From Candidatus Thermoplasmatota archaeon (GTDB lineage Archaea > Thermoplasmatota > Thermoplasmata > UBA10834), in the NCBI GenBank assembly GCA_018814355.1, contig JAHIZT010000113.1, positions 1 to 43,549 of the forward strand: a stretch of DNA of 43,549 nucleotides, in the 5' to 3' direction. The translations under genes were made by a program, and so were the position numbers. Shown here piece after piece: positions 1 through 43,549 of this stretch. How positions within the stretch are numbered: the first letter of the stretch is position 1; the number at the start of each line of letters is the position of its first letter. The notes under the pieces were generated by a model. The model made no database searches. It saw only the letters and a list, made by a program, of their open reading frames with translations, and was not told the origin of the DNA.

Positions 1-335
1 ATGAAGGAGATGTCCTCTGCTCGGAGACGCTCATCTGCCTTCTTTGCCTCCGCGATGGCATACCTCCTCACGAACGCGGTGTCCGCCACGGCTGAGACAA
101 TCATCCTCGCAATCGGGTAGCTCAGGAGCTCCACGGTCGCATCGACCTTGGAGGCCATGGGGTGGTCGTCGATCTTGCCCTCGTCTAGGGCCTCCATCAC
201 CCTGTCCCTTCCCAGGTAGCGCGCGCGCTCGTACGCCACTCCAGATACGAGCTGATCAAGCGATACCTCTGAGTCCTTGAGGTACTTTGCTGACTCCTTC
301 AAGAAAGGATACTTCGCCGATGTGACGACATCCAA
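1..335 (-). CDS. priL: DNA primase large subunit, N-terminal part (runs off window)
   Basis: Reading the minus strand from a TTG at 335 gives an open frame of 111 codons that leaves the window at position 1. It begins MDVVTSAKYPFLKESAKY, and the YPFL..A..Y opening followed by a helical segment with SYPIARMIVSAV and VRRYAIAEAKKA is characteristic of archaeal/eukaryotic primase large subunits. This subunit pairs with PriS to make replication primers. The 4Fe-4S domain of the family lies in the C-terminal half, outside the window. The TTG start is preferred because a G-rich GGGGGAG motif lies about 9 bases upstream. An in-frame GTG at 362, directly after a stop, is an alternative. It lies 57 bases downstream of the radical SAM gene on the same strand, so the two may be co-transcribed. 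Confidence 0.85.
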   Translation of the reverse strand, partial: MDVVTSAKYPFLKESAKYLKDSEVSLDQLVSGVAYERARYLGRDRVMEALDEGKIDDHPMASKVDATVELLSYPIARMIVSAVADTAFVRRYAIAEAKKADERLRAEDISF

Positions 336-392
336 ACCGGGCCTCTCCCCCTTCTGCTTCACTCAAATCAGGAGTTACATACTAGATACTGT

Positions 393-2033
393 CTACTGCA
401 CCTTGTGTACATTTCCGATGGTCAGGTGAAACTGCGCTGACGCCAAGGCCTTCGGCTCGTCGAACAGTTGCCAGAGTTCATCAGCGTTAGAGAACGGCCT
501 CCTCCTGACGATCGCCATGGCTCTCTTCTTGCCCACTCCGGGGACTGCCTGTAGCATTGATAGCGTTGCGGTGTTCACGTCCGTGGGATGGACTATCCCC
601 GACAAGCTTCTGATGGCCTGGCTGGTCACGGCGACGTCCACCTTCCTGCCTATATCGACCGGATACGGGACGGATACGAGCAGCGGATAAGTCCCGACCT
701 GCCTCCCGAAGGTCCTGCCGCCCTCTCGCAGCTCCATGTACAAGGATTTCAGCACAGTCCCATCGGGAACTAGCTTCTTGAGAAGCGGGGCGTCTATCTC
801 TGACCGGACGGCGCGCTTGAACTTCTCGAAATTCGCCTTGGAGACGACGCCGGGGAACTCGCTCCTCGAAGGGATCACCTGACGGATGTTGATCCTCCTT
901 AGCAGGAGTCCTTCGGACACTACCTTTCTGAGGAATTCTAGATTGAGCCTGTAGGTCTCCTTCGATTCCCCCTCGAGCCCGCAGAGGAAGTTGATGCCGG
1001 GAAGCGCCAAGGGCAATCCGGACGGGCCTCTGGCGGCTCCAATCTCGTTCACCAATCTGACAGCCTCCAATGTCTGATCAGCCGTAGCATTGAGGTTGTT
1101 CTCGGCGGCCACCTTGGGGTCTGCAGACTCGAGCCCGAACGCCAATACATTGCCGCTCGTGCAGAACTCAGCGATGGCCTTCGTGATCTCTCTGGACTCC
1201 CTCGGATGCTCGGCTATGACCGCAGGGTTCGCATTGTCCAGATGAAACACTTCTGGCCTGACGTTGTCTCTGATCCCTCTCAGGAGCTGTGAGATGGCTT
1301 CGGGATTGGGCGTAGGCGTCTCGGTCTCACCGATCTCATCAGACATGTAGCAGTAGACACAAGACTGCGCCCCCAGCCTGAAGTTGCGGACGCCGACTCT
1401 CGAAAGCGCATCCACTTCATCCAGTATCTCGGACGGCTTCCGGAAGATCACATCTCCGAACAATGGCTCGATGCAGAACCTACAGCCTCCAGTGATGTAC
1501 CTCACACAACCGCGATACATCTGGACCTCGGCGATCAACGGCCCGCCGTGGTCGGGGTGGAGAGCGGCAGCTTCCGCCCCTTTGACGAGCCAATCGTTCC
1601 ATTCCTGCTGAGTTCTCCTCCTCTGGACGAATTCGCCATGAACGACGAGATCGTGAACGGACGCTTCGAAGTCGCTTGATGAGATGTGGTCGAACGCATC
1701 CCTGAGCATGGATGGTGCGTGATCAGGATCCGCTCCCAGGCTGGCAGCGATCGTCCCTTTGAATGAAGCTGCAATGGTTGCGAGTTCCCGATTGCTCGCA
1801 GGCATCCCTCTCAGATACTTGCCTGGGACGGCGATGTTCCTGATGACGGCCAGCAGATCGGTCTTGTCGAACCTGACAACACCAGCTCTCCACTGGTCTA
1901 TCGTCGAGTAGCGGACCTCCGCTCCGGCGCTTCGAAGAGATCCGTAAGCTAGTCGCGCATTCGGTGATATGAACGGCGGAACCCCGAGACATGCAGGCTC
2001 ATCCGTGTATCCGTCAAGGACTAGTGCCCTCAT
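393..2033 (-). CDS. Radical SAM protein with C-terminal helix-hairpin-helix (COG1031 type)
   Basis: The protein has 546 residues. It opens with MRALVLDGYTDEPACLGVPP, the typical start of the archaeal COG1031 family. A cysteine cluster (GCVRYITGGCRFCIEP, around residues 180-195) would bind the radical SAM 4Fe-4S cluster. The C-terminus holds a helix-hairpin-helix (LQAVPGVGKKRAMAIV), suggesting nucleic-acid binding. The reaction is unknown. An upstream ATG at 2117 is in frame, but the ATG at 2033 is chosen because homology begins there and a TATA-like element (2057-2068) sits about 30 bases before it with no Shine-Dalgarno, as expected for a leaderless archaeal mRNA. The primase large-subunit gene follows it, hinting at a link to replication or repair, but that is inference. 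Confidence 0.85.
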   Translation of the reverse strand: MRALVLDGYTDEPACLGVPPFISPNARLAYGSLRSAGAEVRYSTIDQWRAGVVRFDKTDLLAVIRNIAVPGKYLRGMPASNRELATIAASFKGTIAASLGADPDHAPSMLRDAFDHISSSDFEASVHDLVVHGEFVQRRRTQQEWNDWLVKGAEAAALHPDHGGPLIAEVQMYRGCVRYITGGCRFCIEPLFGDVIFRKPSEILDEVDALSRVGVRNFRLGAQSCVYCYMSDEIGETETPTPNPEAISQLLRGIRDNVRPEVFHLDNANPAVIAEHPRESREITKAIAEFCTSGNVLAFGLESADPKVAAENNLNATADQTLEAVRLVNEIGAARGPSGLPLALPGINFLCGLEGESKETYRLNLEFLRKVVSEGLLLRRINIRQVIPSRSEFPGVVSKANFEKFKRAVRSEIDAPLLKKLVPDGTVLKSLYMELREGGRTFGRQVGTYPLLVSVPYPVDIGRKVDVAVTSQAIRSLSGIVHPTDVNTATLSMLQAVPGVGKKRAMAIVRRRPFSNADELWQLFDEPKALASAQFHLTIGNVHKVQ

Positions 2034-2056
2034 CGCCGTCGAGAAGCCTTTTGGTC

Positions 2057-2068
2057 TGGTTATATGTT
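2057..2068 (-). promoter_or_regulatory. TATA-like promoter of the radical SAM/priL unit
   Basis: On the minus strand an AACATATAACC element is centred about 30 bases before the ATG at 2033. There is no ribosome-binding motif between them, so the transcript is probably leaderless or nearly so. Confidence 0.5.
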
Positions 2069-2256
2069 CTGTTCTCGACATTTTCCAAGCTTCAATCAGC
2101 AGACCCTGCGAAGGCATCTCTTCTCGTTACGTTCGCAATGTATTAATCGGCGGAATTCTTTGCCGAACAAGCAGAAAACTTCCTGTCAAGTTGCTTGATT
2201 TGGGAAACCAAATCGACGACTTTCGAAATCGGACGAAATACATGGGGTAGATTCGA

Positions 2257-3693
2257 ATGGCAAAGAAATCCAAGCCGGCCAAGAAGAAGGCCGTGAAGAG
2301 ATACGTGAAGAAGGCTCCTGCCAAGAAGAAGGTCTTTGGGAAGCCACTGGAGAAGGTCTCCGTGGATGTGCTGCTGAAGAAGGCGTACGAGCCCGCTCGG
2401 CTCGCGATGATCTATCACCCGTTCTACGAAGGGAAGATCGAAATCGTCCCGAAGTGCTCCGTATGGGACTTCAGCGCCTTCGCCGTGTGGTACACACCTG
2501 GCGTTGCGGAGCCATGCAAAGCAATCAACAAGGACAAGGACCTGTCATATGTGCACACGAACAGGTGGAACACGGTAGCTGTCATATCCGACGGAACACG
2601 AGTCCTTGGCTTGGGCGACATCGGACCTGAGGCGGGACTGCCGGTCATGGAGGGCAAGTCCCTTCTGTTCAAGTACCTCGGCGGCGTGGACGCGTTCCCG
2701 CTCTGCCTGGGCACGAAGGACCCTGACAAGATCATTGAGACGGTCAAGATACTGCAGCCATCACTGGGCGGTGTGAACCTTGAGGACATCTCGCAGCCGA
2801 AGTGCTTCTACGTACTCGAGAGATTGAGGGCCGAGTGCGAGATTCCAGTATGGCACGACGACCAGCAGGGTACTGGCACAATCGTTGCCGCAGGCGCAGT
2901 GAACGCCGCGAAGGTCGTCGGCAAGAAGCCGTCCGAGATGAAGGCCGCATTCATCGGCGCGGGCGCTGCGAATATCGCCATCTCGAGGATCATGCACCTC
3001 TCCGGCTTCAAGTGGGAGAACATGGTCATGTGCGACTCCAAAGGCACGCTGAACATGAGCAGGTGCGACGAGACGAGGAAGGATTACAAGGAGAAGCTGT
3101 TCATGTGCGAGCACTCTAACAAGGAGCAGGTCATGGGCGGCCCCGCTGACGCGATGAAGGGTGCGGACATACTGGTCGCTGCATCGAAGCCAGGGCCCGG
3201 CACGGTAAAGCCCGAGTGGATCAAGGGCATGGCCGATGACTCGATAGTGTTCGCAACGGCGAACCCGATCCCCGAGATATGGCCATGGGAGGCGCTGGAT
3301 GCAGGAGCGAATGTAGTCGCAACTGGCAGATCCGACTTCCCGAACCAGGTCAACAACTCCCTCGGGTTCCCTGGCATATTCAGGGGAACGCTAGACGTGA
3401 GGGCCAAGACGATCTCGGACTCGATGTGCGTCGCTGCGGTCATGGAGATCGCCAAGACGGCCGAGGACAACGGCCTCAACCAGAACTACATCGTGCCCAC
3501 GATGGACGAGTGGGAGGTCTTCCCGAGAGAGGCCGCCGCTGTCGGCATGGCCGCCATCAACGAGGGCATCGCGAGGATCAAGGCCACAAGGCAGGAGCTG
3601 TACGAGAAGGCCGAGGCCATCATCGGGCGCGCGAGGAAACAGACCAAGATGCTCATGAAGACAGGGTTCATCAGGCCGCGGCCAAAGGCCTAA
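2257..3693 (+). CDS. NAD(P)-dependent malic enzyme with lysine-rich N-terminal tail
   Basis: This 478-residue protein should convert malate to pyruvate and CO2 with reduction of NAD(P). Family motifs are clear: YTPGVAEPC with the catalytic tyrosine (about residues 79-87), GDIGPEAGLPVMEGKSLLFK with the catalytic lysine, the metal-binding NLEDIS, HDDQQGTG, and the nucleotide-binding IGAGAANIA. The first 36 residues are unusual: about half are lysine or arginine, in short KK(A/P)KK-like blocks, and they precede the normal start of the fold. A GGGGT motif lies 8-12 bases before the ATG. The gene stands alone, divergent from the radical SAM gene and convergent with the EF-1beta operon. It probably links C4 acids to pyruvate; the coenzyme preference cannot be read reliably. 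Confidence 0.93.
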   Translation: MAKKSKPAKKKAVKRYVKKAPAKKKVFGKPLEKVSVDVLLKKAYEPARLAMIYHPFYEGKIEIVPKCSVWDFSAFAVWYTPGVAEPCKAINKDKDLSYVHTNRWNTVAVISDGTRVLGLGDIGPEAGLPVMEGKSLLFKYLGGVDAFPLCLGTKDPDKIIETVKILQPSLGGVNLEDISQPKCFYVLERLRAECEIPVWHDDQQGTGTIVAAGAVNAAKVVGKKPSEMKAAFIGAGAANIAISRIMHLSGFKWENMVMCDSKGTLNMSRCDETRKDYKEKLFMCEHSNKEQVMGGPADAMKGADILVAASKPGPGTVKPEWIKGMADDSIVFATANPIPEIWPWEALDAGANVVATGRSDFPNQVNNSLGFPGIFRGTLDVRAKTISDSMCVAAVMEIAKTAEDNGLNQNYIVPTMDEWEVFPREAAAVGMAAINEGIARIKATRQELYEKAEAIIGRARKQTKMLMKTGFIRPRPKA

Positions 3694-3710
3694 GCTGGAG
3701 AAAGACTCGT

Positions 3711-3754
3711 CAAACCCCTTCCGAAAACCTTTCTTCGTTTCTGGTTTCTTGATT
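3711..3754. terminator. T-rich intergenic tract between convergent genes
   Basis: The 62-base gap between the stop of malic enzyme and the stop of the EF-1beta gene contains repeated CTTTC/GTTTC/GGTTTC pyrimidine runs on the plus strand. Archaeal termination commonly uses such T-rich tracts, so this is a plausible terminator for malic enzyme. No strong hairpin was seen. Confidence 0.35.
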
Positions 3755-3755
3755 C

Positions 3756-4022
3756 TCAGAGCAGCCCCATCTCGACAATCTCGACGCTCTGGACTCCAGG
3801 CACCTTCGAGATGGCATCCTCGACCTGATCCGCGCCACCCTTCTTGTCGTCAATGACGATCAGGACATGCAGCGCCTTCAGACCGAATGCCAGGGGCCTC
3901 TGCTCTGCAGCTCTCAACCTCGCACCGTCAGGCAAGGCATTCTTGATATCTCCTTCGAGCTTAGTGAGGTCAACTTCCAGCCCCTCGGGTAGGATTCTGT
4001 ACTGCAAACCGACTTCTCCCAC
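3756..4022 (-). CDS. ef1b: Translation elongation factor 1-beta (aEF-1beta)
   Basis: The 88-residue product begins MGEVGLQYRILPEGLEVDL and ends IVEMGLL, matching archaeal aEF-1beta in sequence and in the usual 88-90 residue length. The protein is the guanine-nucleotide exchange factor for EF-1alpha. A GTG at 4031 would add three residues. The GTG at 4022 is preferred because GAGGTG sits six bases upstream and the family normally begins here. It follows the zinc-finger gene with a gap of about 10 bases, an arrangement common in archaea, so the two are expected to be co-transcribed and linked to translation. Confidence 0.93.
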   Translation of the reverse strand: MGEVGLQYRILPEGLEVDLTKLEGDIKNALPDGARLRAAEQRPLAFGLKALHVLIVIDDKKGGADQVEDAISKVPGVQSVEIVEMGLL

Positions 4023-4032
4023 GGAAAACACC

Positions 4033-4200
4033 TCAGGGTCCTACGAATCCGCACTCAGGGCACTTGTAATGGACGCTCTGGTCCCTGCAATTCATGCACC
4101 TTCCGATCGTGGCCTTCCCGCAGCTCGGGCACAGGAACGTGGTCTCCATCTTCCTGACCAAGCGGACGCCACATGAACTGCAGATCTTCTCCTGGCTCAT
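4033..4200 (-). CDS. Small zinc-finger protein (HVO_2753 family)
   Basis: A 55-residue protein starting MSQEKICSSCGVRL contains four CxxC knuckles (CSSC, CPSC, CMNC, CPEC), enough for two zinc sites. Length, spacing and the ending PECGFVGP match the archaeal HVO_2753-type mini-zinc-finger family that precedes EF-1beta in many archaea. A much longer open frame continues upstream to 4896, but that part is antisense to the flavodoxin gene and shows no homology, so the ATG at 4200 is the start. A TATA box lies about 40 bases upstream. Its molecular role is not established. Confidence 0.88.
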   Translation of the reverse strand: MSQEKICSSCGVRLVRKMETTFLCPSCGKATIGRCMNCRDQSVHYKCPECGFVGP

Positions 4201-4238
4201 CAAGTCTCTTCGACCTCGGGTCTGAGGTAACGACTCCG

Positions 4239-4247
4239 TATATATAA
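4239..4247 (-). promoter_or_regulatory. TATA box of the zinc finger/EF-1beta operon
   Basis: TTATATATA on the minus strand lies about 40 bases before the ATG at 4200, predicting a leader of roughly 10-15 bases. It is one of the clearest TATA elements in the window. Confidence 0.6.
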
Positions 4248-4347
4248 TGATACTAGTGTGACTTGTGTGACGGCGAGGGCTGATACGAATCGGGAAACTA
4301 CATAGGAGTCCATCGCGATTCAGTTGAGACCATCGGGGGAAAGAAAT

Positions 4348-4839
4348 TTGAAGGGGATCGTAGTATACGACAGCTACTTCGGGAACACGAAGAAAGTGGC
4401 AGAGGCAATCATCGAGCAGATCAAGTCTGAGGGTCACGAGGCGGAGCTCCGGAGCGTGAGGGAGGACTATCCATCTCCTCCGCAAGGGGACTTCATATTG
4501 GTCGGGTCTCCCAACAGAATGGGCGGAGTGACTGGTAGGATAAAGCGCTACGTGAAACACCTTGATCTCTCGGTATGGAAGGACAAGCCGTTGGCCATAT
4601 TCACGACCGTGGCCTCCCATCCAGAAGGCGAAGTGACCGAGAAGGAGAAGAGCAGCTACGAGAGGTGGGCTCTGAGAGCTGGACCCAAGCTCAGGGATAA
4701 AGCCAAGGACCACGGGCTCAACGCAGTCGACAAGCTGCTGTACGTCGAGGTCAAGGGTCAGAAAGGTCCGTTGGCCGACAACGGGGTTGAGCAGACAAAG
4801 CAGTTTGTACACGAGTTCCTTCAGGCAATCAAGAGATGA
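4348..4839 (+). CDS. Flavodoxin-like protein
   Basis: The 163-residue product opens MKGIVVYDSYFGNTKKVAEAI, with the FMN phosphate-binding loop S-Y-F-G-N-T after the first beta strand. Later segments GDFILVGSPNRMGGVTGRI and PLAIFTTVASHPEGE correspond to the 50s and 90s loops of the flavodoxin fold. It should carry FMN and act as a cytoplasmic electron carrier or flavodoxin-type oxidoreductase. The TTG at 4348 is chosen because GGGGGA lies about eight bases before it. An upstream TTG at 4324 would add eight residues unlike the family. It is transcribed divergently from the zinc finger/EF-1beta operon. Its redox partner is not evident nearby. Confidence 0.88.
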   Translation: MKGIVVYDSYFGNTKKVAEAIIEQIKSEGHEAELRSVREDYPSPPQGDFILVGSPNRMGGVTGRIKRYVKHLDLSVWKDKPLAIFTTVASHPEGEVTEKEKSSYERWALRAGPKLRDKAKDHGLNAVDKLLYVEVKGQKGPLADNGVEQTKQFVHEFLQAIKR

Positions 4840-5088
4840 GGGGCCAGTAGTCCCACTGCAGCGGATATCGAGGATGCTCGCCTTGGACCGTAGCAATGTG
4901 TCGCAATCGGAGGGTTCATAATGATTTCCCAGAAATCGAAATTTATACTGCGTTAATTAATTTAATTCGGCCGAAATAAATACGAAAAACCCCCCTGCCG
5001 ACCAAGAAGCTCGGATTCCAAGAAATCATTATATATGCGAAGTGTCTACACGGCCTGCTAACGCAGCCTAGGGTATCCACGCCGCCCA
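4840..5088. promoter_or_regulatory. AT-rich region with tRNA-Lys promoter, inverted repeat and palindrome
   Basis: This 249-base gap has no credible ORF. It holds a TATA box ATTATATATG at 5029-5038, about 50 bases before the tRNA, and another TATA-like TTTATACT near 4942-4949. An 11-base inverted repeat pairs 4918-4928 (ATAATGATTTC) with 5022-5032 (GAAATCATTAT). A perfect palindrome, TTCGGCCGAA, lies at 4966-4975. The repeat places the same element in both orientations, so it may be a duplicated promoter or regulator site. No further TATA box was found between the tRNA and rpoH, so this region may also drive the RNA polymerase operon. Confidence 0.45.
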
Positions 5089-5109
5089 GGGCCCGTAGCT
5101 CAGCTAGGT

Positions 5110-5149
5110 AGGAATCTCATGCATTTTCGGTGTATTAGACTCCCTAGAA
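5110..5149 (+). other. tRNA-Lys intron 1, position 20/21 (D loop), 40 nt
   Basis: The 5' exon CTAG (5104-5107) pairs with intron CTAG (5144-5147) to form a four-base-pair central helix. The bulges are GT|A (5108-5110) and AA|A (5148-5150), with cleavage after the second base of each. An inner intron helix pairs GGA-A-TC (5111-5116) with GA-C-TCC (5138-5143), with one mismatch. Splicing joins ...CTAGGT to AGAGC, restoring a normal D loop. On the exon side two bases (AG) face the 3' bulge, so the motif is slightly relaxed. Confidence 0.88.
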
Positions 5150-5188
5150 AGAGCATCTGCCTTTTAAGCAGGTGGCCCGGGGTTCGAA

Positions 5189-5218
5189 TGACTATGCCTA
5201 ACAGACTAGTCTCGGAAA
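5189..5218 (+). other. tRNA-Lys intron 2, position 59/60 (T loop), 30 nt
   Basis: Exon TTCG (5183-5186) pairs with intron CGGA (5213-5216) in a four-base-pair central helix with one G-T wobble. The two bulges are AA|T (5187-5189) and AA|T (5217-5219). An inner helix pairs GACTA (5190-5194) with TAGTC (5207-5211). Cleavage after the second base of each bulge joins TTCGAA to TCCCCG and recreates T loop and T stem exactly. One unpaired T (5212) makes the motif slightly irregular. Confidence 0.88.
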
Positions 5219-5232
5219 TCCCCGCGGGCCCG

Positions 5233-5319
5233 CCGGGCGTCGTCCAGGGCGAGTCAGGGGAGATGGTTCGGATGAAACGCGCTTTCGCGGCGGATCCCGG
5301 GTTTGCGGGGTGAGAGTAA
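5233..5319 (+). other. tRNA-Lys to rpoH spacer
   Basis: The 87 bases are GC-rich with no visible TATA box. A short hairpin CGCG-CTTT-CGCG lies at 5278-5289, and GGGGTGAG at about 5307-5314 is a strong ribosome-binding site for rpoH. The lack of a promoter suggests that rpoH transcription begins upstream of the tRNA. Confidence 0.4.
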
Positions 5320-5577
5320 ATGGCCGAAGAATTTAACGTCTTGGAGCATGAGCTCGTTCCTGAGCATCATCTCCTGCCGGAGAAGGAGGCCGAGAAGATC
5401 TTGAAGGAGCTGAAGCTCACGAAGGACCAGCTCCCGAAGATCAGACTCGCGGATCCATGCATACGCGTGCTCGACGCGATCGTGGGACCAGTGGAAGAGG
5501 GAATGGTTGTGAAGATTGTAAGGCGCAGCGTGACCAGTGGGGAGAGCGTCTGCTACAGATTGGTGATTAGGGGGTAG
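5320..5577 (+). CDS. rpoH: DNA-directed RNA polymerase subunit H
   Basis: The 85-residue protein matches archaeal RpoH, the counterpart of the C-terminal domain of eukaryotic Rpb5. Diagnostic segments are [17 protein letters not shown] and the closing YRLVIRG. It sits in the lower jaw of RNA polymerase near downstream DNA. GGGGTGAG lies 6-13 bases upstream of the ATG. It is the first gene of the polymerase operon and lies four bases before rpoB, the classic archaeal order H-B-A'-A''. Confidence 0.97.
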
Positions 5578-5581
5578 GCCC

Positions 5582-8500
5582 TTGAGAGAACTTGTTGAAA
5601 CCTATTTCAGAGAAAGAAGCATTGTGAACCATCACATAGCTTCCTACAATGACTTCCTGCCGACGATAGACCACCCGAACAGCAGGATGCAGAAGATTGT
5701 CGACAACGTCCGGTCATCGCCAGACGAGACCGACAGAGGCATCATCAGATTGGATCCAGACCGCACTGAGGGCAAGATAATCGAGATCCACATTGGGCGC
5801 AAGAGGGACGAGAAGACAGGACAGATCGACACGAACGCCCGCCCGACGATCACAGTTGCGAGGCCGTTGATCAAGGAGGCCAACGGCGCCACGCACGACC
5901 TCTTCCCGATGGAGGCCAGGCTAAGAAACCTGAACTATTCTGCTCCTATGTATCTTGAGTTCAATCTCGTCGAGGACGGCATCGAGAGGGAGCCAGAGAA
6001 GGTCCACATAGGGGACCTTCCAGTCATGATAATGTCCAAGAAGTGCAACCTGCACAAGGACAACATAGAGATGGACAGGGAGCCCACTCCAGAGGAGCTG
6101 CGCAAGTTCCATGTGGCTCAGGGCGAGGATCTCTGCGACGCTGGCGGATACTTCATCATCGGAGGTACCGAGAGGGCGCTCATTTCGCTCGAGGATCTCG
6201 CTCCGAACAGGGTCATGGTCGAACTGAACGAGCGCTATGGCACCAGCCTGCACGTGGCCAAGGTGTTCTCACAGAGGGAAGGTTACAGGGCGCTCACTCT
6301 GATGGAGAAGAAGAAGGACGGCATGCTGGTCGTGTCCGTCCCTGCCGCCTCCGGACAGATACCATTGATAGTGCTAATGAAGGCCCTCGGGATGGAGAGC
6401 GACGAGGCCATCTTCAAGGCCATCGTCTCCGACCCGCAGATGGCGAACATCGTCTACGCCAACATGGAGGAGTGCCAGAACAAGAAGCTCTACCCTCCGA
6501 ACGGCATCTACACCACCGAGGATGCGATTCTCTTCCTCGAGCGGAAGTTCGCGACGGGCCAGGCCAAGGAGTACAGGGCGAAGAAGGTCGAGAGCATCGT
6601 TGACCGCTCTTTGCTGCCGCACCTGGGCGACACTTCCGATGTGAGGTTGAAGAAGTCCATCTTCCTTGGAAGAGTCGCAAGAACGATACTTGAGCTTGAG
6701 CTTGGTCACAGAAAAGAGGACGACAAGGACCACTACGCAAACAAGAGGCTGAAGCTCGCAGGCGACCTCATGGAAGACCTTTTCAGGGTCGCATTCACGA
6801 ACCTGATCAAGGATCTGAAATACCAGCTGGAGAGGGGCTATACTCGCAAGAAGGGCCTCAAGATATCATCTGCGATCAGGCCCGATCTGCTTACGCACAG
6901 GTTGCTGCACGCGTTCGCCACGGGCAACTGGGTTGGTGGAAGGGCCGGTGTCTCGCAATTGCTGGACCGCACCTCCAACATGAGCGCTTTGTCTCACTTG
7001 CGGAGGATCACGTCCCCGCTCACCAGGAGCCAGCCTCACTTCGAAGCGAGAGACCTGCACCCGACTCAATGGGGCAGGCTGTGCCCGAACGAGACTCCTG
7101 AAGGCCAGAACTGCGGCCTTGTCAAGAATGCTGCCCTGATCATCGATGTCTCTGAAGGGTTCGATGAGAAGGAGGTCATCTGGCTTCTCAAGGACCTTGG
7201 CGTCAAAGAGGTCGGGGAGCAGCAGACGACTGAGGTAAGGGTCTACGTCAACGGAGATCTCATCGGTCTGCACGACAAGCCAAAGGAGCTCGCTGAGGAG
7301 ATACGCCAGAGGAGGCGCTCCGGGCTGTTGTCGTCCGAGGTCAATGTGCGCTTCGACGACAACATGAACGAGATCATTATCAACTGCGACGAGGGCAGGT
7401 TGAGGCGACCGCTGCTCGTCGTCCGCCACGGCAAGACAATGCTGACGCACAAGCACATCGAGGACATGCGCTCCGCGAAGACCAGGTGGTCGGACCTGGT
7501 CAGAGAGGGCGTCGTGGAGTGGATCGATGCCGAAGAGGAAGAGGACACATACATCGGCATGTTCGCCTACAAGACGCCACAGAAGTGCGAGCACTGCGGA
7601 AAGTTCCTGTCAGAGATCGATGTAGAATGGCGGAATCCCGGCGACGAGGGCAAGATCACGCTCGAGTGCAAGTCATGTGGCGGCACGATGCATGTCGATT
7701 CTCAGCTCTCCGATGAGCACACTCACCTCGAGATCGACCCGATGGTCATACTCGGCTGTTGCTCGGGCCTTGTCCCGTATCCAGAGCACAACTCGAGCCC
7801 GAGGGTCACCATGGGTTCGGGAATGGCAAAGCAGTCGCTGGGCCTGAGCTCCTCGAACTACAGGATCAGGCCGGACACGCGCAGCCACTTGCTCCACTAT
7901 CCGGAGAAGCCGCTAGTGACGACCAAGGCAATGGATTTCGTCGATTTCAACAAGAGACCCGGCGGCCAGAATTTCGTGGTTGCCATCGTGTCCCACGGCG
8001 GATACAACATGGAAGATGCAGTCATCATGAGCAAGTCATCTGTCGATCGTGGCCTTGGCCGCTCGACATTCATGAGGACATACAGAGCTGAGGAGCGCAG
8101 GTACCCTGGAGGCCAGGAGGATCACTTCGAGATCCCGAGCCCCGATGTAAGGGGAGCTCGCGCTGACCTGTCCTACAGCAACCTCGGTGAGGACGGGCTC
8201 ATCAGCCCCGAGACGAAGGTCGACGGCGGGGATGTGCTCATAGGGAAGACCTCACCGCCGAGGTTCCTTGAAGAGGAAGCGGACTTCCTCACACCTCAGA
8301 AGAGAAGGGAGACCTCCGTCACCGTCAGGCCTGGCGAGAGCGGCTGGGTCGACAATGTCATGATGACAGAGTCCGAGAACGGCTCCAGGCTCGTGAAGGT
8401 CAAAGTCCGGGACGAGAGGGTCCCGGAGCTGGGAGATAAGTTCGCTTCCAGGCACGGCCAGAAGGGAGTCATCGGCCTGCTGGTCCCGCAGGAGGATATG

Positions 8501-9168
8501 CCGTTCACCGAGGACGGCATGACGCCTGATCTGCTGATCAACCCGCACGCAGTCCCGTCGAGAATGACCGTCGCCCACGTCCTGGAGATGGTCGGCGGAA
8601 AGCTCGGCTCGATGGAAGGCAGGTTCGTCGACGGCACTCCTTTCAGCGGCGAGAGGGAGGAGGCCATCAGAGATGCGCTCGTCAAGAACGGCTTCAAACA
8701 CAACGGCAAGGAAGTCATGTACGATGGCGTCACGGGAAGGAAGATCGAGGCCGAGCTGTTCATCGGCGTCATCTACTACCAGAAGCTGCACCACATGGTC
8801 TCTGGCAAACTGCATGTGAGGAGCAGAGGCCCGGTCCAGATACTCACGAGACAGCCGACCGAGGGACGGTCGAGACAGGGCGGTCTCAGGTTCGGTGAGA
8901 TGGAGAGGGACTGTCTGATAGGTCACGGTGCCGCGATGGTCATCAAGGACAGGCTCCTCGACGAGTCCGATGGGACTCTGCAGTACGTCTGCGGCAATTC
9001 GAGCTGCGGTCACATAGCCATTCTCGACAGACGCGGGACGCTGAGGTGCCCGGTCTGTGGCAACAACTCGAAGATATACCAAGTCCAGACCTCGTACGCG
9101 TTCAAGCTCCTGCTCGACGAGCTTCTGTCGCTTGGTGTCGCAATGCGGCTGCAACTGGAGGATCTGAA

Positions 9169-9172
<4 letters not shown>
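5582..9172 (+). CDS. rpoB: DNA-directed RNA polymerase subunit B (undivided)
   Basis: This 1196-residue catalytic subunit is encoded by one gene, not split into B' and B''. Family landmarks include [36 protein letters not shown] and [12 protein letters not shown], with a C-terminal zinc ribbon (CGNSSCGH...CPVCGN). Around residues 660-700 there is an additional CEHCGK...CKSCGG zinc-ribbon-like segment between [10 protein letters not shown] and [10 protein letters not shown], where many archaeal homologues have a short linker. The start is TTG at 5582, preceded by AGGGGGTAGG, which overlaps the rpoH stop region. Its stop overlaps the rpoA1 start (ATGA), indicating translational coupling. Confidence 0.98.
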
Positions 9173-13689
<4,517 letters not shown>

Positions 13690-13693
<4 letters not shown>

Positions 13694-14130
13694 TGAGTGG
13701 TCAGATGGGAGATATCACATTTACCGAGGACACGCTCCGATACATCTCTCTTTTCGAGAAGATCACGGGCACGCAGGTCAAGGACTGCCTCGAGACCGAG
13801 GAGAAGCTGGTGTTCGTCGTAGAGAAGGGCCAGGGCAGCAGGGCCGTTGGCAAGAAGGGGGAGAACGTCATCCGCCTCAAGAACCTTACGGGGAAGAACA
13901 TCCACGTGATAGAGTACTCGGAGGACCCTGAGACATTCATCAAGAACGTATTCCACACTTATTCCGTTCAGAGCGTCACGATCGAGGACCGGGGAAACAT
14001 CATACACGCGACCGTTACCGTGGACCCGAAGGTGAAGGGGAAGGCCATAGGCAAGAACGGCAAGAATCTCAGGATCGCCCGCGAGGTCGTGAACAGGCAC
14101 CACAACGTCCAGAGCATCAGCGTCGCTTGA
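13690..14130 (+). CDS. nusA: NusA-like transcription termination/antitermination protein
   Basis: The 146-residue protein consists of the two KH domains of archaeal NusA and lacks the bacterial N-terminal polymerase-binding and S1 domains. KH signature loops are seen at GQGSRAVGKKGENVIR and VKGKAIGKNGKNLRIA. Possible starts are GTG at 13690, ATG at 13693 or ATG at 13705. The last gives MGDITFTEDTLRYISLFEKI, closest to the family. It ends the polymerase operon here. The S12/S7 genes that often follow in euryarchaea are absent, and its last 14 bases overlap the convergent radical SAM gene. Confidence 0.93.
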
Positions 14131-15202
14131 GCGGCGTCCGCTCCACCTCGAGCCTGTCCGCAGTCGGATATTCCTCAACTATGTACGCGGGCGGTTCAAG
14201 CTCGTCCGCAATCTCCTCCAGGATCCATGGAGCGATCTCTAGCCTGTTCTTCTCGTAGTCGCTCCAGATCAGTCTGCCGGGGACATCGAATGTCTTCATT
14301 ATCCAGGCCGCGGTCATGGATATGTTGTCGGTCTCGATCACCCCTTTCAGCAGGGTGCCGTCTCTCGTAAGAATCTCGTGCGGTCTGGCCACGTTCCTCG
14401 CCCTTCTCATTATCCTGCGCCTGAGTTGGACGCCGTCCTTGAAGGCGGATGAGCAGTAGTGAAGCGGAATGTCTGTCTCGAGGTGGAGAAGGTTAAGGGC
14501 CAGTTCCTCGCTCCCACTAACACCGGAAGATATGTCGTTCTCCTTCTTTGTGTCGAACCCTAACGCCCTGAGCGACCGCCAGTTGGTCTCCGAGAACTCG
14601 AGCTCGTTCAGGTTCACAAAGTCGAGCTTCGCAACATCGGCGAACGATATCGCGCTCACCAGATCGTCAGTCTTCCCGGGGATGACAGGAATCTCAAGAC
14701 CGACCTTCATGCCGAGCTTCTTCGAAAGCGCCGCCGCCTTGGCGAATTCGGTCTTTTCGAGTCTCTTCCAAAGGCTCATGGGCGGATGGAACCTTATCTC
14801 ATCCAGGCCGGCCTTTGCAACGCGTCTGATCTTGTTGGCGTCCGTGCTCGAAGTGTATAGGTGGATTTGATGGCGTTTCCCGAATCGTTTCTTCAGCGAC
14901 TTGATGCAATCGACGGTCCGGTCAATGGCCTCTAGCGGATCGCCTCCCGTAACGCCCGTCCCGAGAGCATCCATGAGCTCGGCCTCGTCGATCACTCCTG
15001 AGGCATCACTGACCTTGCGCTCGTTCGCGAAGAAGACGTCCTTCCCCCGTTTCTCGGCGGACAAGGGGCAGTAGCAGCATCTACGGGCGCATCTGCCAGT
15101 AACGAGCAGCACCAGCTTTGCTCCTTTCTCGCAGAGGACGCAGCCCTCAGGAAGCCTTCCCGTGTGCGCCGACCCCCTTGGCATCTTCTTGACCTTCTGC
15201 AT
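14117..15202 (-). CDS. Radical SAM protein (COG2108 type)
   Basis: The 361-residue product has the radical SAM motif CARRCCYC (CxxxCxxC) after a leading GCVLCEKGAKLVLLVTG, the layout of the archaeal COG2108 family related to pyruvate formate-lyase activating enzymes. GTGVTGGDPL matches the SAM-binding GGE-like motif. A second conserved cysteine pair (CVLC) precedes the cluster, and the C-terminal 100 residues are family-specific. The substrate is unknown. The start at 15202 (MQKVKKMPRG) is chosen because family similarity begins just after it. An upstream ATG at 15268 would overlap the divergent pyrF promoter. Its 3' end overlaps nusA by 14 bases, tail to tail. Confidence 0.87.
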   Translation of the reverse strand: MQKVKKMPRGSAHTGRLPEGCVLCEKGAKLVLLVTGRCARRCCYCPLSAEKRGKDVFFANERKVSDASGVIDEAELMDALGTGVTGGDPLEAIDRTVDCIKSLKKRFGKRHQIHLYTSSTDANKIRRVAKAGLDEIRFHPPMSLWKRLEKTEFAKAAALSKKLGMKVGLEIPVIPGKTDDLVSAISFADVAKLDFVNLNELEFSETNWRSLRALGFDTKKENDISSGVSGSEELALNLLHLETDIPLHYCSSAFKDGVQLRRRIMRRARNVARPHEILTRDGTLLKGVIETDNISMTAAWIMKTFDVPGRLIWSDYEKNRLEIAPWILEEIADELEPPAYIVEEYPTADRLEVERTPLKRR

Positions 15203-15312
15203 GCAGTTCGTATGAATCTCGGGGTAGTTGAAAAGATGTGCCGCCGGCAAGGCCTGTGAAGCACGCAAAGATTAACCAACCGACCGACGATATACCGCGC
15301 GGGGAGGCACTC

Positions 15313-15954
15313 ATGCAGAAGAAGACCAGGATAATCCTTGCACTGGATGTCACATCGCACGCAGACGCACTGCGTGTGGTCGACGCCGTCAAGGACTATG
15401 TGGACGCCATCAAGATAAACTGGCCGCTGATCCTCGCGGCCGGACCGGACATCATACAGGAGATGTCCAAGGTCAAGGACGTCATATGCGACTTCAAGAT
15501 CTCCGACATCCCGAACACTAACAGGCTGATCGTCGAACAGGCGATGTCCAGAGGCGCGAGCGCGGTCATATGCCACGGTTTCGCCGGAGAAGACTCGGTA
15601 AAGGCGTGCGTGGACGCCGCCAAGGGGCAGGTTTTCGTCCTGACGGAGATGAGCCATCCGGGCGGGAAGCAGTTCACGGCCCCTGTCGCGGACATGCTCG
15701 CAGCCATTGCTAAGGCTGCAGGCGCCAGAGGAATAGTCGCCCCCGCAACTCGGCCGGAGAGGGTCGCCGTGCTCAGGAAGATCATAGGGAACTTGGAGAT
15801 CATCACTCCAGGCGTAGGGGCACAGGGAGGCAAAGCATCAGATGCCATCAGGGCTGGAGCCGACTACATAATAGTTGGAAGGGCCATTTACGAGGCCGCG
15901 GACCCCAGGGACGCTGCCAAGAAACTGGCCGACGAAGTCAGGGGAAGTACTTGA
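15313..15954 (+). CDS. pyrF: Orotidine 5'-phosphate decarboxylase
   Basis: The 213-residue enzyme forms UMP from OMP in pyrimidine synthesis. The catalytic DxKxxD array is present as CDFKISDIPNT, with the upstream lysine in AIKINWPL and the phosphate-binding ending TPGVGAQGG...YIIVGRAIY. Length agrees with the archaeal TIM-barrel enzyme. The ATG at 15313 is preferred over one at 15238 because GGGGAGGC precedes it and the family starts at LALDVT. It is divergent from the COG2108 gene and apparently monocistronic. Confidence 0.96.
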   Translation: MQKKTRIILALDVTSHADALRVVDAVKDYVDAIKINWPLILAAGPDIIQEMSKVKDVICDFKISDIPNTNRLIVEQAMSRGASAVICHGFAGEDSVKACVDAAKGQVFVLTEMSHPGGKQFTAPVADMLAAIAKAAGARGIVAPATRPERVAVLRKIIGNLEIITPGVGAQGGKASDAIRAGADYIIVGRAIYEAADPRDAAKKLADEVRGST

Positions 15955-15961
15955 GGACGGG

Positions 15962-15979
15962 CATGGTCAAATAACCATG
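15962..15979 (+). terminator. Hairpin after pyrF
   Basis: CATGGT (15962-15967) and ACCATG (15974-15979) form a perfect six-base-pair stem with loop CAAATA, starting seven bases after the pyrF stop. It could stabilise or terminate the pyrF transcript. No long T run follows, so its role is uncertain. Confidence 0.3.
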
Positions 15980-16055
15980 TTCCAGACGATGACAAATATT
16001 GACATGCCAGATGACGCGTTTCTCGATGTCGATTTCCCCCTCCCTCGCAGATAAC

Positions 16056-16064
16056 GTATATATA
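16056..16064 (+). promoter_or_regulatory. TATA box of aglB
   Basis: GTATATATA lies about 50 bases before the TTG start at 16110, predicting transcription from around 16085. Near that point a small inverted repeat, GGTGA (16079-16083) and TCACC (16091-16095), is followed directly by the ribosome-binding AGGTGG, so the leader could form a hairpin next to the Shine-Dalgarno. Confidence 0.5.
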
Positions 16065-16109
16065 GCACTCTCGGTATCGGTGAGCTACTATCACCAGGTG
16101 GCATAATCT

Positions 16110-19100
16110 TTGGCCGAGGCAAGGGAGATCCCTGCTAGGTCCTTTCTGTCCATCAAGAGGGGGGACGGGAGGCCGAGCGAACTAGGGAAGTGGTTCAGGG
16201 CGAATTGGGCTGCCCTGGCTATGCTCTTCTTCATCTTCACTCTTGCGTTGTTCATGCGTTCGTACTTCGGCTACGAGATGGCCTCCGACAACGGATACAT
16301 CGTGTCTGGTGGCTCCGACTCATACTACTGGCAGCGCATCATCGACTACTCTGCAGATACAGGCAAGCAACTGTATTGGGACCCGCTGATTAACTACCCG
16401 GACGGGATCAGGAACCCGCGTCCACCTCTGTTCAGCATGTCCGTCGTCGTACCCGCCGTGATCGCCCAGGACGCCTTCGCGTCGCTTCACGATTCTCTGG
16501 GCTGGACATTCATGTGGTCCACTGCATTCTGGGGCGCACTGACCGTCATCCCGACCTTCTTCGTCGGAAAAGAGGTCTTTGGCAGAAGGGCGGGGCTGGT
16601 CGCGGCCTTCTTCCTGGCGATCATGCCGAGCCATGTCCAGCGGAGCGTGTTGTCAAATGCGGACCATGACTCGTTCATTCTGTTCTTCATAGTCCTCACG
16701 TTCTATTTCCTGCTCAAGGCCGTCAGTGTCCAAGACCATAGGAAATGGGTCGAGAATTGGAGGAGCCTGAGAAGCATAAAGGGTGGTCTCAAAGACTACT
16801 TCAGGAACAGTAAGACCGCAGTGCTGTATGCCTTCATCGCGGGAACGTCCTTCGGCGCGGTCATCATGGCCTGGGTCGGATTCGGCTATGCTGCGGTCCT
16901 CATCCTGGCGTACTATATCATCCAGGTTTTCCTGAACAAGTTCAAGAACACCGATTCATTGAGCGTCACGCTCATCGTTATGATCGCAATGGGTTTCGGA
17001 TACCTGATATCCTTCCCGGTGTACTATGAGCAGACCCTGATTCAAGTCAGATTCGATGTCCCTGTTTACCTGTTCCTCGCCTCGATGTTCTTCGGGATGA
17101 TGTTCGTCATCTCGAGAGACTTCCCCTGGACCCTGACACTGCCTGCAATAGTGTCGATTCTGATTGTCGCAGTGCTCGCGATTAACGTTGTCGATCCATC
17201 ACTTGGCCAGGCTATCTTGAGCGGCCAGGGATACTTCGTCAAGAACAAGCTGTACTCCACAATCGCAGAGGCGAAGGCCCCGATGTTCAGCGAGGTCGCC
17301 ATGGGGTTCGGGATGGTCACATTCTTCATGTCTCTGATCGGCCTAATCTGGGCCATCACCAGGCTTCCGAAGCACGCGACTGCGCCGTACATCTTCATAG
17401 TCGTCTGGCTCGGTGCCGCCATATTCATGGCAATCTCCGCTGGCAGATTCATGTTCAACGCGGCACCTGCGTTCGCCATTGCGTCCGCCTGGGTGTTGGT
17501 CGTGATCGTCGATAAGCTCGATTTCAACAGCGTCCGCAAGTCGCTCGTGGGAGCCAGTGGCTCCTACCTGCATGTATTCAGGAAGAGCGTGAAGGTCAGA
17601 CACGTCGTCGGCGCTCTTTTCCTCGCCTTCATGGTCGTCCTGCCCAACGTCTGGTATGGAACCGACGCAGGCATCCCGTCCGAGCGCAAGGCCGCGCTTG
17701 ACAACGAGATATACTCGAGCTTGCCTGATTTCATGAGGCCCGGATCGTACGATCAGGCGAACGGCACTGTATGGTACTTCGGGGCATTCGGCTACTCTCT
17801 CCCGCTGCCGAAGTACTACTTCCCGACCGCATGGGCTTGGTTCGCGGATCGTGATTCCGATATACTGCCGGAGTCCCAGCGGCCTGCATACGTGTCATGG
17901 TGGGACTACGGATTCGAAGCCGTCCAGGCGGGCAAGCACCCGACTGTGGCAGACAACTTCCAGAACGGTTATCAGATCACAGGTAACATCATAATGTCGC
18001 AGAGCGAGGCCGAGGCAATCGCGTTGTTCGCCTACAGGCTGCTCTCAGCTGGGATCGCTCACGACCCGCTCGTGAAGGACCAGCTCTACGCCCTGATGGA
18101 CAAGTACGATATCGACAAGGACCGGATGAACCAGATCATGTTGGGCTCGGGCAGGCAGCTTGCGGCTGAGATACTGGCGGATCCATTGGTTTATGGCCCG
18201 ATGTCTGAGGATATCAGCGACGCCAACGCGAGGATAGTCACCGCCAGAGTTGAGCTCACGAAGCTCAGCCTCGACGACCTCGTCAGCTTCTACGGCGAGG
18301 TGTGCGATGTCACGGACTGGGAAATAAGATACTTCAGCGTCGACTCAAGAATGTTCCCGCGCTCGGGTCAGGACACGGGCATCTTCTACGCTCCTGCGAA
18401 GCTCTCGGACAGGCGCATCACTAGGGGCTCCACTCCGATTGACTTCTTCGAGATCAAGGCGATCGACATCTACGGTGCGTCATACGCAATCGAGGATGTC
18501 ACCTCTGACATGCAGATAATCGATTACCAGCTGGAATACAAGGACATGTTCTACAAGAGCATGTTCTACAGGGCCATGGTAGGCTACTCTGGCACGGACA
18601 TCGGCCAGACGAACGACGGCATACCTGGGCTATCGGGATCGGCGAGTGATTATACGCCTGCTCCTGGCTGGAACCTGACACACTTCAGGGTGGTCTACAG
18701 GACCGCTTACTACAACCCGCTCACACTCGACAACCCCGACTTTAGAGAGGGCTGGAGGGCCATCAGCTTCGAGGAGGCCGCTGTACTCAAGGAGAAGATC
18801 CAGGCGGGCGAGGCCCAGGGGTATATCGACGATTCCGCGTCGAACTACTACAGTGCTGGTGTGGTCTTCTTGGAATACTACAAGGGTGCCTACCTGAACG
18901 GCACTCTGAAGACAGAGCAGGGCTACCCAGTGGCTGACATCAGCGTGACCATCCAAGACGAGTACGGGATCCCTCACATGGTGACCAAGACGGATGAGAA
19001 CGGCCATTACTCGCTCCTGGCTCCGTTCGGAAATCTCACGCTGACATTCTCGGGCGGCAGCACCAACAATATCGGATTGAAGGGCGCGAACACTATTGCG

Positions 19101-22100
19101 ACCTTATACCTCAATGTCACCGACGACCAGGCCATGAGGAAGTCTCAGGATCTGGACGATGATGGTGTGATGGACTACATCATAACCAAGGATTTTGTCA
19201 TGAAAGGCACATCGATTTCAGGAGACATCTTCTGGGACCTCAACAGCGACGGGAACTACACTGCCGACAAGGACGAGCTGATTCCTGCGGTGACGGTGTA
19301 CATGACCGAGCTGAAAACGAACACAAGCCTCGTGGTCAACGCCTCTGACGGTTCCTTCGACGAGACGATGCCCCCGGGCCAGTACGAAATTTTCGCAGAC
19401 TTCCTCCGTCTGAACCTGACGATGGGCCATTTGGTCAATGTCACACCAGGCCAGAAATCTGTCCAGAAGCTCGCCATGAAGGCGAGCGAGCTCGTGGGGA
19501 CGCTATTGAGGACCGATGGCCTTCCAGCTGAAGGCGCCGCCCTTGTCATCGTGGACACATACACTGGCCTCAGGAAAGAGACCACGACGGACAATAATGG
19601 CAACTTCACATTCTCAAGGATCACGGGCGGGAACTACATCCTCAACTATCGGGACGGAGGTGAAGTGGTCTACAACAACCGCTTCGCAATCTCCCCAGGA
19701 GATACACTGCAGAGGACATTCACACTCGTGGCGGAATCCAAGATGACATACAGGATTGTAAGCGGTGGCATGCCTGCATCGCACGCCGTCTTTATGGTCT
19801 CGAACAACTACGATCAATCCACGATCGTGTCCGGTCTCTCAGACGCGTATGGACTGGTCGAAGTTACGATCCCGAGAGGCGTCTGGACTCTATATGCCAC
19901 TTCCTTCGACGGAACCAACAAGTATGCAGGGGCAACCGTCATCGACACCACGATGACAGGTTCTGCATCGGGCACGCTCACATTGGACCTCGGGGCAAGT
20001 AGTGTGGCAGGGACTCTCAGGAGCCCCAAGGGCTTGCCGCTGAGCGACACCTACTTGGTGTTCGAATCCGCAGACGGCGCAAGAATCCCTGTCATGACCG
20101 GAAGTGGTGGGTCCTTCAACATCGTGCTCCCGAGCGGGACATACAAGGTTACGAGTGCGAGCATTAGCGAGCAGGGCATACTCTCCGACACGGTCGTCGT
20201 CAAGTGGCCATCCACCACCAGCCTCCAGTTCACGATGAGCAGCGGCGTGCTCGTCACCGCCACCGTCTGGTTGGACAAGGATACCTCAGGGGGATTGATG
20301 CCTTCTGAGCGCGCGATCCTGTCAGAGCTCCGGGTCACAGATTCAGGAGGAAGGACGCAGACGACGATGACCTCCTCCGACGCCACCTTCAGTATGGTTT
20401 TCCCCGAGGGCTCCCCGGCCACGGTATCGCTAGGAGTCTCGGGATATTCTCAGTGGTCCCAGAGCATGACGCTTTCAGGCGGCAATCCGTCGTTCGACCT
20501 GGTCGCTACGCCGGACCTTCTGTCCGTCTCGGGCCTGGTCACATATGCCGATGTCGGCGTGAGGGGAATCGAGGTTTCCTTCGTGCCAGACAATGTGCTC
20601 ATGTCAATCGTCAAGACTACCACTGGTGCTAACGGGTATTACAGCGCCCTCGTACCACCATCGTCCTACAGAGTTGTGGTCGACCAGGCCTCGACGCCTA
20701 TGGGCGGCGAGAAATACATGTTCGACCAGTCAGCGACGTTCCAGCCCTCCGGATCCGGAGCCGCGTACGATATCCAGCCTGTCAAGAAGGTCGAGATGTA
20801 CGGCAACCTCTTGGGCGCATCCACCAGCATTCAGCTCAGACTCAGCGGGCCCGAGCAGAAGAACCTGACGCTCTCGTCCATAAACTACCATGTTTATCTC
20901 CTGCCAGGCACCTACTCTGTGTACGCTTCCGGCAAGACAGGAAGCGACACATTTGTCAACACCAGCCTCGTGGAGCTGTCGTTGACATCACGCAACTTTG
21001 ACTTCAACCTCCAGAGGGCGCATGCGCTCTCGGGCGTCATCAGGTTGGACTCGTCGTCTGTTACCAGACCGGTGACGGTACTGGCTACAGCCTCTGGGGG
21101 CGAGGTGATCACCGCTCAGTCCGACACGGCTGGCAGATACTCTCTCCAGCTGCCTCCTGGATCCTATTCGGTTCTGTATCTGCTCGAGGACGTGATGACG
21201 GAGGGCTCGAGATCGGTCTACATCCAGTATTCCTCGTTGCAGACTGTCACAATGGGTTCTGTGGACATGGGCGTAAGCCCGAGCCTGACTCTGGAGCTCG
21301 ACAACACGACCTTCCGCGGGACTGTGGTCGGCCCCGACGACACGCCGGCCCAGGCGTACGTCGAGCTGATTGCTAACAGCAGGTTCGGTGAGAGCGTCTC
21401 GTTCATGACGGACGCCTTGGGCGTGTTCGATGAGAAGGTCCAGCCAGGGGATTACACCATCCATGTCACTAGGCTCCAGGACAAGAGGTCTTACCTGTCG
21501 ACGGTGACCCTCACCAGGAACATCCCGAGAGAGCAGACCATAGAGCTCGCTGACGGACGCTACCTGACTGGCACAGCCTTGATCGGCGACCAGGGAGCCC
21601 CTCTGGACTTGTCGCTATCTAGCGGCTCTGCAAAGCTGAATCTAGCGTCGGCCGACGACGGCTCCTTCATGGCGCTCGTGCCCGGCGGAGCGAACTATAC
21701 TATCGCATCTTCAACAACGAGGGTCGAGCATAGCATGAACGTGTCCTATTCCGGTTCTTCCAGGTTCTATGTGGGCAACACCGACATTTTCGTGGAGTTC
21801 GAAATGAACAGGGACACGAAGCGCGGCGTGTCTGTCTCTTGGGATAGGGCTCTGACACAGTCCGCGGCCCCAGGGGTCAAGGTGACATATGCGGTTACAG
21901 TCGTGAACACAGGGAACATCGAGGATACGTTCCTGGCGACTTTCACAGGCACAGGGTTCGATGTGTCGTTCTCACCGTCCCAGTTCACGCTCGACTTCGG
22001 GACCAACAACAAGCAGACGATGATGGTCGATGCTACGGCAGGCAACACGCTCCCGGCGGCGGATATAATGGTGATATGCCTTGTGCGCTCAAAGACACTG

Positions 22101-22670
22101 AGTTCCACGAGGGCCGACCTGACGCTCTACGTTGACATTGCCCAAGTGCACGGCGTCCAGGTGACCAACCTTAACCAGTCCGCGCCAGTCTCCTCGGCCA
22201 ATACCATCACGAAGTTCAGGGTCAACAATACGGGCAACGCGCCCGATGTCATAGCAGTTTCAATCGCAAACAAGGATGCATTGACGTCACTTGGCTGGAC
22301 TGCTCAGATCCTTGATCCAGACACCGGCCTGGTAGTGACGACTTTCAATCTCTCTGCGTTCGGCTCGAAGGAGCTCAACGTCAGTTTCACATCCATCCGG
22401 GCCGACGCCGATCCGTCCGCCCAGGCTTACGTGCTTGCATCCTCGACACTGAACGCGGGCGTGAGCTTCTATGGCTCCGTGCCGGTCATGGTCCCAGATC
22501 TGTCAATGGGCCTAGGCGATATCCAGGTGTCAAGGAAGGATATCTTGTACCAGCTCGACCTCAGCAACCTGTATGTCAACACGGGCCTTGTTGTGGCGCT
22601 GGGGGTACTCATGGTATCGTTCTTCGTGCTCCGGAAGAAGAAGGGCCTCGGGGGAGGTGCGAAGAAGTGA
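16110..22670 (+). CDS. aglB: STT3/AglB oligosaccharyltransferase with very long beta-sandwich repeat tail
   Basis: The 2186-residue protein begins as a normal archaeal oligosaccharyltransferase, which transfers lipid-linked glycans to Asn in N-glycosylation sequons. It has about a dozen membrane helices in residues 30-535, acidic motifs GSDSYYW (near 70) and NADHDS (near 183), the WWDYG motif at about 597-601 and a DKYDIDKDRMNQI segment near 664. From about residue 925 it continues with roughly ten carboxypeptidase-regulatory/CNA-B-like repeats (pattern GT..G.P..GA.V...T.....T.T...G.F....PPG.Y) to about 1880. Two NEW3/CARDB-like domains follow, then a terminal membrane helix (about 2154-2175) and a Lys-rich end. 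Usual AglB proteins have about 600-1000 residues. The TTG start has AGGTGG upstream. The tail should lie outside the cell. Confidence 0.93.
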   Translation: MAEAREIPARSFLSIKRGDGRPSELGKWFRANWAALAMLFFIFTLALFMRSYFGYEMASDNGYIVSGGSDSYYWQRIIDYSADTGKQLYWDPLINYPDGIRNPRPPLFSMSVVVPAVIAQDAFASLHDSLGWTFMWSTAFWGALTVIPTFFVGKEVFGRRAGLVAAFFLAIMPSHVQRSVLSNADHDSFILFFIVLTFYFLLKAVSVQDHRKWVENWRSLRSIKGGLKDYFRNSKTAVLYAFIAGTSFGAVIMAWVGFGYAAVLILAYYIIQVFLNKFKNTDSLSVTLIVMIAMGFGYLISFPVYYEQTLIQVRFDVPVYLFLASMFFGMMFVISRDFPWTLTLPAIVSILIVAVLAINVVDPSLGQAILSGQGYFVKNKLYSTIAEAKAPMFSEVAMGFGMVTFFMSLIGLIWAITRLPKHATAPYIFIVVWLGAAIFMAISAGRFMFNAAPAFAIASAWVLVVIVDKLDFNSVRKSLVGASGSYLHVFRKSVKVRHVVGALFLAFMVVLPNVWYGTDAGIPSERKAALDNEIYSSLPDFMRPGSYDQANGTVWYFGAFGYSLPLPKYYFPTAWAWFADRDSDILPESQRPAYVSWWDYGFEAVQAGKHPTVADNFQNGYQITGNIIMSQSEAEAIALFAYRLLSAGIAHDPLVKDQLYALMDKYDIDKDRMNQIMLGSGRQLAAEILADPLVYGPMSEDISDANARIVTARVELTKLSLDDLVSFYGEVCDVTDWEIRYFSVDSRMFPRSGQDTGIFYAPAKLSDRRITRGSTPIDFFEIKAIDIYGASYAIEDVTSDMQIIDYQLEYKDMFYKSMFYRAMVGYSGTDIGQTNDGIPGLSGSASDYTPAPGWNLTHFRVVYRTAYYNPLTLDNPDFREGWRAISFEEAAVLKEKIQAGEAQGYIDDSASNYYSAGVVFLEYYKGAYLNGTLKTEQGYPVADISVTIQDEYGIPHMVTKTDENGHYSLLAPFGNLTLTFSGGSTNNIGLKGANTIATLYLNVTDDQAMRKSQDLDDDGVMDYIITKDFVMKGTSISGDIFWDLNSDGNYTADKDELIPAVTVYMTELKTNTSLVVNASDGSFDETMPPGQYEIFADFLRLNLTMGHLVNVTPGQKSVQKLAMKASELVGTLLRTDGLPAEGAALVIVDTYTGLRKETTTDNNGNFTFSRITGGNYILNYRDGGEVVYNNRFAISPGDTLQRTFTLVAESKMTYRIVSGGMPASHAVFMVSNNYDQSTIVSGLSDAYGLVEVTIPRGVWTLYATSFDGTNKYAGATVIDTTMTGSASGTLTLDLGASSVAGTLRSPKGLPLSDTYLVFESADGARIPVMTGSGGSFNIVLPSGTYKVTSASISEQGILSDTVVVKWPSTTSLQFTMSSGVLVTATVWLDKDTSGGLMPSERAILSELRVTDSGGRTQTTMTSSDATFSMVFPEGSPATVSLGVSGYSQWSQSMTLSGGNPSFDLVATPDLLSVSGLVTYADVGVRGIEVSFVPDNVLMSIVKTTTGANGYYSALVPPSSYRVVVDQASTPMGGEKYMFDQSATFQPSGSGAAYDIQPVKKVEMYGNLLGASTSIQLRLSGPEQKNLTLSSINYHVYLLPGTYSVYASGKTGSDTFVNTSLVELSLTSRNFDFNLQRAHALSGVIRLDSSSVTRPVTVLATASGGEVITAQSDTAGRYSLQLPPGSYSVLYLLEDVMTEGSRSVYIQYSSLQTVTMGSVDMGVSPSLTLELDNTTFRGTVVGPDDTPAQAYVELIANSRFGESVSFMTDALGVFDEKVQPGDYTIHVTRLQDKRSYLSTVTLTRNIPREQTIELADGRYLTGTALIGDQGAPLDLSLSSGSAKLNLASADDGSFMALVPGGANYTIASSTTRVEHSMNVSYSGSSRFYVGNTDIFVEFEMNRDTKRGVSVSWDRALTQSAAPGVKVTYAVTVVNTGNIEDTFLATFTGTGFDVSFSPSQFTLDFGTNNKQTMMVDATAGNTLPAADIMVICLVRSKTLSSTRADLTLYVDIAQVHGVQVTNLNQSAPVSSANTITKFRVNNTGNAPDVIAVSIANKDALTSLGWTAQILDPDTGLVVTTFNLSAFGSKELNVSFTSIRADADPSAQAYVLASSTLNAGVSFYGSVPVMVPDLSMGLGDIQVSRKDILYQLDLSNLYVNTGLVVALGVLMVSFFVLRKKKGLGGGAKK

Positions 22671-23470
22671 GCCTGCGGATCTCTATGACCAGGATGGTAA
22701 TCGCGGCTTCGCTCATGCTGCTACTGGCCATGCCCTCTGCGGCGATGTTGCAGCTCGCTCCAGATGCCAGAGCCTATAGCGGGATAACCATCGACCTGGA
22801 CCGCCCGGCGTTTGCCGGGAAGGAACGGACGGTCCAATGCACACTCACTGTCGCGGGCGGTCCCGCCAGCGATTTGTCGGGCAACTACTCCTATAGAATC
22901 GAGATCACCGGGAAGAACACGACGGGCTCGTCGGCTACCCCTAGCTCAGGCACGTCGCTCTCGGGCGTCTGGGGGCTCAGCATCACGATGCCCGACCGCG
23001 CCTCTCAGACCATCAAGATCAAGGTGAACGCATCGTCCAGGAATGTGGCCACGAATGAGGTGAAGTACCTGGAGAACGAGTTCGCGGTCAAGGTCGTTGA
23101 CCCCATCGTCATCAGGGCGGAGATTTTCAACAACGGCCCTGTGGACGCTCTGAACGTAACTGCCAAGTTCTTCGCGGACGGCGTGCTACTGCACACACAG
23201 ACCTTCAATCTGTCAGCCAACTCCTTGACGGCCCTGATATACAACTGGACTTTCCTGAAGATCAAGGAGGGGAAGCATGTCATCACCGTCTCCATCGACG
23301 ACTCCGGCAGTGTGGTGGAGTTCAGCAATGGGAACAACATGTTCTCCCAGACGTTCTATGTCGAGCAGACCAGCAACCCAATAGGCGGCGTACTGACGAT
23401 TGCGGTGATCATATTGTCCGTGTTCGTCGGGCTGATGTACCTGCAGAAGCCCATAAGACGCAAGAAGTAG
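22667..23470 (+). CDS. Secreted, membrane-anchored CARDB-like protein
   Basis: The product (267 residues from GTG 22667, or 261 from ATG 22685) has an N-terminal signal peptide (VIAASLMLLLAMPSAA), two extracellular beta-sandwich domains and a C-terminal membrane helix (GGVLTIAVIILSVFVGLMYL) followed by KPIRRKK. The second domain (IVIRAEIFNNGPVDALNVTAKFF and later GNNMFSQTFYV) fits the CARDB adhesion-type fold. Several N-x-S/T sequons (NYS, NTT, NAS, NVT, NWT) could be glycosylated. The GTG start overlaps the aglB stop (GTGA), so it is probably translationally coupled to aglB. It may be an accessory or surface partner of AglB; that role is inference. Confidence 0.82.
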   Translation: MSLRISMTRMVIAASLMLLLAMPSAAMLQLAPDARAYSGITIDLDRPAFAGKERTVQCTLTVAGGPASDLSGNYSYRIEITGKNTTGSSATPSSGTSLSGVWGLSITMPDRASQTIKIKVNASSRNVATNEVKYLENEFAVKVVDPIVIRAEIFNNGPVDALNVTAKFFADGVLLHTQTFNLSANSLTALIYNWTFLKIKEGKHVITVSIDDSGSVVEFSNGNNMFSQTFYVEQTSNPIGGVLTIAVIILSVFVGLMYLQKPIRRKK

Positions 23471-23515
23471 TGGCCTGAAGGCAAACCGCTCCGCATGTCA
23501 CCTGCATTCTTTTGG

Positions 23516-23530
23516 CATAATATCATATAC
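23516..23530 (+). promoter_or_regulatory. TATA-like element of thioredoxin gene
   Basis: CATAATATCATATAC lies about 40 bases before the thioredoxin start, which would place the transcript start near 23550. Confidence 0.45.
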
Positions 23531-23565
23531 AGAGGCGACTTTACTTCGCCAACCAAAATGGAGCG

Positions 23566-23895
23566 ATGACCTTGTCAGAAGGTATACTTGAGATAAACGA
23601 CTCGAACTTCGAAGCCACCGTGAAGTCATCCGCAAAGTTGGTTGTAGATTGCTGGGCACCCTGGTGCGGCCCATGCAAGATGCTGGCGCCAACGTTCGCT
23701 GCGCTCGCGAAGGACTACAATGGAAAGGTGGCTTTTGCGAAGCTCGATACGGACGAGAGCCCGAAGACCGCGATGGCGCTCGGGATTCACAGCATCCCGA
23801 CCCTGATATTCTTCAAGGACGGGAAACAGATCGATACACTGACCGGGGCTCACCCGAGGGCCAACATCGAGGCAGTGCTCAAGAAGCATTTCTAG
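23566..23895 (+). CDS. trxA: Thioredoxin
   Basis: The 109-residue protein has the redox-active WCGPC at residues 33-37, the preceding KLVVDCWAP strand, the conserved cis-proline segment IHSIPTLIFFKDGK, and the final helix. It acts as a cytoplasmic disulfide reductase. ATG 23566 is the longest reasonable start. TTG 23572 has better spacing to GGAG (about 23560) and would give 107 residues. It stands alone and ends seven bases from the convergent translin-like gene. No thioredoxin reductase is in the window. Confidence 0.95.
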   Translation: MTLSEGILEINDSNFEATVKSSAKLVVDCWAPWCGPCKMLAPTFAALAKDYNGKVAFAKLDTDESPKTAMALGIHSIPTLIFFKDGKQIDTLTGAHPRANIEAVLKKHF

Positions 23896-23902
23896 CGCCA
23901 CA

Positions 23903-24520
23903 TCAGGCCTTCTTCAGGACCTCTTCGATCTTCTCATGCAGGTTCCTAGCGCTCGCGGCGACGGCCACCTCGCCTCTGGTCTTCTCCAAGAGGCTCCTGG
24001 CGACGTCCTGCTTGTGCCGCAGAGGGACTATCGCCTCGGGGTAGTCGAACCTCATGATGGCCGTGAACACGTCCTCCATGAGCTCGAGGAAGTGATTCGC
24101 CCGGGCTATCTTCCCAACCTTCAGCTCATCTAGGCAGAACCTCCTTAGCTCGCCGACGCTGTCGCCTAGCCCGAGAAGGTACGGAACGCTGCCGATGCCC
24201 AGATCCTTGGGGGACGGAACATCCGCCTTGTCAAGGATGGATATGATGATCCCCACCTCCGAGTATTCCTGGAATGCACTCTCGACATATCCGGCATGCG
24301 CAAGCCCCGGATGTTCAGCAAGAAGGCTGGACAACCTCGAAACCTCGTCTTTGAGTTCGTCCAACTGGACCTTTGTGTCTTCACTGCGGTGGATCCCTCT
24401 CAGTATGTTCCCGGATAGTCGGACGACAGCTCTGGACGATTTGAGAGCGACCTCCCTTATCTGGTCCTTCTCGTCGAGCTCCGTTTCGATCTCTGATGTA
24501 ACTTTCTCGAGGTTCTTCAA
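23903..24520 (-). CDS. Translin family protein
   Basis: The 205-residue, almost entirely helical protein matches the archaeal translin/TRAX-like family (COG2178): R..LS.NILRGIHR, the central FLELMEDVFTAIMRFDYPEAI and the closing PLRHKQDVARSLLEKTRGEV. Family members form ring-like oligomers that bind single-stranded nucleic acids, and some archaeal TRAX-like members cleave RNA. Acidic residues in ELMEDVF could be catalytic, but this cannot be settled by eye. The TTG start at 24520 overlaps the purD stop (TTGA), with AGGAG nine bases upstream, so it is coupled to purD. Confidence 0.85.
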   Translation of the reverse strand: MKNLEKVTSEIETELDEKDQIREVALKSSRAVVRLSGNILRGIHRSEDTKVQLDELKDEVSRLSSLLAEHPGLAHAGYVESAFQEYSEVGIIISILDKADVPSPKDLGIGSVPYLLGLGDSVGELRRFCLDELKVGKIARANHFLELMEDVFTAIMRFDYPEAIVPLRHKQDVARSLLEKTRGEVAVAASARNLHEKIEEVLKKA

Positions 24521-25848
24521 ACGCGTCCGCTCCTGATGTTCTGCATCCTTGCGACCTTGGCATCGAGCATGGCCTTCTTCGCGATGTCGTGTCTGACATG
24601 TATCCTTCCGCTGATGTGACCTAATGCCTTCTCAGCGATCTGATCCGCCTGTTCTATTGAATCGGCGATACCAACTACCCCGACGGATCTGGAGGTCGTT
24701 GTGAATATCTTTCCATCCTTCTCGTTCACGCTCGCGTAATAGAGCAATGCGCCCTCATTGGCGATCGCGTTCTCATCGACCTTGATCTCCTCGCCGGCCA
24801 ATGACTTGGTGCCATAGCCCTCGGGGACCACGTATTTGCACACAGACGCCTTCTTCTGGAACTCAGCGTGGCTCCTTGAGATCCCACCCTCAGCCATCTT
24901 GAAGCATATCTGAGTGAAATCGCTGCTGAGAAGCGAGAGGACGTTCATTGCCTCCGGGTCTCCGAACCGCGCGTTGAATTCGATGACCTTTGGCCCGTCC
25001 TTCGTTAGCATGAACTGGCCGTAAAGTGCCCCGTGGTACTCCGCACCCTCCTTCCTGAGGGCGTTCACGACCTGTTCCATGATCTCGACGGCGCTGTCGT
25101 ACTCCTTCCTTGTCAGGAATGGAAGGAGTCCGTCGTTCTGGGAGTACGAACCCATTCCCCCTGTGTTCGGACCTTTGTCGCCCTCGTACGCCCTCTTATG
25201 GTCTTGAACAGCTGGCATAGGAACGACCCTCCTTCCGTCGCAAAACGCCTGGATGGTCAACTCCTCCCCCACAAGCTTCTCCTCGAGCACTATCTGAGAT
25301 GATCCGCCAATCCTCTTTGTGAATATCTCATCCGCATAGGCAATGACATCCTGCTTCGTCATGAGGTGTTCTCCGACTACCTTGACGCCTTTCCCGCCCG
25401 TGAGACCCGTCGGTTTGACGACGACGTTCATACCCATTCTGTCAAGCGCGAGTTTCAAGTCCCTAGTGTTGTCGACGATCGCGAACTGTATGGACCCTTT
25501 CACTTTGTGCTCGGAGAGAAGTTTCCTCATGAAGCTCTTCGAGGTCTCTATCTGAGCCGCCGCCTTTGAGGGGCTGGCAGTCGGCACTCCGGCAGACCTG
25601 AGAGCATCGACTAGCCCAACCTCAAGAGGCGCTTCAGGTCCTACTACTGCAAGTTCTACGTCCCTTGTCTTGGCGAACTCGACGATTTTGCGGGTGTCGC
25701 TCTCGTCCACCAGAATGTGTGCCTTCGCGGCTTTCGCTATCCCCGGGTTGTTGTTCTTCAAGCATGCGAAAACATCGGCCCCTGAGCGTGCGAGAGCCGC
25801 AACAATCGCGTGCTCCCTCGCCCCTCCCCCGACAGCCAGGACTCTCAT
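24517..25848 (-). CDS. purD: Phosphoribosylamine-glycine ligase (GAR synthetase)
   Basis: The 443-residue ATP-grasp enzyme joins glycine to phosphoribosylamine in purine synthesis. Recognised segments are MRVLAVGGGAREHAI, VGPEAPLEVGLVD, KPTGLTGGKGVKV, DHKRAYEGDKGPNTGGMG and EFNARFGDPE. Length is as expected for a single-domain PurD. It is transcribed divergently from gatD, with a TATA-like TGTATTAAGA at 25881-25890 on the minus strand, about 37 bases upstream. It is the first gene of a two-gene unit with the translin-like gene. Confidence 0.97.
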   Translation of the reverse strand: MRVLAVGGGAREHAIVAALARSGADVFACLKNNNPGIAKAAKAHILVDESDTRKIVEFAKTRDVELAVVGPEAPLEVGLVDALRSAGVPTASPSKAAAQIETSKSFMRKLLSEHKVKGSIQFAIVDNTRDLKLALDRMGMNVVVKPTGLTGGKGVKVVGEHLMTKQDVIAYADEIFTKRIGGSSQIVLEEKLVGEELTIQAFCDGRRVVPMPAVQDHKRAYEGDKGPNTGGMGSYSQNDGLLPFLTRKEYDSAVEIMEQVVNALRKEGAEYHGALYGQFMLTKDGPKVIEFNARFGDPEAMNVLSLLSSDFTQICFKMAEGGISRSHAEFQKKASVCKYVVPEGYGTKSLAGEEIKVDENAIANEGALLYYASVNEKDGKIFTTTSRSVGVVGIADSIEQADQIAEKALGHISGRIHVRHDIAKKAMLDAKVARMQNIRSGRV

Positions 25849-25947
25849 CGTATGCGACCAGCCGGTGCATCAGGTTTGTGTCTTAATACATTGTCTGTCT
25901 TGTCATATTGCTATCAGGATCGCGTCAAGGGACCGTCCAGCGAATGA

Positions 25948-25955
25948 TTTTAAAC
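25948..25955 (+). promoter_or_regulatory. TATA-like element of gatDE
   Basis: TTTTAAAC is centred about 25 bases before the gatD ATG at 25977. With no Shine-Dalgarno between, gatD is predicted to start on a leaderless transcript. Confidence 0.5.
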
Positions 25956-25976
25956 GAATAACCCTATCTACTGCCA

Positions 25977-27266
25977 ATGAAGTACGCTGGCCTCGTTGGC
26001 AAGCTTTTGGATGGAGCAGGTGCCGAGCTGGGCGACGTCATCGAGGTCCGAAGAGGCAAGGATTTCAGCACGGGCATACTGATGCCTCACCACGATTTCA
26101 GCGCACCGTTCATTCTTACTATGAAGCTGGGCAATGGATACAACGTCGGCATACACGTCGACGAGGACACCAATATCAATTTGGTCTCGAAGCGGGAGTC
26201 GAAGGACCATAAGAAGGTGATACTTCCCCAGGACTCGTCTAAGAAGGACATCGCTGTCATAAGCACTGGAGGCACGATTGCGTCTTATGTCGATTACAGA
26301 ACGGGCGCGGTTCACCCGGCGATATCCGCAGAGGAGCTCATCTTCTCGGTTCCCGAGCTATTGGACATGTGCAATGTGCGCGCGAAGGTCCTCTACTCGA
26401 TACTGAGCGAGAACATGAAGGTCAGCCATTGGCAGGGCCTGGCGAGAGCGGTCGCTGACGAACTAAACTCAGGCGCTGTCGGGGTCATCATTCCCCACGG
26501 GACGGACACCCTTGGATTCACCTCGGCGGCACTGTCCTTCATGCTCCGGAACCTGCCAGGACCTGTCGTATGCGTCGGGTCCCAGAGGTCCTCGGACCGT
26601 CCCTCATCAGACGCCATAATGAATCTCCTGGCGGCCACGAGGATATGCGTCGAAAGCGATCTCGGAGAGGTCGTCGTTCTCATGCACGGTGAATCCTCCG
26701 ACTCCTACACGTTGGCACACAGAGGCACGAAGGTCCGGAAGATGCACTCTTCCAGGCGGGACGCTTTCAAGAGCATAAATGCGGACCCCATCGTCAAGGT
26801 CGAAGGCCCTGAGATGACCTTCATGACGGAGTACCAGAGGCGCAGCCCAGGCCCTGTCGAGCTCAAGGACAAGATCGATGGCCGGGCCAGCATGCTTCAC
26901 TTCTATCCAGGGTTCGAGGCTGGACACTTCGACACGATCGCCCAGAACGTCAGAGGCGTCGTGATCGCAGGCACTGGCCTAGGCCATGTCTCCGAGGAGA
27001 TAGTGGGCTCGATCCAAAGGGCGGTGAAGAGCGGCGTTCATGTGTATGTGACGACTCAATGTCTGCACGGTGCAGTCAACCTCAATGTCTACTCCACAGG
27101 ACGGGACATGCTTGTCGCAGGTGCGGTCCCCTTGGGCGACATGCTCCCGGAGACGGCCTATGTCAAGCTGATGTGGGCCATGGGTCAGACCGAGGATCCC
27201 GAACAGGTGAAGAAGATCATGCTGACGAACATCGCAGGCGAGTTCACATCGAGGAGGCAGGTCTGA
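25977..27266 (+). CDS. gatD: Glutamyl-tRNA(Gln) amidotransferase subunit D
   Basis: The 429-residue protein is the asparaginase-like subunit of the archaeal GatDE amidotransferase. It releases ammonia from glutamine for conversion of Glu-tRNA(Gln) to Gln-tRNA(Gln). The N-terminal 80 residues form the GatD-specific barrel (GDVIEVRRGKDFSTGILMP). Catalytic motifs are STGGTIASY (near residue 95) and PHGTDTLGFT (near 170), followed by GSQRSSDRPSSDA. It lies one base before gatE and the pair forms an operon. GatE supplies the kinase/transamidation site. Confidence 0.97.
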   Translation: MKYAGLVGKLLDGAGAELGDVIEVRRGKDFSTGILMPHHDFSAPFILTMKLGNGYNVGIHVDEDTNINLVSKRESKDHKKVILPQDSSKKDIAVISTGGTIASYVDYRTGAVHPAISAEELIFSVPELLDMCNVRAKVLYSILSENMKVSHWQGLARAVADELNSGAVGVIIPHGTDTLGFTSAALSFMLRNLPGPVVCVGSQRSSDRPSSDAIMNLLAATRICVESDLGEVVVLMHGESSDSYTLAHRGTKVRKMHSSRRDAFKSINADPIVKVEGPEMTFMTEYQRRSPGPVELKDKIDGRASMLHFYPGFEAGHFDTIAQNVRGVVIAGTGLGHVSEEIVGSIQRAVKSGVHVYVTTQCLHGAVNLNVYSTGRDMLVAGAVPLGDMLPETAYVKLMWAMGQTEDPEQVKKIMLTNIAGEFTSRRQV

Positions 27267-27267
27267 C

Positions 27268-29139
27268 TTGGATTTCAAGTCTCTGGGCCTGAAGGTGGGC
27301 ATAGAGATCCACCAGCAGCTGAACACTGGAAAGCTCTTCTGCGAGTGCCAGACGGAGTTCTCCGACGAACACAACAAGGAGTTCGTTAGGCGTCTCAGGC
27401 CCACCCAGAGCGAGATGGGCGAGATAGACAGAGCTGCGCTCGAAGAGTCCGAGAGGAAGCTGCATTTCAGGTACCAGACCGTTCCGTACTCGTGCCTGGT
27501 CGAGGCAGATGAGGAGCCGCCGCACGACGCAAACAGACGCGCGATCGAGGCATCTTTGGAGATGTCGTGCCTTCTGGGCATGACCTGCGTCGACGAGGTC
27601 CATTTCATGCGGAAGATCGTGATAGACGGGTCGAATACTGGTGGGTTCCAGAGGACGGCACTCATCTCGACGAACGGGAGCTTCGAAGTTGCTGGGAAGA
27701 AGATAGGGGCGTCCACCATCTGCCTCGAGGAGGACGCTGCCAGAAGGATGTCCGAACATGGAAGCGAGGTGACGTTCCGGCTTGACAGGCTCGGGATACC
27801 ATTGGTCGAGATCGCGACTGACCCAGACATGAGCACTCCTGAGGAAGTGCGCATGGTCGCCGAACGGCTGGGCTCTCTCCTCAGAGCAACGAAGAAGGTC
27901 CGGCGTGGCATAGGCACGATTCGAGAGGACGTCAACATCTCTATTTCGGGCGGTGCCCGGGTTGAGATCAAGGGTGCCCAAGATCTGAGACTGCTTCATG
28001 TCTACGTCGAGGAAGAGGCTAAGAGGCAGCTCGAACTCTTGGAGGTCAAGCGTGTGCTCAGGGAGAGAGGCGCGCGTTCTGTCACTCCGGACATCAGGGA
28101 CCTGACGGCTCTGTTCAGGCAAACCAAGTGCAAGGTCCTCAGGAACGGACTTGAGGCCAAGGGGAAGATCCTTGCGGTCAAGTTGCCCAAGTTTGCAGGC
28201 GTCCTCGGGACGACCGAGAACGGCGTGAAGCGGCTTGGTCCTGAGATGGCGGCGCATGCGCGCGTCGCAGGGGTCAAGGGATTGTTCCACTCTGATGAAC
28301 TCCCAGGATATGGTGTCACGATCGCAGAAGTCGAGGACATAAGAACCACATTGGGTGTCGAGCCTGACGATGCATTCATGTTGGTGGTAGATGAGGAGGA
28401 TAAAGCCCGTGCAGCTGTGTTCAAGGCGGTCGAAAGGGCCAATGTCGGCATCGAGGGAGTCCCTGAGGAAACGCGGGATCCGCTCCCTGACGGCCAGACT
28501 GTCTACAGCAGGCCTCTGCCGGGGAAGGATAGGATGTACCCCGAGACCGATGTGAGGCCTATCCTGATCGATGGAGCGATTCTCGAGAGCATCAGATTGA
28601 ACCTGCCCGAGCTTCCGGAGGAGAAGGCTGCTAGGTTCATCAAGGACTTCGGAATAAGCAAGGCGCAGGCGGAGTCGCTTGTGAAGGCAGGATATGAGGA
28701 CGAGTTCGAGTTGCTCGCCGCCGGTTTCGGGAACCCGCAAGCGGTGGCGAGGATATACATCAATACATTCCCCGAGCTGGAGAAGCTAGGCCTCGATCCG
28801 TCTCGACTGAGCCTTGATTTGATGAAGGATGTCCTGGCCAGCCTCAAGACAGGCGCGTTCGCCAAGGAAGCCATCCCGAAGATACTGTCCTCCGTGCTGG
28901 AGAACGGTCACACCGTCAGCAGGGCGGTCGAAACGCTCGGCGTCGAGACCATAGACACTGAGTTGGTCCGCGAGGTCTGCGATAGGATCGTGAAGGAGCG
29001 AGAGAAGTACATTCGAGAACGCGGGGAGAGCAGCCTCGCCCCTCTGATGGGCATCGTGATGAAGGAGCTGCGCGGAAAAGTGGACGGGAAGGTCATCAGC
29101 GAGATTTTGCGCGAGAGGATCGAACGCCTCCTGAAGTAG
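27268..29139 (+). CDS. gatE: Glutamyl-tRNA(Gln) amidotransferase subunit E
   Basis: The 623-residue protein starts at TTG 27268, with GAGGAGG about ten bases upstream inside the gatD end. The GatB/E catalytic cradle is evident (KVGIEIHQQLNT, the cysteine-containing CECQ region, IDGSNTGGFQRTALI, RGIGTIREDVNISI). The archaeal-specific AspRS-like insertion lies around residues 280-410, and the YqeY-like tRNA-binding tail (MGIVMKELRGKVDGKVISEIL) is at the C-terminus. It activates Glu on tRNA(Gln) and transfers the ammonia from GatD. Confidence 0.97.
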   Translation: MDFKSLGLKVGIEIHQQLNTGKLFCECQTEFSDEHNKEFVRRLRPTQSEMGEIDRAALEESERKLHFRYQTVPYSCLVEADEEPPHDANRRAIEASLEMSCLLGMTCVDEVHFMRKIVIDGSNTGGFQRTALISTNGSFEVAGKKIGASTICLEEDAARRMSEHGSEVTFRLDRLGIPLVEIATDPDMSTPEEVRMVAERLGSLLRATKKVRRGIGTIREDVNISISGGARVEIKGAQDLRLLHVYVEEEAKRQLELLEVKRVLRERGARSVTPDIRDLTALFRQTKCKVLRNGLEAKGKILAVKLPKFAGVLGTTENGVKRLGPEMAAHARVAGVKGLFHSDELPGYGVTIAEVEDIRTTLGVEPDDAFMLVVDEEDKARAAVFKAVERANVGIEGVPEETRDPLPDGQTVYSRPLPGKDRMYPETDVRPILIDGAILESIRLNLPELPEEKAARFIKDFGISKAQAESLVKAGYEDEFELLAAGFGNPQAVARIYINTFPELEKLGLDPSRLSLDLMKDVLASLKTGAFAKEAIPKILSSVLENGHTVSRAVETLGVETIDTELVREVCDRIVKEREKYIRERGESSLAPLMGIVMKELRGKVDGKVISEILRERIERLLK

Positions 29140-29314
29140 TGGGTTTATCGCTGATCATCATCAGGAAGCTCTTACAGTACTCGATCGCTGCGCCGGGATC
29201 TTTGCCATTGTATCTCAAGAAGCTCCGGCAGAGTTCGTCCAGGTCGCTGGGGTCGTTGTACTTCCTTGGTCTGTCCTTCGGCACTGGGTCACTCTCAAAG
29301 TCGGGAATCCACAA
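29096..29314 (-). CDS. Possible small protein of unknown function
   Basis: A 72-residue frame begins at TTG 29314 with MWIPDFESDPVPKDRPRKYN and continues with a helical DELCRSFLRYNGKDPGAAIEYCKSFL. I do not recognise the family. The case for coding is the G/C-rich third positions in the first two thirds, no competing gene in most of the interval, and a TATTATTA element 15-22 bases upstream. Against it: the last 44 bases overlap gatE tail to tail, and the terminal 17 residues look low-complexity. It lies directly downstream of the HemK2-like gene on the same strand and could be co-transcribed. Confidence 0.45.
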   Translation of the reverse strand: MWIPDFESDPVPKDRPRKYNDPSDLDELCRSFLRYNGKDPGAAIEYCKSFLMMISDKPTTSGGVRSSRAKSR

Positions 29315-29347
29315 TTGGGAATTGCCCTAATAATACTTGTCGCCACG

Positions 29348-29941
29348 TTATTTGGTCGAGATTGTCTTGAGCCGGAACCTGTAGGCGTAAATCGATTCGA
29401 AGAACATGTGCTGTTCTTCGAGCATCTCGGAATCGTATCTCTCCCTCGCCGATTTCAGAACCGACATGAGCCCGCCCACGGACGATAGGATCATGAATAT
29501 TCTGCCTCCGGGAGATAGATGCTTCCATGCATCGTTGAGGAACTGGACCGCGGTCTCACATCCTTCGTCCCCACCGGACCATGCTCTCTCGATCCAGCTG
29601 GTCGAGGTGGTGGCGCCGGGAAGATACGGTGGGTTGAAGACGATCACGTCATAGTTACCCTGGACCTTTTCGAACAGGTCACTCTTGAATGTATCTATCC
29701 TGACAGAGTTCTTGGCGGCATTTCTCTTGGTGCACTCAACAGCGTGAGGGTTGACATCAGCGGCGGTTACTATCGCGCCTAGCTTCGCAGCATGTATCGA
29801 GAGCAAGCCCGTGCCTGGACCCATCTCCAGAAATCTTTCCTCCTGGCTCACGTCGACCACCTTTAAGAGGAGGTACGAATCATCGCTCGGGTTGTAGACC
29901 TCAGGCCCGACCTCGATCTCGATGGATGTGTCCAGCATCAC
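29348..29941 (-). CDS. HemK2/PrmC-like class I methyltransferase
   Basis: The 197-residue SAM-dependent methyltransferase has VYNPSDDSYLLLKVV at the N-terminus, the SAM-binding EMGPGTGLLSIHAAKLGA, and NPPYLP, the motif of enzymes methylating amide or amino nitrogen. Short length and the YxPxDDSxLL opening fit the HemK2 (Mtq2) branch, which methylates the Gln of the GGQ motif in release factor aRF1, or lysine in some substrates. Start is GTG 29941 or ATG 29938. It shares a TATA region (about 29975-29985) with the divergent rhomboid gene. Confidence 0.88.
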   Translation of the reverse strand: MMLDTSIEIEVGPEVYNPSDDSYLLLKVVDVSQEERFLEMGPGTGLLSIHAAKLGAIVTAADVNPHAVECTKRNAAKNSVRIDTFKSDLFEKVQGNYDVIVFNPPYLPGATTSTSWIERAWSGGDEGCETAVQFLNDAWKHLSPGGRIFMILSSVGGLMSVLKSARERYDSEMLEEQHMFFESIYAYRFRLKTISTK

Positions 29942-29974
29942 GGATGGGCATAGGCGCCGAAGCAGGCTTAAGGT

Positions 29975-29985
29975 TTTACTATACG
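29975..29985. promoter_or_regulatory. Shared TATA region of HemK2-like and rhomboid genes
   Basis: TTTACTATACG on the plus strand (CGTATAGTAAA on the minus) is the only AT-rich TATA-like element between the divergent genes. It lies about 40 bases from the methyltransferase start and 55 bases from the rhomboid start, so it may serve both directions. Confidence 0.4.
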
Positions 29986-30033
29986 TAGGTAATCACTGCA
30001 GAGCTAGCGCTGAGAAAGGAACCGGGTTAAGTC

Positions 30034-30891
30034 ATGGATGTCTGGGTAGCCGTAGTCTTGATTGCGATAGCCGTCAGCACAGCCTACTCTGCGTGGAGAC
30101 AGACCAGTTTCTCGATAATCGTGAGCGCGGCCTGCATGTTCGTGTTCATGGTCGAACTGATAGCTGACCAGATCACGACCGGTGGAATCTTGTCAGAGAT
30201 TGGGTTCATGCCAACGGACCTCACGCATCCAGCTTATCTCTACACTTTGTTGACTTCGATGTACGCTCACGCTAGCTTCCAGCACATCCTTTGGAACGTC
30301 ATCGGGCTCGTATTCATCGGAATGATATTCGAACAGAGGATAGGCGTTCGTCCTTTCATCTTGCTCTATTTCCTAAGCGGTCTTGTTGGCACCCTGGTGT
30401 TCGCTGCATTGCATTGGAATAGCGCCGCCCTGGTGGTTGGTGCCTCGGGAGCCATCAGTGGGGTCCTTGGCGGTTCTGCCAGGCTGTTCCCGAACGAGCG
30501 GATTTCATTATTCTTCCTGCCTCCTATGTCGGTCTGGGGCATTGTGGGAATATTCGTGCTAATCCAGATACTGATAGTCCTTACATCGTCGCACATCGCA
30601 TTCGAAGCTCATCTTGGCGGCTTGGCCGCTGGTATTCTGCTCGCTCCCTTCATCAAGAAGATCCCTCTGCAAGACAGAGCGAAGAAGATGATAGCACCGC
30701 CTTCCCTCCGTAGACTCGCCACCACTCCCGAATTGGAATCGCTACTTCAAAGAATAGAGAAGGAAGAGGTGCCTGATGTCAAGAGCGCTTGGATAGAGCA
30801 TTTCCTTTCAAAGGCGAAGTGTCCTCATTGCGGATCGCCCCTTAAGACCACGAAGGAGGCCATTGTATGCGAGAAGGGACATCTCATATGA
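30034..30891 (+). CDS. Rhomboid-family intramembrane serine protease with C-terminal zinc ribbon
   Basis: The 285-residue membrane protein has six predicted helices. Catalytic serine is in GASGAISG (around residue 138-145) and the catalytic histidine in AFEAHLGGLAAG (around 195). The family motif HILWNVIGLVFIG is also present. After the membrane domain come about 60 cytosolic residues ending in KCPHCGSPLKTTKEAIVC-EKGH, a degenerate zinc ribbon (CxxC...CxxxH). It probably cleaves membrane proteins within the bilayer. Its stop overlaps the start of the next gene (ATGA), indicating coupling to the metallo-hydrolase. Confidence 0.92.
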   Translation: MDVWVAVVLIAIAVSTAYSAWRQTSFSIIVSAACMFVFMVELIADQITTGGILSEIGFMPTDLTHPAYLYTLLTSMYAHASFQHILWNVIGLVFIGMIFEQRIGVRPFILLYFLSGLVGTLVFAALHWNSAALVVGASGAISGVLGGSARLFPNERISLFFLPPMSVWGIVGIFVLIQILIVLTSSHIAFEAHLGGLAAGILLAPFIKKIPLQDRAKKMIAPPSLRRLATTPELESLLQRIEKEEVPDVKSAWIEHFLSKAKCPHCGSPLKTTKEAIVCEKGHLI

Positions 30892-31475
30892 GTGACACGC
30901 GTGCACGCGTGGTGGTCGTGCGCGAGGGGTTCATCGTCCGCGAAGGTCCGGAGATTAAGGATGCGTCCTCAAGCGTCTCGTTGGTTGAGAGCGGTGGGCA
31001 GCGCCTGATCGTCGATACAGGGTCGCCGCGTGACTGCACCGCTCTTCGATCGGCCCTTGGCGATTTAGGGGTGCCGATTGACAGCATAAAGCATCTTGTC
31101 AACACCCACCTGCACATTGACCATGTCGGATGCAACTACTTGTTCAGAAACGCAAGGACCTATGCGCATGCGCTGGAATCTCCGCCTGTCGGTACGGTCA
31201 AGATAACCGAATCACTCGCGGTCCTGCCAGGGGTCACAATCATTCCGACCCCCGGCCACTCGTACGGCAGCATAACGGTCCTCGTGGACGGCCCGAAGCG
31301 GTATGCTATGTGTGGTGACGCAATCCCCACGCGGGAGAACTATCAGAAACATGTCCCCCCGTTCATCAATGTGGATCCCAAGCTGGCGTTGAAGAGCATG
31401 GACGCGATCACCAGTTACGCAGATGTCATCGTTCCGGGCCATGGCGCCCCTTTCTATGTCGTTAGAAAGAAGTAA
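30888..31475 (+). CDS. Metallo-beta-lactamase fold hydrolase
   Basis: The 195-residue protein has the zinc ligands THLHIDHVG (HxHxDH), TPGHSYGS, CGDAIPT and PGHGAP in the order expected for this fold. It belongs among small MBLAC1/glyoxalase-II-like hydrolases; the substrate cannot be assigned. Start is ATG 30888, which overlaps the rhomboid stop by four bases. An in-frame ATG at 30867 lies inside the rhomboid gene and adds residues not expected in the family. It is cytoplasmic, with no signal peptide. Confidence 0.92.
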   Translation: MSDTRARVVVVREGFIVREGPEIKDASSSVSLVESGGQRLIVDTGSPRDCTALRSALGDLGVPIDSIKHLVNTHLHIDHVGCNYLFRNARTYAHALESPPVGTVKITESLAVLPGVTIIPTPGHSYGSITVLVDGPKRYAMCGDAIPTRENYQKHVPPFINVDPKLALKSMDAITSYADVIVPGHGAPFYVVRKK

Positions 31476-31502
31476 GACGCACTAGTGCAATCCCTTGGTG
31501 TC

Positions 31503-32105
31503 ATGACCGTCCCAACGTCTATTCTCGTAGAATGCCCAATCTGCCGGAAGGAAACGATGCACGAAGTGCTCTCTGGGAAGCTAGGAGGTAAGACTCAGAC
31601 AGTCCTGGATTCGACAGTTCGATGCAGAGAGTGCGGACAGGTCCACCACGCTATCATGAAGGCAGAAAAGCCAATCGCATTGCCGGTCATCATCAGCTGG
31701 CTCGAGAAGTCTGAGAGGTCCTCTATCATCCTTGGTCCCGATGAGGCCCTTTCAGTAGACGACGAGGTGATGTGCGGAGATAACCCTGTGCTCGTGACAT
31801 CGATAGAGTCTAATGGCGCTCGCGTGAGCAAGGCCAAGGCAAGAGAAATACAGACTGTTTGGGGGAAGAAGTTCGACAAGGTAAGAGTCCCTGTTTCCGT
31901 CAGCCATCTCGGCAAGAGCTATCCCGAGCACATCCTTGCTGTCCCAGATGAGGAATTCTTCATAGGCGACATACTCGAAGTCGGAAAGCGCGAGGTCGTG
32001 ATCCATGCTATCAAGATCAAGGACAAGTCTCTCAGGACTGGTGGAGCTGCCGCGAGGGACATAGTCAGGGTGTACGCGAGCATCGTCAGAAGGACTTCTA
32101 CCTGA
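31503..32105 (+). CDS. HVO_0476-type zinc-finger protein
   Basis: The 200-residue protein begins MTVPTSILVECPICRKETMHEVL and has a second knuckle CRECGQVHH, giving one N-terminal zinc site. The rest (IISWLEKSERSSIIL, DEEFFIGDILEVGKREVVIHAIKIKDKSLR, ARDIVRVYASIVRR) matches the archaeal COG1326/HVO_0476 family. Its function is not known; zinc ribbon plus beta-rich body suggests a nucleic-acid or translation-related role. The ATG at 31503 is chosen because the family begins here. It follows the metallo-hydrolase by 27 bases. Confidence 0.85.
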   Translation: MTVPTSILVECPICRKETMHEVLSGKLGGKTQTVLDSTVRCRECGQVHHAIMKAEKPIALPVIISWLEKSERSSIILGPDEALSVDDEVMCGDNPVLVTSIESNGARVSKAKAREIQTVWGKKFDKVRVPVSVSHLGKSYPEHILAVPDEEFFIGDILEVGKREVVIHAIKIKDKSLRTGGAAARDIVRVYASIVRRTST

Positions 32106-32145
32106 GCGTACAAGTCCGCCATCAAGCTTTAGGATGGTGGAGAAC

Positions 32146-32811
32146 ATGTCCTGGTCGATGTCTGATCTCGAGGAGGAGCGCAACTGGCTGGTCGACAACC
32201 TGGTCAGACGAGGATACGTTACCAGTGAGGCTGTCGAGAGGGCGATGAGACGCGTTCCCAGGGAGGAGTTCCTGCCCCAGGTCATCAGGAGTGAGGCGTA
32301 CGTTGATAGTCCGCTGCCGATAGGCGAAGGCCAGACCATATCCGCTCCGCACATGGTTGCCATTATGGCCGAGCAGCTGGACCTGAGCCCTGGGCATAAG
32401 ATCCTCGAAATAGGTGCGGGTTCGGGATATCACGCAGCTGTATGCGCAGAGCTCATCGCCCCTGACGGTCATGTCTACACTATCGAGAGGATAGCATCTT
32501 TGGCGACCTTTGCCGAGGATAACCTGAAGAGGACTGGATATGGCGACCTGGTGACAGTCATTTTCGGCGATGGCACGAAGGGGCTCGCCGACAAGGCACC
32601 CTTTGACAGGATATTCGTGGCTGCTGGAGCGCCAGACATCCCCGCCCCGCTGACCGACCAGCTCGCAGACGGCGGCAAGCTGCTCGTGCCAGTCGGTGGA
32701 CGCTATTACCAGGATCTCATCAAGGTGGAACGGAAGGGTAAGAAGCTTATCAAAGAGAACATGGGCGGCTGCGTATTTGTGCCTTTGATAGGCGAGTACG
32801 GCTACAGATGA
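32146..32811 (+). CDS. pcm: Protein-L-isoaspartate O-methyltransferase
   Basis: The 221-residue enzyme methylates isoaspartyl residues for protein repair. Motifs are PLPIGEGQTISAPHMVAIM, the SAM-binding ILEIGAGSGYHAAVCAEL and the closing KLLVPVGGRYYQDL. ATG 32146 is preferred because GGTG lies six bases before it. ATG 32134 adds four residues and ATG 32158 removes four. It is at the end of the plus-strand run that begins with the rhomboid gene, 40 bases after the HVO_0476 gene. Its stop lies one base from the convergent HAD gene. Confidence 0.94.
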   Translation: MSWSMSDLEEERNWLVDNLVRRGYVTSEAVERAMRRVPREEFLPQVIRSEAYVDSPLPIGEGQTISAPHMVAIMAEQLDLSPGHKILEIGAGSGYHAAVCAELIAPDGHVYTIERIASLATFAEDNLKRTGYGDLVTVIFGDGTKGLADKAPFDRIFVAAGAPDIPAPLTDQLADGGKLLVPVGGRYYQDLIKVERKGKKLIKENMGGCVFVPLIGEYGYR

Positions 32812-32812
32812 T

Positions 32813-33454
32813 TCAGGGCCGAATGAACTGGAGAATCATCGACAGATCTTTCTGTTGGACTACCACCTGAGCACTGGTCCTCACGAAGTCGTCTGATGGC
32901 TGGAACGCGATCCCCAAGCCAGCCCTCCTGAACATGGAAACATCGTATCTCGAGTTCCCAACTGCCACAACGTCCTTCGTCTGGACCTTCATGGTATTCG
33001 CCACCTCGGTGACTGCATCTCCCTTGTCCATCAGCTTCACTCTGAGTATGCCTTCGCCTGAGAGCCTGCCAGCCCCGTCCTTGACGAGTCCGTTCGCGAG
33101 CTGGGCGTCGACTCCGAGCTCCTTTGAGATCCTCTCAGCGAGCAGGTCGATACCTGCAGAGACTATAGCCGTCCCGATGCCTATCCTCTTCAACTCTCGA
33201 ATGGTTCTGTGCGCTCCAGGCATTATCGGCACATCGTTCAAGATCTCTCTGATGCAAGCCTCGGTGACATCTGGCTCCGTTTTCTTCCAGAGGTCGATGT
33301 CCCTTCGGATGAATTCCAGGTCGTCTATCTCTCCCCTCAGGTAGGCGTAGAGCGAATGGTCGTTGTTGACCCCGAAATGCTTGTGAACGTGGACCCATGA
33401 GCTCTCAGTGTCCGCGAGAACGCCGTCCATGTCAAACACTACCAGCCTAGCCAC
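32813..33454 (-). CDS. HAD-superfamily phosphatase (phosphoserine phosphatase-like)
   Basis: The 213-residue protein carries the four HAD motifs: VFDMDGVLAD with the nucleophilic Asp, VSAG, the lysine in KLMDKGDAV, and GNSRYDVSMF. Cap and order resemble SerB-like archaeal phosphatases, but the second motif residue and cap do not allow a firm substrate assignment. GTG 33454 is chosen over TTG 33472 because a TATA-like TTTTAATAA is centred 26 bases upstream and no Shine-Dalgarno is present, indicating a leaderless start. It is divergent from the TraB-like gene and shares its promoter region. Confidence 0.86.
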   Translation of the reverse strand: MARLVVFDMDGVLADTESSWVHVHKHFGVNNDHSLYAYLRGEIDDLEFIRRDIDLWKKTEPDVTEACIREILNDVPIMPGAHRTIRELKRIGIGTAIVSAGIDLLAERISKELGVDAQLANGLVKDGAGRLSGEGILRVKLMDKGDAVTEVANTMKVQTKDVVAVGNSRYDVSMFRRAGLGIAFQPSDDFVRTSAQVVVQQKDLSMILQFIRP

Positions 33455-33476
33455 GACCTTCGGATGGCACAAGGCT

Positions 33477-33484
33477 TATTAAAA
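33477..33484. promoter_or_regulatory. Bidirectional TATA element between HAD and TraB-like genes
   Basis: TTATTAAAA reads as a TATA-like box on both strands and lies 26 bases from the HAD start and about 29 bases from the TraB-like start. No second element was seen in the 54-base gap, so one site may serve both genes. Confidence 0.45.
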
Positions 33485-33508
33485 GCATGCCGTCATGGTG
33501 GTGGTCTA

Positions 33509-34210
33509 ATGATAACACTCATAGGCGTCGGCCACGTGTTTGCCATCTCCGAGAACGTTAAGGAGATAATCCGCTCGAAGCGTCCGGAGGTCGTGTGCCT
33601 CGAGCTGGATCCCGCACGATACAATGCGCTGGTCCAGAAAGAGCATACGGGCGCCGCGCCTCTTCAATACAAGTTGCTCGCCTATTTCCAGAGGCGGATG
33701 GCGGACAAGTTCGGGACGGAGGTCGGAGACGAGATGATGGCCGCCGTCGGCGCGGCCCAAGAGGTCGGTGCGAGAGTCGCTCTTATCGATCTTGACGCTG
33801 GCCGAGTCTTCTCACAGCTTTGGAAGCGCATGTCCATGAAGGAGAGGATCAACCTTCTCTGGGGCGGGTTCGCGGGGCTGTTCGTCTCCAAGAAGGTGGT
33901 GGAGAAGGAGATGGACAAATACGAGGGGAACGAGGAGCAGTATCTCGAAACCCTCGGCGAGGGCTTCCCGACGATCAAGGAGGTCCTGATAGACGACAGG
34001 AACAAGCACATGGCGCAGCAGCTGTCGTCTCTTGCCGCGCAGCACAAGAACATCATCGCCGTGGTAGGGGATGGACACATCTCAGGCATACTGGCTTCAC
34101 TTGGGGCGACTGAAGTGGAGACCGTTAGGTTGAAGGACATACGGGCCGGGAAGATTGTGAATCGTGATGCCTCAGAGCACACGACGACATTCTGGTACAA
34201 CAGCCCCTGA
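33509..34210 (+). CDS. TraB/PrgY-family protein, soluble domain only
   Basis: The 233-residue protein starts MITLIGVGHVFAISENVKEI and has the conserved GxxH, ELDPARYNAL, DLDAGRVFSQLW, DDRNKHMA and GDGHISGI motifs of the TraB/PrgY/GumN-type fold, which has been likened to metallo-hydrolases. Many archaeal TraB proteins carry further C-terminal membrane helices, which are absent here. Function is uncertain. ATG 33509 follows GGTGGTGGTC; the open frame to 33464 is not supported by similarity. Confidence 0.82.
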   Translation: MITLIGVGHVFAISENVKEIIRSKRPEVVCLELDPARYNALVQKEHTGAAPLQYKLLAYFQRRMADKFGTEVGDEMMAAVGAAQEVGARVALIDLDAGRVFSQLWKRMSMKERINLLWGGFAGLFVSKKVVEKEMDKYEGNEEQYLETLGEGFPTIKEVLIDDRNKHMAQQLSSLAAQHKNIIAVVGDGHISGILASLGATEVETVRLKDIRAGKIVNRDASEHTTTFWYNSP

Positions 34211-34212
34211 AA

Positions 34213-34221
34213 AGCATATAG
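34213..34221 (+). promoter_or_regulatory. TATA-like element of thyX
   Basis: GCATATAGA just after the TraB-like stop lies about 45 bases before the TTG at 34262. It would give a leader of about 20 bases containing the GGTG used by thyX. Confidence 0.4.
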
Positions 34222-34261
34222 AGTGAGAACGCCCTTTCGAGAAAGCTCAGTTGGTGCACAT

Positions 34262-34978
34262 TTGAAGGTCGTGCTTCTGAACTACACGAAGGTTCCAGAC
34301 AGGATATGCGCCGCGGCGGCCCAATCATGCTACTCGGAGAAGGGCGCTTCGCAGCTGTTCGACGAGACGACGGACGAGCGTGCGAAGAAGATGATCAAGA
34401 AAGTGGTCGGTATGGGCCATCTATCGGTAGTCGAACACGCGTACTTTACATTCAGCGTTGAAGGCGTCTCTCGCTCCATGACCCACCAGCTCGTGAGGCA
34501 CAGGGTTGCCTCATACTCCCAGCAGAGCCAGAGGTATGTGAGCATGGACAAGGCCGAGTACGTTCTGCCGCCATCGATCCGCGAAGATCCTGAAGCTAGG
34601 ATGGTGTTCAAGAAATCCATGGACGACTCGTGGAAGGCCTACAGACAGCTAGCGAAGAAGGTCCCGAAGGAGGACGCGAGGTATGTACTCCCGAACGCGT
34701 GCAACACGAACATCACTGTGACGATGAATGCTCGCGAGCTCTGGCACTTCTTCAGTCTGAGGTGTTGTCGGAGGGCCCAGTGGGAGATACGCTTGGTCGC
34801 ATGGAGGATGTTGGCGGAAGCCAAGAAGGCAGCTCCCATTCTGTTCGAGAACGCGGGTCCGGGATGCTTCCGCGGGCCATGTCCTGAGGGCGAATACGCA
34901 TGTGGTAAACCTTACAAGAAGGGTGAAACGCCATCAGATGATGAGGTACTGGTAGAGAGTCTGAAACCGGTTGCATAA
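34262..34978 (+). CDS. thyX: Flavin-dependent thymidylate synthase
   Basis: The 238-residue enzyme makes dTMP from dUMP using FAD and methylene-tetrahydrofolate. The ThyX signature RHR-x7-S is present as RHRVASYSQQS, followed by RYV, with the C-terminal substrate-binding arginine in LRCCRRAQWEIR. The TTG at 34262 (MKVVLLNYT) is chosen because GGTG lies five bases upstream. A GTG at 34223 would add 13 unrelated residues. The C-terminus contains a short cysteine group (GCFRGPCPEGEYAC). ThyX rather than ThyA implies that dTMP synthesis here is flavin-dependent. Confidence 0.96.
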   Translation: MKVVLLNYTKVPDRICAAAAQSCYSEKGASQLFDETTDERAKKMIKKVVGMGHLSVVEHAYFTFSVEGVSRSMTHQLVRHRVASYSQQSQRYVSMDKAEYVLPPSIREDPEARMVFKKSMDDSWKAYRQLAKKVPKEDARYVLPNACNTNITVTMNARELWHFFSLRCCRRAQWEIRLVAWRMLAEAKKAAPILFENAGPGCFRGPCPEGEYACGKPYKKGETPSDDEVLVESLKPVA

Positions 34979-35054
34979 GCCATTCGACCGTCAACAGAGC
35001 TTAATCCAGATGGTTCCAGACAGTTCAACTTCCTACCCAACCATCTCCAAAAAC

Positions 35055-35062
35055 CATATATA
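35055..35062 (+). promoter_or_regulatory. TATA box of rps17e
   Basis: CATATATA is centred 40 bases before the S17e ATG, with GGTGAG eight bases before the start. The leader is therefore short, about 15 bases. Confidence 0.55.
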
Positions 35063-35097
35063 GGCCCTTCCCCTACCGAGGCTAAACCGGTGAGCCT

Positions 35098-35289
35098 ATG
35101 GGCAACATAAGACCGACATACATCAAGAGGGTAGCCATCGAACTGGTCCAGAGATATCCGGAGCAGTTCACCAGTGACTACCAGCACAACAAGATGATGG
35201 TGTCTAAGCTCACCGATGTGCGCTACATCTCGATGAGGAACAAGATCGCAGGTTACGTCACGAGATACAGGACGCACTACGAGGCCTAG
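35098..35289 (+). CDS. rps17e: Ribosomal protein S17e
   Basis: The 63-residue protein MGNIRPTYIKRVAIELV... matches archaeal S17e over its full length (usual 60-70 residues), with KLTDVRYISMRNKIAGYVTR in the middle to C-terminal part. It is a component of the small ribosomal subunit. It has its own TATA box and Shine-Dalgarno and is not part of a ribosomal protein cluster here. Confidence 0.95.
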   Translation: MGNIRPTYIKRVAIELVQRYPEQFTSDYQHNKMMVSKLTDVRYISMRNKIAGYVTRYRTHYEA

Positions 35290-35374
35290 ACAACCTCTGC
35301 ATTACCTGTTCACTTTTCCGCTTTCAGCCGCAAGAAGATATGTCTATAGATGCGATTCGACCGGTGAGTAACCT

Positions 35375-36355
35375 ATGGAGCCTGCCGTTGAGACCAGATC
35401 GCTGACGAGGGTGTTCAACCCGAAAAAGAAGAAAGAGGGCAAATCAGTGCGTGCCCTGGACTCCGTCAACCTCAAGATCGAGAGGGGAGAGCGGTTCGGC
35501 CTCCTCGGGCCGAACGGCGCCGGCAAGACCACGCTTCTGAAGATACTCAGCACACTCCTCCTACCGACTTCAGGCAAGGCATTCGTCTCGGGTTTCGATG
35601 TAGAGAACGAGTTCGTGGAGGTCCGCAAGAGGATAAACATGGTTTCCGGGGGCGAGATCTCGGGCTACGGCCTTCTGACGGTTCGGGAGAACCTGTGGAT
35701 GTTCTCGCAGTTCTACGGCATCAAGAGCGCCGTCGCATACGAGCGCATCGACGACATGCTCAGTAAGTTCGGCATGCTCGACAAGAGAACGGAGAAGGTG
35801 AGGACGCTATCGACCGGCCAGAGGCAGAAGATGAACGTGATCCGGGGGTTCGTGACCGACCCCGAGATACTCTTCCTCGACGAACCCACGCTCGGTCTGG
35901 ATGTCAATGCGAGCAGGGTCATAAGGGACTTCATCGTAGACTGGGTCCGCAAGAAGGACAGGGACAAGACGGTCCTCCTCACGACCCACTACATGGCGGA
36001 GGCCGACCAGCTATGCGACAGGATCGCGATAATCGACGACGGGAGGATCCTCGCATGCGACACTCCCGAGAATCTCAAGAAGCTGGTGAAGGCGAGCACG
36101 ACTCTGAAACTCGACGTCACCACGCTGAAGGACAAGCGTGTCCTTGACACCATCCCCGGTATCGAGAAGTTCACTTCGACGGACGATTTGGAGAACAACA
36201 TCACAAGCCTCAGGTTCGTGCTCAACGACGACTCCGCGGTCTCGGACATCGTATCGGGAGTCATAAGGGGCGGGTCGAAGATACTCGCGCTCAGAAAGAC
36301 TGAGCCAACGCTTGAGGACGTGTTCATCAAGCTCGTGGGGAAGGGGTTCGAGTGA
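35375..36355 (+). CDS. ABC transporter ATP-binding protein (ABC-2 exporter)
   Basis: The 326-residue ATPase has Walker A GPNGAGKTT, the signature LSTGQRQKM (a Q-rich LSGGQ variant typical of ABC-2/DrrA-type exporters), Walker B EILFLDEPTLGLD, and the H-loop LLTTHYMAE. The C-terminal 90 residues form the DrrA-type regulatory tail. A KKKKEGK insertion lies after the first strand. GGTGAG precedes the ATG, and TATA-like CTATAG lies near 35346. Its stop overlaps the first permease gene, so the three genes form one operon. The cargo is not predictable. Confidence 0.95.
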   Translation: MEPAVETRSLTRVFNPKKKKEGKSVRALDSVNLKIERGERFGLLGPNGAGKTTLLKILSTLLLPTSGKAFVSGFDVENEFVEVRKRINMVSGGEISGYGLLTVRENLWMFSQFYGIKSAVAYERIDDMLSKFGMLDKRTEKVRTLSTGQRQKMNVIRGFVTDPEILFLDEPTLGLDVNASRVIRDFIVDWVRKKDRDKTVLLTTHYMAEADQLCDRIAIIDDGRILACDTPENLKKLVKASTTLKLDVTTLKDKRVLDTIPGIEKFTSTDDLENNITSLRFVLNDDSAVSDIVSGVIRGGSKILALRKTEPTLEDVFIKLVGKGFE

Positions 36356-37176
36356 GTGAGAGCTGGATCATTCAGAACCTCAGAGCGGTGCGCGGTCGGG
36401 CATATCCGAGGATCCTGGGCGCGCAGCGAGAGCCGAGCTGGATATTCTTTGATGTGGTTCTGCCGCTTCTAGGGGTCGCCGCCTATGTCTATGTCTACAA
36501 GTTCATGAACGCCCCATCCGAATTTGTCGGTTTCGTCATCCTTGGCGGGGCCATGGCGGCCTTCTGGCTCAACATTCTCTGGAGCATGGCGTCGCAGCTT
36601 TATTGGGAGAAGGAGACGGGGAACCTGTCTCTGTACCTCATAGCTCCTGTCTCGAGGTTGTCGATCCTAGCGGGCATGGCCGTCGGTGGACTATTTTTCA
36701 CGACTCTACGCGCGTCCTCCACTCTCATCATCGGCATAGTGGTGTTCAATGTGACGCTCTCGTTGTCAAGCCCGATCATGTTGATCGCAGTCTTCACGGT
36801 GACGATGATCGCCCTCTACGGCATGGGCATGATGTTCGCCTCGCTCTACCTGTTGTTCGGCCGCGAAGCCTATCACCTGTCGAGTCTGATGACAGAACCG
36901 ATATACCTCGCGTCCGGGTTATATTTCCCCGTCAAGGCCCTGGGATATTGGGCCGCTGCCGGTGCGTCGATAATACCGATCACCCTTGGGCTGGACGGTC
37001 TGAGGCAGCTGTTTTATCCATCAACCAGCGCGGAGTACGGTTTCCTACCAGTCGAGCTTGAACTGGTCATACTTGCCGGGCTCTCCGTGCTCTTCCTATT
37101 TCTGTCCAAGCTGTCGCTCGATTACATGGAGAAGCTGGGAAAGACCACCGGGAGGCTGACCTTGAGATGGCAGTGA
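36352..37176 (+). CDS. ABC-2 type permease, first subunit
   Basis: The 274-residue membrane protein has six predicted helices and the ABC-2 signature region (TLRASSTLIIGIVVFNVTL; SLMTEPIYLASGLYFPVKALG). It starts at GTG 36352, overlapping the ATPase stop by four bases (GTGA). It ends ten bases inside the second permease gene. The two permease subunits differ in sequence, so the exporter probably works as a heterodimer with the upstream ATPase. Confidence 0.9.
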   Translation: MSESWIIQNLRAVRGRAYPRILGAQREPSWIFFDVVLPLLGVAAYVYVYKFMNAPSEFVGFVILGGAMAAFWLNILWSMASQLYWEKETGNLSLYLIAPVSRLSILAGMAVGGLFFTTLRASSTLIIGIVVFNVTLSLSSPIMLIAVFTVTMIALYGMGMMFASLYLLFGREAYHLSSLMTEPIYLASGLYFPVKALGYWAAAGASIIPITLGLDGLRQLFYPSTSAEYGFLPVELELVILAGLSVLFLFLSKLSLDYMEKLGKTTGRLTLRWQ

Positions 37177-38030
37177 GAGGCGACATCAGGACCTTCAAGA
37201 ACGCTGCCTGGCTCGGCTGGCAGATGGAGGCCAACTGGACCGATCCTTTTCTCTTCGCCACCTATTCGATCGTCAAGCCCATCGCCGGAACTCTCATCCT
37301 GGTGTTCATGTACCTCGTGATAACAGACGGGAAGACCGATACCCTGTTCTTCTCCTACATGTACGTCGGCAACGCGTTCTACATGTATGTGGCGGATGTG
37401 CTGTTCGGGGTCACGTGGGTGATTCACGACGACCGGGAACATTACATGACCCTGAAGCAGGTCTACATCGCTCCGATAAGCTTCTACATGTACATCTTCG
37501 GCAGGGCGGCCATCAAGATAGCCATCACATCGATCGGAGTGCTCCTCACTCTTATCTTCGGCGTGCTAGTCCTAGGGGTGGACATCAACTTCGGGGCTAT
37601 CGATTGGCCGATTTTCGTCCTCGCGCTCATCCTGGGTCTAGCATGCATATGCATTATGGGCCTGGCGCTCGGCGGAATATCGTTCCTTACAGCGAAGCAC
37701 GGTCAGGGAATCAACGAGGGGGTTGCGGGCATCTTCTTTGTCCTGGCCGGAGTTATCTTTCCCATCACCATTCTGCCTGGCTGGGCACAGTCGATCTCGA
37801 GACTGTTGCCGATCACCTACTGGATGGAGGCGGTCAGACGAGGGCTGGAGCCGGCCGTCATCGCGGGTCTTCCTGGTTCCACAGGCCTCCAGGATTTCAG
37901 CAATCTGCAGCTGATGCTCGCATTGTTGTTCTCGACGGTCGCGTTCCTATTCATCTCACATAGCATCTTCAAGTACGCCGACAAGGTGGCGCGCCGAAAG
38001 GGCAAGATAGACTGGACGAGCGCGTATTGA
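37167..38030 (+). CDS. ABC-2 type permease, second subunit
   Basis: The 287-residue membrane protein has six predicted helices. The segment EGVAGIFFVLAGVIFPITILPGW followed by ISRLLPITYWMEAVRRG is the typical last periplasm-side loop of ABC-2 permeases. It overlaps the preceding permease by ten bases and closes the operon. A short GGTAG-T-rich-CTACC hairpin follows. Confidence 0.9.
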   Translation: MAVRGDIRTFKNAAWLGWQMEANWTDPFLFATYSIVKPIAGTLILVFMYLVITDGKTDTLFFSYMYVGNAFYMYVADVLFGVTWVIHDDREHYMTLKQVYIAPISFYMYIFGRAAIKIAITSIGVLLTLIFGVLVLGVDINFGAIDWPIFVLALILGLACICIMGLALGGISFLTAKHGQGINEGVAGIFFVLAGVIFPITILPGWAQSISRLLPITYWMEAVRRGLEPAVIAGLPGSTGLQDFSNLQLMLALLFSTVAFLFISHSIFKYADKVARRKGKIDWTSAY

Positions 38031-38045
38031 CCTCAGCTGGTCCAT

Positions 38046-38062
38046 GGTAGTCTTTTTCTACC
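38046..38062 (+). terminator. Hairpin and T run after ABC operon
   Basis: GGTAG (38046-38050) and CTACC (38058-38062) can pair around a loop TCTTTTT. The T-rich loop, 15 bases after the permease stop, is a plausible archaeal terminator and lies just before the tRNA-Arg. Confidence 0.35.
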
Positions 38063-38100
38063 GATGTCTTCATGGAGGTGTCTGCGCACAAGCCATACAA

Positions 38101-38174
38101 GCCCGAGTGGGGTAGCTTGGACATCCTAGAAGCCTGCGGAGCTTCGGACCTGGGTTCGAATCCCAGCTCGGGCG
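38101..38174 (+). tRNA. tRNA-Arg (GCG)
   Basis: A 74-nt uninterrupted cloverleaf: acceptor GCCCGAG/CTCGGGC, anticodon stem GAAGC/GCTTC with loop CTGCGGA (anticodon GCG at 38136-38138, reading CGC), T stem CTGGG/CCCAG with loop TTCGAAT, discriminator G. The D arm has a weak G-T and one T-T contact, as in many archaeal tRNA-Arg. CCA is not encoded. There is no intron, in contrast to the tRNA-Lys. Confidence 0.94.
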
Positions 38175-38269
38175 CCTGCGCACTCTCCATGGCGGGCCAG
38201 ATGCCTGTCGGTTCGTTAGCTGCTCCTCGTCGCACCAGATAAGAGAAGGGATTCTGCAGCCCGGAACGC
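38175..38269. other. Spacer between tRNA-Arg and MttB-like gene
   Basis: These 95 bases carry no credible ORF or promoter. They separate the plus-strand tRNA from the 3' end of the minus-strand MttB-like gene. Confidence 0.4.
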
Positions 38270-39703
38270 TCAGTGCTTCCTGGAGATGCCTTTGAACAAT
38301 TCATCCATCCTTCTAGACTCATCCTTGGAGACGACGGGCGCTCTTGCACCCTTCAGGATGCGCTGAGCCTCATCATTCGCTTTCCTCAACAGATCCCCCC
38401 TCTTTCCATTGTCAGTCTTTCCGGAGAAGACCGCCCCGGGTTTGGTGGTTGAAATGAATTCCGTCTTGAACCGGGCTAGGGAGTGTCTTTTGCCGAGGAA
38501 ATTGCCGTCGAGCCCTGCGTCTCTGATGGTCTCGAATGATATGGCCTGGTCATCAGCGCTGAACTCGCGAGAGAAATCGCGGGCTACATCCCAGACCCAT
38601 GCATCGACTACCAACTGCTCATAGGAGGCTCCTGCTGCCTGATCCACGCCTCCGAATCCGGATCCAAGATCTGAGGGCACAAGCCCCATCATCGACATCG
38701 AGGGCACCCCCTCCTGAACTGATGCAAGCGACAGTGAGCTCGACTCCAAGCCTATCCCTGCGACCATCGTCGGCAGACCGTAGTACCTTCCCATCTGACC
38801 TGCCCCAGTGCGAAGTAGTTGCGCCTCCAGAGCTCCATAATCAATCGAGCCGGTCACCAAATCTCCTGGCACGGAATCGCTGCTGTAGATCCACGGAGCT
38901 CCCTTCTCGGCAGCCTGCGATATGACAAGGCTAGCCAGATTCTCAGCGTTCACTTGAGCAATTGTTCCTGATAGCGTCACGGGCGAAGTGAGGCCCGCGA
39001 CTGATGCGACCATCGCCACAACGGGCACACCGGCTTTTGCGAATTCCACCTGCGCCTCAGCCAACCCGCCCTCGAATGTCAATGGAGATATCGGACACTC
39101 GGTGCCTGAGAATATTGGGTTCTTCTTCAGGTTCTCAGGGCCGTCCGTCAAGATAGATGCAAGGGCTATCATTTCCCGTGCCTCCTCTGCATCCGACGCA
39201 CCCCCCTGGAAATGTTTCCGTGTGTTCTCTAAGCCAGTCTTGAACTCAGAAATGTTCTTGAGTTCCAGCGGTTGGTCCAGCGCACCCACCATGCCCCATG
39301 CGAAGTCCACCTGAGGAAGCGATTCAACAATGACCGTGAAGTTCTGGACATCCTCCAAAGTGGATGGCCTCGTCGCTCCAGTGAGCATTTCCTTGATGTA
39401 TACACCTTCACCGCCGTTGGATACATGGAGCCTGTTGTGATCCGGGATTCTCATGTCGCCTTTGCCATCTCTGGTAGCGAGCAGGATCGATTTCGGGGCG
39501 TGTGCGAGGGCAGATTTCACAAGCTCCTGGGGCACGCGCACCCGTTTCCCATCCTTGGAAAGCATCGAGCCAGAGTCAACAAGCATCTTAGTGACGACGT
39601 CGCTGTGCACGACCACCCCGACTTCCTCCAGAACTCTTATGGAAGTGTCGTGGATTCTTCTGATCTCAGTGCTTGTCAGAAACTCCAATCTGCCCTTGGC
39701 CAT
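38270..39703 (-). CDS. MttB-superfamily methyltransferase, copy 1 (no pyrrolysine codon)
   Basis: The 477-residue protein belongs to the trimethylamine:corrinoid methyltransferase (MttB) superfamily, a TIM-barrel family that moves methyl groups from quaternary or tertiary amines to a corrinoid protein. Matches include ECPISPLTFEGG, INVENL-like QVNAENLASLVISQ, YYGLPTMVAGIGL and GNFLGKRHSLARFKTEF. The frame has no in-frame TAG, so it is of the non-pyrrolysine type, whose characterised members act on glycine betaine or other quaternary amines. ATG 39703 is chosen for its GAGGGATTG ribosome-binding site; the frame upstream to 39850 shows no similarity. It is the more divergent copy. No corrinoid protein gene is present in the window. 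Confidence 0.88.
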   Translation of the reverse strand: MAKGRLEFLTSTEIRRIHDTSIRVLEEVGVVVHSDVVTKMLVDSGSMLSKDGKRVRVPQELVKSALAHAPKSILLATRDGKGDMRIPDHNRLHVSNGGEGVYIKEMLTGATRPSTLEDVQNFTVIVESLPQVDFAWGMVGALDQPLELKNISEFKTGLENTRKHFQGGASDAEEAREMIALASILTDGPENLKKNPIFSGTECPISPLTFEGGLAEAQVEFAKAGVPVVAMVASVAGLTSPVTLSGTIAQVNAENLASLVISQAAEKGAPWIYSSDSVPGDLVTGSIDYGALEAQLLRTGAGQMGRYYGLPTMVAGIGLESSSLSLASVQEGVPSMSMMGLVPSDLGSGFGGVDQAAGASYEQLVVDAWVWDVARDFSREFSADDQAISFETIRDAGLDGNFLGKRHSLARFKTEFISTTKPGAVFSGKTDNGKRGDLLRKANDEAQRILKGARAPVVSKDESRRMDELFKGISRKH

Positions 39704-39880
39704 GGTCAATCCCTCGTTTGCTGTATCGTAGAAGCGGTTCGTGTGAAAGTACTTTTTGTTGTAAGAGGGGTCAGAGGCCGCAGTAGACGTGCGCCTAGGT
39801 CGGTGAGATGATTGAGGGACATTCGGCTGGAGCGTCGGAGCTTGAACCACTCCTATCCGTACAGCTGAAGGCTCGGAGGC
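39704..39880 (-). promoter_or_regulatory. Spacer between the two MttB-like genes
   Basis: The 177 bases hold no convincing ORF. On the minus strand an AT-rich ACAAAAAGTACTTTC lies about 40-55 bases before the copy 1 start and may be a separate promoter; a Shine-Dalgarno GAGGG is close to the ATG. The two methyltransferase genes may therefore be regulated separately. Confidence 0.3.
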
Positions 39881-41308
39881 CTACTTCTCGCGCCCATTCT
39901 TGGCATCCTGGAGAATCTTATCGATGTCCCTTTTCTGCTCCCTCTCGAGTGGGGGCACATCGTGTTCTTTGAGTATTACTGCTACTCGTTCCTTCGCCCT
40001 CGCGCGCATGTCCTTCGCCCCGAGCTTGAGCCAGTTGTCATAGATGTTCCTGTCAGAGAGCACTGGCCTCCAGATATCCTTCTTCGTGTGCTCCAATGTG
40101 TGTCTCGTGCCGATGAACCCGCCTCCCGGACCGATCTTGTCAACCAAGTTCAGGGCGAGGCTCTCGTCATCGACGTCAATCCCCCTCTTGATTCTGAGAA
40201 GGGCGCCCGCGACTTCGTCATCAATGACGAGTTGTTCGACGCTGTATGTGGTAGCAGAGCTGAGGACGGCGGGGCCAAATACAATGTCACTTCCTGCCAG
40301 GACGGGTGGAAGGCCCGTCATCGTCTTTTCGTACATTGCCTGGTCGCCAGGGAGCTTTGCGTCTGTGCTGATGCCGCCGACCAGACAAGGTATCTGATAA
40401 TGGTGGGCTAGCTGGACGGCTGCCACGTTGATCAGAGCTCTCTCGGGCGCTCCCAACGCAAGGATTCCAGTCCTCATGTCCATCACGGAGGCGACTGAGC
40501 CGTAGATGACTGGGCATCCTGGTGCGAACAGCTGGCAAATGGCTATCCCCGCCAAAACCTCCGCATTAATCAGGGCAAGTTCGCCAGCGAGAGTCACTGG
40601 TGCAGTGCCACCGCCCATCGCCATGCTGAGGACGTCGTATGGCATCCCAGCTCTGGCGGATTCGACCATCGCCTCTGTGTTTGCCTTGTCGAATTGGAGC
40701 GGGCTTACCGGACATCCTCCCATCGAAACCACAGGGGATTTCCTGAAAGCATCCTCTCCCCCTGCGATCGTGTGAGCGATTCTGATGAAGTGTTTTGTCA
40801 TTTCGGTTCCCTGGCACTCGTGAGCAACGTGCTTTGTCGTGTTCTCGATGGCCGCGACCGTTTCCTTCAAGAAGTGCAGCTTCCCTTCTGCGTCGTGGGC
40901 TACAACTGTTGGGCCGTAGAACGCGATGTTTTCGAGCGCGTCAGCCACTCTTGCGAATTGGCAGATATCAGCGAGCACAGATTGTCTGACTTTGCCCGTC
41001 TCGTGATCGAGCACCTTTATGCCAGTTGCGGAGTTAGTGAAGTGAGTGGAACCAGACCCTAGCTCGACAGACCGACGATGGTCTCGCGCGGCCAACATGA
41101 ACCTGGAAGGTGCGTTCTCAATCGAATTCGTGATGAGTCTCTCCGGAAGCCTAGCGCGTGACTTTCCAAAATCCACGTCTGCTCCACCGTCTTCTAGCTG
41201 CTTCAAGGACTGTCTTTCGTAGACAGCGACGCCAGTTCTGCCGAGGATTGCCATCGAAGCGTCATGGATTCTCTGGAGATTCTCCTCGTTCAGCACTTCG
41301 AAATGCAA
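39881..41308 (-). CDS. MttB-superfamily methyltransferase, copy 2 (no pyrrolysine codon)
   Basis: The 475-residue protein is a second, clearly different MttB homologue. Diagnostic parts are GGCPVSPLQFDKANTEAMVE, GSVASVMDMRTGILALGAPE, GGISTDAKLPGDQAMYEKTM and GGGFIGTRHTLEHTK, which are close to the classical family pattern. There is no in-frame stop to be read as pyrrolysine. TTG 41308 is the preferred start because GAGGGG lies six bases upstream, giving the usual length; an ATG at 41452 would extend into the divergent gene. It is upstream of copy 1 on the same strand and faces away from the HdrD-like gene. The substrate is unknown. Confidence 0.9.
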   Translation of the reverse strand: MHFEVLNEENLQRIHDASMAILGRTGVAVYERQSLKQLEDGGADVDFGKSRARLPERLITNSIENAPSRFMLAARDHRRSVELGSGSTHFTNSATGIKVLDHETGKVRQSVLADICQFARVADALENIAFYGPTVVAHDAEGKLHFLKETVAAIENTTKHVAHECQGTEMTKHFIRIAHTIAGGEDAFRKSPVVSMGGCPVSPLQFDKANTEAMVESARAGMPYDVLSMAMGGGTAPVTLAGELALINAEVLAGIAICQLFAPGCPVIYGSVASVMDMRTGILALGAPERALINVAAVQLAHHYQIPCLVGGISTDAKLPGDQAMYEKTMTGLPPVLAGSDIVFGPAVLSSATTYSVEQLVIDDEVAGALLRIKRGIDVDDESLALNLVDKIGPGGGFIGTRHTLEHTKKDIWRPVLSDRNIYDNWLKLGAKDMRARAKERVAVILKEHDVPPLEREQKRDIDKILQDAKNGREK

Positions 41309-41450
41309 ATACAGCCCCTCTCTTCTGTCTTGACATATGCGGTCGAGTAAATCTCTCTTGCTGAGTCCGACATATCCAAACGGTAAAATACGGCTCTCCC
41401 AATCACGGTTAGTTTCCTGGAATAGTCGCCAGCAACGGAGTTTGTGCAAC
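41309..41450. promoter_or_regulatory. Divergent promoter region between MttB-like and HdrD-like genes
   Basis: The 142 bases separate two divergent pairs. On the plus strand GGTAAAATACGG (41381-41392) is TATA-like for the HdrD-like gene. On the minus strand GCATATGTC near 41335 lies about 25-30 bases from the MttB copy 2 start. A common regulator would be natural here. Confidence 0.35.
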
Positions 41451-42617
41451 ATGGATCAGGCGCTATCTGAGATGCTCGAGATATCTGAGAAATGCGCGAG
41501 GTGCCGATGCGGATGCTGCAAGGACGAGTGTCCAATGTACTCGGAGATGCTGGAGGAGAGCATATCCCCAAAGGGGAGGAACGTCCTGATCAGAGCGATC
41601 TCCGAAGGGGTCCTCCAGCCAGATGAGCGCGCTGTAAGGATCGCCTACTCATGCCTTCTCTGCAGAAGGGACGAGCTGTCCTGCACTGCTAAACTGAAGA
41701 ACGCCGAGGCGACCGAGACTTTCCGCAAGTACCTTATCGACAAAGGTGTACCGCTACTGCCCGAGCACGACATACTTGCCAAGAGCCTCGAAAACTATGG
41801 AAACCCTTGGCAGGAGCCAAAGACCGCCAGAAGACGCTGGGCGAAGGAATTCGCGAGGAGGAGGCTCGTCCCAGGAAAGACAGACACTCTGTTCTATGTC
41901 GGATGTACGTTCGCGCTCGACAGGACTCTCCAAGAAAGCCCTAAGGCTCTCGCCCGTTTGATGGACCGAGCAGGAGAGAGCTACGGCCTCCTTCTTGAGG
42001 ATGAGGTATGCTGCGGTTCGACAGTGAAACGCATAGGCCACTCGAAGCTGTTCGAAAAGCTCCGGAAGGAAAACGAGAATCGCATCAGGAACACGGGGGT
42101 GAAGCGAATAGTGACCGCCTGCTCAGGATGCTTCAAGACTCTCAAACAGGACTACCCAGGCTTGGCAAAGGACGTGGAGATACTCCATTCCACTGAATAC
42201 CTGGCCAGACTTGTCAAGGATGGAAGGCTGAATTTCAAACGGTCGGATGCAAAGGTCACCTACCATGACCCGTGCCATCTCGGCAGACACGCTGAGGTGT
42301 ACGATGCTCCTAGAGAGCTCCTCAACGCGATTCCCGGTCTGAGGCTGACTGAGATGAAGAACTCGAGGGACCTTTCCCGATGCTGCGGGGGAGGGGCCGG
42401 CGTCAAGACGGCGTATCCAGAGATATCCGGCAAGGCCGCGATCAGAAGGCTCAAGGAAGCCGAGAAGTCGGGTGCAGAAATCCTTGCGACTACTTGCCCC
42501 TTCTGCGTGCAGACCCTGAAGGAGGCGGCGAAGGCCACTGGTTCGGATATCGAAGTCGTCGAGCTCTCGGTGTTGCTCGATCGTCTTTCCGAACACAAGG
42601 AAGTGCACATTGGATGA
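41451..42617 (+). CDS. HdrD/GlcF-like iron-sulfur protein with two CCG domains
   Basis: The 388-residue protein has an N-terminal ferredoxin-like part and two cysteine-rich CCG domains (CCGSTVKR with ACSGCF; CCGGGAG with DPCHLG and TCPFC), the layout of HdrD, GlcF and LutA-type subunits that pass electrons to or from a flavoprotein. The first cluster region is unusually Cys-rich (C15-x2-C18-x-C20-x-CC-x3-CP). The second (C68-LL-C71-RRDELS-C78-T) lacks the third cysteine of the CxxCxxCxxxCP pattern, with Asp74 in its place. ATG 41451 is the start, as upstream residues are unrelated. The stop overlaps the next gene (ATGA). Confidence 0.88.
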   Translation: MDQALSEMLEISEKCARCRCGCCKDECPMYSEMLEESISPKGRNVLIRAISEGVLQPDERAVRIAYSCLLCRRDELSCTAKLKNAEATETFRKYLIDKGVPLLPEHDILAKSLENYGNPWQEPKTARRRWAKEFARRRLVPGKTDTLFYVGCTFALDRTLQESPKALARLMDRAGESYGLLLEDEVCCGSTVKRIGHSKLFEKLRKENENRIRNTGVKRIVTACSGCFKTLKQDYPGLAKDVEILHSTEYLARLVKDGRLNFKRSDAKVTYHDPCHLGRHAEVYDAPRELLNAIPGLRLTEMKNSRDLSRCCGGGAGVKTAYPEISGKAAIRRLKEAEKSGAEILATTCPFCVQTLKEAAKATGSDIEVVELSVLLDRLSEHKEVHIG

Positions 42618-43549
42618 TCGATGCTCTCAAACGTGAGGAGTTGAGAAGCCGGCTCGTGAAGGCCCTTGGGGAACAGAGAGTGCTTTGGAAGGAAGCTGAT
42701 CTTCTCCCGTACACAAAGGACACCTACAGAATCAGGTTTGATGAAGAGTTCAAGTATCTCCCTGATGCGGTGGTCTTCCCAGATACTACGACCGATGTCC
42801 AGAAGGTAGTCCAAATAGCTGCCGAAATCAAGGTGCCGATCATCCCTAAGGGCGGAGGATCAAACCGGACAGGGATGCTGGTCCCCATCCATGGCGGAAT
42901 CGTTGTAGACACGATAAGGATGAATCGCATAGTCGAAATCAGCGCACCCAACCTCTATGTGACAGTCCAGCCAGGCATCACCCTCAAGGAGCTAGAGGAA
43001 CGCCTTTTCGAGCATGGTCTCGCACTAAACCAGGAGCAGGGCTCGCTCAGAATCGCCACAGTCGGCGGGTCTATCGCCACCTCCGGATTCAGCAGGAAGC
43101 ATCAGAAGTACGGAACCATCGCGGACCGGATCATGTCCCTCGAGGTGGTCCTGGCGGATGGAAGCATCCTCCGGACCGGCCCCAAGGTCCTCTACACATC
43201 CACTGGTTATCGGCTCCATCAGCTGTTCATAGCCTCTGAGGGGACTCTCGGGATCATAACGGAGGCCACGCTCAGGGTCGAACCGCTGCCCGAGGCCAGG
43301 GATGCCATCATGGCTTTCTATGACGATTTCTGGAAATCGATCGAGGTCGCCGAGAGGCTCATGGGCTCTGGCGTCACGTTCGCTGCAAGCGAGGCATTCG
43401 AGGTCGAAGACGCTGAGCCATACGGAGGACCGAAGGGTGAGACCTCGATATTCTACGTGCTCCTCGAGGGAACGAAGGGCGAGGTGGAGGCCGAGACCGC
43501 CTTCGTCAGCAGGATAATGAAGGAAACGGGCGGCGTGATGTCAAGTCCC
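42614..43549 (+). CDS. GlcD-like FAD-linked oxidoreductase, N-terminal 312 codons (runs off window)
   Basis: The frame starts at ATG 42614, overlapping the HdrD-like stop, and remains open to the end. It has the PCMH-type FAD-binding segments PKGGGSNRTGM, VTVQPGITLKELEE, GSLRIATVGGSIATSG and GTLGIITEATLRVEP. It belongs with glycolate/D-lactate dehydrogenase subunits (GlcD, COG0277), which oxidise 2-hydroxy acids using FAD and hand electrons to a GlcF/HdrD-like partner such as the preceding protein. In some archaea GlcD-HdrD pairs are proposed to act on heterodisulfides. The substrate cannot be read from the part seen. Confidence 0.9.
   Translation, partial: MIDALKREELRSRLVKALGEQRVLWKEADLLPYTKDTYRIRFDEEFKYLPDAVVFPDTTTDVQKVVQIAAEIKVPIIPKGGGSNRTGMLVPIHGGIVVDTIRMNRIVEISAPNLYVTVQPGITLKELEERLFEHGLALNQEQGSLRIATVGGSIATSGFSRKHQKYGTIADRIMSLEVVLADGSILRTGPKVLYTSTGYRLHQLFIASEGTLGIITEATLRVEPLPEARDAIMAFYDDFWKSIEVAERLMGSGVTFAASEAFEVEDAEPYGGPKGETSIFYVLLEGTKGEVEAETAFVSRIMKETGGVMSSP

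Follow-up and report, generated by a model that had tools for sequence, protein, structure and literature searches.

The window, a stretch of 43,549 nucleotides from a Candidatus Thermoplasmatota archaeon, holds a tRNA-Lys(UUU) gene that is interrupted twice, in the D loop and in the T loop. This raises the question of whether the gene serves the organism as its functional tRNA-Lys(UUU) and, if so, which splicing enzyme would remove two introns at noncanonical sites.

Anatomy of the tRNA-Lys(UUU) gene

The gene occupies positions 5089–5232 of the plus strand, as established from the sequence, its fold, ARAGORN, and homologous genes in relatives, and corresponds to a 144-nt pre-tRNA. Exon 1 (5089–5109), which is conserved across Thermoplasmata, comprises the 5' strands of the acceptor and D stems and the D loop up to position 20. 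A 40-nt intron (5110–5149) separates positions 20 and 21. Exon 2 (5150–5188) runs from A21 to A59 and contains the anticodon UUU at 5163–5165; a 30-nt intron (5189–5218) between positions 59 and 60 follows. Exon 3 (5219–5232) supplies U60, the 3' strands of the T and acceptor stems, and the discriminator G73. All of these elements lie on the plus strand. When the exons were joined (74 nt), ARAGORN called a tRNA-Lys(ttt), showing that removal of the introns restores a standard tRNA and bearing out the exon boundaries and 74-nt product proposed in the first-pass annotation. That annotation was also right in finding no 37/38 intron in this gene; many relatives do have one. Neither ARAGORN nor the Rfam tRNA model called a tRNA in the uncut gene at 5089–5232, meaning that tRNA-Lys(UUU) in its intron-bearing form escapes two standard searches.

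The precursor fold beat 200 of 200 dinucleotide shuffles (z = −3.1), and a one-base register shift in the D-arm was preferred when the fold was unconstrained. The gene is located upstream of rpoH-rpoB. Upstream of the gene itself lies a TATA-like element, TTATATAT (5029–5036, plus strand), a putative promoter that has a similar counterpart at a similar distance in relatives. The 5' leader (5040–5088) is strongly conserved within one family of the comparison set, f1, more than a plain spacer would require.

We compared both junctions with the archaeal BHB motif, a 4-bp central helix with two 3-nt boundary bulges, and with its strict form, hBHBh', in which helices adjoin both bulges. Both introns display the central helix and the bulges, the exon-side bulge of the D-loop intron being opened to a 2×3 internal loop. 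The T-loop intron is strict on its exon side, where nothing separates the T stem CGGGG/CCCCG from the central helix UUCG/CGGA (5183–5186 with 5213–5216) and the 3-nt bulges read AA^U and AA^U; on its intron side, a single additional U is left unpaired in the 3' strand of the inner helix. The D-loop intron is strict on its intron side, with the central helix CUAG/CUAG (5104–5107 with 5144–5147), a clean 5' bulge GU^A, and the inner helix GGA.UCU/AGA.UCC. Its exon side is not strict: A14-G15 is unpaired opposite AA^A, and this internal loop is present in 48 of the 48 distinct D introns compared. The earlier description of 4-bp central helices with 3-base bulges therefore stands for the exon side of the T intron and fails for that of the D intron. 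The T intron demands no relaxed specificity of the endonuclease, and the D intron demands tolerance of a one-sided internal loop.

Covariation supported these helices. Each distinct sequence was counted once, and pairing was compared with 2000 shuffles that leave relatedness uncorrected, none of which matched the values observed. Among 48 distinct relatives, the D central helix was 97.4% paired (shuffle mean, 85.9%) and the D inner helix 88.2% (61.4%); among 47 distinct relatives, the T inner helix was 73.4% paired (48.0%). Compensatory C-G, G-C, and A-U pairs occur at a single position of the D central helix. In the T central helix the exon half, UUCG, is invariant, which leaves no scope for covariation.

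Introns across the phylum and in other tRNAs of the genome

The comparison set consisted of RpoB loci from 80 genomes and 100 searched relatives. The same two introns occur in the rpoH-linked tRNA-Lys genes of Thermoplasmata and of other classes of the phylum, some of which carry a third at 37/38; the three kinds are found in several combinations, with all three in one gene at most. In family f1, nearly all recovered tRNA-Lys genes share both introns, and the tRNA-Lys of uncultured members of the genus Methanomassiliicoccus (L040, L044, L049) has the D and T introns as well. A quickly built, unrooted RpoB tree with 75 rows required at least two changes for the D intron, four for the T intron, and three for the 37/38 intron, counts that do not separate gain from loss. 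The intron-free rows of this tree are the group with Ferroplasma and the Aciduliprofundum/DHVE2 group; the tRNA-Lys of family f6 is also free of introns. A D-intron pattern matched 24 of the 293 genomes of the phylum, including families outside the class, with 0 matches in the reversed control, and T-loop intron patterns matched 51 of the 293, with a few matches in the control. One tRNA-Lys (L105:2108–2328) has an unusually long D-loop intron of about 147 nt, an insert with no Rfam family match.

In Thermoplasmata, such tRNA-Lys introns are the rule in most families sampled, and their absence is found mainly in lineages having cultured members. The feature had initially been regarded as atypical for this lineage, a view that these data overturn. 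Judged from the compared sequences, the tRNA-Lys introns are very probably an old inheritance of Thermoplasmata.

Another intact tRNA-Lys(UUU), whose existence the first-pass annotation had left to be checked, was not found in an Rfam scan of the draft genome (97% complete, 135 contigs), although its division into 135 contigs leaves a little room for a further copy beyond the assembly. The only other tRNA-Lys detected by the scan is tRNA-Lys(CUU), which has a canonical intron. The locus is thus the sole apparently functional tRNA-Lys(UUU) and carries two noncanonical BHB introns, which, as had been pointed out, is unusual for Euryarchaeota by published accounts (PMC4090602, PMC4033280).

Within its own genome (G000), tRNA-Lys is not a lone oddity because other tRNAs are interrupted as well. 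tRNA-Arg(UCU) (L155, reverse strand, G000:C80, about 18720–18841) has a 37/38 intron together with a strict T-loop BHB intron and scores weakly under the Rfam tRNA model. tRNA-Thr(CGU) (L020, G000:C53:59207–59307) has a D-loop intron, and tRNA-Leu(UAA) (L149, G000:C50:1074–1180) has a variable-arm insertion forming a hairpin, possibly another noncanonical intron. Several other tRNAs have canonical introns. The tRNA scan of this 97%-complete genome did not find tRNAs for Trp, Thr(UGU), Arg(CCU), and Ser(GCU), which may be interrupted too or lost to assembly gaps. A generic T-loop intron pattern gave 58 matches against 37 in the reversed control, so that most are due to chance; it did recover tRNA-Arg(UCU). 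T-arm-like fragments without an upstream cloverleaf were seen at L188 and L211 (G000:C15 and C71) and may have been left by integration events at tRNA genes.

Splicing enzymes and competing explanations

The first-pass annotation held that the two introns imply an (αβ)2 or ε-type endonuclease. The genome search does not support this. EndA is encoded at a single locus (G000:C88). One ORF there holds two PF01974 copies, and its fused product measures about 351 aa when counted from the likely start; the search at E up to 10 returned no second EndA gene, barring an 11-bit fragment. NCBIfam and PDB alignments span the length of two-unit enzymes, the solved enzymes closest to it are those of M. kandleri and A. 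fulgidus, and the catalytic Tyr/His/Lys triad region aligns in the C-terminal half. At the crenarchaeal-loop position, EndA has 28 residues, as does M. jannaschii, compared with 38 in A. pernix α; a specificity loop of crenarchaeal or ARMAN type is absent from the aligned protein. A C-terminal position is occupied by Arg, where A. pernix and broad-specificity enzymes have Trp.

Set against the known classes, EndA has neither the separate α and β genes nor the crenarchaeal specificity loop with Lys that define (αβ)2 enzymes. It also departs from the αN-α-βC order and ARMAN loop of ε2 enzymes, having two full units of which the catalytic one is C-terminal. It does have what distinguishes α'2 enzymes, namely fused structural and catalytic units with the triad region in the C-terminal half. 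By its sequence, EndA looks like an α'2-type enzyme bearing features of narrow-specificity members. Most intron-bearing relatives likewise have one ORF with two EndA hits. The genome has one gene for RtcB.

We consider it very probable that the locus is the organism's functional tRNA-Lys(UUU). Its own promoter would give rise to the 144-nt precursor, the single fused α'2-type EndA would cut the D-loop intron at GU^A/AA^A and the T-loop intron at AA^U/AA^U, and the three exons would be ligated by RtcB. The introns would be old in Thermoplasmata, some lineages being without one or both of them and others having an added 37/38 intron.

The introns could be real and yet depend on a relaxed (αβ)2 or ε endonuclease whose gene lies elsewhere in the genome: noncanonical tRNA introns accompany such enzymes in other archaea (PMC4090602, PMC4033280) and the D-loop junction departs from the strict BHB. 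The fused two-domain protein is the sole EndA gene recovered, however, the same two-hit single ORF recurs in most intron-bearing relatives, and the 10-residue crenarchaeal loop is absent at the aligned position, which makes a second endonuclease very unlikely.

The other alternatives concern the function of the locus. In a draft genome that is 97% complete and split into 135 contigs, one might suspect a pseudogene or an insertion-broken tRNA, with another gene supplying tRNA-Lys(UUU). Within family f1, however, exons are 99.5% identical whereas the introns drift (83% identity for D introns and 92% for T introns), and compensatory changes keep the splice structure. We rejected the pseudogene reading on the strength of the covariation and because the draft genome yielded no further Lys(UUU) gene, and regard it as scarcely credible. 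The 92% identity of T introns inside f1 might instead be taken to mean that the inserts are structured RNA cargo, such as guide RNAs, retained for a function of their own with splicing secondary. This is extremely improbable, as intron length and loop sequence differ freely from family to family and the inserts of four long-intron loci have no Rfam match.

For a functional tRNA-Lys(UUU) spliced by this EndA, the enzyme would have to tolerate the D-loop junction. A conserved PRGGxPxKTPSKxW-like loop in its structural N-terminal half is full-length in all D-intron families sampled. Families f4, f14, and f18 lack this loop and f6 has it at full length with an altered sequence; the tRNA-Lys of these four families is without a D intron, and one f7 genome has no D intron yet keeps the loop, in a comparison that involves few independent events and a trait defined after looking. 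We tentatively suggest, as a rather doubtful possibility, that Thermoplasmata represent an independent route to broad tRNA splicing, in which an α'2 EndA with neither the crenarchaeal nor the ARMAN loop accepts a relaxed D-loop junction, perhaps via this N-terminal-half loop.

Relation to known splicing systems

According to published work, α'2 enzymes cleave only the canonical BHB, and relaxed motifs poorly if at all (PMC4033280, PMC6379350), and the loop-bearing Korarchaeum is the sole α2 archaeon with noncanonical introns (PMC4033280). A contrary account has a 3-nt bulge plus an internal loop cleaved by homodimers (PMC8707768). The published α'2 limits fit the T intron and not obviously the D intron.

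Thermoproteales and other Crenarchaeota also have up to three BHB introns per tRNA, D-loop and T-loop sites included, but their (αβ)2 endonucleases with the crenarchaeal loop differ from the fused loop-less α' enzyme found here. Methanopyrus kandleri and Methanothermobacter thermautotrophicus are euryarchaea that have multiple-intron tRNAs (PMC4033280); unlike in those species, the introns described here occupy fixed positions of one tRNA throughout a phylum, and the EndA subunits α and β, separate in M. kandleri (PMC6379350), are fused. Korarchaeum cryptofilum similarly combines a homodimeric-type α2 enzyme with noncanonical tRNA introns, but a specificity loop is reported for its EndA (PMC4033280), and the present EndA has no such loop. 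The α'2 enzymes of Archaeoglobus fulgidus and Thermoplasma acidophilum share the two fused units and the lack of a crenarchaeal or ARMAN loop (A. fulgidus aligned). They are listed with narrow specificity at 305 and 289 aa, respectively (PMC6379350), compared with about 351 aa here, and the A. fulgidus protein is without the extra structural-half loop.

As read from the sequences, the tRNA-Lys belongs with good support to a known type, and its predicted coupling with a loop-less α'2 enzyme contradicts the textbook rule. Reviews associate multiple or noncanonical introns with endonucleases that are heteromeric or carry a loop, and in their account euryarchaeal tRNAs have single, canonical introns; in contrast, lineages across this phylum combine up to three introns per tRNA with a fused loop-less enzyme. 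The rule of enzyme-intron coevolution can thus be tested directly on EndA purified from relatives rich in introns and from relatives free of them. Some of these tRNA-Lys introns may already be present in tRNA databases, and the literature covered consists of open-licence papers.

Elsewhere in the window, two adjacent genes on the minus strand (38270–39850 and 39881–41452) resemble the trimethylamine methyltransferase (MttB) family, an assignment made by inspection. The second contains an Rfam PYLIS_3 match (40270–40369) and has a Ser codon (AGC) at the site of the family's amber pyrrolysine codon, and because of this replacement it looks like a pyrrolysine-free relative.
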